Shown here: positions 1 to 51,035 of the stretch, one piece after another | Position numbering within the stretch: the stretch's first letter is position 1 | Layout of the letters: each line of letters starts with the position of its first letter | NCBI GenBank assembly: GCA_012521815.1 | Contig: JAAYLR010000103.1 | Coordinates: 1 to 51,035, forward strand | From: Acidobacteriota bacterium | GTDB lineage: Bacteria; Acidobacteriota; Thermoanaerobaculia; Multivoradales; JAGPDF01 | Length of the DNA: 51,035 nucleotides | Reading direction: 5' to 3' | The notes under the pieces: generated by a model | The model's database searches: none | What the model saw: the letters and a program-made list of their open reading frames with translations, nothing else | Told to the model about the DNA's origin: nothing | Program-made: the position numbers and the translations under genes

Positions 1-1437
1 CTCCTCCTCTACGCACTCACCACCTACGGCGGGATCCGCTCGCCCGACGGCGAGGTCGTCTACCGCTCGTGCGAGGCGCTCGGCGAACGCGGTACGTTCG
101 CCGTCGCCGAAGGGCTCGAGTGGCGGGGCTTCGGCACCGCCGCGGGCCGGGACGGGCAGCTCTACCCGGTCTTCGGGCCGCTCCAGACGGTCGCCTGCGT
201 GCCGTTCGATCGCCTCGGCGCCGCCTGGCTCGGGGGGAGCGAGGCGCGGGCGGAGCGCACGCCGGCGGGGATCAGCTACCACGTCGATCGTGGCCTCTTC
301 ACGGCGGTGCGCGGCGGCCGCCCCGCCGCGCCGCTGCCGCACGCCCGCCGCTTCTTCGCGAGCTGGCTCAACGTGGTGGCCGGGGCGGCGGCGGCGCTCC
401 TCTTCCTCCTCCTCGCCCGCCCGGTGGCCGGGGAGCGGACGGCGGCCCTCTACGCGGCGCTCCTCTGTGCCATCGGCTCGCTCGCCTGGCCGTACGCCGG
501 CACCTTCTTCTCCGAGCCGCTCGCGGGCGCCCTCGCGGTGGGAGCGCTCGCGCTGCTGGTACGCACCGACCCCCGGCTGGTGCCCGCTCCCGCGGCCGGT
601 CCGGGTGCGGCCGCCGGGGCGGGGCTCCTCGCCGGCCTTTCGACGACGGCCCACCTCACCTCCGCGCTCTTCCTGCCGCCGTTCGCCCTTTACGCGGCGG
701 CCGCGGCCCCCGCGGGGCGGCGCGGGCGCCAGCTGGCGGCGTTCCTCGCCGGTACGGTGCCGCCGCTCGCGGCGCTCGCGCTCTACGACCAGGCGCGGTT
801 CGGTGCGCTCTTCGAGACCGGCCGGGGGGTCGATCCGGCGGCCGCGGCCGCGCTCGGCTACGGCCGGTTCACGGCTCCCTGGGAGGGGCTCGCGGGGCTG
901 CTCGGGTCGAGCGGCAAGGGACTCTTCTTCTACTGCCCGGCGGTGCTCCTCGGGCTCGGGGCGTGGCCGGCGCTGCGGCGGCGCAACCCCGCGCTCGCCT
1001 GGACGCTCGCCGGCACGGCGCTCCTCCGCGTGGGCTTCGTCGCCGCGCGCAGCGACTGGCACGGCGGCTTCGCGCTCGGCCCCCGGCTGCTCGTGACCCT
1101 CGTGCCGTTCCTCCTCCTGCCGGTCGCCGCGTGGCTCGCCGAGGAGCCGCGGCGGTGGCGGGTCGCGGGCCTCGTGCTGCTTGCCGCGGCGGCCCAGCAG
1201 CTCTACTTCGCGCTCGCCGAGCCGTTCGTCTACCTCCACCTCACGAACCGCCCGGACGGCGACTGGGCCTGGGCGGTCTCGCCGCTCCTCCACCTCTGGG
1301 AGGCGCCGCTCGCGCCGTTCTGGCTCGCGCGCTCCGGGCTGCCGGTGGCGCTCGTCTGGCTCGCCGGGGCCCTCCTCCTCCTGCCGCTGCTCGGCCTCGC
1401 CACCGCCCGCCTCGCCCGCCGGGCGGCTGGTGCCTGA
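1..1437 (+). CDS. Polytopic membrane protein, glycosyltransferase-like; 5' end truncated by the window
   Basis: Frame 1 is open from nt 1 (LLLYALTTYGGIRSPDGEVVYRSCEAL...) through the 199..1437 ORF; many hydrophobic segments; stop at 1435-1437. Confidence 0.7.
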   Translation, partial: LLLYALTTYGGIRSPDGEVVYRSCEALGERGTFAVAEGLEWRGFGTAAGRDGQLYPVFGPLQTVACVPFDRLGAAWLGGSEARAERTPAGISYHVDRGLFTAVRGGRPAAPLPHARRFFASWLNVVAGAAAALLFLLLARPVAGERTAALYAALLCAIGSLAWPYAGTFFSEPLAGALAVGALALLVRTDPRLVPAPAAGPGAAAGAGLLAGLSTTAHLTSALFLPPFALYAAAAAPAGRRGRQLAAFLAGTVPPLAALALYDQARFGALFETGRGVDPAAAAALGYGRFTAPWEGLAGLLGSSGKGLFFYCPAVLLGLGAWPALRRRNPALAWTLAGTALLRVGFVAARSDWHGGFALGPRLLVTLVPFLLLPVAAWLAEEPRRWRVAGLVLLAAAAQQLYFALAEPFVYLHLTNRPDGDWAWAVSPLLHLWEAPLAPFWLARSGLPVALVWLAGALLLLPLLGLATARLARRAAGA

Positions 1438-1456
1438 GCGCCCCGCATCGAGCGGG

Positions 1457-1462
1457 TAGACT
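1457..1462 (+). promoter_or_regulatory. -10-like hexamer TAGACT upstream of the S8 peptidase
   Basis: TAGACT at 1457-1462, about 27 nt before ATG 1489; -35 is weak. Confidence 0.4.
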
Positions 1463-1488
1463 GGCGCCTTTCCGGGAAGGGGGAAGCG

Positions 1489-3750
1489 ATGACGCGAGCT
1501 TTCCGGTGGGCAGCGGGACTGCTCCTGATCTGCGGGCTGAACGGTCCGGCTCTGGCGGAGGTGGCGGTGCGGCTGCCGGCCGCAGTAGCGGCGACGGCCG
1601 ACCTCGCCGGGATGCGGGTGATCGACTACGGCTCGTACGTCTGGGTGACCGGTCCGGAGGCGGACCGCCTCCCCGGCGCCGAGCCGTTCGCCGGGGCGGG
1701 CGAGGTGCGGCTGCCCGGCGTCCGGTTCGATCCGCTCCGCGACGGCGAACCGCCCCTCCCGGCCGGGGTGCTGCCCGATTCGGGCGAGCGCGGGTTGCGG
1801 CTCGTGCAGCTCGTGGGGCCGCCGAAGAGCGCGTGGGTGGATGGCTGGGCGGAGCGAGGGCTCGAGATCGTCGCCTACTTCCCGCACTTCACCTACCTCG
1901 TCCGGGCCGAGCGGGCGGCGGTCGAGGCGGTGGCCGGCGAGGGGTACGTACGCTGGCACGGCCGCTTCGAGCCGCCGTATGCGGTCGATGGCCTGTTCCG
2001 CGCTCGCGGTGCCGCCGGCGACCGGATCGCGCTGCTCCTCGACACGGGCGGTGAGCCCGAAGGGCTCGCGGCGGCGAGCGCCCGGCTCGCCGCCCTCGGG
2101 GCCGGGGTGGAGCGGGTCGCCCGGGCCGCCGCCGACGGCCGCCAGTGGCTCCTCCAGCTCGTGGCGCCCGTGACGCGCGCGGACGCGATCGCGGCCGTGC
2201 CGGGAGCGATCTGGGTCGGCGAGGGGAGCGCCGGCATCCGGCTCGAGGACGAGATGTCGGATCAGATCGTGGCCGGCAACCATCCCGGCGGGACTCCGGT
2301 GCTCGGCTACCGGCCGCACCTCGCCGCCCTCGGCTTCGACGGCACCGGGGTGATCTGGACGATCGCCGACACCGGTGTCGACTGGGATCATCCCGATCTC
2401 GCCAGCCGTCTGGTGGGCGGGCTGACGCCGCCCGGCGCTGCCTGCGACATCCCGGGACAGCCGGGGAGCGACTGCGCCGGGGGCGGGCACGGCACCCACG
2501 TCGCCGGGATCGTCGGCGGCGACGCCACCGCGGGCTTCACCGACGCCGCCGGCTTCCTCTACGGCCTCGGGGTCGCGCCGGCGGTGAGCCTCTTTGCGAT
2601 CAACGTCTTCTCCGACATCGAATTCGAGGAGATCACGGAGGCGGCGCTCGCCGCCGGTTCGATCGGCGCGAACAACTCCTGGGCGAGCGGTGGCGCGGGG
2701 GTCGGCTACACCGCGGCGGCGCGGATCCAGGATCTGCTGGTGCGCGACGGCGACCTCGGCACGACGACGGTGGCCGAGCCGTTCATCCAGGTCTTCTCGG
2801 CCGGCAACTCCGGTCCCGGAGCCTCGACGATCACCGAGCCGAAAGAGGCGAAGAACGTCATCTCGGTGGCCAACAGCCTCAACAAACGGGCGGGCAGCAT
2901 CGACGCGATCGCGACCGGGAGCAGCCGCGGTCCGGCGCGCGACGGGCGGATCCTGCCCACGGTGGCCGCCCCGGGCTCGACGATCGCCTCGACCCGCAAC
3001 GATCTCGGCGGCAACTGCGCCGTGCCGATCGGCGGCACGAACGGCCACTACGCCTTCTGCTCGGGCACGAGCATGGCGGCGCCGCACGTCTCCGGCCTGC
3101 TCGCGGTCGCGAGCGAGTGGTGGCGCGCGCGCACCGGCGGCGATGACTTCAGCCCGGCGATGGCCAAGGCGCTGCTCGTGGCGAGCGCGGTGGACATGGG
3201 GGTGGCGGACGTGCCGAACAACCAGGAGGGGTGGGGCCGGGTGCAGCTCACCCGCCTGATGGCGCCCGGGGTGAGCGCCGCCTATCTCGACCAGACGCAC
3301 CGCTTCGGGGAGAGCGGCGAGGCGTGGAACTGGTACTGCGATGTCGACGTCCCCGGCGAACCGCTGCGGGTCGTCCTCGCCTGGAGCGACGCGGCAGGAG
3401 CGGCGGGCGCGAACCCCGCGCTCGTCAACGACCTCGATCTCACGGTCTCCCACGGCCCCACGAGCTGGCTGGGGAACGTGCTGAGCGGCGGCTGGTCGGT
3501 GAGCGGCGGAAGCGCCGACCGGCTCGCCAACCTCGAGAGCGTCTTCGTCCAGAGCCCCACGGCCGGGCCGGTCGCGATCACGGTCGCGGCGCCGGTGATC
3601 GCCGGCGACGGCGTTCCGTACAACGGCGATCCGACCGATCAGGACTTCGCGCTCGTCTGTATCAACTGCCGGCAGTGCGACTCCGGCGGCTTCTTCTCTG
3701 ACGGCTTCGAGAGCGGGAGCACCAGCGCCTGGGCGGCGGTATTTCCGTAG
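1489..3750 (+). CDS. Secreted S8 family (subtilisin-like) serine peptidase with C-terminal FSDGFESG..SAW motif
   Basis: Signal peptide; catalytic motifs IADTGVDWDHPDL, GHGTHVAGIVGG, GTSMAAPHVSG; ends FFSDGFESGSTSAWAAVFP. Confidence 0.93.
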   Translation: MTRAFRWAAGLLLICGLNGPALAEVAVRLPAAVAATADLAGMRVIDYGSYVWVTGPEADRLPGAEPFAGAGEVRLPGVRFDPLRDGEPPLPAGVLPDSGERGLRLVQLVGPPKSAWVDGWAERGLEIVAYFPHFTYLVRAERAAVEAVAGEGYVRWHGRFEPPYAVDGLFRARGAAGDRIALLLDTGGEPEGLAAASARLAALGAGVERVARAAADGRQWLLQLVAPVTRADAIAAVPGAIWVGEGSAGIRLEDEMSDQIVAGNHPGGTPVLGYRPHLAALGFDGTGVIWTIADTGVDWDHPDLASRLVGGLTPPGAACDIPGQPGSDCAGGGHGTHVAGIVGGDATAGFTDAAGFLYGLGVAPAVSLFAINVFSDIEFEEITEAALAAGSIGANNSWASGGAGVGYTAAARIQDLLVRDGDLGTTTVAEPFIQVFSAGNSGPGASTITEPKEAKNVISVANSLNKRAGSIDAIATGSSRGPARDGRILPTVAAPGSTIASTRNDLGGNCAVPIGGTNGHYAFCSGTSMAAPHVSGLLAVASEWWRARTGGDDFSPAMAKALLVASAVDMGVADVPNNQEGWGRVQLTRLMAPGVSAAYLDQTHRFGESGEAWNWYCDVDVPGEPLRVVLAWSDAAGAAGANPALVNDLDLTVSHGPTSWLGNVLSGGWSVSGGSADRLANLESVFVQSPTAGPVAITVAAPVIAGDGVPYNGDPTDQDFALVCINCRQCDSGGFFSDGFESGSTSAWAAVFP

Positions 3751-3809
3751 CCATCTGCGGCGGGCGGTGCCAGAGGCGGCGCCGACGGCGTAGACTCTCG
3801 CTCTCGGTA

Positions 3810-3834
3810 GCACCGGCACGACTCGTGCCGGTGC
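3810..3834. repeat. 25-nt perfect inverted repeat (12-bp arms, 1-nt centre) just upstream of the GGDEF-TonB gene
   Basis: GCACCGGCACGA-C-TCGTGCCGGTGC; TAGACT at 3791-3796 upstream; ATG at 3842. Confidence 0.85.
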
Positions 3835-3841
3835 GCACCTC

Positions 3842-5140
3842 ATGGATCCGGAGACCCCCACCGACCGTCGTGCCGGGGCACGCCCCGCGAGCGATCCGCT
3901 CGCCGGGTTCCCCCATGCGGAGCCGGGCGGCGAGCTCGCCTTCCGGGATCCGCTCACCGGTCTCCTCAACCGCCGCGCCCTGAACCTCCTCTTCGCGGAG
4001 CGGTGGCGGCCGCTGCTCGCCGCCCACGGCGAGATCACCCTCCTGCTCTTCGATCTCGATCTGTTCAAGCAGATCAACGACGCCTACGGCCACCTCGCCG
4101 GCGATCAGGTCCTGCGGCGGGTGGCGGAGCTGATGCGGGAGACCTTCCGCGCGGAGGATCTCCTCGTCCGCTTCGGCGGTGACGAGTTCGTGGCGGTGCT
4201 GCCCGGAGCCGGCGCCGAGGCGGCGCCGCCGCTGGTGACGCGGCTGCGGGAGGCGCTGGCGGCCGAGAGCCTCCCCGAACCCCTGCGGGCGCGTGCCCGG
4301 CAGCTCCCGCTCGGCTCGAGCGTCGGGATCGCCTCGGCGCCGGCCGATGGGCTCGGCGGCGAGGAGGTGCTGGCGATCGCCGATCGCCGCCTCTACGCCG
4401 AGAAGCGGCAGCGGCGCCGGCCGCGCCGCCGGCGGGCCTGGCTCCTCGCGGCGCTGCTCGCGACGGTGGGCGCGGCCGCCTGGGTGACGGCGCAACGCGA
4501 GGTGCGGCCGCTCGCGATTCCGGTCGCCCCGGCCCCGGTGGCCACCCTCGAGCCGGCGCGGGCGGCCGAGATCGCCGCCCTGCAGGCCCAGGTCGCGCGG
4601 CTGACCGAGGAGCTCGCCGCGGCGCGCCTGGCGCACCCCGCGAATCAGGAGCCGAGCGCCCGGGAGGGGGAGCTCGAGCGGACGATCGCCGCGCTCCAGG
4701 AGGAGCTCGAGCGCCTCTCCGAGCCGCCCGCGCCGGCGCCGGTGCCGCCCCCGTCGCCTCCGGTCCGGGCAACGCCCGCGGCGGCTCCCCCGCCCGCGCC
4801 GGCTCCCGTGCCGGTGGTACGTCCCGCCCCCGCGCCCCGCGCGGAGGCGCCCCGGGTGACGGCGCCCGTGCTCCTTTCGGTCCCCCGGCCGGAGTACCCG
4901 CCGCTCGCCCGGCGCCTGCGCCGGAGCGCGAACGTGGAGCTGCTCGTCGAGATCGACGCGGACGGCCGGGTCACCGCCGTCCGGCAGGAGGGCCCGCCGG
5001 TGGGGCTCGGTTTCGACGAGCGGGCCCGGCAGGCGGCGCTGCGCGCCCGCTACCAGCCCGCCACCCGGGACGGCGAGCCGGTCCCGGGCATGGCGCGCCT
5101 CACCGTGAGCTTCCATCTCGGCGAGGGGGAGGGGCCATGA
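3842..5140 (+). CDS. GGDEF-domain (diguanylate cyclase) protein with TM segment, coiled coil/Pro-rich linker and C-terminal TonB-like domain
   Basis: DPLTGLLNRRAL and RFGGDEFVAVLPG; TM after RRPRRRRAWLLAALLATVGAAAW; C-term PRPEYPPLARRLRRSANVELLVEIDADGRVTAV...ARYQPATRDGEPVPGMARLTVSF resembles TonB_C. Confidence 0.88.
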   Translation: MDPETPTDRRAGARPASDPLAGFPHAEPGGELAFRDPLTGLLNRRALNLLFAERWRPLLAAHGEITLLLFDLDLFKQINDAYGHLAGDQVLRRVAELMRETFRAEDLLVRFGGDEFVAVLPGAGAEAAPPLVTRLREALAAESLPEPLRARARQLPLGSSVGIASAPADGLGGEEVLAIADRRLYAEKRQRRRPRRRRAWLLAALLATVGAAAWVTAQREVRPLAIPVAPAPVATLEPARAAEIAALQAQVARLTEELAAARLAHPANQEPSAREGELERTIAALQEELERLSEPPAPAPVPPPSPPVRATPAAAPPPAPAPVPVVRPAPAPRAEAPRVTAPVLLSVPRPEYPPLARRLRRSANVELLVEIDADGRVTAVRQEGPPVGLGFDERARQAALRARYQPATRDGEPVPGMARLTVSFHLGEGEGP

Positions 5141-5625
5141 ACCCCGGGCCGTGGCGGTGGGAGGCGCTCCATCCGCTGGTGGTCCACTTCCCCGTGGCGC
5201 TCCTGCTCGTCGCGCCCTGGCTGACGCTGCCAGCGTTCTGCCTCCGCCCCCGCCGCGCCCGGCCGTACCTGCTCGCGGCCCTCGCGCTCCTCGCCGTGGC
5301 CACGCTCGCCGCCGGGCTCGCGGCGGCGACGGGCGCCGCGGCGGCGGCGACCGTCCTCCTGCCGGCGGGGGGCGAGGAGCTCCTCGCCCGCCACACGGCG
5401 CTCGGAAGGCTCGTTCCCGCGGGCGCCGGAGTGCTCACCGTGGGGCTGATCGCCCTCCTCGTCCGGTTCGGACGGCGCCCGGTACCACGGCCGGCATGGC
5501 GGCGCACCGCGCTCGCCGCCTGGCTCGTGCTGGCGCTCGCCGTGGCGATCCTGGTGGCGGCCACCGGCGGTGCGGGCGGCCGGCTCGTCCACGAGCTCGG
5601 GGTGCGGGCGGCGGCCGGCGGCTGA
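5137..5625 (+). CDS. DUF2231-like integral membrane protein
   Basis: Four hydrophobic segments, LHPLVVHFPVALLLVAPW start; ATGA overlap with the upstream GGDEF gene. Confidence 0.6.
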   Translation: MNPGPWRWEALHPLVVHFPVALLLVAPWLTLPAFCLRPRRARPYLLAALALLAVATLAAGLAAATGAAAAATVLLPAGGEELLARHTALGRLVPAGAGVLTVGLIALLVRFGRRPVPRPAWRRTALAAWLVLALAVAILVAATGGAGGRLVHELGVRAAAGG

Positions 5626-5644
5626 CGGCGGCGCCCCCGCCGCG

Positions 5645-7246
5645 CTACTGCAGGAACTCTTTCGTGGTCCGGAAGCGGATCCGCGGCCAGTCTTCCATGG
5701 CCGCCTGGAGCCGCCAGGCGGAGGGGGCGAGGTAGACCGGATCGCCGTGGACGTCGTCGGCGAGATGGGGGGAGAAAGCGGTGAGGAACCGCTTCAGCTC
5801 CCCCTCGTCGTCGGCCTCGAGCCAGCGGGCGGTGTGGAGGCTGGTCGTCTCGAAGCGGGCCTCGAGCTCGTACTCGGTGCGGATCCGGTCGGCGAGGACG
5901 TCGAACTGGAGCGGTCCGGCCACCCCCACGATCCACTCGTTGCCGACGCGGGGGCGGAAGACCTGCGCCGCCCCCTCTTCGGCGAGCTGCTGGAGCGCGC
6001 GGCCGAGGTGCTTGGCGCGCAGCGGATCGACCGGACGCACCCGCTGCAGCAGCTCCGGCGCGAAGGAGGGGATGCCGGTGAAGCGGAGCGACTCTCCTTC
6101 GGTGAGGGTGTCGCCGATCCGCAGCAGGCCGTGGTTCGGGATCCCGAGGATGTCGCCCGCGTACGCCTCCTCGGCGAGCTCCCGCTCGCGGGCGAGGAAG
6201 AGGACCGGCGTGTGCACCGCGAACTGCCGGCCGGCGCGCACGTGCCAGAGCCGCATGCCGCGGGTGAACCGCCCGGAGCAGAGGCGCACGAAGGCGATCC
6301 GGTCGCGGTGCTTCGGGTCCATGTTCGCCTGGATCTTGAAGACGAAGCCGGAGACCGCCGCCTCGCCGGGCTCGACGGTCCGTTCCCGCGCCGGCGCGGG
6401 GCGCGGCGGCGGGGCGAGCTCGACGAGCGCGTCGAGCAGCTCGCGCACCCCGAAGCTGTGGAGGGCGGAGCCGAAGAAGACCGGCGTCATCTGCCCGGCG
6501 CGGTACGCCGCCGGGTCGAAGGCGGGGTAGCCGCCGGCGGCGAGCGCCACCTCCTCGCGGAGCTGTTCGAGGGCATGGCGCGGCAGCAGCGTGGCGAGCG
6601 CGGGGTCGTCGAGGCCGCTCACCCGCGCCCGCTCCACCGGCCGCTGCCCGCCGCCGCGGTCGAGCAGCACGAGGCCGTCGTCGAGCAGGTCGTAGCAGCC
6701 GAGGAACTGCCGCCCGGCGCCGACCGGCCAGGTCGCCGGGGTGACGTCGAGCTGCAGGTCGCGCTCGACCTCGTCGAGGAGCGAGAACGGATCCCGCCCT
6801 TCGCGGTCGAGCTTGTTGACGAAGGTGACGATCGGCACGTCGCGCAGCCGGCAGACCTCGAAGAGCTTGCGCGTCTGCGCCTCGATCCCCTTGGCGGCGT
6901 CGAGCACCATCACCGCCGAGTCGACCGCGGTCAGGGTGCGGTAGGTGTCCTCGGAGAAGTCCTGGTGCCCGGGGGTGTCGAGGAGGTTGAAGGTGCAGCC
7001 CCGGTAGTCGAAGGTCATCACCGAGGCGGAGACCGAGATGCCGCGCTCCTGCTCGACCCGCATCCAGTCGGAGTGCGCCCGGCGCCGCTCGCCGCGCGCC
7101 CTGACCTCGCCGGCGAGCTGGATCGCGCCGCCGAGCAGGAGGAGCTTCTCGGTGAGCGTCGTCTTCCCCGCATCGGGGTGGCTGATGATCGCAAAGGTGC
7201 GCCGGCGGGCGACTTCGGCGGCGAGGCGGGTCATGGCGGAGGTCAT
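5645..7246 (-). CDS. prfC: Peptide chain release factor 3 (RF3)
   Basis: MTSAMTRLAAEVARRRTFAIISHPDAGKTTLTEKLLLLGGAIQLAGEVRARG; ERGISVSASVMTFDYRGCTFNLLDTPGHQDFSEDTYRTLTAVDSAVMVLDAAKGIE; start placed at 7246 rather than the longer ORF. Confidence 0.95.
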   Translation of the reverse strand: MTSAMTRLAAEVARRRTFAIISHPDAGKTTLTEKLLLLGGAIQLAGEVRARGERRRAHSDWMRVEQERGISVSASVMTFDYRGCTFNLLDTPGHQDFSEDTYRTLTAVDSAVMVLDAAKGIEAQTRKLFEVCRLRDVPIVTFVNKLDREGRDPFSLLDEVERDLQLDVTPATWPVGAGRQFLGCYDLLDDGLVLLDRGGGQRPVERARVSGLDDPALATLLPRHALEQLREEVALAAGGYPAFDPAAYRAGQMTPVFFGSALHSFGVRELLDALVELAPPPRPAPARERTVEPGEAAVSGFVFKIQANMDPKHRDRIAFVRLCSGRFTRGMRLWHVRAGRQFAVHTPVLFLARERELAEEAYAGDILGIPNHGLLRIGDTLTEGESLRFTGIPSFAPELLQRVRPVDPLRAKHLGRALQQLAEEGAAQVFRPRVGNEWIVGVAGPLQFDVLADRIRTEYELEARFETTSLHTARWLEADDEGELKRFLTAFSPHLADDVHGDPVYLAPSAWRLQAAMEDWPRIRFRTTKEFLQ

Positions 7247-7401
7247 CGCTCCCCGGCGCGGGCTGCCGCGGGCGGGCGGAGGTGGGGTTGCCGGCGAAGG
7301 TGGCGCATCGGATCGTCTCCCGCGGCGGTCGCCTCCGGCGGCCGCGAGGGGGGAGGATGGTATCAACCCCGGGCGCCCGCCGGCAGCATCGCCTCCGGAC
7401 G

Positions 7402-7443
7402 AACAAAGGCCCCGGCCCGCACGCGGCGGGACCGGGGCCTCGG
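7402..7443 (-). terminator. Strong GC hairpin followed by TTTGTT on the minus strand; terminator or attenuator between the sORF and prfC
   Basis: Minus strand GGCCCCGGTCCCGCCGCGTGCGGGCCGGGGCCTTTGTT. Confidence 0.65.
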
Positions 7444-7521
7444 GTTCGTATCGGCGGCGCTGGGTTGCCCTCTGTCGTCGAGGGCCCCCCCGCGGCGCGA
7501 CGTCCGCCCCAGGAGGTACCT

Positions 7522-7569
7522 CTAGGAGGACGCCACCTCCACGAAACCAGGTTGACGACTACTGTCCAC
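7522..7569 (-). CDS. Candidate 15-aa sORF/leader peptide (V/M)DSSRQPGFVEVASS*
   Basis: GTG start 7 nt after GGAGG in AAGGAGGTGGTCCA; TAG stop; six consecutive A/T-ending codons (AGT AGT CGT CAA CCT GGT) in a strongly GC3-biased window. Confidence 0.45.
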   Translation of the reverse strand: MDSSRQPGFVEVASS

Positions 7570-7694
7570 TGGACCACCTCCTTCCTGGGCGTGTCCGTCG
7601 GCGGCGGGCCCCACCCCGCCCGGTCCCTTGGGCCGCCCGAGCCTCTTCGGGACCGCCGCGTCGTCCCTCCCGGACGCGCGGATGGATCCCGTGC

Positions 7695-7723
7695 ATCCTC
7701 GGCCCCGCCGGGCGTTCTGTCAA
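7695..7723 (-). promoter_or_regulatory. Possible promoter TTGACA-17-GAGGAT upstream of the sORF
   Basis: Minus-strand TTGACA (7723-7718), 17-nt spacer, GAGGAT (7700-7695); -35 perfect, -10 weak. Confidence 0.4.
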
Positions 7724-8679
7724 GCCGGGGCGGGGAGCTCCTGCTCCCGGTACCAGGCGACGGTTGCGGCGAGGCCGGTGGCGAGGGGGGTGGGGGGGGT
7801 GCCGAAGCGGGCGGTGAAGCGGGAGTGGTCGACGAGGTAGGGGCGGTCCCACTGGAACTTCAGCTCGGCGAGCTCGCGCAGGAGCGGGACGAAGAGGCCG
7901 AGGAGGCGGAGCAGCGGCCAGGGGAGGACACGCAGGCGGGGCCTGGTGCCGGCGAGCGCGGCGATCCGGGTCACCACCTGACGGAGGGTGACGGGCGGGG
8001 CGTTCGGTACGTGCCAGATCTCGCCGAGAGCCGCGGGCGCATCGGCGACCGCGAGCATGGCGGCGGCGAAGTCGGGCAGGTAGGTGAAGGTGTGCGGCTG
8101 GTCGGCCTCGCCGAGGAGGCTCGCCGGCCGGCCGGCGAGGAGGGGCGCGAAGACCCGCTCGCCCAGCCAGGAGAGGCGCACCCGGGGGCCGTAGAAGTCG
8201 CTCGCCCGCACCAGCGCCACCCGCGCCTCGCCGCGCTCGTGGGCGGCGAGGAAGCGCGCCGCCATCCGGGCGCGGAGCGCCGGCTTGCTCCCGAAGGTGG
8301 TGCCGGGGAGATCCTCCCGGAGCGGCTGCTCCTGCGGGCCGCAGGCGTAGAGGTTGTCGGCGAAGAGGAGCGGCGCCCCGCTCGCCGCGGCGCCCGCCAG
8401 CAGCCCCTCGACGATCGGCGGCCAGAGCTCCCGCCAGCGGGTGAAGTCGACGCCGACGCAGCCGTGGATGACGTCCGCCCCGGTGGCGGCGCGGACCATC
8501 GTCTCCCGGTCGGCGGCGTCGCCGGCCAGGATCTCGACGCCGGGCGGCGCCGCGGCCCGGCCGCTGCGGCAGAGGCCGCGCACCCGCTCTCCGCGGGCCA
8601 CGAGCTGTGCCGTCAGCTCGAGCCCGAGGGGCCCGTTGCAGCCGACCACCAGGTGCAGTCTCGATCCGTCGCTCATCAC
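7720..8679 (-). CDS. NAD-dependent epimerase/dehydratase (SDR family)
   Basis: LHLVVGCNGPLGLELTAQLVARGERVRGLCRS N-terminal Rossmann motif; HTFTYLPDFAAAMLAVAD; extended SDR layout. Confidence 0.85.
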   Translation of the reverse strand: MMSDGSRLHLVVGCNGPLGLELTAQLVARGERVRGLCRSGRAAAPPGVEILAGDAADRETMVRAATGADVIHGCVGVDFTRWRELWPPIVEGLLAGAAASGAPLLFADNLYACGPQEQPLREDLPGTTFGSKPALRARMAARFLAAHERGEARVALVRASDFYGPRVRLSWLGERVFAPLLAGRPASLLGEADQPHTFTYLPDFAAAMLAVADAPAALGEIWHVPNAPPVTLRQVVTRIAALAGTRPRLRVLPWPLLRLLGLFVPLLRELAELKFQWDRPYLVDHSRFTARFGTPPTPLATGLAATVAWYREQELPAPA

Positions 8680-8716
8680 GATTCCCTCCGGAGGGCGATG
8701 GTAGCCGCGTTCGTGA

Positions 8717-8745
8717 TTGACAGTCTCCCGGCCGCTGCCTAGACT
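8717..8745 (+). promoter_or_regulatory. Sigma70-like promoter TTGACA-17-TAGACT for the tRNA cluster
   Basis: TTGACA 8717-8722, TAGACT 8740-8745, 17-nt spacer; predicted TSS about 6 nt before tRNA-Pro. Confidence 0.8.
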
Positions 8746-8757
8746 TCCAGACTCGGT

Positions 8758-8831
8758 CGGGGCGTAGCGCAGCCAGGTAGCGCACCTGCCTTGGGCGCAG
8801 GGGGTCCCCAGTTCAAATCTGGGCGCCCCGA
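8758..8831 (+). tRNA. tRNA-Pro(TGG), CCA not encoded
   Basis: Acceptor CGGGGCG/CGCCCCG, anticodon loop CTTGGGC, T-arm GTTCAAATC. Confidence 0.95.
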
Positions 8832-8905
8832 GATTCGAAAGCCCGCGCCGCCCGCGGCCGAGCGGTCGGCTGGCCGGACGTCGCTGGAGAGACCGAAACC
8901 AGGGG

Positions 8906-8982
8906 CTGCCTGTAGCTCAGCTGGATAGAGCGGCGGCCTTCTAAGCCGCGGGTCGGGGGTTCGAGTCCCTCCAGGCAGGCCA
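8906..8982 (+). tRNA. tRNA-Arg(TCT), CCA encoded
   Basis: Acceptor CTGCCTG/CAGGCAG, anticodon loop CTTCTAA, terminal CCA. Confidence 0.95.
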
Positions 8983-8999
8983 ACTTTGAGCAGTCGAGC

Positions 9000-9075
9000 G
9001 GTGAGTGTAGCTCAATGGTAGAGCACCGGACTGTGGCTCCGGACGTTGTGGGTTCGAGTCCCATCACTCACCCCA
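9000..9075 (+). tRNA. tRNA-His(GTG), CCA encoded, G-1 at 9000
   Basis: Acceptor GTGAGTG/CACTCAC with extra G-1:C73, anticodon loop CTGTGGC, terminal CCA. Confidence 0.95.
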
Positions 9076-9084
9076 ATCTTCTTC

Positions 9085-9161
9085 GCGCCCGTAGCTCAGC
9101 TGGATAGAGCGACGGCCTCCGGAGCCGTAGGTCAGAGGTTCGAATCCTCTCGGGCGCACCA
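9085..9161 (+). tRNA. tRNA-Arg(CCG), CCA encoded
   Basis: Acceptor GCGCCCG/CGGGCGC, anticodon loop CTCCGGA, terminal CCA. Confidence 0.95.
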
Positions 9162-9215
9162 CCTCCCCCCTTTCCCGCCGCACACCGTTTCCCGCCGGGC
9201 TGTGGAGCCGCTCAC

Positions 9216-9244
9216 TTGAGTCGAGAGGCGGTTCCGGGTAGACT
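9216..9244 (+). promoter_or_regulatory. Sigma70-like promoter TTGAGT-17-TAGACT
   Basis: TTGAGT 9216-9221, TAGACT 9239-9244, 17-nt spacer; upstream of 9278 CDS. Confidence 0.75.
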
Positions 9245-9277
9245 CCACCCCCAAACCCGGGGAGAGGAGTCGTCGCC

Positions 9278-9790
9278 ATGCGCGCAGCCATCGCCCTCGC
9301 AATCGCCGCCCTGCTCTTCGCCGCGCCGGTCGCGGCCGAGATCTTCGTGGTCAAGCTCACCAACGGCAACGAGTTCGAGACCCGCTATCGCCCCCGCGAG
9401 GCGGGCTGGGATTCGAGCAAGGTGGTCTTCGTCACCGACGTCGGCAACCCGATCGCGCTCCCCAAGGCCGCGATCGTCTCGGTCATCGGCCGGAGCGAGG
9501 ATCGCGGCTTCGGACGGGTGATCGACAACACGACGTTCGAGCTCGGGCTGGCGCCGAACGACGCGCCCGATGCCGAGGAAGGCGCCCCGGCCGATCAGGT
9601 GCAGGCGTTCGTCGACGCCCTCCAGCAGTCGCAGGGGCAGCCGGTGAACTACAACGTGCAGCAGTTCGCCGAGCCGTCGGCCACCGGTGGCCTGCCGGTC
9701 AACTGGGTGGCGCCGCCGCCCACGCCGCCGACCGGCACCGTGGTCTTCCAGGGTACCCAGAGCCCGCCGCCCCCGCCGCCGGAGCAGTAG
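9278..9790 (+). CDS. Secreted hypothetical protein with Pro-rich C-terminus
   Basis: Signal peptide [21 protein letters not shown]; preceded by a promoter and GGGGAGAGGAG SD. Confidence 0.75.
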
Positions 9791-9821
9791 GCGGCGACAG
9801 CCGGCCGGATCGAGCTTCACC

Positions 9822-9854
9822 GCCCGCCCCGCCATGCCGGCCGGGCGGGCTTTT
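9822..9854 (+). terminator. Rho-independent terminator after the 9278 CDS
   Basis: GCCCGCCC (9822-9829) pairs with GGGCGGGC (9843-9850), then TTTT. Confidence 0.75.
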
Positions 9855-9868
9855 GACAACCAGCGCCG

Positions 9869-10032
9869 CGGTGACCCGGCTCTCAGGCCGGGTCGATGAG
9901 GGAAGCCGGTGCGAGACCGGCGCGGCCCCCGCCACTGTTACCGGGGACGAAACCGGGGATGCCACTGTGCCCGCGAGGGCATGGGAAGGCCCGGGAGTAG
10001 GGAGATCCGGAAGCCAGGAGACCTGCCGCGTG
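9869..10032 (+). promoter_or_regulatory. Cobalamin (adenosylcobalamin) riboswitch
   Basis: GGGAAGCCGGTGCGAGACCGGCGCGGCCCCCGCCACTGT core and GAAGCCAGGAGACCTGCC; upstream of a btuB-like gene. Confidence 0.93.
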
Positions 10033-10155
10033 CGCCCGATGCCACGATCCCCCGGGGTGCGGGGAGACGGGCGTGGGGCGTCCGCCGGACGCCCGGCCCC
10101 CCTCCCGCCAACCCGTTCCGATCGCGGCCTCGGTTTCCGAGGTCAGGAGCACGCG

Positions 10156-11949
10156 ATGCGGATTCGCGCCCTCGTCCTGGCCGGGTTGCTCGGTGGGAGC
10201 TTCCCGGTCGTCGCCCAACCCACCGCACCCGAGTACGCCGAGACGATCCAGGTCACGGCGTCCCTGCGCGAAGAGGAGGCCGACACGGTCGCCGCCTCCG
10301 TCTCCGTGCTCACCGCCGCCGAGGCCGAGGCCCGGCAGGCGGTTTCGGTCCACGAGCTGCTCGCCGCGCTCCCCGGGCTCACGCTCGTCCAGAGCGGCTC
10401 GCCGGGCAAGGCGGTCTCGCTCTTCGCCCGCGGCACGAACTCCAACCAGACGCTCGTCCTCGTCGACGGCGTGCGCCTCAACGAGCCGCTGCTCGGCGGC
10501 TTCGACTGGGCGTTCGCGATGCCCGAGGAGATCGCGCGCGTCGAGAGCGTGCGGGGGCCGTTCAGCGTTCTCTACGGCTCGGCGGCGATCGGCGGGGTCG
10601 TGCAGCTCCTCACCCGGCACGAGCCGGGCGCGACGCTCCGGCTCGAAGGGGGAGAGCGCTCCTACCGGCGGGCCGGGCTCGCCACCGGCTTCGTCCGGGG
10701 GGCGCTCTCCGGCGCGCTCTCCGGCGCCTGGCGCGAGGGGGAGGGGGAGCTGCCGAACGACGGCTTCGACGGCGGCGCGGGGCGGCTGCGCCTCGACTGG
10801 CAGGCGCGGCCGGGGCTCACCGCCGGGCTCGCCGGGCGGTGGCAGGAGGCGGAGATCGGCCTGCCGTACGACTTCTTCGGCGCCCCCGCCACCGAGCGGC
10901 GGCAGGAGAGCGAGCTGCGCCACCTCGCGCTGCCGGTCAGCTGGCAGACGCGCACCCTCACGGTGAGCGGGAGCGCGGCCCGGGTCGAGCAGGAGGTGAT
11001 CCTCGCCGATCCTCACGATCCGTTCGCGGCGAGCCGGAGCGAGGCGTGGGGGACGCAGCTGCGGGCGACCGCGCAGCGCCACCTGGGCGAGCAGTGGGAG
11101 CTTGCCGCGGGGGCGGAGTGGGAGCGGCAGCGGGCGAGCTCGGCCGACGCCTTCGGCGGCGGTCTCGACGGGGCCCGGGAGCGGCGGAGCGGCGGCTTCG
11201 TGCAGACCACCTGGCGCGGGGCGCGTGCCCGCGTCGAGGCGGGGGTACGGCGAGACGACCACGACAGCTTCGGCGGCGAGACGAGCTGGCGGGGCGGCGC
11301 GCTCGTGCGGGTGCACGACCACCTGCGGCTGCGGGCGAGCTACGGCGAGGCGTTCCGCGCGCCGTCGCTCGGCGACCTCTACTTCCCCGGCTTCGGCAAC
11401 CCGGAGCTGCGGCCGGAGCGGAGCCGCGGCGCCGAGCTCGGCGCGGAAGGGGAGGCCGGGCCGTGGCGGCTCGCCGCGACCCTCTTCGAGAACCGCCTCC
11501 GCGACCTCGTGCAGTTCGACTTCGTCTCCTTCCTGCCGTTCAACACCGGCCGCGCCCGCACCCGGGGGCTCGAGCTCGAGGCGCGCGCCACCTTCGCCGC
11601 CGGCTGGCTGCGCGCGAGCGCCACCCGGCTCGAAGCCGAGGACCGGGCGACCGGCGCCCCCCTCCTCCGCCGCCCGCGCACGGCGGCGGCGCTCGCCGGC
11701 GGCGTGGCCGCCGGCCAATGGGCGCTCCACGGCGGGGTGCGCTACGTCGGCGAGCGGACCGATGTCGGGAGCGTCGAGCTTGCGGCGTACACCGTCGCCG
11801 AGGCGGGGGTGAGCTGGCAGGCCACCGCCCGGATCCAGCCGTACGCCCGGGTGGAGAACCTCTTCGATCGCGCCTACGAGGAGGTCACCGGCTACCCGGC
11901 GCCGGGGCGGACCTGGATCGCCGGCGTGGCCTTCCGGGCCGGGCGCTGA
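10156..11949 (+). CDS. btuB: TonB-dependent vitamin B12 receptor
   Basis: Signal peptide; TonB box-like ETIQVTA; plug domain LVLVDGVRLNEP...VRGPFSVLYGSAAIGGVVQLLT; downstream of B12 riboswitch; ATG at 10156. Confidence 0.9.
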   Translation: MRIRALVLAGLLGGSFPVVAQPTAPEYAETIQVTASLREEEADTVAASVSVLTAAEAEARQAVSVHELLAALPGLTLVQSGSPGKAVSLFARGTNSNQTLVLVDGVRLNEPLLGGFDWAFAMPEEIARVESVRGPFSVLYGSAAIGGVVQLLTRHEPGATLRLEGGERSYRRAGLATGFVRGALSGALSGAWREGEGELPNDGFDGGAGRLRLDWQARPGLTAGLAGRWQEAEIGLPYDFFGAPATERRQESELRHLALPVSWQTRTLTVSGSAARVEQEVILADPHDPFAASRSEAWGTQLRATAQRHLGEQWELAAGAEWERQRASSADAFGGGLDGARERRSGGFVQTTWRGARARVEAGVRRDDHDSFGGETSWRGGALVRVHDHLRLRASYGEAFRAPSLGDLYFPGFGNPELRPERSRGAELGAEGEAGPWRLAATLFENRLRDLVQFDFVSFLPFNTGRARTRGLELEARATFAAGWLRASATRLEAEDRATGAPLLRRPRTAAALAGGVAAGQWALHGGVRYVGERTDVGSVELAAYTVAEAGVSWQATARIQPYARVENLFDRAYEEVTGYPAPGRTWIAGVAFRAGR

Positions 11950-11951
11950 GG

Positions 11952-12863
11952 ATGCCGCACGGAGGCCGCCGCGCGCGGTCCGGGTTCGCGCTCGCCGGCG
12001 CCCTCCTGCTCGCCGCCTGCCGGGCGGCGCCGGCGCCGCCCGCCGCCCCGAGCCCGCGGGTGGTCGTCATGGCGCCGGCGGCGGCCGAGACGTTCGCGGC
12101 GCTCGGCCTCTCGGGGCTCGTGGTCGGCGTCGGCGACTTCGTCACCTACCCGCCCGAGCTCGCCGCCCGGCCCCGGGTCGGCGGCTACGACGCCCCGAAC
12201 CCCGAGCGCCTCCTCGCGCTCGGGGCGACCCACTTCGTCACCAGCGCGAGCGAGGCGGCAGCCGCCTCACGCGCCCGGCTCGCGGCGCTCGGCGTCGAGG
12301 TGATCGCGCTCGACGGCGCGAGCTGGGAGGGGGCGCTCGCCGGGATGGCGGCGCTCGGCGCCCGCTTCGGACGGGAGGAGGCGGCGGCCGCGCTGGTCGG
12401 CGGGATCGAGACCCGGATCGCCCGCCTCCGCGAGCGGACCGGAACGCTGCCCCGCCGCCGGGTGCTCTGCGCCGTCGGTCGCGACCCGCTCTACGCCGCC
12501 GGCCCCGGCTCCCATTTCGACGCGCTCCTCACCGCGGCCGGCGGCGAGAACCTCTTCGCCGACGGCCACGGCACCTATCTGCTCGCCTCGCTCGAAGCGG
12601 TGCTCGCGCGCGGCCCCGAGGTGATCGTCGACAGCGCCGACAACCGGCCGGGAGCCCCGTACGGGGCGCTCTCCGGGCTCTGGGGGCAGTGGCCCCTCCT
12701 GCCCGCGGTGGCGGCGGGGCGGGTCTGGCAGGTCTCGCCGGACCGGTACGCGGTGCCGGGGCCCCGGCTCGCCGAGATGGCCGAGGCGTTCGCCCGCTTC
12801 GTCCACCCGGAACGGTTCGGGCCGCCGACCGCGGCCGACTTCGGCCCGCCGGGAGGGGAGTAG
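11952..12863 (+). CDS. btuF: Cobalamin ABC transporter substrate-binding protein
   Basis: Lipoprotein-like signal (LLLAAC); VVVMAPAAAETFAALGLSGLVVGVGDFVTYPPE...VGGYDAPNPERLLAL; operon context. Confidence 0.85.
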   Translation: MPHGGRRARSGFALAGALLLAACRAAPAPPAAPSPRVVVMAPAAAETFAALGLSGLVVGVGDFVTYPPELAARPRVGGYDAPNPERLLALGATHFVTSASEAAAASRARLAALGVEVIALDGASWEGALAGMAALGARFGREEAAAALVGGIETRIARLRERTGTLPRRRVLCAVGRDPLYAAGPGSHFDALLTAAGGENLFADGHGTYLLASLEAVLARGPEVIVDSADNRPGAPYGALSGLWGQWPLLPAVAAGRVWQVSPDRYAVPGPRLAEMAEAFARFVHPERFGPPTAADFGPPGGE

Positions 12864-12867
12864 CCGC

Positions 12868-13878
12868 GTGCGCCGCCCCCGTCCGCCCCTCTCCGCGCGC
12901 CGCGCCGCCGGCTGGCTCGCCGGGCTCGGCGCGCTCCTGCTCCTCGCCGTCGCGGCCGGGGCGGCGCTCGGCGCGAGCGGTCTCGCCTGGCGCGACCTCG
13001 CCGCCGGCGACGGCACCGCGCGGCTGGTGCTGCTCGAGGTCCGCCTGCCGCGGGTGCTGCTCGCGGCGCTGCTCGGCGGCGGGCTGGCGGTCGCCGGGGC
13101 GGCGCTCCAGGGGCTCTTCCGCAACCCGCTCGCCGATCCGTACGTGCTCGGCATCGCCGGCGGCGCGAGCCTCGGCGGGGTGCTCGCGGTGGTGCTCGCG
13201 GGGGCGGCCGGGGCGCGGCTGGTGCCGGCCGCCGCCTTCGCCGGGGCGCTCGGCGCGCTCGTGCTCGTCGAGCGGCTGGCGACCTCCCGCGGGCGGCTCG
13301 ACCTCTACGCGCTCCTGCTCACCGGCGCGGTGCTCAACGCCTTCAGCGGCGCGCTCATCTTCTTCCTCCAGAGCGTCGCCTCCTCCGAGCAGCTCCACGC
13401 CATCGTCTTCTACCTGATCGGCCGCCTGCCGAGCCCGCCGCCGCGCACCCTCCTCTTCACGGCGCTGGCGACCGCGGTGGCCACCGCCGCGCTCGTGCGC
13501 CGGGCGTGCGACTACAACGCGCTCGCGCTCGGCGAGGAGGGGGCGGCGCAGCTCGGCGTCGATCTCGAACGGCTCAAGCGGGCGACCTTCGGCTGGGCCT
13601 CGCTCCTCACCGCGGTGGCGGTCGCGGCCGCGGGGCCGATCGGCTTCGTCGGGCTGCTGCTGCCCCACCTCCTGCGGCTCGCCGCCGGTCCCGACCACCG
13701 GCTCCTGCTGCCGGCGGCGCTGCTCGGCGGCGGGGCGTTCCTGGTGCTCGCCGATCTGGCGGCGCGGACCCTGCTCGCGCCGAACGAGCTCCCGGTGGGG
13801 GTGCTCACCGCGCTGCTCGGCGGGCCGTTCTTCCTCTGGCTGCTGCGGCGGCGGGCGCGGGAGGCCCCCGATGGATGA
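12868..13878 (+). CDS. btuC: FecCD-family ABC transporter permease
   Basis: LPRVLLAALLGGGLAVAGAALQGLFRNPLADPYVLGIAGGASLGGV; GFVGLLLPHLLRL. Confidence 0.92.
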   Translation: MRRPRPPLSARRAAGWLAGLGALLLLAVAAGAALGASGLAWRDLAAGDGTARLVLLEVRLPRVLLAALLGGGLAVAGAALQGLFRNPLADPYVLGIAGGASLGGVLAVVLAGAAGARLVPAAAFAGALGALVLVERLATSRGRLDLYALLLTGAVLNAFSGALIFFLQSVASSEQLHAIVFYLIGRLPSPPPRTLLFTALATAVATAALVRRACDYNALALGEEGAAQLGVDLERLKRATFGWASLLTAVAVAAAGPIGFVGLLLPHLLRLAAGPDHRLLLPAALLGGGAFLVLADLAARTLLAPNELPVGVLTALLGGPFFLWLLRRRAREAPDG

Positions 13879-14716
13879 TGCCCGGAGCGCGCCGGCGATC
13901 GAGCTCGCGGGCCTCGGCGCCCGCTACCGCACGCGGGCGGTCCTCCACGACCTCACCGCCACGATCGCGGCGGGAGAGGTGGTCGGGCTGCTCGGGCCGA
14001 ACGGCTCGGGGAAGACGAGCCTCGTGCGGGTGCTCAGCGGGGTGCTGCGGCAGTACTCGGGCGGGGCGCGGGTCTGCGGCGAGGAGGTGCGCGCGACCCC
14101 GCAGCGGGAGCTCGCGCGGCGGGTCGCGGTGGTGCCGCACGACGCGCGGGTCGAATTTCCGTTCACCGCCCTCGAGGTGGTGCTCCTCGGGCGCCATCCG
14201 CACCACGCGGGTTTCGCCTTCGAGGCGGCGCGGGACATCGAGCTCGCCCGCACGGCGCTCGCCCGCGCCGGGGCGGCGGCGCTCGCCGACCGCCCGCTCG
14301 GCGAGCTCTCCACCGGCGAGCGGCAGCGCGTCCTCTTCGCGCGGGCGCTCGCCCAGGAGCCGCGGGTCCTCCTGCTCGACGAGGCGGTCTCGGCGCTCGA
14401 TCTGCGCTATCAGGTCGAGCTCTGCGACCGGCTGCGCGAGATCGCCGCGGCGGGGACGGCGGTCGTCTCTGTCTTCCACGACCTCAACCTCGCCGCCGAG
14501 TACTGCGATCGGGTGCTGCTGCTCCACGCCGGGCGCCTCGCGGCGTTCGGCCCCACCGCCGAGGTCCTCACCTGGGCGCGGCTGACGGAGGTCTACGAGA
14601 CCGAGATCTACGTCGACGTCAACGACCTGACCGGAAGCCTCGTGGTGACCCCCCTCTCCTCGCGGGCGCGGCGGGCGCTCGCCGCCGGCCGCGGCCCCTC
14701 GCCTCGCGTAGACTGA
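13871..14716 (+). CDS. btuD: Cobalamin/iron-siderophore ABC transporter ATPase
   Basis: Walker A GPNGSGKTS, signature LSTGERQRVLFARAL, Walker B VLLLDEAVSALD. Confidence 0.92.
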   Translation: MDDARSAPAIELAGLGARYRTRAVLHDLTATIAAGEVVGLLGPNGSGKTSLVRVLSGVLRQYSGGARVCGEEVRATPQRELARRVAVVPHDARVEFPFTALEVVLLGRHPHHAGFAFEAARDIELARTALARAGAAALADRPLGELSTGERQRVLFARALAQEPRVLLLDEAVSALDLRYQVELCDRLREIAAAGTAVVSVFHDLNLAAEYCDRVLLLHAGRLAAFGPTAEVLTWARLTEVYETEIYVDVNDLTGSLVVTPLSSRARRALAAGRGPSPRVD

Positions 14717-14781
14717 GCCGGGGCCGGCCGGCGGAAGGTTTCGAACCCGCTCACGGAACGCCGGGCGCTCGCCCTGAACCG

Positions 14782-14994
14782 GTGGAGGTGGCGATGGAAC
14801 GGAGCCTGGTCGTGACGGCGCTCGCGGCGGTCGTGGCGGGGCTGCTCGCCATCCTGATCCTCCATTTCGGCCGCGGCTTTCCCTGGTCGCTCGCCGGGAT
14901 CGTCGGCGTCGCGGTGGCGGTGCTCACCGCCTCGGCGCTGCGCACCAGCCAGCGGCTCGTCCGCCTCTGGCGCGGACCGGAGGACGACGGCTAG
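14782..14994 (+). CDS. Small two-TM hypothetical protein
   Basis: MEVAMERSLVVTALAAVVAGLLAILILHFGRGFPWSLAGIVGVAVAVLTASAL. Confidence 0.55.
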   Translation: MEVAMERSLVVTALAAVVAGLLAILILHFGRGFPWSLAGIVGVAVAVLTASALRTSQRLVRLWRGPEDDG

Positions 14995-15170
14995 TCCGGT
15001 TCCGGACCGCCGCCGGCCGGCGGCGCGCCGAGCTCGCGCCAGGGGAAGAGGAGGAGGCCGGCCGCGAGGAGCAGGTGCACCGCGCCCCGGCCGGTGACGC
15101 CGAGGAAGAGCAGCGCCATCCAGACCGAGAGCGAGAGGCCCGCCGCCGCGGGGCGCAGGAGGGAGCGCAC
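14991..15170 (-). CDS. 59-aa hydrophobic hypothetical protein (GTG start), convergent with the 14782 CDS
   Basis: Translated by hand: VRSLLRPAAAGLSLSVWMALLFLGVTGRGAVHLLLAAGLLLFPWRELGAPPAGGGPEPD*; below the ORF-track length cutoff. Confidence 0.5.
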   Translation of the reverse strand: MRSLLRPAAAGLSLSVWMALLFLGVTGRGAVHLLLAAGLLLFPWRELGAPPAGGGPEPD

Positions 15171-15210
15171 GGCGCGAGCCTAGCGCAGAGCCGGAAGGTA
15201 TGCTCCGCGG

Positions 15211-15744
15211 ATGCGGCGGTGGCTGCCCGAACGGATCGACGAGCTCTTCCGCCACCGGCTCTTCACGCTCGAACGGCACCGGCTCGCGGCCGGCCCGGCG
15301 CGGCGGGAGGCGGTGGTGCTGCGGGCTCCGGACTGGGTCAACGTGATCCCGCTCCTCGCCGGCGGCGAGGTCGTGCTCGTGCGGCAGTGGCGGTACGGGA
15401 CGGCGGCGCCGACGCTCGAGATCCCCGGCGGGATGGTCGAGGCGGAGAGCGAGCGGGAGGCGGCGGAGCGTGAGCTGCTCGAGGAGACCGGCTACCGCGC
15501 CCGGAGCTGGCGACGGCTCGGCGAGGTCCACCCGAACCCCGCCTTCCTCACGAACCGGTGCGGCACCTGGCTCGCCACCGATCTCGAACGGGTGGGCGAG
15601 CCCGCCGGCGACGGCGAGGAGGAGATCGCGGTCGAGCGCCATCCGCTCGCCGCGATCCCCGAGCTGATCGCCGCGGGGGAGATCACCCACGCCCTCGTGA
15701 TCGCGGCGTTCCACCATTTCGACCGGCTCCGATGCGCGCGGTAG
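15211..15744 (+). CDS. NUDIX hydrolase
   Basis: Nudix box GGMVEAESEREAAERELLEETGY. Confidence 0.9.
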   Translation: MRRWLPERIDELFRHRLFTLERHRLAAGPARREAVVLRAPDWVNVIPLLAGGEVVLVRQWRYGTAAPTLEIPGGMVEAESEREAAERELLEETGYRARSWRRLGEVHPNPAFLTNRCGTWLATDLERVGEPAGDGEEEIAVERHPLAAIPELIAAGEITHALVIAAFHHFDRLRCAR

Positions 15745-16415
15745 CGGTCTCCCTCGACGTCACCCGCACGCTGCTCCACGCGCCGCGGCTCGGGGAGATC
15801 TACGCCGGGACGCTCGCCCGCCACGGGGTGACGATCGCGCCGGAGGCGGTGCGGCGGACGATGCCGGTGGTCTGGCGCGAGCTCGCCCGGGAGGCGCCGG
15901 CGGCGCGGGACCGGTTTGGCACCCATCCCGGCGGCGCCCGCGGCTTCTGGCATGAGCTGATCGGGCGCATCTGCGAGCTCGCGGGCGCGGCCCCGCCCCC
16001 CGCCGCGGCGACGGCCGAGCTCTTCGCGCGGTTCGCCGAACCCGAGGCGTGGCGGCTTTTTCCCGAGGTGCCGGAGACGCTCGCGGCGCTCGCCGCCGCC
16101 GGCGTGCGGCTCGCGGTCGTGAGCAACTGGGACGAGCGGCTGCCCCTCCTGCTCGATCGCCTCGGGCTCGCGGCGCGCTTCCGGGCGATCGTCACCTCCG
16201 CGGCGGTCGGCTGGGAGAAGCCGCACCCCGCGATCTTCGCCCGCGCGGTGGCGGCGCTCGGGGTCGCGCCGGAGGAGGTCGTCCACGTCGGCGACGACCG
16301 GCGCGAGGACGTCGCCGGCGCGCGCGCCGCGGGGCTCCAGGCGCTCCATCTCGACCGCGGCGGCGAGGGCGATCTCGCGAGCCTCGCCGAGCTGCCCGGC
16401 TGGCTCGGCATCTGA
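15732..16415 (+). CDS. HAD-superfamily hydrolase
   Basis: VSLDVTRTLL, LAVVSNWDERLPLLL, GWEKPHPAIFARA, VVHVGDDRREDVAGARAAGL. Confidence 0.88.
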   Translation: MRAVAVSLDVTRTLLHAPRLGEIYAGTLARHGVTIAPEAVRRTMPVVWRELAREAPAARDRFGTHPGGARGFWHELIGRICELAGAAPPPAAATAELFARFAEPEAWRLFPEVPETLAALAAAGVRLAVVSNWDERLPLLLDRLGLAARFRAIVTSAAVGWEKPHPAIFARAVAALGVAPEEVVHVGDDRREDVAGARAAGLQALHLDRGGEGDLASLAELPGWLGI

Positions 16416-16434
16416 GGACCGGAGCGCGTCCGGC

Positions 16435-16463
16435 TCGACCTTCGGCGCGGTGCGGGATACCCT
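16435..16463 (+). promoter_or_regulatory. Sigma70-like promoter TCGACC-17-TACCCT
   Basis: TCGACC 16435-16440, TACCCT 16458-16463; upstream of lipoprotein CDS. Confidence 0.5.
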
Positions 16464-16499
16464 CCCGCGCGGAGCGGAAGAGATGCGAGGAGGGTCACG

Positions 16500-16970
16500 A
16501 TGAGAGGGTGGAGAGCGGGGATATTCGGCCTCGTGCCGCTGCTGCTCGTGGCCGCGGCATGCGAGCGCTCACCGGAGCGGAGCGGCGGTAACGGCGCGGG
16601 CGAGCTCGAGACCGTCGAGGTGGCGCCGGCGCCCGACGCCACGGCGTCGCTCGCGGCCGACGAGGTCGAGGTCCGGCGGGCCGGGAGCGGGCTCGCCGGC
16701 GTCCTCCCCTCGGACTTCCCGCGCGATCTGCCGCTGCCGCTGCCCGCGAGCCTGATCGACATCGAGCGCGGCGGCGGCGAGGTCGCGATCGTGCTCGCCA
16801 CGGCCGCCGGCTGCGACGGGGTGCTCGCCGCCCACCGTTCCCGGATGCTCGCCGCCGGCTGGTTCGAGGAGGCGCCGGGCAGCTACCGGCAGGAGGGGCG
16901 CCGGGCGGTGGTCTCCGGCCGCGACAGCCGCCCCGGCTGTCACGTGCGCATCGCGATCCGCGGCAACTGA
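16500..16970 (+). CDS. Hypothetical lipoprotein
   Basis: Signal with lipobox LLLVAAAC; GNGAGELETVEVAPAPDATAS... Confidence 0.7.
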   Translation: MRGWRAGIFGLVPLLLVAAACERSPERSGGNGAGELETVEVAPAPDATASLAADEVEVRRAGSGLAGVLPSDFPRDLPLPLPASLIDIERGGGEVAIVLATAAGCDGVLAAHRSRMLAAGWFEEAPGSYRQEGRRAVVSGRDSRPGCHVRIAIRGN

Positions 16971-17019
16971 GCGCGGCCGGGCTACAATGCCCGGAGAGGC
17001 CGGAAGGAGGAGCGGAGCG

Positions 17020-17739
17020 ATGTCTCGCGGCAGGGGTCTTGCGGGCGAACCGGGAAGGGCCCGGGCGGTGGAGCGCCAGATGCAGTTCTGGGAGCTCGCG
17101 CGGGCGCAGCGGCTGGCGACGCCGGTGGAGAGCCGGCCGGAGATCGAGGAGTTCATCGCCATCTCGCGCCAGGCCGGAATCGACGGCCGGGAGATCGCGA
17201 ACGCGCTCGGCGAGAGGCTCGGCTGGCCGGTCTTCGACCGCGAGGTGCTCGACCTGATGGCCGGCGACGACGCGATCCGGCGGCACCTCTACGAGGCGGT
17301 CAACGAGCGCGACTTCAAGTGGTGGGAGGTGGCGATGGGCCGCTGGGTGGTCGGCCGGCCCGTCGTGGACGACTACTTCCAGCGCCTCTGCGACGCGGTG
17401 CTGATGCTCGCCCGCCAGGGCCACTCGGTCTTCCTCGGGCGGGGCGCCAACTACATCCTGCCCGCCGGGCACGGCCTGCGGGTCCGCCTCCACGCGAGCC
17501 TCGAGAGCCGCGTCCGCGCCTGCGCCGAGGCGCGGAAGCTCTCGCTCGCGGCGGCGCGCGAGGCGGTCGAAGCCGAGACGCGCGACCGCGCCGAGTTCGT
17601 GCGGCGGCGCTTCCGGGCCGATCCGGACGATCCGGCCGGCTACGACCTCGTGCTCGATCTCCAGCGCTGGTCGGTACCGGAGATCGTCGAGCTCGTGCTC
17701 GCCGCCTTCGAGCTGCGCCGCGCCCGCGCCGGCGGCTGA
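17020..17739 (+). CDS. Cytidylate kinase-like family protein
   Basis: ISRQAGIDGREIANALGERLGWPVFDREVLDLMA...GRGANYILPAGHGLRVRLHASLESRV; ORF also open from 16987, start uncertain. Confidence 0.8.
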   Translation: MSRGRGLAGEPGRARAVERQMQFWELARAQRLATPVESRPEIEEFIAISRQAGIDGREIANALGERLGWPVFDREVLDLMAGDDAIRRHLYEAVNERDFKWWEVAMGRWVVGRPVVDDYFQRLCDAVLMLARQGHSVFLGRGANYILPAGHGLRVRLHASLESRVRACAEARKLSLAAAREAVEAETRDRAEFVRRRFRADPDDPAGYDLVLDLQRWSVPEIVELVLAAFELRRARAGG

Positions 17740-17789
17740 AGGAGGGACGCCCGCCGGGTACGCCCGGAAGCGTGTGCCAGAATCCCGGC

Positions 17790-19103
17790 GTGCCGCTCTC
17801 GGGGGTCGATGTCGCCGCCTGTGCCCGCTGGCTCGCCCAGGTGGCCGATCATCCCGGCGATCACGCCGACCTCTTCCTGGAACGCCGCGAGGAGCTGGAG
17901 CTGCCGCCGGGCGAACGCCGCCCCGGCCTGCGGGTGGTGCGCGAGCAGGGGCTGGCGGTGCGGCTCCTGCGCGACCGGCAGACCTACCTCGCGAGCGCCG
18001 ACCGGCTCGACGGCGGGGCGTTCGCCGACGCGCTGCGCCGCGCCGCCCGGGCGCTGCCCGCCACCTCGCTCTCCGAGCCCGCGCTCGCGGTTCCGGCCTG
18101 GCCGGAGCCGGCCGGGGGGCGCGAGCTCGTGGCGTTCGCCGAAGCGATCCGCGCCGGGCTGCGGGCGAGCCTCGTCGCCTTTCCGCTCGCGCTGCGGGTG
18201 CGCGCCCATCGCCGCTGGGTGCAGGTGGTCGGTGCGCGGCTGCTCGCGCCGAGCGAGCAGGAGGCGTTCTACAGCGTCGTCGCCGAGACGCCGTGGGGGG
18301 CGCTCGGCCGGCTCCTCATCGGGCTCGACGACGCCGCGGCGGCGGCGCTCGTGGCGGCGCTCGTGGCCCGTTTCCAGGCGCGCGACGCGGCGCCGCCGGA
18401 GCGCGCCCGGCAGCCGTTGCTCCTCGCCCCGCGGGCGGCCGCCGTCTTCCTGCACGAAGCGATCGCGCACACCCTCGAAGCCGACCTGCTCGCGCTCGGC
18501 GGACGCCCGGAGGCGGCGGTCGGCGTCGAGCTCGCGCCGCCGTGGGTGAGCGTGATCGACGACCCGGCCGCGGCGCCGCCCTCGCTGCGCCGCGTGACCG
18601 ACGACGAGGGTCTGCCGGTCGTCCGCCGCTGGCTGCTGCGGGGCGGCCGGGTGGAGCAACCGCTCGCCGACACCCTCTGGGCCCGGCACTCGCCGCAGCT
18701 GCTGCCCGGCGCCGGCTGGCGCGGCAGCCGGCACGAGGCGCCGCTGCCGCGCTCCCGGCACCTCGAGCTCGCCCCCGGGGATTTCCCGCTCGCCGCGCTC
18801 CTCCGGCGGGCCGAGGGCGGGCTCTTCGTCGAGGAGGTGGAACGGGGCCGGCTCGATCCGCACACCGGCGAGCTCGTCCTCGACCTCCCCTTCGCCCGGC
18901 GGATCCGGAGCGCCACGGTGGCCGAGCCGGTCGGCCGCTGCCGGCTGCGCGGCCGGGTGGCCGAGCTGCTCGCCGGCATCTCGGCGGTGGGCAGCGACGT
19001 CGAGACGGCGGGAGCGGGCTGGTGCGCGAAAGGAGGGCAGCTGCTGCCGGTCTGGGCCCGGGCCGGCTCGCTCCTGCTCGACCGGGTGGAGGTGGGGCCG
19101 TGA
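17790..19103 (+). CDS. tldD: TldD-family metalloprotease subunit
   Basis: HEAIAHTLEADLLAL (TldD HExxxH-like motif); partner gene downstream; GTG at 17790. Confidence 0.8.
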   Translation: MPLSGVDVAACARWLAQVADHPGDHADLFLERREELELPPGERRPGLRVVREQGLAVRLLRDRQTYLASADRLDGGAFADALRRAARALPATSLSEPALAVPAWPEPAGGRELVAFAEAIRAGLRASLVAFPLALRVRAHRRWVQVVGARLLAPSEQEAFYSVVAETPWGALGRLLIGLDDAAAAALVAALVARFQARDAAPPERARQPLLLAPRAAAVFLHEAIAHTLEADLLALGGRPEAAVGVELAPPWVSVIDDPAAAPPSLRRVTDDEGLPVVRRWLLRGGRVEQPLADTLWARHSPQLLPGAGWRGSRHEAPLPRSRHLELAPGDFPLAALLRRAEGGLFVEEVERGRLDPHTGELVLDLPFARRIRSATVAEPVGRCRLRGRVAELLAGISAVGSDVETAGAGWCAKGGQLLPVWARAGSLLLDRVEVGP

Positions 19104-20413
19104 GCGGCTTCGGATCGCTCGAGGATCTCCTCGGCACGCTCGCCCGGCGCGGCTGGCAGGAGGCGGAGGCGTACGCCAAGCGGGGACGGACCCGCCGGGT
19201 GACGCTCGGCCCCGGCGGGCTCGAGGCCTCTTCGACCGCCGAGGAGGGGTGGGCGATCCGGGCGAGCAACCGTCAGCGCTCGCTCTTCCAGGCCGGGACC
19301 GGCCCCCCGGGCTCCGGACAGCCGTTCGCGGCGGGGGAGGCGCCGCCGCTCGCGCTGCCCGCGCCGCAGCCGGTGCCGGCCTGGACGGCGCCGCCGGAGC
19401 TCGACGCGCCGCTCGTCGGCGACAGCGAGGGCCAGGCGCTGCTCGAAGGGATCGCGCGGGCGCTCGCGAAAGAGCTGCCGGGAGCGGTGCTCACGACCGC
19501 GGCGCTCGTCGACGGCACCTCCCAGGCGTGGCTGCTGAGCAGCCGCGGGGTGCGGAGCGTGACCCGGCAGCGGCTCGCTCTCCTCCGGCTCGAAGCCCGC
19601 CTGCCGGGCGGGCGGGGCGGAGCGGTCGGGCTCGAGCGGTGCGAGCGGGAGGCGCGGCGGTTCCGCCCGCAGGCGGTGGCGCGACGGCTCGCGGACCGCC
19701 TGCTGATCGCGCGCGACGGCGGCCCGCCCGCGCCCGACGGCGGCGGCGAGATCGTCCTCGCCCCCGCGGTGAGCGCGCGGCTGCTCGCGGCGCTCGCCGG
19801 CAGCTTCTGCGGGGCCGGGGCCGAGGCGGCGCTCGCGCTGCTCCTCGACCGCTCCGGTCGCCTCGCTGCGGGCTGCGTGACGCTCAGCGACGACGGCCGC
19901 CGGCCCGAGGGGCCGGCCGCCGCCCCGGCCGACGGCGAGGGCCTCCCCACCCGCCGGGTCGTGCTCGTCGAAGCGGGCGTCTTCCGGCAGCCGCTCCTCG
20001 CCTGGTGGGAGGCGCGCGAGCCCGCGCTCGCCTCCGGCTGCGGGCGCCGCGACGGCTTCCGTGACCTGCCGCGGCGGGCGCCGACCCATTTCGTCCTCGA
20101 GCCGAACCCGGCGCTCGCGCCGGCCGAGCTGATCTCCGGCGTCGCCCGCGGCTACTACCTGCTCGGGCTCGAAGGGGCGCCCCGTCTCGACCTCGCCGCC
20201 GACCGGCTGGCGGCGCCGGTCTGCGGCTTCGCGCTCGCCGGCGGCCGCGCGGTCTCGCCGGTGAGGGGGGCCTGGCTGGTGGGCTCGGTCCGGGGCCTGC
20301 TCGCCGGCGCGGTGGCGGTCGGGCGCGATCTCGAGTGGCAGGTCGGCGACGGCCTCTTCGGCGCCCCGACGCTCCTCGCCGCCGGCCTCGAAGTCCAGCG
20401 CTCGCCGGGCTGA
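19100..20413 (+). CDS. pmbA: PmbA/TldE-family metalloprotease subunit
   Basis: TldD/PmbA-like layout, RDLPRRAPTHFVLEPN...ELISGVARGYYLLGLEGAPRLD; overlaps tldD stop; GTG at 19100. Confidence 0.75.
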   Translation: MSGFGSLEDLLGTLARRGWQEAEAYAKRGRTRRVTLGPGGLEASSTAEEGWAIRASNRQRSLFQAGTGPPGSGQPFAAGEAPPLALPAPQPVPAWTAPPELDAPLVGDSEGQALLEGIARALAKELPGAVLTTAALVDGTSQAWLLSSRGVRSVTRQRLALLRLEARLPGGRGGAVGLERCEREARRFRPQAVARRLADRLLIARDGGPPAPDGGGEIVLAPAVSARLLAALAGSFCGAGAEAALALLLDRSGRLAAGCVTLSDDGRRPEGPAAAPADGEGLPTRRVVLVEAGVFRQPLLAWWEAREPALASGCGRRDGFRDLPRRAPTHFVLEPNPALAPAELISGVARGYYLLGLEGAPRLDLAADRLAAPVCGFALAGGRAVSPVRGAWLVGSVRGLLAGAVAVGRDLEWQVGDGLFGAPTLLAAGLEVQRSPG

Positions 20414-20427
20414 GCGGCCGCGCTTCC

Positions 20428-20457
20428 TTGACCGCTCCCGGCGCCCCCCGGTACCCT
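20428..20457 (+). promoter_or_regulatory. Sigma70-like promoter TTGACC-18-TACCCT for ychF
   Basis: TTGACC 20428-20433, TACCCT 20452-20457. Confidence 0.6.
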
Positions 20458-20517
20458 CCCGCGGGCGCGCGGAGCGGCTCGTCAGCCGCTCCCTCCGCAC
20501 CGGCTGGAGAGAACGAG

Positions 20518-21588
20518 ATGCAGTTCGGCATCCTGGGCCTGCCGAAGGCGGGCAAGACGACGCTGTTCAACACCCTGACCGCGGCGGCGGAGGAGACGGG
20601 GAAGTTCTCGGCCTCCGACCGCACCCATGTCGGGGTCGCGCGGGTCCCCGATCCGCGCCTCGCGCGGCTGCGCGACCTCTACCGGCCGCGCCGCTACGTG
20701 CCGGCGACGGTCGAGTACGTCGACATCCCCGGCCTCCAGCGCGGCGAGGGGGCGGAGAGCCTCGACCTCGGCAGGCTCCGCACCGTCGACGGCCTGCTCC
20801 ACGTCGTGCGCGCCTTCACCGACCCGGAGATCCCGCACCCCGACGGCGCGGTCGATCCGCGCCGCGACATCGAGACGATCGACCTCGAGCTGATCCTCGC
20901 CGACCACAGCCTCGTCGAGCGGCGGCTCGAGCGGCTCGGCAAGGCGGCCAAGCGCGGCCTCTCGCCACAGGAAGTGCGCGAGGAGCAGCTCCTGGGCGAG
21001 GTCGTGCTCCCGGCGCTCGAAGCGGAGCGGCCGCTGCGCACCCTCGGCCTCGCCGGCGACGACGAGAAGCTCGTCCGCGGCTTCCAGCTCCTCTCGGCCA
21101 AGCCGCTCCTGGTGGTGGTCAACGTCGACGAGGCAGAGGTGGCCACGGCCCGGCCGGAAGAGTTCGGCCTCGGCCCGGAGGCGGAGGGGCGGGGGCTCGT
21201 GGTGAGCGCCCCGATCGAGCTCGAGATCTCCCGCCTCGCCCCCGCCGAGCAGCAGGAGTTCCTCGCCGACCTCGGCCTCGCCGAGCCGAGCCTCGACCGC
21301 CTGATCCGGGCCTGCTACCGGCTGCTCGGCGTCCACTCGTTCTTCACGGTGGGCGACGACGAGGTGCGCGCCTGGACGATCCGCCGCGGCACCGTCGCCC
21401 GCGAGGCCGCCGGGGTGATCCACTCCGACCTCGAACGCGGCTTCATCCGCGCCGAGGTCGTCGCCTGGGACGACCTCCTCCGCCTCGGTTCTCTCGCCGC
21501 CTGCCGCGACAAAGGCCTCCTCCGCCTCGAAGGGAAGGAGTACGTCGTCGCCGACGGCGAGGTGGTGCACGTCCGGTTCAACGTCTGA
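20518..21588 (+). CDS. ychF: Redox-regulated GTPase/ATPase YchF
   Basis: MQFGILGLPKAGKTTLFNTLTAA, VEYVDIPGLQRG, C-terminal DEVRAWTIRRGTVAREAAGVIHSDLERGFIRAEV. Confidence 0.95.
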   Translation: MQFGILGLPKAGKTTLFNTLTAAAEETGKFSASDRTHVGVARVPDPRLARLRDLYRPRRYVPATVEYVDIPGLQRGEGAESLDLGRLRTVDGLLHVVRAFTDPEIPHPDGAVDPRRDIETIDLELILADHSLVERRLERLGKAAKRGLSPQEVREEQLLGEVVLPALEAERPLRTLGLAGDDEKLVRGFQLLSAKPLLVVVNVDEAEVATARPEEFGLGPEAEGRGLVVSAPIELEISRLAPAEQQEFLADLGLAEPSLDRLIRACYRLLGVHSFFTVGDDEVRAWTIRRGTVAREAAGVIHSDLERGFIRAEVVAWDDLLRLGSLAACRDKGLLRLEGKEYVVADGEVVHVRFNV

Positions 21589-21617
21589 GGCGGTTTCGCC
21601 GCGACGCACCAGGGCAC

Positions 21618-21646
21618 TTGCAGGCAGTCTATATTTCGATTATTCT
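21618..21646 (+). promoter_or_regulatory. Promoter TTGCAG-17-TATTCT for arsR (predicted leaderless)
   Basis: TTGCAG 21618-21623, TATTCT 21641-21646, ATG 21653; local AT-rich stretch. Confidence 0.65.
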
Positions 21647-21652
21647 GGAAAA

Positions 21653-21991
21653 ATGAAAGCACCAGAGGCCGTCGCTCGTCTCGCTGCCCTCGCGCAGGAG
21701 ACCCGCCTCGAGCTCTTCCGCAAGCTGGTGCGGCGGGGTCCCGAGGGGCTCGCCGCCGGCGCACTCGCCGCCGCCTTGGACGTGCCGCCGCCCACTCTCT
21801 CGTTTCATCTGGCCACGCTCGAGCGCGCCGGCCTGATCAGTTCACGCCGCGAGGGACGTTCGATTCTCTACGCGGCGCGGTATCCGGCGATGGACGAGCT
21901 GGTCGGCTACCTGCTGGCCAACTGCTGCGTCGAGGGTTCCTGTACCCCCGTTCTCCACCCCGCACCCCGGCCGCACGAGGAGCTGCAATGA
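21653..21991 (+). CDS. arsR: ArsR-family transcriptional regulator
   Basis: wHTH: ETRLELFRKLVRRGPEGLAAGALAAALDVPPPTLSFHLATLERAGLISSRREGR; C-term NCCVEGSC. Confidence 0.92.
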   Translation: MKAPEAVARLAALAQETRLELFRKLVRRGPEGLAAGALAAALDVPPPTLSFHLATLERAGLISSRREGRSILYAARYPAMDELVGYLLANCCVEGSCTPVLHPAPRPHEELQ

Positions 21992-22821
21992 AAGAGATCC
22001 CGCTTCCCATCGTCCCCGAACGGATCGTCGAGCAGGTGCGGGACCGCTACGGAAGCATCGCCTCCGGCGAGGCCACCGGCTGTGGCTGTGGCCGCAGCGG
22101 CGGCGAACAGGTGATCGCGCACGAGATCGGCTACACGGCCGCCGATCTCGCGGCGCTCCCCGCCGAGGCGAACCTCGGTCTGGGCTGCGGCGCGCCGATC
22201 GGCCACCTCGCCCTCGTCCCGGGCGAGACGGTGCTCGATCTCGGCGCGGGCGCGGGGCTCGACGCGTTCCTCGCCGCCCGGGCGGTCGGCCCCGCGGGGC
22301 GGGTGATCGGCGTGGACATGACCCCGGAGATGGTCGCCCGCGCCCGCGCCGCCGCCGCGCGCCACGGCTATGCGAACGTCGAGTTCCGCGAGGGGCGGCT
22401 CGAGGCGCTGCCGGTGGCCAGCGGCACGATCGACGCCGTGACCAGCAACTGCGTGATCAATCTGGTTCCGGACAAGTCGGCGGTCTTCCGCGAGATCGCC
22501 CGGGTCCTGCGGCCCGGCGGCCGCGTCGTGGTCTCCGACATCGTCCTCGACCGGCCGCTGCCAGCGGCGCTCACCGGCGACGCGCTCCTCTGGACCGGCT
22601 GCGTGGCGGGCGCCGAGCTGCGGGCCGACTACTTCGCGCGGCTCACCGCCGCCGGCTTCGGCGCGGTCGAGATCCTGCGCGACGTCGACTACGCCGGCGC
22701 GCTCTCGAAAGCGACCCCGGCCGAAGCCGAAGCGCTGCTCGGCCGCACGGGCGTGAGCCGGGAGGAGCTCGCTGGCGCCATCCGCTCGCTCACCTGGCGG
22801 GCGACGAAAGCCGCCGGCTGA
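21988..22821 (+). CDS. arsM: Arsenite S-adenosylmethionine methyltransferase
   Basis: VLDLGAGAGLDAFLAARAVGPAGRVIGVDMTPEMVARAR; GLGCGAP, NCVINLVPDK, GCVAGA; ATGA overlap with arsR. Confidence 0.93.
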   Translation: MKEIPLPIVPERIVEQVRDRYGSIASGEATGCGCGRSGGEQVIAHEIGYTAADLAALPAEANLGLGCGAPIGHLALVPGETVLDLGAGAGLDAFLAARAVGPAGRVIGVDMTPEMVARARAAAARHGYANVEFREGRLEALPVASGTIDAVTSNCVINLVPDKSAVFREIARVLRPGGRVVVSDIVLDRPLPAALTGDALLWTGCVAGAELRADYFARLTAAGFGAVEILRDVDYAGALSKATPAEAEALLGRTGVSREELAGAIRSLTWRATKAAG

Positions 22822-22865
22822 AGGCCCGGCGCGCTCACCGGCGGCGCCGGCGCTGGTGAGTCGCA

Positions 22866-22919
22866 GGGGAGTCGGTCGGGATCATCCGTGCAATCGGGGA
22901 GTCGGGATCCGGAATTGCA
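22866..22919. repeat. Two imperfect direct repeats GGGGAGTCGG..GGATC..CCG..TGCA, about 30-nt period
   Basis: Copy A 22866-22892, copy B 22896-22919, in the arsM-ECF intergenic region. Confidence 0.5.
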
Positions 22920-23042
22920 GGGATGCCGCCGGCGTCGGGGCCCTTGCCCGTCCCGCCGGTTCCTTTGCTGAGCACCTGACGAGAGGGTGCGCCCGGCGGC
23001 CGGTTCCTGCCGTTCGGCGGTCTGCGTCTAGAATCCGCTGCC

Positions 23043-23656
23043 GTGACCTCGGATGACAGGGAGCACCCGGAGCCCGGGCGGCCCGTGGACGACACGACCA
23101 TCCTCCTGGCCGCGGCGCGGGCGGGGGATCGGGCGGCGTACGACCTCGTCTTCGCGCGCGTCTACGACGAGCTGCGCCGGGTCGCCTCGCGGCAGGCGGC
23201 GCGGCTGGGGGCGAACGAGTCGCTCTCGACGACGGTGCTCGTCCACGAGGCGTACCTGAAGCTCGCCGGCACCGAGTCGGCGGGAGGGGCCGGGCACGAC
23301 CGCGTCCACTTCTTCGCGCTCGCGGCCCGGGCGATGCGGCAGATCCTGATCGATCACGCGCGGCACCGCGGGCGCCGGAAGCGGGGCGGCGGAGTGCGCC
23401 CGGCCGAGCTCGACGCGGTGGCGCTGCCCGCCGCGCCCGATGCGCTCCCGGTCGAAGACCTCCTCGCGCTCGACCGCGCCCTCGAGCGGCTCGCCGCGGT
23501 CGATCCCGAGCTGGTGCGCCTCGTCGAGTGGCGCTTCTTCGCCGGCCTCACGCTCGAGGAGATCGCCGGCTACGCGGGCGTCTCCGAGCGGACGCTCAAG
23601 CGCGACTGGCAGGTGGCGCGGGCGTTCCTGCAGCGGGAGCTCGCGGGCGGCGCGGG

Positions 23657-23660
<4 letters not shown>
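23043..23660 (+). CDS. ECF-like RNA polymerase sigma factor (TIGR02999-like)
   Basis: AYDLVFARVYDELRRVASRQAARLG...LSTTVLVHEAYLKL...ARAMRQILIDHARHR...LTLEEIAGYAGVSERTLKRDWQVARAFLQREL. Confidence 0.92.
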
Positions 23661-26200
<2,540 letters not shown>

Positions 26201-26213
26201 GGCGCCGCGGCGG

Positions 26214-26474
26214 TCAGGAGCCGGCCAGGGCGGCGAAGAAGCCGACCGCGCCGCCGATCGCCACCGCGGCGAACGAGGCGACCCAGCGGAGGAACGGCGT
26301 CCGGCAGTCGCGCCACTCCCGGATGACGTAGACGATCCCGACCGGCACGAAGAGGAGGAGCGTGCCGAGCCCCCAGCCGACGCTGCTGCGGAAGGCAAGG
26401 ATCAGGATCTGGATCCCGAAGACGAGCATGCCGATCGAGCCGAGGATGGTGAGAACGGTGCCGAGGATACCCAT
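26214..26474 (-). CDS. Small hydrophobic membrane protein
   Basis: MGILGTVLTILGSIGMLVFGIQILILAFRSSVGWGLGTLLLFVPVGIVYVI... Confidence 0.7.
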   Translation of the reverse strand: MGILGTVLTILGSIGMLVFGIQILILAFRSSVGWGLGTLLLFVPVGIVYVIREWRDCRTPFLRWVASFAAVAIGGAVGFFAALAGS

Positions 26475-26599
26475 CGCGAATCTCCCGTGAAGACCCCGCC
26501 GCGGCGCCGGAGCCGGTCCGGCGAGCCACGCGCCCGCCTCTGCGAGCCGGCAGCCGTCGCCGTGGCGTGGGTTTCTGACTGCGGAGAACGCGAACCGGG

Positions 26600-26627
26600 C
26601 GAGAAGGGGGCCATCCCGACGGCCCCC
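26600..26627 (-). terminator. Terminator-like hairpin directly after the AAA fusion gene
   Basis: GGGGGCC (26606-26612) / GGCCCCC (26621-26627), followed on minus strand by TTCTC. Confidence 0.55.
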
Positions 26628-26630
26628 TGC

Positions 26631-29450
26631 TCACCAGACGTACTCGCGGGCGATCCGCCGGGTGGCGTGGCCGGCGAGGAGGTGGACGACCCGCACCTTG
26701 CGCACCGTCGCCGGGGAGAGGGAGCCCAGGGGGAGGTAGACGACCCGCTTCCCCTGCCGGGCGGCGTAGCGGGTGAGCCGCGACGGCGGTGCCTCGCGGG
26801 CGACGTAGACGATCAGCCGTTCGGGCGAGTAGTCGATGCCGGCGGCGAGGAGGAGCTCGGCCTTCTCCCGCGCGAAGGCGTAGTCGGGGTCGCGCCACGG
26901 ATCCCAGAGGCGCCCGGGCGGATGGGTGAGCAGGAAGCCGCCGTAGGTGGCGCGGAGGATCCCCGGCCCGACCACCTGCGCGGCGGGGTCGGTGGCGTAG
27001 AACGCCATGTCCGACTCCTGGTGGTGCTCGCCGTGCCAGGTCATCGCGAACGGGAAGCGCTCGTTGGCGCGGTCGCGGTCGAAGATCACGACCACCGCGC
27101 CGGCCGCGCCGGGCGCGCGGCCCCGCTCGTGGACCCAGACCCGGCCGTCCTCGGCCCAGCGGCGGAGCGTCTCGCGCAGATCGACGCCGTCGAGGAGGCT
27201 CGTGGTGAACGGCTCGGAGCGGCTCCGCTCGTCGGCGAGGAGCGAGCGGGCGCGGGCGGCGAGGTGACGGCCGTACTCCTCGACCACGAGGTCCTCGGGA
27301 GGGTAGGAGCAGAGCCCGCCGCCAAGAAACGGCCGCAGCCAGTCGGCGGCGTCCTCCGGCCCTTCCGGGCGCGGCCGGCGCCGCACCGGCAGCGCCACCG
27401 GGCGCTGCTTCGTGCGGCGGAAGCGGAGCCGGAACCGGAGCCGCCGGGTGCCGAGGTCGAGCTCGTCGCCCTCCACCCGGACCGTCGGCAGCTCGGCCTC
27501 CGCCGCCTGCCACGGATAGCAGGTGAGGGCGTCGAACAGCTCCCAGGCGAAGTTGTCGTCGGCGACCCCGCGGCCGGCGACGATCCACTCGTAGAGCCCC
27601 GGGACGAGCCGCCCGCCGAGGCGGGCGCAGCGGCGCGCGAAGTCGAGGAAGAGCCGCCGCTGCCAGGGGGTGAGGCGCTCCTCGGTCGCCTCGTGGTGGG
27701 AGGCGGCGGCGATCCGCCAGGCGATCCGCCCGAGCGCCCACCGGTCCGGAGCAGCCTGTCCCCTCACGAGGGAGCGCACGGCGTGCCGGGCGGCGAAGCG
27801 GGCGACCTCGGCGGCGCGTTCGGCGGCGGTCGCGCTCTCAGCGCCGGCGAGCAGGCGGAGCCCGCCCCGTGCGAGCACCACCCGGGGGGCCACGGTCCGT
27901 TCGAAGGCGGTCTCGGGCGGTGCTCCGCCGTCGCGCCGGAGCTCCCAGACCGCCTGCGCGAGCGGCGGCTCGCGCAGGAGCGCGGGGAGGCTCTCCGGGT
28001 GGAGGTGCCGGACCTCGACCCGGGCGCGGCGGGGGCGGGCGAACGGCGCCGGGGCCGGCCGCGCGAGCTCGCGCCGGAGCCCGGCGAGGTGGGCGGCGCC
28101 GGCGAAGACGAGCAGCTCGCCCGCGCTCCCGAGCGCCGCCCGGGCCCGCTGCACGAGATGCGCCATCCCCGCCTCGCGCCGGGCGTCCTCCTCGCCGTGC
28201 CGGTCGGCCGCGGCCCTCGCCACGAGGTCGAACCAGGCGGCCGGCGCGAGGCTGAAGAGGGCGTACGGATCGGGGACGGGGTCGCGGTGGCGTTCGGTGT
28301 ACGGCAGGTCGGGGTCGACGAGGAAACGGCCCCGGCCGCGCGCGCCGGCCCAGCGGAGCGCCTCGGCGAACGGCTCGCCGGGGGTGGCGAGCCAGACGAG
28401 CGGCTCCTCGCCCTGGTGCTCGGAGACGACGAGCGAGAGGCGCGGCAGCCGGTCGGCGGCGGTCAGCGCGGCGGCGCCGAGCGTCGCGGGGAGCTCGACC
28501 GCCACCGCCGCCGGGTCGAAATGCTCGAGGAGCGCCCGCACGAGCGCCGCGCTCTCGAGTGCCTCGTGCACCACCGGCGCGAGCCGGATCCCCGGCGCGA
28601 CCCGGGGCGCGAGGCGTTCGGGCGCGAGCGCCCGCCGTACCGCCGCGCGGGCGTCGGGCGCCTCGCGGCGGTGGAGCACCTTCATCGCGTAGCGCACCAG
28701 GTTGATGCCGTCGCGCGCGGTGTAGCGCAGATCGGCCGCGTGGGCGGCGCGCAGGAAGCGCAGCACGTAGGCGAGCACCTCCTCGTCGGCGAACGGCACC
28801 CGGGCGCGGAGGATCGCGCGCTCCTCCTCCTCTTCGGGGAAGTCGAGGACGATCTGTGGCATCAGCCGCGAGTGGATGTACTCGGGGATCTCGAAGGTCG
28901 AGGCGTCCTCGTTCATCGTGGTGACGAAGCGGAAGCGCGGGTCGGCGGCGATCCGGATCCCCGCCACGGCGCTCTCGACGTAGCGGCGGTGGTCGAGGAG
29001 CGGGGCGAGCGACGCCCACGACTTCTCGCTCATCCGGTTCCCCTCGTCGAGCACCAGCGCGCCGCCGGCGAGCATCGCGGTGACGAGCGGCGAGGCGACG
29101 TAGCGGAGCCCCCCCTGCGGATCGAGGACCGGCGAGACGAGGAGATCCTCCGGGCGGGTGTCCATCGTCGCCTGCATCACGAAGACCGGCAGCCCGAGCT
29201 CGTGCGCCGCGGCGCAGGCGAGCGTCGTCTTGCCGACGCCGGGCTTGCCGAGCAGCCGCGGGTGGAGCGGCTGATCGCCCTCGTCGACGAGCGTCCAGGC
29301 GGCGAGGAGCGGGAGGAGGACGTCGCGCTGGCCGATCCAGTCGGGGATCTCGGCGAGCGGCCGCGCGAGGTGGAGGCGCACGCCCTCGATCTCGACGGAG
29401 CGGGGGATCGCGGCGGCGTCGTGGGTTCCGGATTCCGGCATCGCCGGCAC
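26631..29450 (-). CDS. 939-aa fusion: MoxR-type AAA+ ATPase, TraB/ChaN-like middle domain, and uncharacterised C-terminal domain
   Basis: Walker A GKPGVGKTT, Walker B GGALVLDEGNRM, sensor FVTTMNEDASTFEI; middle APVVHEALESAALVRALLEHFDPAAVAVELPATL and FAGAAHLAGLRREL; C-term EWIVAGRGVADDNFAWELFDALTCYPWQAA...GEHHQESDMAFYAT. Confidence 0.85.
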   Translation of the reverse strand: MPAMPESGTHDAAAIPRSVEIEGVRLHLARPLAEIPDWIGQRDVLLPLLAAWTLVDEGDQPLHPRLLGKPGVGKTTLACAAAHELGLPVFVMQATMDTRPEDLLVSPVLDPQGGLRYVASPLVTAMLAGGALVLDEGNRMSEKSWASLAPLLDHRRYVESAVAGIRIAADPRFRFVTTMNEDASTFEIPEYIHSRLMPQIVLDFPEEEEERAILRARVPFADEEVLAYVLRFLRAAHAADLRYTARDGINLVRYAMKVLHRREAPDARAAVRRALAPERLAPRVAPGIRLAPVVHEALESAALVRALLEHFDPAAVAVELPATLGAAALTAADRLPRLSLVVSEHQGEEPLVWLATPGEPFAEALRWAGARGRGRFLVDPDLPYTERHRDPVPDPYALFSLAPAAWFDLVARAAADRHGEEDARREAGMAHLVQRARAALGSAGELLVFAGAAHLAGLRRELARPAPAPFARPRRARVEVRHLHPESLPALLREPPLAQAVWELRRDGGAPPETAFERTVAPRVVLARGGLRLLAGAESATAAERAAEVARFAARHAVRSLVRGQAAPDRWALGRIAWRIAAASHHEATEERLTPWQRRLFLDFARRCARLGGRLVPGLYEWIVAGRGVADDNFAWELFDALTCYPWQAAEAELPTVRVEGDELDLGTRRLRFRLRFRRTKQRPVALPVRRRPRPEGPEDAADWLRPFLGGGLCSYPPEDLVVEEYGRHLAARARSLLADERSRSEPFTTSLLDGVDLRETLRRWAEDGRVWVHERGRAPGAAGAVVVIFDRDRANERFPFAMTWHGEHHQESDMAFYATDPAAQVVGPGILRATYGGFLLTHPPGRLWDPWRDPDYAFAREKAELLLAAGIDYSPERLIVYVAREAPPSRLTRYAARQGKRVVYLPLGSLSPATVRKVRVVHLLAGHATRRIAREYVW

Positions 29451-29488
29451 TCTAGCAGCGCCGGCGGCGGGCCCGACGCACCCCGGGG

Positions 29489-29517
29489 TTGACGGGGCAC
29501 GGACGGAGTGCTAGCCT
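29489..29517 (+). promoter_or_regulatory. Sigma70-like promoter TTGACG-17-TAGCCT for the Cys-rich protein gene
   Basis: TTGACG 29489-29494, TAGCCT 29512-29517. Confidence 0.65.
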
Positions 29518-29546
29518 CAAAAGGGTTTTTCAAAATATCACCAGCG

Positions 29547-29573
29547 GTGCGCACGATGGCTCTCGTAGCGCAC
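29547..29573 (+). other. 5' UTR stem-loop upstream of the Cys-rich protein gene
   Basis: GTGCGCACGA-TGGCTC-TCGT(A)GCGCAC, 10 bp with one bulged A. Confidence 0.5.
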
Positions 29574-29598
29574 AGCGCATTTCGAAAGGAGAAACGAG

Positions 29599-30285
29599 AT
29601 GTCTCGGAAATCCCTCTGTCTCGTCTTGCTGCTGGCTCTTTTCACGCTCCTCTCGCTGCCGGGCGCGCTACTCGCGGACGCCTGTGATGAGTGGGCGTAT
29701 GCGGCTGACCCCGTCTTCTCGGTCGCCATCCGTCACGCGAGCGACTCGAACCTCATGACGATCAAGATCGCCAACTCGCTCGCCGGCGTGCGGGCGATCG
29801 TCGTCGGGGTGAGCGGCGAGGAGGAGAGCTACGACCAGCTGCTCGTGGTCGCCGAGCGCGCGGCGGCGGACGATGAGTCGGCGGCCGCGATCCGGGCTCT
29901 CACCGCCCGGGACCGCCTGAGCTTCTCCACCGAGGAGCTCCCCGTCGGCCTCTCCCACCTCTTCGAAGCCCCCCGGGACGGTTCGGCGCGGCTCTCGGTG
30001 CGGCTCTACTTCGCGGACGGCTCGGAGCGCACCTTCCAGCTCTGCGAGGCCGGCGCGCAAGCCCGGCTGACCGTGCGGCTGCGGCTGACCACTACCGGTG
30101 CCGACAACGGCGACGCAGACATTAGTAGTAGATGCTACTGCGTGAGGCTCGAGTGTACCGGCTCTACGTACTGCAACATCGAAAAGGAGTGCTGCGGGTT
30201 CCCAATGGCGCCCTGCGCCTGCTGTTCGTGCGGACCGGGTGGGAACTGCGCTATCGTCTGCCCGCCCTGCGATCCGATGCCCTAA
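29599..30285 (+). CDS. Secreted protein with Cys-rich C-terminal tail
   Basis: SD AAAGGAG; signal peptide MSRKSLCLVLLLALFTLLSLPGALLA; tail CYCVRLECTGSTYCNIEKECCGFPMAPCACCSCGPGGNCAIVCPPCDPMP (13 Cys). Confidence 0.8.
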   Translation: MSRKSLCLVLLLALFTLLSLPGALLADACDEWAYAADPVFSVAIRHASDSNLMTIKIANSLAGVRAIVVGVSGEEESYDQLLVVAERAAADDESAAAIRALTARDRLSFSTEELPVGLSHLFEAPRDGSARLSVRLYFADGSERTFQLCEAGAQARLTVRLRLTTTGADNGDADISSRCYCVRLECTGSTYCNIEKECCGFPMAPCACCSCGPGGNCAIVCPPCDPMP

Positions 30286-30294
30286 GACGCTCGC

Positions 30295-30810
30295 TCAGCC
30301 GAGCTCGACGAGCAGGTCGTCGCCTTCGACGTTCTCGCCGGCGGTGACGTGGATCTTCCGGACGACGCCGTCGGTCTCGGCCTGGATCTCGTTCTGCATC
30401 TTCATCGCCTCGAGCACGAGCAGCGCCTGGCCGGCGACCACGGCGTCCCCCTCCGCGACCGCGATGCCGACCACCCGGCCGGGCATGTAGGCGCGCACCT
30501 GCCGGTGCCCCTGGGCGCTTTCCCCCTGGCGGCTGGCGCGGGCGAGGTGGGTGAGGGGATCGGCGACCTCGACGATCTCGCTCTGGCCGTCCCAGCTCAC
30601 CCGGTACCGGTCGCCCGCGAGCGGCGCGAGGCCAACGTCGAACTGGCGGCCTTCGATGAGGAGGCTGCGCAGCCGGGGACCGAGCGTGACGGCGTCCACC
30701 TCGTAGTGGCGGACGGAGTCGCCTTCGCCCACCCGGACGAAGTAGCGCCCCTCGCGCCGCTCGACGCGCACCCGCTGTTCGCCCCGGGCGTCGCGGATCA
30801 CCAGTTCCAT
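30295..30810 (-). CDS. Biotin carboxyl carrier protein of an acyl-CoA carboxylase
   Basis: MELVIRDARGEQRVRV...MPGRVVGIAVAEGDAVVAGQALLVLEAMKMQNEIQAETDGVV; ATG at 30810. Confidence 0.88.
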   Translation of the reverse strand: MELVIRDARGEQRVRVERREGRYFVRVGEGDSVRHYEVDAVTLGPRLRSLLIEGRQFDVGLAPLAGDRYRVSWDGQSEIVEVADPLTHLARASRQGESAQGHRQVRAYMPGRVVGIAVAEGDAVVAGQALLVLEAMKMQNEIQAETDGVVRKIHVTAGENVEGDDLLVELG

Positions 30811-32318
30811 GTCGTCCCCCGGAGCGCCGCGCGGCGGGCGGCGAGCTGCCACGCCGGCCGGTGCCCGCCCCGCTGGCTGGCGGCCCGCCCGGCGGCCTCG
30901 TGGTGCGCGATCGCCGCCGCCACCAGCGGCAGGTCGCCGAGGCGGGTCTCTGCCGGCCGGGCGAGCTCGCCGGCGGCGAGGCGGCGGTCGAGCCAGGTGA
31001 TGTCGAACTCCCCGGCGCGGAACGCCGCGTCGGCGAGGAGCGCCCGGAAGAACGGCACGTTCGTGGCGATCCCCTCGATCCGCAGCTCGGCGAGCGCCCG
31101 GTCGAGCCGGGCGAGCGCCTGGGCGCGGTCGGCGCCCCAGACGATCAGCTTGGCGAGCATCGGGTCGTAGTGCACCGGGACCGTCGCGCCCTCGTAGATC
31201 CCGGCGTCGATGCGCACGCCGGGGCCCTGCGGCCAGCGCAGGCGGCTCACGGTGCCCGGCGAGGGGGCGAACTTCTGATACGGATCCTCGGCGTAGAGCC
31301 GCACCTCGATCGCATGGCCGCGCGGGCCGGCCGAGTCGAACCCGGGGCCGAGCGGCTCGCCCCGCGCCACCCGCAGCTGCGCGGCCACGAGGTCGAGGCC
31401 GGTCACCAGCTCGGTGACCGGATGCTCGACCTGGAGGCGGGTGTTCATCTCGAGGAAGTAGAACTCGCCGTCGGCCGCGAGCAGGAACTCGACGGTGCCG
31501 GCGTTGACGTAGCCGACCGCCTCGGCGGCGCGCACCGCCGCGGCGCCGAGCCGCTGCCGGAGCCCGGGATCGACGACCGGCGAGGGCGCCTCCTCGACCA
31601 CCTTCTGGTGCCGGCGCTGCAGCGAGCACTCCCGCTCGCCGAGCGAGACGGTCCGGCCGTGGGCGTCGGCGAAAACCTGGATCTCGATGTGCCGGGGGCG
31701 GTCGAGGTACTTCTCGAGGTAGACCGCGTCGTCGCCGAAGCTCGCCGCCGCCTCGGAGCGGGCGGTGCGGAACGCCTCGCCCAGCTCGGCAGCGCTCCCG
31801 ACGCGGCGCATCCCCTTGCCGCCGCCCCCCGCCGCGGCCTTGAGCATCACGGGATAGCCGATCTCCGCGGCGAGCCGCCCGGCGCTCGCGAGGTCGGCGA
31901 GCGGCTCCTCGGTACCGGGCACCACCGGCACGCCGGCCGCCCGCATCAGCCGCCGCGCCGCGGTCTTCGAGCCCATCGCCGCGATCGCCTCCGGCGGCGG
32001 GCCGATGAAGACGAGACCGGCATCCCGGCAGCTCGCGGCGAACTCGGCGTTCTCGGCGAGGAAGCCGTAGCCGGGGTGGATCGCGTCGGCGCCGATCCGC
32101 CGCGCGAGGTCGATGAGCCGCTCGCCGCGGAGGTAGCTCTCGCGCGACGGCGCCGGGCCGATGCAGTACGCCTCGCCGGCGAGCAGCACCGGCCACGAGT
32201 CGCGGTCGGCCTCGCTGTAGACGACGGCACCGGCGATCCCGAGGTCGGCGAGGCCGCGCAGCAGCCGGACCGCGATCTCGCCGCGGTTGGCGATCAGGAC
32301 TTTGCGTATCGGTCTCAC
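30798..32318 (-). CDS. accC: Biotin carboxylase subunit of an acetyl/propionyl-CoA carboxylase
   Basis: KVLIANRGEIAVRLLRGLADLGI, AIHPGYGFLAENAEFA, KAAAGGGGKGMR, EMNTRLQVEHPVTE. Confidence 0.93.
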   Translation of the reverse strand: MRPIRKVLIANRGEIAVRLLRGLADLGIAGAVVYSEADRDSWPVLLAGEAYCIGPAPSRESYLRGERLIDLARRIGADAIHPGYGFLAENAEFAASCRDAGLVFIGPPPEAIAAMGSKTAARRLMRAAGVPVVPGTEEPLADLASAGRLAAEIGYPVMLKAAAGGGGKGMRRVGSAAELGEAFRTARSEAAASFGDDAVYLEKYLDRPRHIEIQVFADAHGRTVSLGERECSLQRRHQKVVEEAPSPVVDPGLRQRLGAAAVRAAEAVGYVNAGTVEFLLAADGEFYFLEMNTRLQVEHPVTELVTGLDLVAAQLRVARGEPLGPGFDSAGPRGHAIEVRLYAEDPYQKFAPSPGTVSRLRWPQGPGVRIDAGIYEGATVPVHYDPMLAKLIVWGADRAQALARLDRALAELRIEGIATNVPFFRALLADAAFRAGEFDITWLDRRLAAGELARPAETRLGDLPLVAAAIAHHEAAGRAASQRGGHRPAWQLAARRAALRGTTWNW

Positions 32319-34648
32319 GGGGCGGCGTCCGGACGGCGGATCCTAGCAGGAGGCCAGCCGGCGAGCGCGAGCGCCGCCGTGAGGCCGAGGGCGAGGAGCG
32401 CGATCGCGAAGGCGATCCGGGTCGGCCTCCGGTCGGCCCGGATCCGGACGGTGTGCGCCCCCGGCGGCAGCTCGACGGCGAGCCGGGTGAGGTTCGCCAC
32501 CTCGGTCGGCACCACGTGGCCGTCCACCTCGGCGCGGTAGATCGGCAGGTAGGCGCGGCGGAGCACGAGCGTCCCGCCGCCCGGCGGCGCTTCCGCCTCG
32601 ACGACGATCTCCTCGGCGTCGAAGCGCTGGATCCGAACGGTGCCCGGCGGGCCGTCGCGGGGAGGGAAGTCGCCGGCCACGACCGCCACCCGCCGGGGAT
32701 CGAACTCCGGCGCGACCACCGCCGCGAGCGCCGCCGGCAGATAGGGAGCCGGAAGGCGGGCGCCGGTCACCGCCGCCTGCGGCAGCGGCTCCGGGATCGC
32801 GAAGATGCGCAGGCGGGAGGTGCCGAGCGGAGCCTCGGCGAGCTGGGTGAGCCCCGGCCAGTCGCGGTCGAGGAGCAGGATCTCGACGCCGGTGGCGCGG
32901 AGCACCCGGAGCTGCTGCGCGGGGCCGAGCCGCTTCATGTCGTTGGCGACGACGAAGGTCATGAACTGGTCGAGACCCTCCGGCGACAGGTCGAGCTCGA
33001 AAAGGAGCCCGAGCGGCTGGCCTGCCCAGGGCGCCACCGCGGTGTGGAGGTAGCGGAGCAGGGTGGCGGGGTTCCGCTCGCCGAGGCCGTCGATCTCGAG
33101 GTTCGATTTGCCGAGGAGGCCGGTGGTGGCGCCCTGGGCGATGACGCTCCCCGGAGGGATCAGCGCGGCGGCGGCCGGCGGCTCCAGATAGGGCGCCGCG
33201 GCGTCGTGGTACCGGGCGGGGGCGAGCAGGAGGAGCTGGGTGGCGGTGTGGAGGGCGAGCGCCGCCGCCAGCGCGCCCGCCGGATGCCGCCGGCCGAGGT
33301 AGAGCAGCAGCCCGAGGAGGAGCGCGATCAGCAGCCCCCAGAGGCTCAGGCCGGCGAGGCGGAGCCGCTCCCAGCCGATCACGAGGTCCGGGATCTCCCG
33401 CGGCGCAACCGCTCTCAACAGCCGCCAGCCGGCGCCCGCGCCGGGCAGGAGCGCGATCCAGGCGGCGAGGTAGATCCCGGCGGCGGCGGCGAGTGCCGAG
33501 CCCATGAGCCGCCGCCCCTGCCCGGCGAGCCAGCGGGCGGCGCCGATCCCTCCCAGCAGGCTCGCCCCGACGGTTACGAGGAGCCACGCCTTGGCCGGGA
33601 AGCGGAGGAGGGAGCCGCCCGGAAGACGGAAGACCCAGCCGAGCACCGGCCCGGAGGCGCCGACGACGATCAGCAGTCCGAAGCCCGTCAGGCCGGCCGC
33701 CCACGCCGTCCGGCGATCGCGCGACCCGGCCGCGGCCGCGGCGAGGACGAGCGCGAGCAGCCCGGGGAAGAGGGTGAAGAGGAGCGGGCTGTCGCCCCCG
33801 GTCAGCCGCCCGCCCCAGAAGAGGAGCTCGTCGGGGCGGCCGAAGGCGAACGGCCAGAGGAGGTCCGGCGCCAGCCGCAGATCCCAGCCGCCGACCGGCC
33901 GGCCGGCGCCGCCGTACCCCCAGAAGCCGCGGAACGAGACGGGCAGGATCCGGACCATCTCGACGAGCTGCGGCAGCGCGACGAGCGTGCCGAGCCCGAC
34001 CCCGGCGGCGAAGCGCCCCCAGCCGGCCCGCCGCCCGTGGAGCACCGCCGCCGCGCTGAGCGCGAGCAGCAGCGCGAAGGCGGTCGTCATCGGGTCGCCG
34101 GCGAGGAGCAGGAGCGCCCAGAGGAGCGCCATCGCCGCCGGGGCCCGTCGCCGTTCGGGTTCGGCGCCGTCGAGCACCGCGGCCGCGAAGGCGGGGGCGA
34201 GCGCGGCGCCGCCCAGCATGTTCGCGAGGTTCAGGAGAGAGGCGATGAAGCCCGAGCCGGCATAGAGGGCGCCCGCCACCCAGGCCGGCTCGCGGGCGAG
34301 GCCGAGCCGGCGGCCGAGCCAGTAGAGCGCGAACGGAGCGAGCAGCCAGTGCAGCCAGAGGTGGGCGTTGAGCCCCCAGAGCGGGGAGCCGGCGAGGAAG
34401 AGCAGGTTCGTCGGATAGAGCGGGAAGGCGTTCGGGTTGCCGAGGTACGGCTGACCGCCGCCGCGGGTCGGATCGACGAGCGGGATCTCGCCGTGCCGGA
34501 GCGCCTCGGCGCCGAAGATCTTCAGGCTCAGGTGGGTGTTGAAGATGTCGCGCAGCACCAGCGTCTGCTCGCCGGTGGCGAGCGGCCAGACCGCGAGGAC
34601 GAGCAGCAGGAGCGTCGGCGCGAGCCAGAGGAGCGCAAACCGCCTCAT
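32315..34648 (-). CDS. YfhO-like polytopic membrane protein (copy 2)
   Basis: VLRDIFNTHLSLKIFGAEALRHGEIPLVDPTRGGGQPYLGNPNAFPLYPTNLLFL; many TM segments; C-term PIYRAEVDGHVVP. Confidence 0.65.
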   Translation of the reverse strand: MRRFALLWLAPTLLLLVLAVWPLATGEQTLVLRDIFNTHLSLKIFGAEALRHGEIPLVDPTRGGGQPYLGNPNAFPLYPTNLLFLAGSPLWGLNAHLWLHWLLAPFALYWLGRRLGLAREPAWVAGALYAGSGFIASLLNLANMLGGAALAPAFAAAVLDGAEPERRRAPAAMALLWALLLLAGDPMTTAFALLLALSAAAVLHGRRAGWGRFAAGVGLGTLVALPQLVEMVRILPVSFRGFWGYGGAGRPVGGWDLRLAPDLLWPFAFGRPDELLFWGGRLTGGDSPLLFTLFPGLLALVLAAAAAGSRDRRTAWAAGLTGFGLLIVVGASGPVLGWVFRLPGGSLLRFPAKAWLLVTVGASLLGGIGAARWLAGQGRRLMGSALAAAAGIYLAAWIALLPGAGAGWRLLRAVAPREIPDLVIGWERLRLAGLSLWGLLIALLLGLLLYLGRRHPAGALAAALALHTATQLLLLAPARYHDAAAPYLEPPAAAALIPPGSVIAQGATTGLLGKSNLEIDGLGERNPATLLRYLHTAVAPWAGQPLGLLFELDLSPEGLDQFMTFVVANDMKRLGPAQQLRVLRATGVEILLLDRDWPGLTQLAEAPLGTSRLRIFAIPEPLPQAAVTGARLPAPYLPAALAAVVAPEFDPRRVAVVAGDFPPRDGPPGTVRIQRFDAEEIVVEAEAPPGGGTLVLRRAYLPIYRAEVDGHVVPTEVANLTRLAVELPPGAHTVRIRADRRPTRIAFAIALLALGLTAALALAGWPPARIRRPDAAP

Positions 34649-36918
34649 CGTGGCCTCCAGGTGAGCAGTGCGAGCAGCCCGAGCGCGGCGAGGACGGCCA
34701 GCAGCCCGGCCACGCGCTCGGGAACGGAGTCGATGGCGATCGTGATCCGGTGGCTGCCCGGCGGGACGACGACGCCGAGGAGGGCGACGTCGGCGGGCAG
34801 GGTGGGGAGCGGCTCGCCTTCTGCGGTCCCGGCCCGGTAGAGCGGGAGGAAGGCGCGCCGCACGACGAGGAGCCCGCCGTCACCCGAGACCTCCGCCTCG
34901 ATCCGGTCGGGCGCGGCCGCGACGAGCGTGACCGTGGCCCCCGGCTCGTGGGCGACCGCCTCCGGGACGAGGGCGAGCGCGAGCGGATCGCGCTCCTCCC
35001 CGAGCCGCGCGACCGCGGCGTGCGGGTCGGGCTCCATCTCCACCCGCCGCGGCCAGCGGAGGAGCGGCGCCGGTTCGGGGATCGCCCGCAGCCGGGTCTC
35101 GACGCCGAACTCCGTGTGGGCGGCGAGCTGCGGGAGCGGCACCCGCGCCGGGTCGCTCGCCCGCTCCACGAGCGCGTCGGCGCCGAGCCGCCGGAGCCAG
35201 GCGGCGCGCCGCGGCCAGTCGAGCCGTCGGATCTCCACGTCGAGCCGCGCCGAGAGCGGCGAGAAGATCCCGGCGGTGTCCGGGGCGATCGGGTAGCTGA
35301 GCCCATGGAGCCGCCCCGGCGCCGGGTCGAGCTCGCGCGCCCGGAGCCAGGCGAGCTCCCCCATGCTCTGCAGCGTCGGATCGAACGCCGGCGGCGGTTC
35401 GGCGGTGGGGACGAAGTGGGCGACCGCCGCGCCGGGCGGCAGGAGCTGCTGCCACTCCGCGGGGGCCCGGAACGGCGCGACCGGCACGGTCGCCCAGAGC
35501 GGCGCGAGCGGCGCGAGCGCCGCGAGCTGGAGGAGCACGACCACGCCCGGCCGCCGCCGCGCGAACGCGAGCGCGGCGAGGAGGAGGGCGGCGCTCAGGA
35601 GCCCGGCGATCAGGAGCCCCGCCTGCGTCGCCGGCGCGTGCGGCTTCGGCGCCGGGGTCATCCAGGAGGCGAAGAGGCGGCTGAGCTCCGGGAAGGCGAT
35701 CATCCCCGCGACGGCGAGGAGGAGCGGCCCGAGGGCGCTCAGGAGCAGCTTCCGGCGGGTGCGCCATCCGGTCAGGGCGAGCTGTTCGGTGCCGGCGCCG
35801 GCGAGCAGGGCGCCGGCGAGCGCAAACCAGAAGAGGAACTTCTCGGGGTAGCGAAAGAGGCCGGCCGAGGCCCGTGCGAGGAGCCCGGGCGCGACGCCGC
35901 CGAGCCAGGCGGCGGCGAGGCCGGCGGCGGCGAGGATGGCCAGGCCCCGCTGCCGCCGCGCCGCCACGACGGCGGCCGCGAGGCCGACGATGCCGAGGTG
36001 GAGGCTCATCACGAACGGCACGAGCGGGAAGAGGTCGAGGCTCCAGAAGTCGAACCGGTCGAACCGCGTCGGCCAGCCGAACGGGAGCGGCAGGAGGAGC
36101 TCGACGAGGCGGACCGGATGGAGGGCGAAGCGGCCGACCTGCGCGGGCGCGACCCCCCAGGTGCCCCGGGTCGTGAAGCCGATCACCCGGGCGGTGGCCA
36201 CGAGCTGCGGCGCGGCCACGAGGAGCGCGCCGGCGCCGGCGGCGGCGAGACTGGCGAGCCCGCGCCGCCAGCCGTGGCGGTCGAACGCCACGAGCGCGAG
36301 CGGCACCAGCCCGAGCGCCGCGGTGACCGGCTCGCCACCGAGCAGCGCGAACCCGAGCGCGAGCGCGGCGCCGGCCACCCCGCGGCGTCCGCCCCGCGCG
36401 AGGCCGGCCATCGCCCACGGCCACCAGGCGGCCACCACGACGAGGTTGTAGAAGGTCAGCAGGCTCAGCCCGAAGCCGCACCCCGCCCAGGTGAGCGCGG
36501 CCACAAGGGCGGCCCGGCGCGGGCGGCCGAGGGCGAGGAAGAGCGCCCGCATCCCGAAGAAGCCGAGCAGCCAGTGGAGCAGGTAGTGGAGGTTGAACGC
36601 GCTCCAGAAGGGGAGGGCGAGGTAGAGGAGGTTGTCCGGATAGAACGGCAGGACGTTCGGATCGCCGCGGAACGGCTGGCCGAGCGCCCAGCCCGGATCG
36701 ACCGCGGGGATCCGTCCGGCGGCCAGCTCGGCGGCCCCGAACGCCTTGCGTGGCAGGTGGAGGCCGAAGACGTCGCGCTGGAAGAGGGTGCGCTGGCCGC
36801 TCGCGAGGGGGAGGGTGAGGGCGAACCAGAGGGCGACGAGGAGCGTGAGCAGCAGCCGCTCCTCGCGGCGCGCTCGCGTTTCGCCCTGCCCCGGCGCGGC
36901 ATCTAGAATAGCCGCCAT
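34645..36918 (-). CDS. YfhO-like polytopic membrane protein (copy 1)
   Basis: LFQRDVFGLHLPRKAFGAAELAAGRIPAVDPGWALGQPFRGDPNVLPFYPDNLLYL; same layout as the downstream gene. Confidence 0.65.
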   Translation of the reverse strand: MAAILDAAPGQGETRARREERLLLTLLVALWFALTLPLASGQRTLFQRDVFGLHLPRKAFGAAELAAGRIPAVDPGWALGQPFRGDPNVLPFYPDNLLYLALPFWSAFNLHYLLHWLLGFFGMRALFLALGRPRRAALVAALTWAGCGFGLSLLTFYNLVVVAAWWPWAMAGLARGGRRGVAGAALALGFALLGGEPVTAALGLVPLALVAFDRHGWRRGLASLAAAGAGALLVAAPQLVATARVIGFTTRGTWGVAPAQVGRFALHPVRLVELLLPLPFGWPTRFDRFDFWSLDLFPLVPFVMSLHLGIVGLAAAVVAARRQRGLAILAAAGLAAAWLGGVAPGLLARASAGLFRYPEKFLFWFALAGALLAGAGTEQLALTGWRTRRKLLLSALGPLLLAVAGMIAFPELSRLFASWMTPAPKPHAPATQAGLLIAGLLSAALLLAALAFARRRPGVVVLLQLAALAPLAPLWATVPVAPFRAPAEWQQLLPPGAAVAHFVPTAEPPPAFDPTLQSMGELAWLRARELDPAPGRLHGLSYPIAPDTAGIFSPLSARLDVEIRRLDWPRRAAWLRRLGADALVERASDPARVPLPQLAAHTEFGVETRLRAIPEPAPLLRWPRRVEMEPDPHAAVARLGEERDPLALALVPEAVAHEPGATVTLVAAAPDRIEAEVSGDGGLLVVRRAFLPLYRAGTAEGEPLPTLPADVALLGVVVPPGSHRITIAIDSVPERVAGLLAVLAALGLLALLTWRPR

Positions 36919-37789
36919 GCTCCTCGCCCTCCTCCGCTCGCTGCGCCCGGCGCAGTGGACGAAGAACCTCTTCGTCCTCGTCCCGCTCCTCTTCGCGGGG
37001 CGGCTCTCCGACCCCGCGGCGGTCGGCGCCGCCCTGCTCGCCTTCGCGAGCTTCTCGGCCGCCGCGAGTGCCGTCTATCTCTTCAACGACCTGCGCGACC
37101 GGGAGCGCGATCGCGCGCACCCGCTCAAGCGCCACCGCCCGCTCGCCTCGGGCCGTCTCTCGCCGGCGGTGGCCGCCGTCGCCGCCCTCCTGCTCGCCGC
37201 CGCGGCGGCGGCCGTCGCCGTGCGGCTGGGGGTGGCGTTCGGCCTCGCGCTGGGGGCGTACCTGGCGATCAATCTACTCTACACGCTGGCGCTCAAGCGG
37301 CTCGTGATCCTCGACGTGATGGCGATCGCGGCCGGCTTCCTCCTGCGGGTGCTCGGCGGGGCGGCGGCGATCCCGGTGGCGGTCTCCCCCTGGCTGCTCC
37401 TCTGCACCGGCTTCCTCTCCCTCTTCCTCGGCTTCTCGAAGCGGCGCCACGAGCTGCTCCTCAGCCCCGACGCCACCGGGGGGCGCGAGGTGCTCGCCCA
37501 CTACTCGCCGGCGTTCCTCGACCAGATGATCAACGTCGTGACCGCCTCGACCGTCGTCTGCTACGCGCTCTACGCCGTCGACGCGCAGACGGTCGCGAAG
37601 TTCGGCAGCGAGCGGCTGATCCTCACCCTGCCGATGGTCCTCTTCGGCATCTTCCGCTACCTCTACCTCGCCTACCAGGTGAGCGATCCGCGCAGCCCGA
37701 CCGACGCGATCCTCACCGACCTGCCGTTCCTCGCCAACCTCCTGCTCTGGGCGGCGACGGCCGCGGCGATCGTCTATGCGGCTCCCTGA
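36917..37789 (+). CDS. UbiA-family prenyltransferase (decaprenyl-phosphate phosphoribosyltransferase-like)
   Basis: LRSLRPAQWTKNLFVLVPLLFAGRL...YLFNDLRDRERDRAHPLKRHRPLASG. Confidence 0.9.
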   Translation: MLLALLRSLRPAQWTKNLFVLVPLLFAGRLSDPAAVGAALLAFASFSAAASAVYLFNDLRDRERDRAHPLKRHRPLASGRLSPAVAAVAALLLAAAAAAVAVRLGVAFGLALGAYLAINLLYTLALKRLVILDVMAIAAGFLLRVLGGAAAIPVAVSPWLLLCTGFLSLFLGFSKRRHELLLSPDATGGREVLAHYSPAFLDQMINVVTASTVVCYALYAVDAQTVAKFGSERLILTLPMVLFGIFRYLYLAYQVSDPRSPTDAILTDLPFLANLLLWAATAAAIVYAAP

Positions 37790-40244
37790 ACGGCGCACGG
37801 CGCTCCTCGTCGCCTGCTTCTTCCTCTCGGGCGCGGCGAGCCTGATGGCGCAGGTGGTCTGGCTGCGCTACCTCGCCCTCACCTTCGGCAACACGACGCA
37901 GGCGGCGGCGACGCTGCTCGCGGTCTTCATGGGCGGCCTCGGGCTCGGCGCCTTCCTCTTCGGCCGCCTCGCCGACCGGTGGCGGCGGCCGCTGCTCGCG
38001 TACGCGGTGCTCGAGGCGCTCATCGCGCTCTTCGCGTTCGCCAGCCCGGCGCTCCTCCGGCTGATCGACCAGGGGTACATCGCCGCCTACCGGGGGCTCC
38101 TCGAAGGGGCGCCCGGCCTCTTCGTGGCGGCGCGGGTAGTGCTCGCGGCCGCGGTGCTCCTGCCGCCGACGCTGCTGATGGGCGGCACGCTGCCGCTCCT
38201 CCTGCGCGGCGTCACCCGGCGCGACGTCGAGGTCGGCCGCCACACCGCGCTCTTCTACGCCCTCAACACCCTCGGCGGCGCCGCCGGCGTGGCGCTCGCG
38301 GGGTTCGTGACGATCCGCCTGCTCGGCCTCCACGCCACCCTCCTCCTCGCCGCGGCGTGCAACCTCACGGCCGCCCTCGGCGCGGCGCTCCTCTCGCGTC
38401 CGCTCGCGCCGGCCGCTCCGGCCGCGGCCACCGCGCCGTCCCCGCGCTGGCGCCTGCTCGCCCTCTTCTTCACGATGGGGCTCGCGAGCCTCGGCTACGA
38501 GGTGCTCTGGACCCGCGCCCTCGTCTTCCACCTCGGGTCGAGCGTCTACGCCTACAGCCTGATGCTCTGCCTCTTCCTCGCCGGCGTCGGGCTGGGCTCG
38601 TGGCTGATCGTCCCCTGGGCCGACCGGCTGCGCTCGCCGGGTGCCGCGCTCGCGGTGGTGGAGGCGGCGCTCGCGCTCGTGGCGGCGATCCAGGTGCTCC
38701 TCTTCGCGCGCCTCGCCGACACGATCGTCTTCTGGTCCGAACGGGTCCGGCCGGTGACCTTCTCCGGCGGGGTGGCGGTGCAGCTGCTCTCGCTCGTGCC
38801 GCTGATCGCCCCGGCCACCCTGCTGATGGGGGTCTCCTTCCCGCTCGCGGTGCGCCTCTTCCACCGCGAGCTCGGGCGGCTCGGCGGCGACGTCGGCGCG
38901 GTCTACGGCGCGAACACGATCGGCTCGATCGCCGGCTCGCTCGGCACCGGCTTCGTGCTGATCCCCTGGCTCGGAACCCAGAACAGCCTGCTCGCGCTCG
39001 GCGCGGTCAACGGCCTGCTCGCGCTCCTGCTCGCCACCGGCCGGTTCGGCGCCCTGGAGCCCGCCCGGGGCTGGCACTGGCTGGTGGCAAGCGCGCCGCT
39101 CGCCTGCCTCCTGGCGATGCCGCTCCTGCCCGCCGACCGCGTGATCCTCGCCGCCGGGATCTTCCGGGGCGACCGGCCGGAGGATCTGCTCTACTTCGAC
39201 GAGGACGCCGCCACCTCGGTGACCGTCCGCCGCCGGCACGACGCGTCGCAGCCGTACCTCTCCCTCGAGCTCAACGGCGTGAACGTCGCGGGTACGAGCC
39301 CCGACCTCTACGCGGTGCAGAAGATGCAGGGGCACCTGCCGCTGCTCCTCGCCGGTGGCGCCCGGGACGTCGTCCACATCGGCTTCGGCTCCGGCGGCAC
39401 CGCCTGGGCGGTCTCCCGCCATCCGGTCGAGAGTGTCCTGATCGTGGAGATCAGCCCCGAGGTCATCGCCGCGTCGGACCGCTTCTTCCCGGAGATCAAC
39501 CACGGCGTGCTCGCCGATCCGCGGGTGCGGGTCGAGATCCACGACGGGCGGAATTTCCTCCTCGCCAGCCCGCGCACCTTCGACGCCGTCCTCTCCGACT
39601 CGATCCACCCGCGCTACTCGGGCAACGGCAGCCTCTACACCCGCGACTACTTCGAGCTCCTCCGTGCCCGGCTGCGCCCCGGCGGCGTCGCTTCGATGTG
39701 GCTGCCCGCCTACGGCCTCCTGCCGCGCAACTACGCGATGATCGTCGAGGCGTTCCGCGAGGTCTTCCCCCACACCACGATCTGGTACGAGCCGAGCGCC
39801 TTGAACTCGTTCACGATCGTCACCGGCCGGCTCGCCGACGACCCCTGGGACGGCGAGGCGCTGGCGCGCGCCTTCGCCGTGCCGGAGGTAGCGGCCGAGC
39901 TCGTCGACCTCGGGATTGACGGCCCCGCCGACCTGCTCCTCTGCTACCTCGTCGGCGGCGATGAGCTCGCGGCGCTCTTCGCCGGGGTGCCACCACACCG
40001 CGACGACCTCCCGGTGGTGGAGTACGAGAGCGGTCAGCTCCTCGACCGCAACCGCCCCTGGCTCGCCACCTTCTCCCGTCTGCTCGCCGCGCGGCCGGCG
40101 GCCCCGCCGGCCGACTACCTCGCGGCGCTCCCGCCCGCGGAACAGGAGCGCGCCGTCGCCCGCTGGGAGGAGCGGGGCCACCTGCTCGCCGCGCAGCGCG
40201 CCAGTCTCGCCCAGCAGGTCGCCGTGGAGCCGCGGCAGCGCTGA
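37776..40244 (+). CDS. Fused MFS-type membrane / spermidine synthase-like protein
   Basis: N-terminal multi-TM SGAASLMAQVVWLRYLALTFGNTTQA; C-terminal VVHIGFGSGGTAWAVSRHPVESVLIVEISPEVI...VLSDSIHPRYSGNGSLYTRDYFELLRARLRPGG. Confidence 0.9.
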   Translation: MRLPERRTALLVACFFLSGAASLMAQVVWLRYLALTFGNTTQAAATLLAVFMGGLGLGAFLFGRLADRWRRPLLAYAVLEALIALFAFASPALLRLIDQGYIAAYRGLLEGAPGLFVAARVVLAAAVLLPPTLLMGGTLPLLLRGVTRRDVEVGRHTALFYALNTLGGAAGVALAGFVTIRLLGLHATLLLAAACNLTAALGAALLSRPLAPAAPAAATAPSPRWRLLALFFTMGLASLGYEVLWTRALVFHLGSSVYAYSLMLCLFLAGVGLGSWLIVPWADRLRSPGAALAVVEAALALVAAIQVLLFARLADTIVFWSERVRPVTFSGGVAVQLLSLVPLIAPATLLMGVSFPLAVRLFHRELGRLGGDVGAVYGANTIGSIAGSLGTGFVLIPWLGTQNSLLALGAVNGLLALLLATGRFGALEPARGWHWLVASAPLACLLAMPLLPADRVILAAGIFRGDRPEDLLYFDEDAATSVTVRRRHDASQPYLSLELNGVNVAGTSPDLYAVQKMQGHLPLLLAGGARDVVHIGFGSGGTAWAVSRHPVESVLIVEISPEVIAASDRFFPEINHGVLADPRVRVEIHDGRNFLLASPRTFDAVLSDSIHPRYSGNGSLYTRDYFELLRARLRPGGVASMWLPAYGLLPRNYAMIVEAFREVFPHTTIWYEPSALNSFTIVTGRLADDPWDGEALARAFAVPEVAAELVDLGIDGPADLLLCYLVGGDELAALFAGVPPHRDDLPVVEYESGQLLDRNRPWLATFSRLLAARPAAPPADYLAALPPAEQERAVARWEERGHLLAAQRASLAQQVAVEPRQR

Positions 40245-40259
40245 TCGCCCCGACAGTGC

Positions 40260-40652
40260 TCAGCCGCCGGAGGGTTCGGAGCGCGCCCGCCGGCGCGAGA
40301 GGAGGGCGGCGGCGAGCGCGAGGCCGGCGAGCGGATACTGAAACGAAGGGAGCGCGAGGTGGAGGAGCGCGTGGAGGGGGTGCGGCCGGCGCACGAACGC
40401 GTCGAACCAGATCGCGCCGCTCCCGACCGTCGCGAACAGCACGCTCGCGAAGACGATCCAGACCGCGCGCCGCGAGCGGGCGAGAGCGGCCGAGAGCGCC
40501 AGGAGCGCGAACGGCCCGGCCACCCAGACGGCGAGCGCGAGAACGGGGAGGAACGCCCCGGCCGGCACCTCCCACGGAGCGCCCTGCCAGACGACCAGCG
40601 CCCCCGCCGCGACGGCGGCCAGAAGCGCGAGAAGGAGGGTGAGCTGCTGCAC
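40260..40652 (-). CDS. Hypothetical membrane protein, 4 TM
   Basis: VQQLTLLLALLAAVAAGALVVW...VLALAVWVAGPFALLALSAALARSRRAVWIVFASVLFATVGSGAIWFDAFVRR; GTG start. Confidence 0.6.
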   Translation of the reverse strand: MQQLTLLLALLAAVAAGALVVWQGAPWEVPAGAFLPVLALAVWVAGPFALLALSAALARSRRAVWIVFASVLFATVGSGAIWFDAFVRRPHPLHALLHLALPSFQYPLAGLALAAALLSRRRARSEPSGG

Positions 40653-40763
40653 GGTCGGTCTCCGGGAGCGGATCGTACCGGGCTCCGGGGGCGCGCTGGT
40701 ATCCTCGCCGAAACCGCTCGTCCCGCCGCCCGCCGGCCTCCGGGCGGCGTCCGGAGGTCGCCG

Positions 40764-41390
40764 ATGCGCCTGCTCCCCGCCGCTTTCCTCCTCGGTCTCC
40801 TGCCGCTCCTCGCCGCCGTGGCGCCCGCCGCCGAACCGCCGGCGGAGGCTCCGTTCGAAGCGCCCGACCACCGGGGGTTCGACCCGACCGGCGTCTGGTA
40901 CGGGCTCCACGGGCCGCTCGTGCTCATGCGCGCCGGCGACACCCTCTCCTTCTCCTACTCCGCGGTCTTCGGCGCGACCGCCCACACCTGCGACGGGATC
41001 GGGATCGCCGGCTTCGTGGGCGACGGGCGGTGGGAGTACACCGACGCGGAGGGGACGGTCACCTTCACCACCCGCGACGACGAGGTGACGATGAACGTCA
41101 CCGACGGGATCGCCTCCTTCTGCGGCGCCTACTGGCCCGGCGACCGGTTCGTCCGCGACGGCTGGAAACCGCCGTTCTCCTGCGTCGTCACCGCGGCGAA
41201 GGTGCACTTCCACGTCGTCGAGCCGCCCCCGCCCGGGCAGCGGTACGGCTACGTCCTCGCCGGCGACCGGGTCGAGGCGGCCGGCCTCGTGAGCGAAGGG
41301 GGCGCCGCCTGGCTGCTCGCCCGCTACGTCGGCGAGCGGACCACCGCCGGCCTCCTCGCGCGCGAAGCGCTCGCCTGCGAGGAGGAGTAG
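40764..41390 (+). CDS. Secreted hypothetical protein
   Basis: Signal peptide MRLLPAAFLLGLLPLLAAVAPAAE; ATG at 40764. Confidence 0.7.
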   Translation: MRLLPAAFLLGLLPLLAAVAPAAEPPAEAPFEAPDHRGFDPTGVWYGLHGPLVLMRAGDTLSFSYSAVFGATAHTCDGIGIAGFVGDGRWEYTDAEGTVTFTTRDDEVTMNVTDGIASFCGAYWPGDRFVRDGWKPPFSCVVTAAKVHFHVVEPPPPGQRYGYVLAGDRVEAAGLVSEGGAAWLLARYVGERTTAGLLAREALACEEE

Positions 41391-41406
41391 CGGCACCCCG
41401 CCGCGC

Positions 41407-43134
41407 TCAGGGGCCGCCGGCGCGCTCCGCCGCGGCCTCGCCCCGCACCCGCTGCCGGAGCAGCTCCCGGTTCCGGAGCGCGGCGGCAAAGCCGGGGTCG
41501 AGCGCGAGGGCGCGGTCGAGGGCCGCGGCGGCGGCGGGGAGATCGCCGAGGGCGAGGCAGGCGGCGCCCAGGTTCGCCCACGCCTCCACCGCGCCGGGCT
41601 CCCGCGCGACCGCCCGCTCCAGCCAGCCCCGCGCCTCCTCCGCCCGCCCGCTCCGGCCGGCGAGCGCGCCGAGCTCGACGAGCGGCAGGAAGCTCTCCGG
41701 GTTCGCGGCGAGCGCGGCGCGGAAGTGCGCCTCGGCGGCCGCCGGCTCACCCCGGTCGGCGGCGAGGCGCCCGAGGTTCTGCTCGACGAGATCGAGCCGT
41801 GGCGCGGGAAGCGCGAGCCGGGGGAGCCCCCAGGCGGCGACGAGGAGCGCGAGGGCGGCGAGCCGCGCCCGCCGGGAGGCGCCCGGCGCGAACCCCGCGG
41901 CGAGCGGCAGGCCGGCGAAGAGGAAGAGCGGCACGAGGCCGGGGAGGCGGTAGCGGGAGAAGAGGAAGAACGCCACCGTCGAGGCCATCCAGGCGAGCGC
42001 GAAGAGCCAGGCGGGGGCGAGAGCCCCCCAGAGGCGCCGCCGCCAGGCGACGCCGGCGCCGGCGAGCGCGAGCAGGGCAAGCGCGCCGAAGTCGAGCCCG
42101 ACCGCCGCGAGCGCCGGCGAGCGCGCCCGCAGCCAGTAGAGATCGACCGCGTCGGGCCACTCGTAGAGGGCGAGGTAGAGGCCCGCCTTCCGGAGCTGGA
42201 GGCGGAGGAAGGCGAGCGGCTCGGCGCGCGCCCAGGCGAAGGCGCGCTCGTACCAGTAGGCGGAGACCTCGTTCGCGGTGAGTGGCCGCCCCGCCGCCGC
42301 CTCGGCGAGCCGCCACGGCTCCCGCCGCTCGTGCGCGGGGATCTGCCGGCCGGGGGTGAGCGGGCGGTAGGTCCCGTCGGCCTCCGGGTTGTTGCCGATG
42401 TAGTAGTTCGCGCCCCCCTGGTAGGTCGTCGGCAGGAGCCCGCCGCCGACCCAGGCGTTGCGGGCCGCCACCGGCAGGAGCGGCAGCGCGATCCCCACGA
42501 GGAAGAGCAGGCCGCGCCCGAGGCTCGCCCGGTACTCGCCACGCCGCCAGGCGAGCGGGAGGAGCAGCGGCAGGGCGGCGAGCGCGTTCTCCCGCAGCAG
42601 GACGAGGAGCCCGCCCGCGGCGCCCGCGAGGAGCCACGCCCGCCCCCGCCCGCTCGCCCGCGCCGCCGCGACCGCCCAGAGGAGGGCGGCGACGAGGGAG
42701 ACGGCGAACGGCTCCTTGAGGAGCTGGACGTCGTGGAGGACGAACGGCGCGTAGAGGCCGGCGAGCGCGGCGGCGGCGAGGCCGGTCCACTCGTCCGCCA
42801 GCCGCGCGCCCGCCCGCGCGAGGCACCAGAGCCCGGCGACCGCGGCCGCGATCTGGAGCAGGTAGACGGCGTGCGGCGTCGCCGCGAGCCGGTAGACGAG
42901 CCCGATCAGGTACGGGTAGAGCGGCGCCTGGAAGAACGGCTCGCTGCCGAGCCAGTCGCCGGCGGCGAGGGTGCGTGCCCAGCGGTCGTACTCGGCGCTG
43001 TCGAGGACGAGCTGATCGACGAACGGCAGCCGCCCCACCGCCGCCCAGTGGAGGAGGCGGAGCGCCGCGGCCCCGGCGAGCACGGCGGGCAGCGCCCAGC
43101 GGGGGGGCGCCGCCCGCGCCGCGCCTCCGCTCAG
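41407..43134 (-). CDS. Glycosyltransferase-39-like membrane protein with C-terminal TPR repeats (start uncertain)
   Basis: LVLDSAEYDRWARTLAAGDWLGSEPFFQAPLYPYLIGLVYRL; TPRs EPAAAEAHFRAALAANPESFLPLVELGALAGRSGRAEEARGWLERAV; in-frame starts are CTG 43134 or GTG 43083. Confidence 0.8.
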   Translation of the reverse strand: MSGGAARAAPPRWALPAVLAGAAALRLLHWAAVGRLPFVDQLVLDSAEYDRWARTLAAGDWLGSEPFFQAPLYPYLIGLVYRLAATPHAVYLLQIAAAVAGLWCLARAGARLADEWTGLAAAALAGLYAPFVLHDVQLLKEPFAVSLVAALLWAVAAARASGRGRAWLLAGAAGGLLVLLRENALAALPLLLPLAWRRGEYRASLGRGLLFLVGIALPLLPVAARNAWVGGGLLPTTYQGGANYYIGNNPEADGTYRPLTPGRQIPAHERREPWRLAEAAAGRPLTANEVSAYWYERAFAWARAEPLAFLRLQLRKAGLYLALYEWPDAVDLYWLRARSPALAAVGLDFGALALLALAGAGVAWRRRLWGALAPAWLFALAWMASTVAFFLFSRYRLPGLVPLFLFAGLPLAAGFAPGASRRARLAALALLVAAWGLPRLALPAPRLDLVEQNLGRLAADRGEPAAAEAHFRAALAANPESFLPLVELGALAGRSGRAEEARGWLERAVAREPGAVEAWANLGAACLALGDLPAAAAALDRALALDPGFAAALRNRELLRQRVRGEAAAERAGGP

Positions 43135-44243
43135 GTCCGCCGGGCGAAGAACTCCGCGATCGCCTCGCAGGTCCGGTCGACCTCCTCGCCGGTCAGCTCG
43201 GCGAAGATCGGCAGGCAGAGGACCTCGGCCGCGGCGCGGGTGGCGACCGGCAGGTCGAGGTCGGGCGGGACAAGCCCGGCGAGCGCCGGCTGCTGGTGGA
43301 GCGGCGCCGGGTAGTGCACGGCGCAGCCGATCCCCGCCGCCTGCAGGTGGGCGAGGAGCGCGTCGCGGTGCGCGGTGCGGATCGCGACCTGATGGAAGAC
43401 CGGCTCGTCGCCGGGCCGCTCGGTGGGCCAGCGGAGATCGCCGACTCCCGCGAGCCGCTCCTGGTAGCGCGCCGCGTGCCGGCGGCGGGCGGCGTTGTCC
43501 TCGTCGAGGAGCGCGAGGCGGCAGTTGAGCACCGCCGCCTGGAGGGAGTCGAGGCGGCTGTTGGCGCCGACGAGAGTGTGGTGGTACCGCCCGGTCTGGC
43601 CATGGTTCGCGTGGAGGGCGACGCGCGCCACGAGGTCGGGGTCGCGCCCGCTCACCGCGCCGCCGTCGCCGTAGCAGCCGAGGTTCTTCGTCGGGTAGAA
43701 GCTCCACGCCGCGAGCTCGCCGAGGCCGCCGACCCGCCGCCCCTGCCAGCGCGCCCCGTGCGCCTGCGCGGCGTCCTCGACGATCCAGAGGCCGTGCCGT
43801 GCGGCAAGCGCGCCGAGCGCCGCGAAGTCGAACGGGCGGCCGTAGAGGTGGACGCCGAGGATCCCCACCGTGCGCGGGGTGATCCGGGCCGCGGCGGCGG
43901 CCGAGTCGAGGTTGCAGGTCGCCTCCTCGACGTCGCAGAGCACCGGGGTGCCGCCGGCGAGCACCACCGCCTCGACGGTGGCGAAGAAGGTGAAGGCGGG
44001 CAGCAGCACCTCGTCGCCGGGGCCGACCCCGAGCGCGCGGAGCGCGAGGATGAGGGCGTCGGTGCCGTTGGCGACCGCCACCGTCTGCGGCACCTCGAGG
44101 AAGCGCGCCCACGCCGCCTCGAACTCCCGCACCTCGGGGCCGAGGACGAAGGCGGTGCGGGCGACCACCTCCCGCCAGCGGCGGTCGAGATCGGCGGCGA
44201 TCCGGCGGTGGGCGCGGGTGAGATCGAGGATCGGGACGTTCAT
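43131..44243 (-). CDS. DegT/DnrJ/EryC1/StrS family aminotransferase
   Basis: VAVANGTDALILALRALGVGPGDEVLLPAFTFFATVEAV, WSFYPTKNLGCYGDGGAV; ATG at 44243. Confidence 0.93.
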   Translation of the reverse strand: MNVPILDLTRAHRRIAADLDRRWREVVARTAFVLGPEVREFEAAWARFLEVPQTVAVANGTDALILALRALGVGPGDEVLLPAFTFFATVEAVVLAGGTPVLCDVEEATCNLDSAAAAARITPRTVGILGVHLYGRPFDFAALGALAARHGLWIVEDAAQAHGARWQGRRVGGLGELAAWSFYPTKNLGCYGDGGAVSGRDPDLVARVALHANHGQTGRYHHTLVGANSRLDSLQAAVLNCRLALLDEDNAARRRHAARYQERLAGVGDLRWPTERPGDEPVFHQVAIRTAHRDALLAHLQAAGIGCAVHYPAPLHQQPALAGLVPPDLDLPVATRAAAEVLCLPIFAELTGEEVDRTCEAIAEFFARRT

Positions 44244-45835
44244 GGTACGGGGCTCCTCGGCCGCTCCGGGGCGGCCAGCGGGTGACGGGTCCACGGGGTC
44301 GCGTAGAGCACGAGCTCGTCGCCCACCATCGTGATGTTGCCGGGAACCGGGAAGCGGAGCAACGGCGGGAAGAGATCGGGCCGGCGGGCGAAGAGCGGCG
44401 TCGCCGCCGGGAAGGTCGCGACGTAGTCGACCTCGCGCGCAGCGAGGAAGGAGAGCAGGGCGTCGTCGCGCGAAGCGCCGGCCGCCGCCGCGGCGGCGAC
44501 GTGGGCGGCGAGATCGGGCGAGACGAGGAAGCCGAGATCGACGATCCGGTTCGGCAGGAGGTAGCCGAGCGCGCCGATGTCGGCGGCCGCGAGGAGCGCC
44601 TCCGGAGGGAGCGTCGCCGCGAGCCGCCGGGCGAGCGCGAGGTCGCTCGCGGCGACGTTCGCGACGCTCTGCGCGTACCGCCCCCCGGCACGAACGGCGG
44701 CCGGGAGCGACGGGAGGAGGACGAGCGCCGCGAGCGCCCCGGCGGCGAGGCGCCGCCGGACGCCTCCGCCGGCGAGGGCCGCGGCCGGGCGGGCGAGCGC
44801 CGCGGCCGCCACCACCGCGAGGGCCGGGTAGACCGGGAAGAGGTAGCGGCCGAAGTTCCCGAACCGCGGCGGCCCGGCGAGGGTCGCGAAGGCGAGCGGG
44901 AGCGCGGCGAGCCAGAGCGCCGGCAGGAGGCTCCCGCGCCGCCCTTCGAGCCGCTGGGCGAGGAGCGCGACCGCTCCGCCCGCGGCGAGGAGCGCCGGGA
45001 GGGGGTGGGAGCGGAAGAGGAGCCCGAAGGCGGCGTAGAGGGTCGCGAGCCGGGGCAGCCCCGGACCGGCGCCGCCGACCTTCGCGGCGTAGGTCGTGGG
45101 CAGCGGCGAGCCGCCGATCGCCGCGTAGGCGGCGAGCACCGGCAGGAGGAGGGCGGCGGCGAGAAGAAGGTCCCCGGCCGCCTGCCGGCCCCGCGCTCCC
45201 GGCGCTGAGAACGCCCACCGCTCGGCGAGCGCGAGGGCGAGGAGCAGGAGCCCCTCCGGCCGCGCGAGTGCGGCGAGGGCAAAGAGGAGCACCGGGGCGC
45301 TGCCGGGCGGCCGGCGCCCCGCGGCAGCCTCGGCCTGGAGCGCCATGCCGAGGGTGGCGAGGAGCGCGAAGAGCGGCACCTCCATCCCCGAGAGCGCCGC
45401 CCAGAGGAGCGCGTCGGAGGTGACGAAGAGGAGGGCGGCGAGGAGCGCGAGCCCGGCGCCGAGGCCGAGCGCCCGGGCGAGCCGGTGGGTGGCGGCGAGC
45501 GCGCCCAGGGTGAGGAGCGCGCCGAGGAGCTTCACCGGCAGGAACGGGGCGCCGGGCAGCGCCTCGACGAGCGCGACGAGCGCCGTCCAGAGCGGGGCGG
45601 TGGAGGCGGTCACCAGCTCGCCCGGCCGGAAGGCGAGCCCGTCGCCGGCGGCGAGCGAACGGGCGAGCGCGAGGTGGATCCAGCTGTCGTCGAGCGGCAG
45701 CCCGGAGACGCCGCCGGTCAGGTGCAGCTCGGCGGCGAGCGCGGCGAGGAGCGCGGCGAGGAGGAGCGCGCCGGCAATCCCGAGCGCGCGGGGCGCCCGG
45801 ATGGGCAACTGGGGATGGGAAGCGGCCGCAGGCAT
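44240..45835 (-). CDS. Glycosyltransferase-like polytopic membrane protein
   Basis: LPLDDSWIHLALARSLAAGDGLAFRPGELVTASTAPLWTALVALVE; many TM segments; ATG at 45835; ATGA overlap with DegT gene. Confidence 0.75.
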   Translation of the reverse strand: MPAAASHPQLPIRAPRALGIAGALLLAALLAALAAELHLTGGVSGLPLDDSWIHLALARSLAAGDGLAFRPGELVTASTAPLWTALVALVEALPGAPFLPVKLLGALLTLGALAATHRLARALGLGAGLALLAALLFVTSDALLWAALSGMEVPLFALLATLGMALQAEAAAGRRPPGSAPVLLFALAALARPEGLLLLALALAERWAFSAPGARGRQAAGDLLLAAALLLPVLAAYAAIGGSPLPTTYAAKVGGAGPGLPRLATLYAAFGLLFRSHPLPALLAAGGAVALLAQRLEGRRGSLLPALWLAALPLAFATLAGPPRFGNFGRYLFPVYPALAVVAAAALARPAAALAGGGVRRRLAAGALAALVLLPSLPAAVRAGGRYAQSVANVAASDLALARRLAATLPPEALLAAADIGALGYLLPNRIVDLGFLVSPDLAAHVAAAAAAGASRDDALLSFLAAREVDYVATFPAATPLFARRPDLFPPLLRFPVPGNITMVGDELVLYATPWTRHPLAAPERPRSPVP

Positions 45836-45890
45836 CGGCTCAGTCGGTATCGTCGTCGCGCGGCAGCATACCCCGCCCGGCGGGGCCGTT

Positions 45891-47174
45891 ATGATTGGCG
45901 CAGGTCCCGCCGTGAGAAGAGCCCGCACCGTCACCCTCCTGGCCATCCTCCTGCTGATCGTCCTCGCCGCCCTGGCCGGGCTCAGACGCCTGCGCCAGGA
46001 GCCGGTGGCCGCGGCCGAAGAGACGTTTCCCACGGGACGGTGGCATCGGGCGGCGCCGGACTCACCCGCTGACGCGGTCGAGCGGGCGCGTCTCCTGTCG
46101 CTTCCCTATCTCGCGGGCCGGCAGCCGGCGCCGGCCGCCACCGGCGTCGTCCGCGCGGTCGCCGGCCGGGTCGCCCCGGTCCGGCGGCTCTACACCTCCG
46201 GCCACGGGCCCGAGGCCTTCCTCATCGAGCCGGACGGCACGGTCGCGGGGAGGTGGCGACAGCCGTACGAGCGCGCCTTCCCCGGCGCGCACGGGGGCAG
46301 CGATCTCGCCTACTTCCGGCGTGCGGTGCCGCTTCCGGACGGGGGCCTCGCGGCGCTCTTCCAGGGGGGCGGCGTGGTCCGCCTCGATGTCCGCTCCCGG
46401 CTGGTCTGGGCGTGGCGGGGGGCGACGTTCAACGACCTCTGGCCGCTGCCCGGCGGCGGCTTCCTCGTGCTGACCAAGGAGGCGCGGACGGTGCCGGAGA
46501 TCGTTCCGGGGCGGGAGGTGCTCGAGGACAGCGTCACCGAGCTCTCCCCCGAGGGCCGTCCGGTGCGGAGCGTGTCGCTCCTCCGGGCGCTCCACGACTC
46601 CCCGTTCAGCGAGGTCCTCGAGCCGCTCTCCACCGGCGAGGACATCCTGCACGCCAACACCATCCAGGTGCTCGACGGCCGCTGCGCCGGCCGGTCGCCG
46701 CTCTACGCCGAAGGGAACTGGCTCGTCTCGCTCCGCGAGATCGACACCGTGGCGATCGTGGATCCGGCGGCCGGGCGGGCGGTCTGGGCCCGGCGCGGCC
46801 CCTGGCGGCGGCAGCACGAGCCGACGCTCCTCTCCTCCTGCCGGATCCTCCTCTTCGACAACCGGGGGCTCGACGGCGCCTCGCGGGTGCTCGAGGTCGA
46901 TCCGCTCACGGGCGAGATCGCCTGGAGCTGGGCCGGAGAGGCCGGGCGGCCGCTCTCCTCGCCCGAGGCCGGCACGGCGGAGCGGCTCGCGAACGGCAAC
47001 ACGATGGTCGTCGAGTCGGAGGCGGGCCGGGCGTTCGAGATCGGGCCGGAGGGCGAGGTGGTCTGGGAGTTCGTGAGCCCGCACCGGGCCGGGCGCGCCA
47101 ACGAGCTGGTGGCGACGCTCTTCGAGATGCGGAGCGTGCCCCGGAGTGAAGAGGGCGACGGAGGCGGAACGTGA
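45891..47174 (+). CDS. Arylsulfotransferase (ASST)-like beta-propeller protein with N-terminal TM
   Basis: ILHANTIQVLDG, NWLVSLREIDTVAIVDPAAGRAVWARRGPWRRQHEPTLLSSCRILLFDNRG, RLANGNTMVVESEAGRAFEIGPEGEVVWEF. Confidence 0.78.
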   Translation: MIGAGPAVRRARTVTLLAILLLIVLAALAGLRRLRQEPVAAAEETFPTGRWHRAAPDSPADAVERARLLSLPYLAGRQPAPAATGVVRAVAGRVAPVRRLYTSGHGPEAFLIEPDGTVAGRWRQPYERAFPGAHGGSDLAYFRRAVPLPDGGLAALFQGGGVVRLDVRSRLVWAWRGATFNDLWPLPGGGFLVLTKEARTVPEIVPGREVLEDSVTELSPEGRPVRSVSLLRALHDSPFSEVLEPLSTGEDILHANTIQVLDGRCAGRSPLYAEGNWLVSLREIDTVAIVDPAAGRAVWARRGPWRRQHEPTLLSSCRILLFDNRGLDGASRVLEVDPLTGEIAWSWAGEAGRPLSSPEAGTAERLANGNTMVVESEAGRAFEIGPEGEVVWEFVSPHRAGRANELVATLFEMRSVPRSEEGDGGGT

Positions 47175-48622
47175 GCGAGCCGCGCTCGCAGGCGGATCTC
47201 CACCGGCGGCTCCGCCGCCGGGCCGCGCGCACCGCCCTCTACCTCGCCCTGATCGGGGCGCTCGGCAGCGGTTTCCTGCTCCACCGCTTCGTCGCTCGGG
47301 TCCTCGCGCACGCGCCCGAGGTCTCGAGCGAGTCGGAACGGTGGCTCGGCCGCGATTTCACCGCGCTGCCCGAGGTCCGGCTTCTCCAGCAGTACGTGGC
47401 GATCGACACGAGCTGGCCCGACGGCGACGAGCTCGCCGGGGTGCGCTTCCTCGAGGAGCTGCTCGCGCAGGAAGGGATCCCGTCGGAGGTCGAGTACCTC
47501 GGCCAGGGGCGGGCGAACCTCTGGGCGGTGCTCGAAGGGCACGAGCGGGGGGCGGTCGTCCTGCACCACCATGTCGACGTCGAGCCCGCCAGGCCGTCCG
47601 ACGGCTGGCGGGACGCTCCCTTCTCGGGGACGATCGACGGCCCCTGGATCTTCGGTCGCGGCGTCTACGACATGAAGAGCCTCGCGGTAGCGCAGCTCCA
47701 GGCGTTCCTCGCCCTGAAGCGCTCCGGCGTCACCCCGCGCAAATCGGTGATCCTGCTGGCCACGAGCAGCGAGGAGACGGGCAGCGACGTCGGCTCGAAG
47801 TGGATCCTGCGTGCCCACCCCGAGCTGGTCGCGCGGTTCGAGCTCTTCCTCGACGAGGGAGGGGTGGTCGAGGCCGTCAACCCGGGGGAGGCGAAGTACT
47901 GGGGGATCGAGTTCGCGCAGAAGCATTACGCCGATCTCGTCTACTGCGGCGACGACCGGGCCCGGCTCGAAGAGCTGGGGGCCGATCTCATGGCCGAGAG
48001 CCGGCGGCGGGCGCCGCTCCGCCTCGACCCGGCGGTGCTGGAGTTCGTGGCCGCCTACGGGCCGAGCCGGGACCACACGAACCTCCAGCGGATCCTGGGG
48101 CGGCCGGAGACGCTCCTCGAGAGCGTCCGCGACCGCGAGGCGCTCACCCCGTTCCTCCGGGCGCTCTTCCACAACAGCCTGAGCGTCGGCCCGGTGCGGG
48201 AGGCGGAGGGTGGCGGCTGGGAGCTGCCGGTCATCGTCCAGGCGCTGCCCGGCTCGAGCCTGGAGGAGGCACTCGCCGACACCCTCGCGCCCGGCCTCGG
48301 CGCGGGGCTGGCGGCTACGCTCCAGGCGCGCGGAGGCGGCGGGGAGGCGAGCCCGATCGCCCACCCCGCCTTCCGCGCGCTCGCCGCGGAGGTGGCTGCG
48401 AGCCACCCCGGGGTCCGCGTGGGGCCGTACCTCCTCCCCTGGTCGGCCTCCGACGCCCGCTTCTTCCGCGCCGCGGGGATCCCAGCGTACGGCTTCTCGC
48501 CGTTCCTGCTGGTGGCCGCCGACACCTTCACGGCCGCTGAGCCAAACGAGCGGATGGCAATCGACGCCTTCGTGGACGGCGTCGCCCTCTACGAGCGGGC
48601 GGTGCGGCGCCTCGTCGAGTGA
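47171..48622 (+). CDS. M20-family metallopeptidase, N-terminally membrane anchored
   Basis: VVLHHHVDVEPARPSDGWRDAPFSGTIDGPWIFGRGVYDMKS; TSSEETGSDVGS. Confidence 0.9.
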   Translation: MSEPRSQADLHRRLRRRAARTALYLALIGALGSGFLLHRFVARVLAHAPEVSSESERWLGRDFTALPEVRLLQQYVAIDTSWPDGDELAGVRFLEELLAQEGIPSEVEYLGQGRANLWAVLEGHERGAVVLHHHVDVEPARPSDGWRDAPFSGTIDGPWIFGRGVYDMKSLAVAQLQAFLALKRSGVTPRKSVILLATSSEETGSDVGSKWILRAHPELVARFELFLDEGGVVEAVNPGEAKYWGIEFAQKHYADLVYCGDDRARLEELGADLMAESRRRAPLRLDPAVLEFVAAYGPSRDHTNLQRILGRPETLLESVRDREALTPFLRALFHNSLSVGPVREAEGGGWELPVIVQALPGSSLEEALADTLAPGLGAGLAATLQARGGGGEASPIAHPAFRALAAEVAASHPGVRVGPYLLPWSASDARFFRAAGIPAYGFSPFLLVAADTFTAAEPNERMAIDAFVDGVALYERAVRRLVE

Positions 48623-48696
48623 CGTTTTTTGTCAGGAGACGGGCCGTTTCGTGACGCTCGCTTTCCGAAAGCCGTTGAATTTGCATCAGAAAAATC

Positions 48697-48712
48697 GGGC
48701 ACGGTTCGTGCT
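48697..48712 (+). promoter_or_regulatory. Sigma-54 (-24/-12) promoter-like element for the pilin gene
   Basis: GGGCACGGTTCGTGCT versus TGGCACGNNNNTTGCW; GG and GC correctly spaced. Confidence 0.65.
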
Positions 48713-48783
48713 CTATTGATGCGCGTAGCTCTCCGGAATGAACCGGGAGGGAGATCCCCGAGAGGGAAGACGAAGGAGACCAG

Positions 48784-49338
48784 ATGCTGCAGAGACTCAA
48801 GAATCGGCAGCGGGGCTTCACGCTCATCGAGCTGCTCATCGTGGTCGCGATCATCGGCATCATCGCCGCGATCCTGATCCCGAACCTGATCGACGCCCTG
48901 CAGAAGTCGAAGCAGAAGCGGACCATGGCCGACATGCGCAACCTCGGCACGGCCTGGACCTCCTGGCTCACCGACCAGCTTTCGGCTGGCGCGGCGGGCT
49001 CCGCCAGCAACACGTTCGACTGGGATTTCAACTCCCCGGATCTCGACCACTCGGCCCTCGTTTCGACCCTGCGTCCGAGTACGACGTTCTTCTACATGCA
49101 GGAGATCCCGCAGTTCGACGGCTGGCGCAACGAGTACGTCTTCGGGATCAACGACGACAACCTGCTCGCCAACCGTGTGCTCGGCATCGGCAGCGGCGGC
49201 CGCGACGGTGGCGCGAATGCGTTCGGCGCTCCGTCGAGTGTCGTGGTCGGCCCGTTCATCGCCACCGACTACGACCAGGACATCATCTGGTCGGACGGCT
49301 ACTTCGTCCGCTGGCCGGGTGGCTCGGGCAACAACTAG
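48784..49338 (+). CDS. Type IV pilin / type II pseudopilin (GspG/PilA-like)
   Basis: Prepilin motif RG|FTLIELLIVVAIIGIIAAILIPNL. Confidence 0.92.
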   Translation: MLQRLKNRQRGFTLIELLIVVAIIGIIAAILIPNLIDALQKSKQKRTMADMRNLGTAWTSWLTDQLSAGAAGSASNTFDWDFNSPDLDHSALVSTLRPSTTFFYMQEIPQFDGWRNEYVFGINDDNLLANRVLGIGSGGRDGGANAFGAPSSVVVGPFIATDYDQDIIWSDGYFVRWPGGSGNN

Positions 49339-49372
49339 CCCACCCCCGGGCGTCATCCTCTGACGCTCGCAC

Positions 49373-49408
49373 CGGCGCCGCGGGTCTCCCCGCGGCGCCG
49401 TTCTTTTT
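49373..49408 (+). terminator. Rho-independent terminator after the pilin gene
   Basis: Perfect 12-bp stem CGGCGCCGCGGG-TCTC-CCCGCGGCGCCG followed by TTCTTTTT. Confidence 0.93.
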
Positions 49409-49428
49409 GCCTGCGGTAGCCTAGGCCC

Positions 49429-50796
49429 ATGCCGCGCTCCCGCCGTCTCCTCGGCGCTCTTGCCCTCGCCTCCCTCCTCCCGGCCGCTGCCGGCGCCGCG
49501 GCGCCCCTCTCCCCCGCGGCGGCGCGGCTCCAGGCGTACCTCCGCCTCGACACCACGAACCCGCCGGGCAACGAGGGGATCGCCGCGGCCTGGCTCGCCC
49601 GGGAGCTGGCCGGAGCGGGAATCGCCGTCGAGCGGTACGTGAGCGGCGCGGGGCGGGTGAACCTCGTCGCCCGCCTGCGTGCCAACTCCACGCCCACGGG
49701 CGGGGCGATCGCGCTCCTCCACCACATGGATGTCGTCCCGGCGGGAGAGGGGTGGTCGGTGGCGCCGTTCGGGGGCGAGGTGCGCGACGGGATGCTCTGG
49801 GGGCGCGGGGCGCTCGACTGCAAGAGCCTCGGCATCGCCCATCTCGAAGCGATGCTCGCACTCGCCCGGAGCGATCTGCCGCGCCATCGGGATCTCCTTC
49901 TGGTCGCGGTCGCCGACGAGGAGGCCGGCGGCGGGGAGGGGACGGCCGCCCTCTGGGAGCGGCACCCCGGGCTCTTCGCCGACGTCGCCCTCCTGCTCAA
50001 CGAAGGGGGAGCGAACAAGGCGGTGCTCGGCCGCCATCTCCTCTGGGGGATCGAGGTCGCCCAGAAGCGCCCGCTCTGGCTCGAGGTGAGCGCGAAGGGG
50101 CGTCCCGGCCATGCTGCCGGGATCCAGCTCGGCAGCGCCGTCCACCAGCTCGTGGCCGGCCTCGCGCGGCTCGTCGAGCGGCCCCCGGTCTGGAAGATCG
50201 ACCCCGCGGCGCGCGCCTACCTGGCCGCGATCGGCCGCCTCGACCCGAACCTCGGCCGCCTCGAAGCCGACCTCGACGAGGTGATCGCGCCCGACGGGCC
50301 GCGGCGGGCGATCCCGCCAGGGCTGCCGTCGCTCTTCCTCGACTCGCTCCAGGTGACGGTCCTCGCCGCGGGAGAGGAGATCAACTCGATCCCCGCCGAG
50401 GCGCGCGCCCGGATCGACATCCGGCTCCTGCCGTCGACCGACACCGACGCCTACCTCGCCGGGGTGCGCGAGGCGCTCGGCAAGGAGATCGAGACCCGGG
50501 TGCTCCTCGCCGCGCCTCCCTCGGAGCCCACCCCGGCCTCCGGGCCGCTCTGGGAGCGGCTCGTCGCGGCGCTCGCCGACGAGGCGCCGGTGATACCGAT
50601 CTTCCTCGCCGGGATCACCGACTCGCGCTACTTCCGCGAGCGGGGCGTGGCCGCCTACGGCTTCTCCCCGTTCTGGGTGGAGGCCGAGCCGATGCGCGGC
50701 GTCCACGGCCCGGACGAGCGGATCCCCCTCGACGCCTTCGACCGCGGCGTCGAACGGATGCGCCGGGTCGTCGAGAGCCTCCTCGCCACCCCCTGA
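49429..50796 (+). CDS. M20-family metallopeptidase, secreted
   Basis: Signal peptide; IALLHHMDVVPAGEGWSVAPFGGEVRDGMLWGRGALDCKS; ADEEAGGGEGT. Confidence 0.92.
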   Translation: MPRSRRLLGALALASLLPAAAGAAAPLSPAAARLQAYLRLDTTNPPGNEGIAAAWLARELAGAGIAVERYVSGAGRVNLVARLRANSTPTGGAIALLHHMDVVPAGEGWSVAPFGGEVRDGMLWGRGALDCKSLGIAHLEAMLALARSDLPRHRDLLLVAVADEEAGGGEGTAALWERHPGLFADVALLLNEGGANKAVLGRHLLWGIEVAQKRPLWLEVSAKGRPGHAAGIQLGSAVHQLVAGLARLVERPPVWKIDPAARAYLAAIGRLDPNLGRLEADLDEVIAPDGPRRAIPPGLPSLFLDSLQVTVLAAGEEINSIPAEARARIDIRLLPSTDTDAYLAGVREALGKEIETRVLLAAPPSEPTPASGPLWERLVAALADEAPVIPIFLAGITDSRYFRERGVAAYGFSPFWVEAEPMRGVHGPDERIPLDAFDRGVERMRRVVESLLATP

Positions 50797-50817
50797 GCCC
50801 CACCCGCACCCGAACGC

Positions 50818-51022
50818 AAGGTGCCACCCGCTTTTCGCCGGCCGAAAGGTGCCAGCCGTTTTGCGCCCGGAAGGTGCCAGCCGCTTTTCTGCCGGAAGGT
50901 GCCGCCCGGAAGGTGCCAGCCACTTTGCACCGGCTCCGGTCGGAAGGTGCCAGCCGCTTTGTCAGACGCGGGTGCAGGGTGCCGCTCGCTTTGTATGTCC
51001 GGGAGAGGTGCCAGGGGATTTG
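50818..51022. repeat. Degenerate tandem/interspersed repeat array, unit approx. GGAAGGTGCCAGCCGCTTTT, at least 8 copies, continuing to or past the window end
   Basis: Copies begin near 50818, 50846, 50871, 50896, 50910, 50944, 50976 and 51004; read by eye. Confidence 0.88.
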
Positions 51023-51035
51023 CGGGGGGGCGGGC

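Follow-up and report, generated by a model that had tools for sequence, protein, structure and literature searches.

prfB-type autoregulation and leader-peptide attenuators combine a short open reading frame (ORF), whose translation interacts with RNA structure, with a terminator that follows it, and tmRNA combines pseudoknots with a short ORF whose stop codon lies in a hairpin arm. The closest known system to the locus described here is the Caulobacter sRNA CC2171 (RF01867), which is uncharacterised. Small RNAs with an ORF of 14–15 codons also include Spot 42 and rnTrpL/peTrpL, as they appear in PMC10117765, whose reference list holds the precedent of a 15-amino-acid protein from the Spot 42 sRNA. 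Unlike Spot 42 and rnTrpL/peTrpL, the element that we describe carries its ORF in every homologue, the N-terminal residues of that ORF drift, and the end of the ORF lies in the main helix.

The element lies on the minus strand of an acidobacterial contig, all 51,035 nucleotides of which were analyzed (hereafter the window), and at ~285 nt has the size of a self-contained RNA gene with its own promoter and terminator. Its -35 box, TTGACA (7718–7723), is kept here as TTGACa in aligned relatives and overlaps the stop codon of an upstream epimerase-like ORF, which ends at 7720; 17 nt separate it from a -10-like GAGGAT (7695–7700), a weak match to the consensus. An extended Shine-Dalgarno sequence (SD), AAGGAGGTGGTCC (7571–7583), complements the 16S 3' tail GGAUCACCUCCUU with one G-U pair and precedes a micro-ORF encoding VDSSRQPGFVEVASS (7522–7569), which has a GTG start at 7569–7567 and 15 codons before a TAG at 7524–7522 and is kept in relatives. 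A long G+C-rich hairpin followed by TTTGTT (7402–7440), recognized by direct reading and by folding, forms an intrinsic terminator, and prfC starts near 7246 on the same strand, ~155 nt past it. The original prediction had named these parts (promoter-like TTGACA-N17-GAGGAT, SD, GTG ORF, hairpin plus TTTGTT, then prfC), and all of them are where it placed them on this strand. The combination of promoter-like boxes, extended SD, 15-codon ORF and terminator is far beyond chance. Elsewhere in the window, the plus strand carries a strong cobalamin riboswitch (9852–10045, 111.7 bits), upstream of TonB-dependent receptor-like and periplasmic binding protein-like ORFs, and a cluster of four tRNAs (8757–9161), Pro(TGG), Arg(TCT), His(GTG) and Arg(CCG).

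A blastn search with 7402–7700 found the element in 32 of 40 related genomes, and an alignment of 24 relatives keeps the -35 box, 5' domain, SD, ORF, 3' strand and terminator. Conservation of the sORF and the SD in relatives, on which the prediction had been staked, is strong in both the search and the alignment. A pattern scan (AGGAGGTGRTC, a gap and GGAGGTGGCGNC; one genome per species) returned at least 119 stretches, a clear majority of which were true elements. Carriers among the matches listed were Thermoanaerobaculia, Vicinamibacteria(les), Holophagales, Krumholzibacteriia, Latescibacterota, Eisenbacteria and Gemmatimonadota, according to the titles of MAG records, single ones of which may be wrong. 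The exact pattern occurred in at least 20 of 297 Acidobacteriota, including one apparent chance match within a coding region (G206), and the reversed control pattern had no matches. A covariance model of the element, R1, found one strong copy per genome (E 1e-15 to 1e-29) in 11 of 11 pattern-reached genomes, a result that speaks to copy number and fit and not to independent discovery, because some of these sequences had also gone into the training of R1. With few candidates scored per genome, R1 was positive in at least 25 of 199 Acidobacteriota at E below 1e-8. A plasmid search with the element gave no match. By these comparisons, the element is an RNA gene common to several bacterial phyla.

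Two departures from this distribution were seen. G224, a 98%-complete single-contig genome from genus g6, to which many carriers also belong, has neither an exact pattern nor an R1 match, an absence among element-bearing congeners that may be due to loss or divergence. In L007 (SD near 1521), the 5' pseudoknot domain is apparently replaced and a TTGACA stands just upstream of the SD region; this odd copy seems to be a deletion or a misassembly.

Only one of 200 shuffled sequences folds as well as the 295-nt window RNA or better (z –2.5). Comparison of relatives confirmed the ~120-nt structured leader that had been proposed between promoter and SD, and showed that it forms a conserved domain with a pseudoknot. 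It comprises hairpin H1 (7656–7681), in which CCGCG at 7681–7677 pairs with CGCGG at 7660–7656 (95% of cells paired, double changes in four of five pairs), and continues with P2 (7622–7654), in which GGTCCC at 7654–7649 pairs with GGGACC at 7627–7622 (93% paired, double changes in all six pairs). The pseudoknot P3 (7586–7639) joins (C)GGGCG at 7639–7634 to CGCCC(A) at 7591–7586 (79% paired, double changes in five of six pairs) and ends 2 nt ahead of the SD. Between its strands, hairpin P4 (7603–7620) pairs GGCGGG at 7620–7615 with CCCGCC at 7608–7603 (98.6% paired, double changes in four of six pairs). A contact of the P4 loop, UGGG at 7613–7610, with a bulged CCCA at 7464–7461 is possible; it has modest support and may form.

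On its 3' side the RNA has a long arm built in part from the ORF. Its core helix, P5, is formed in the family by GGUGGCGN, within the codons GAG GTG GCG N.., and by NCGCCACC ~70 nt downstream; in the window the 5' strand is GGUGGCGU (7530–7537, codons GAG GTG GCG T) and the 3' strand, identified by the covariation scan and by pair counting, is GCGCCGCC (7453–7460). P5 is paired in 98.7% of cells and mostly invariant, with 10 double changes at its last pair. Above it the arm is extended by P5b, in which the codons after P5 pair with a G-rich block ahead of a conserved AACCCA bulge (in the window CCUC at 7529–7526 with GAGG at 7472–7469, spanning 7469–7529), so that the stop codon follows the 5' strand of P5b. 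Across the family, P5b gave 285 paired positions vs 269 ± 3 in 2000 shuffles; in the window sequence, an alternative local CCUC/GAGG hairpin around the stop is also possible. The stop codon was enclosed by base pairs of the arm in 61 of 62 folds.

Covariation was assessed by mutual information and by pair counting, the kind of analysis that the original prediction had proposed for 7400–7700, and double changes far exceeded those in shuffles. For the named structure (H1, P2, the P3 pseudoknot, P4 and P5) in 58 sequences, 93.2% of cells were paired, double changes occurred in 21 of 31 pairs, and 142 double-change cells were observed vs 33.8 ± 8.7 after shuffling. As a control, sliding the partner strands by 1–3 columns lowered pairing to about 40%. 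In an unbiased mutual-information scan of 64 sequences, pairs belonging to H1, P2, P4, P5 and the terminator were among the highest ranked, with those of the terminator covarying most. The terminator pairs covary on their own and have no alternative partner in the one predicted fold. Covariation therefore supports the predicted pseudoknotted 5' domain, P5 and the terminator. The suggestion that the nucleotide sequence is itself under selection is likewise supported.

The reading frame of the micro-ORF is kept as well. All 63 dereplicated elements have an NTG start 12–15 nt from GGAGG, a distance of 24, 27 or 30 nt from the start to GAG, and a stop 5–6 codons past GAG (TAG in 42, TAA in 13, TGA in 8); three kinds of start codon are used, and the length changes by threes between 13 and 15 codons. 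Because the presence of a stop had helped to define this set, a second test used elements picked by P4 and P5 only, in which a stop stood at the expected place in 59 of 61 cases, vs 2 of 122 in the two alternative frames. The two exceptions were L085, which lies within a long open frame, and L089, also an apparent chance match. Where one to three bases are inserted ahead of the start (L002, L074, L107, L110), the start moves and the frame is retained. The N-terminal residues follow another pattern: 37 nearest-neighbour pairs showed 22 synonymous to 59 non-synonymous single changes in the N-terminal codons, vs 20 to 53 in another frame. Comparative evidence thus indicates that the frame is selected, with no visible purifying selection on the N-terminal residues. 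These codons are 53% A+T, vs 30% in the rest of the RNA across the 63 elements, a richness that is expected for an open initiation region and accounts for the six consecutive A/T-ending codons noticed earlier in the window ORF, which are indeed present and reflect a feature of the family.

The encoded peptides consist of a start, 7–9 variable residues and E-V-A-x-x. The near invariance of E-V-A, together with the retention of frame, start and stop in all elements and the precedent of a 15-amino-acid protein from Spot 42 in the reference list of PMC10117765, would fit a dual-function small RNA or small mRNA whose functional product is the peptide and whose fold regulates its translation. We consider this rather unlikely. 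GAGGUGGCG is nearly invariant as codons and as helix alike, and the apparent E-V-A motif arises because P5 uses the same bases; moreover, the variable N-terminal part lacks purifying selection and the length varies from 13 to 15 amino acids. We therefore rejected peptide conservation as the driver of the pattern, although the C-terminal residues may have a role, since GAGGUGGCG is constrained both ways. A second GGAGGUGG within the ORF could serve as a stalling SD, which we do not claim, as P5 already explains its conservation. Because the N-terminal residues drift, translation itself is more likely than the peptide to be the input; that the frame is translated, and where, appears to matter, and the N-terminal residues little.

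The site at which ribosomes would enter the RNA is unusually complementary to them. The 16S 3' tail reads GCTGGATCACCTCCTTTCT in three element-bearing genomes (the window assembly has no 16S 3' end of its own), and the conserved AAGGAGGTGRTCC(A) complements it over 13–16 nt, with R permitting A-U or G-U. With the tail taken from relatives, the SD-16S duplex, at –31.0 kcal/mol, is the most stable in the 51-kb window; the region ahead of prfC gives –7.1 kcal/mol with the same tail. Over the 63 elements, the mean is –28.9 kcal/mol. Complementarity that exceeds a normal SD across the whole set could mean that the RNA is a decoy, its 13–16-nt complement titrating free 30S subunits and its short ORF only releasing the ribosomes captured, and experiments have shown extended SD helices on the S. 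aureus ribosome (PMC13009471). Such a decoy would leave the conserved pseudoknot domain, and the formation of P5 from ORF codons, unexplained, and a single gene copy would require very high expression; we judge it unlikely.

The main idea of the original prediction was that translation or termination at the sORF tunes read-through into prfC, the gene for RF3, in the manner of prfB autoregulation. In the window the arrangement is suggestive, as prfC, on the same strand, starts ~155 nt after the RNA ends. By tblastn, however, the window locus was the only one of the first 30 fetched in which prfC lies next to the element; the check that had been proposed, whether the element always precedes prfC, thus comes out negative. 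The neighbours in relatives are unrelated, among them glutamate dehydrogenase, RNase E/G, dusB, ilvE, carB, hflX and histidine kinases; they were named by reading the proteins, on heuristic gene calls in which single errors leave the picture unchanged. No conserved neighbour hinting at a pathway was seen among the loci examined, and no position upstream of prfB or prfC is conserved. Orientation of the flanking genes is random (+/+ 13, +/- 14, -/- 14, -/+ 12). A ribosome-mediated attenuator calls for a downstream gene on the same strand; at the 57 loci with a called downstream gene, that gene lies on the same strand in 26 and on the opposite strand in 31. Nor is the stop codon tied to a release factor, since TAG, TAA and TGA are all used. 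The element thus differs from prfB-type and leader attenuators in having no cis-regulated gene, no release-factor gene and no constant stop codon, and the attenuator reading, which is contradicted for the family, is very improbable. Some families of loci do sit beside an RNase E/G-like gene and another beside a glutamate dehydrogenase-like gene (L013, L014, L023–L027 and L002–L009), a sharing of neighbours that is local synteny only.

Unrelated neighbours, together with the element's own conserved promoter and terminator, make the RNA a separate gene, without a link to prfC. The alternative that had been offered alongside the attenuator, an independent small RNA or small protein gene, gains support from the same evidence. 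Sequence comparison leaves us nearly certain that the RNA is structured and encoded by an independent gene, and that its ORF is under selection. That it is a divergent housekeeping RNA (tmRNA, 6S, SRP RNA or RNase P RNA), as a single structured copy per genome and independent transcription might suggest, is scarcely credible, since Rfam 15 at the gathering threshold gave no family for the window element or four distant homologues, ARAGORN, like Rfam, found no tmRNA at this place, and such RNAs are not known to carry an SD-led ORF. From tmRNA in particular, the element differs in its ordinary SD-led initiation and in having neither a tRNA-like domain nor a match to the Rfam model.

CC2171 bears the closest likeness. 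Like CC2171, the window element is stand-alone and has a AAAGGAGGTGATCCA-NTG extended SD, a short ORF and a terminator. The RF01867 model scores it at 31.2 bits (E 7.7e-5), below the cut-off of 75 bits, which none of 21 relatives reached; the shared SD alone can suffice for so weak a score. In the other direction, R1 gave only E values above 0.1 against CC2171-type loci in Roseomonas and Rhodobacter genomes, and neither the 5' pseudoknot domain nor the GGUGGCG/CGCCACC helix is present in the CC2171-type loci examined. We do not claim common descent, because what the two have in common is chiefly the SD and the search in the other direction was negative. Scanning 115 alphaproteobacterial genomes with the pattern AAAGGAGGTGRTCCANTG gave 11 matches, all 11 of which combine an extended SD, an ORF of 18–30 codons and a terminator, and CC2171 itself is probably a coding mini-gene. 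In these alphaproteobacterial loci (L178–L188, SD at about 1500), the peptides often begin MSH.. or VSHCH... Two further loci, L086 from Pirellulaceae (minus strand near 2461) and L126 (plus strand near 1513), at first looked like members and have an extended SD, an ORF of 12–13 codons and a terminator, with GGAGGUGGCG present and GGAGGTGGCG in another frame. R1 misses L086, and both were omitted as members; they may be another, independent realization of this plan. Searches of the openly accessible literature found no description of an RNA like the window element.

Taken as a whole, the element is best explained, at about an even chance of being right, as a stand-alone ribosome-engaging RNA that acts as a translation/folding switch. 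Comparison supports a pseudoknotted 5' domain followed by an SD that matches the whole 16S 3' tail and serves an ORF of 13–15 codons, with the final codons making up one strand of the long 3' arm, P5/P5b. A ribosome would be captured very tightly and then initiate. From the geometry, a ribosome initiating on the SD and GTG would leave P5 intact, and one that reaches the stop codon would have to melt P5 and P5b. Because the stop could be reached only by opening P5/P5b, a folded arm and complete translation probably exclude each other. The output might be, for example, that the 3' strand of the arm is exposed, or that the stability of the RNA itself changes, when ribosomes are available. That the RNA works in trans as such a switch or sensor, responding to ribosome or 30S availability, is plausible at somewhat less than an even chance. 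More tentatively, it may be a new kind of trans-acting RNA for which the ribosome is the signal, the translation of a nearly content-free ORF flipping the arm after a pseudoknotted platform has captured the 30S subunit by its full tail. It is similarly doubtful, and worth stating as a conjecture, that this RNA reports either the availability of ribosomes or the condition of the 16S 3' end and, with CC2171, represents a so far unrecognised functional class of 'maximal-SD' sORF RNAs in several phyla.

Conserved structured RNAs without an assigned family are uncommon. What is new here is a structured RNA gene, present in several phyla, that carries an ORF in every copy and uses the end of that ORF in its core helix. 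This makes testable whether a free-standing bacterial RNA could take as its input the translation of an ORF and not the ORF's product, and it suggests that the Rfam 'sRNA' CC2171 may be a coding mini-gene with this docking site.

Follow-up and report, generated by a model that had tools for sequence, protein, structure and literature searches.

A widespread MoxR ATPase–partner gene pair without a VWA gene, fused in a single Acidobacteriota genome

Reading frame and ATPase part

The window, the whole stretch of 51,035 nucleotides that was analysed, carries on its reverse strand one frame joining a MoxR-type AAA+ ATPase to a large partner protein (Table 1). A reading-frame check confirmed 939 codons without a stop; the start favoured by the gene caller yields a protein of 936 amino acids. 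At a G+C content of about 75 %, chance open reading frames of around 1000 codons are common, and a 1001-aa shadow frame lies on the opposite strand, thus the length of the frame proves nothing. Its coding status is established by homology, at the level of sequence comparison: genomes of the same order presented 70–75 % identity over the MoxR part and about 57 % over the entire partner part, and a metagenome-assembled genome (MAG) of the same genus contained pieces of 80–88 % identity on two contigs, both ending within the fused gene. The continuous frame of the preliminary description is thereby supported, and the domain order, MoxR AAA+ ATPase (aa 1 to ~270), TraB-like domain (~289–470), helical middle and C-terminal domain (~712–939), proved largely right. 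The genes around the fused frame are housekeeping genes; just downstream on the same strand lies a gene for an 86-aa membrane protein (26214–26474, reverse strand).

Table 1 Features of the fused gene (window positions)
Feature	Position	Strand	Remarks
Fused MoxR and partner ORF	26631..29450	(-)	939 aa from GTG 29450; ATG 29441 preferred
MoxR AAA+ ATPase part	28623..29441	(-)	Pfam AAA_5; 24-sequence alignment
Junction	28590..28643	(-)	MoxR tail ..AAVRRAL directly into ..APERLAPRVAPGIR
TraB-like / DUF5682 N-domain	28041..28586	(-)	aa 289-470; hhalign to DUF5682, BFVD TraB match
Mostly helical middle	27525..27905	(-)	aa 516-642; AlphaFold2 model, pLDDT mostly >90
Uncharacterised C-terminal domain	26634..27317	(-)	aa 712-939; beta-rich half, then beta-alpha-beta-alpha-beta-alpha tail (AlphaFold2 model)
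Motif DGxDxRETxR	27162..27191	(-)	aa 754-763
Motif WxGEHxxESDMAFY	26997..27038	(-)	aa 805-818
C-terminal -YVW	26634..26642	(-)	-[YF][IVL]W in homologues

The ATPase part is complete, as had been proposed. Pfam AAA_5 matched aa 66–195 with an E-value of about 5e-19 to 6e-20, and this core contains Walker A (GKPGVGKTT), Walker B (LVLDEGNRM), sensor 1 (TTMNED) and an arginine finger (HSRL), placing it in the MoxR clade of AAA+ proteins. In an alignment of 24 MoxR homologues with a mean column identity of 64 %, these four motifs were invariant. The nearest relatives in the PDB were midasin, NorQ and CbbQ, while YehL is distant (hhalign, E=0.001). The MoxR of this locus is a subfamily of its own.

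Distribution of the gene pair and origin of the fusion

GTDB representatives were scanned with the C-terminal two thirds of the protein, which yielded 326 encoding stretches, of which 80 were kept. In most of 98 distinct loci MoxR and partner were adjacent, separate genes on the same strand, usually spaced by 2–4 nt or overlapping and rarely divided by one or a few genes. The partner occurred in Thermoanaerobaculia and other Acidobacteriota, in Geobacterales and other Desulfobacterota, in Nitrospirota and in MAGs of Myxococcales. The pair is also present on a Neochlamydia plasmid, where its genes are annotated as 'AAA family ATPase' and 'hypothetical protein'. In a phylogenetic profile, as asked for in the preliminary description, the co-occurrence of MoxR and partner was near-perfect among 396 Acidobacteriota genomes: the C-terminal domain was present in 24 and the matching MoxR (E<=1e-40) in 23, all within the 24. 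The one exception is G353, where the partner gene sits on a 4.6-kb contig whose end is just upstream of the gene. In the partner tree the Acidobacteriota appeared at several separate places among other phyla, a pattern compatible with transfer or old duplication. Three very divergent pairs (L154, L199 in G317 and L198 in G121) still consist of neighbouring genes and have both the TraB-like and the C-terminal domain, which points to a family that is larger and older. An apparently split partner in G121 was rejected, the split being due to masked bases.

The flanks of the pair presented no further conserved gene family across the loci, and none of the flanks of window-type loci contained a YehP or YehQ homologue. 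Lineage-specific neighbours were observed. In the Geobacter group the gene upstream of the pair is ferrochelatase-like in L052, L071, L075, L081, L090, L092, L100, L105 and L109, and a SelB-like gene is situated downstream in many genomes. Zinc-ribbon proteins are encoded upstream of MoxR on the same strand in five Thermoanaerobaculia loci (L034, L036, L038, L046, L047) and are absent from the window. On two IMG/VR contigs, L186 (with MoxR) and L187, the partner gene is located near the contig end beside phage-like genes; these ends are possibly prophage borders.

The fusion had been regarded as the defining architecture. This was refuted by the search for genomes with separate adjacent genes that had been suggested along with it: MoxR and the whole partner stand apart as neighbouring genes in 98 distinct relatives. 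Among the 98 distinct partner sequences whose contig also encodes a MoxR, a second fusion was not found. A 1590-aa frame in L157 was rejected as a further fusion, since it represents G+C-rich non-coding read-through, as do the long frames of other relatives. The fusion is thus not the usual form of the family and is unique to this MAG. With a single genome affected, an assembly or a deletion event at the junction has to be considered. At this position the relatives encode an acidic MoxR tail of about 15 residues, a stop, a spacer and a new partner start; all four are absent from the fused frame, which removes about 100 nt net and keeps the frame intact, and both halves retain all motifs. The junction looks like a genuine deletion. 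It is unlikely that an assembly or consensus artefact joined the two genes of an otherwise real module. Such an artefact would agree with the absence of fusions among the 98 distinct relatives and with the contigs of the same-genus MAG, which break exactly within the fused gene, but the clean, in-frame joint without MoxR tail, spacer and partner start is beyond any one-base error, and the preservation of all motifs in both halves argues against it as well.

A widespread two-gene variant of the MoxR systems is real, its fusion being a single-genome event, and it is undescribed in the literature searched, where no paper was found that names DUF5682 or that pairs MoxR with a TraB domain.

Domains of the partner protein

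The N-terminal domain of the partner had been compared to the TraB/ChaN/EreA-type fold. This relationship was supported by hhalign, HMM and Foldseek results; the domain is not a generic member of this fold, it corresponds to the N-domain of DUF5682/YehM. An alignment of 64 homologues matched six canonical DUF5682 proteins, among them E. coli YehM, with E=5.3e-15 over about 180 columns. The marker residues are H295, E319, R425/E426 and G451-x-x-H454, and H295, E319 and G451–H454, shared with TraB, Tiki and ChaN, are conserved in the 64-homologue alignment. In a Foldseek search of BFVD the structural model found a viral TraB protein (E=5e-3, probability 0.99). The HMM matches of TraB and DUF5682 to relatives were weak: the DUF5682 model (PF18934) matched 25 of 45 relatives at E-values up to 1, with 5e-7 as the best, and did not match the window protein. 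The protein is thus not a full-length DUF5682 member, defined by an above-cut-off match to the 727-position model, and is related to this family through its homologous N-terminal TraB-like domain. For the remaining ~450 residues of the partner hhalign did not detect a counterpart in YehM.

The structure of the partner was predicted by AlphaFold2 from the 64-sequence alignment with an overall pLDDT of 90, superseding a poor model from 13 close relatives (pLDDT 64). The last ~230 residues are the best-conserved part, with a column conservation of about 0.7 compared to about 0.5 elsewhere in the 64 homologues. This portion, a possible client or effector in the preliminary description, had been described as matching no recognised family, and indeed no match was obtained among the Pfam, NCBIfam and PHROGs families tested or among PDB sequences. 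Foldseek of the model against the PDB retrieved nothing (best E-value 0.84) and missed the TraB-like domain too, hence the result argues only weakly for a new fold. A VWA-like fold was rejected (hhalign to YehP-type VWA, E=0.09; no VWA among the PDB folds), as was a derivation of the domain from a piece of canonical DUF5682 (hhalign, E=0.42). The suspected cluster of His, Asp and Glu residues was recovered as W805, G807, E808, H809, E812, S813 and D814, conserved in at least 95 % of the 64 homologues, and its motif resembles, as far as a sequence pattern can indicate, an enzyme or metal site. The DGxD...T core of the other motif, DGxDxRETxR, is retained in most of the distant homologues. Conservation extends to the last residue: 54 of the 64 homologues terminate in tryptophan with the pattern -[YF][IVL]W, and in one sub-clade the aromatic tail is replaced by -DPP or -IPT.

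Proposed function of the module and relation to known systems

MoxR ATPases are generally held to act via VWA partners. The MoxR studied here nearly always neighbours a dedicated partner of ~650 aa that begins with a DUF5682/TraB-like N-domain, continues with a helical middle and ends in a novel C-terminal domain, and no VWA gene is part of the module. The preliminary description had noted that no VWA gene is visible nearby; in agreement, no VWA_2 match was obtained on the contig of the window and no YehP homologue in the flanks of relatives. Without an adjacent VWA-domain partner and without a VWA-like C-terminal domain, the pair is not a MoxR-VWA pair.

We lean, by a small degree, towards a conserved two-gene machine that became fused in this MAG, a VWA-less relative of YehL-YehM-YehP and NorQ-NorD. 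In this machine the partner itself would dock on the ring and link ATP hydrolysis to a client. The MoxR part would form the usual hexamer and the partner would fill the role held elsewhere by the VWA proteins NorD, CbbO and YehP. Docking on the MoxR ring would probably involve the conserved C-terminal -YIW tail, and the ATP-driven movement may be passed either to the TraB-like domain or to a client that this domain binds, and the target would be remodelled or activated. The fusion, a loss of ~100 nt between nearly overlapping genes, supports a physical association of MoxR and partner. In NorQD the VWA partner docks via its C-terminus and a finger in the pore, and NorD without its last two residues no longer co-purified with NorQ; McrC, which has no VWA domain and partners a related AAA+ ring, docks likewise (PMC13036017). 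By analogy, the partner perhaps docks C-terminally, and its strict pairing, conserved aromatic tail and covalent join in one genome make it a good candidate for VWA-free docking. Counting against docking are the -DPP/-IPT tails of one sub-clade; counting against the machine are free VWA proteins elsewhere in the genome, which could act in trans, and the fusion being a single MAG case and a possible artefact. A bolder version, which we regard as tentative, is a distinct MoxR class: a putative TraB-like hydrolase and a new C-terminal fold would replace the VWA co-chaperone, and the AAA+ ring would power or gate a TraB-family enzyme.

An ordinary MoxR-VWA chaperone with its VWA partner encoded elsewhere, and the DUF5682-like protein as an accessory, the role that YehM presumably has next to YehP, would fit the nine VWA_2 matches above cut-off in the rest of the genome and the canonical YehL-YehM-YehP operons of the phylum; the conservation of the pair across several phyla without a linked VWA gene and the distance of its MoxR to YehL render this doubtful. 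The relationship to TraB/ChaN/Tiki could also indicate a maturation of metal or haem cofactors, the ATPase and the ChaN/TraB-like domain loading a metal centre. NorQD inserts iron (PMC13036017), and a ferrochelatase-like gene, a name read from the sequence, lies immediately upstream in ~10 Geobacter-group loci, but this link is limited to one lineage, maybe as plain synteny, with unrelated neighbours in others, and we consider such a function improbable. A defence or conflict system resembling the published MoxR-vWA ternary systems (PMC7159879) is very improbable. The patchy spread (24 of 396 genomes), the plasmid copy in Neochlamydia and the partner genes on two IMG/VR contigs would suit the defence role raised in the preliminary description. 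Against it, the module contains neither vWA nor a variable effector, PADLOC detected no system beyond P-loop noise, defence genes were not noticed among the housekeeping neighbours, 50,697 phage records gave 0 matches, and the C-terminal domain is highly conserved; this claim found no support.

If the two-gene machine exists, a strictly paired VWA-less MoxR system would show which features of a partner are essential, such as C-terminal docking and a pore finger. It would also mean that an AAA+ motor drives a TraB-like enzyme together with a highly conserved uncharacterised domain. Direct tests are feasible, given the natural fusion and the Geomonas and Geobacter hosts, which can be cultivated.

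The natural comparison for the pair is with the canonical YehL-YehM-YehP loci that the same phylum contains. In one of them (L174:4774-8460, G108:C116) a 1228-aa protein, encoded downstream of a YehL-like MoxR, fuses a full-length, YehM-like DUF5682 with a YehP-like VWA_CoxE domain, thus DUF5682 partners do join MoxR-VWA machinery. The E. coli operon YehL-YehM-YehP-YehQ encodes MoxR, DUF5682, VWA_CoxE and SWIM proteins. The pair resembles it in that the gene after MoxR encodes a DUF5682/TraB-like N-domain, and the counterparts are limited to MoxR and this N-domain; VWA and SWIM genes are missing, the MoxR is no close relative of YehL, and no relationship to YehM was detected for the C-terminal two thirds of the partner. 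Proteins of the TraB/PrgY/GumN, Tiki and ChaN groups share the N-terminal xxxH, the ELP glutamate, RRExxMA and GxxH motifs, but here the domain is embedded in a far longer protein, and this protein is coupled to a MoxR ATPase. The MoxR-vWA ternary conflict systems with VMAP, iSTAND, FtsH and beta-propeller components (PMC7159879) also couple MoxR to large dedicated proteins; the pair consists of only two conserved genes, and its partner lacks Pfam domains of vWA, VMAP, iSTAND, FtsH, beta-propeller or effector type. NorQ-NorD and CbbQ-CbbO, besides midasin the nearest solved MoxR-type relatives, likewise pair a MoxR ATPase with a large partner of its own, whose C-terminus is functionally important in NorQ-NorD (PMC13036017); unlike NorD and CbbO, the partner described here has no VWA domain.
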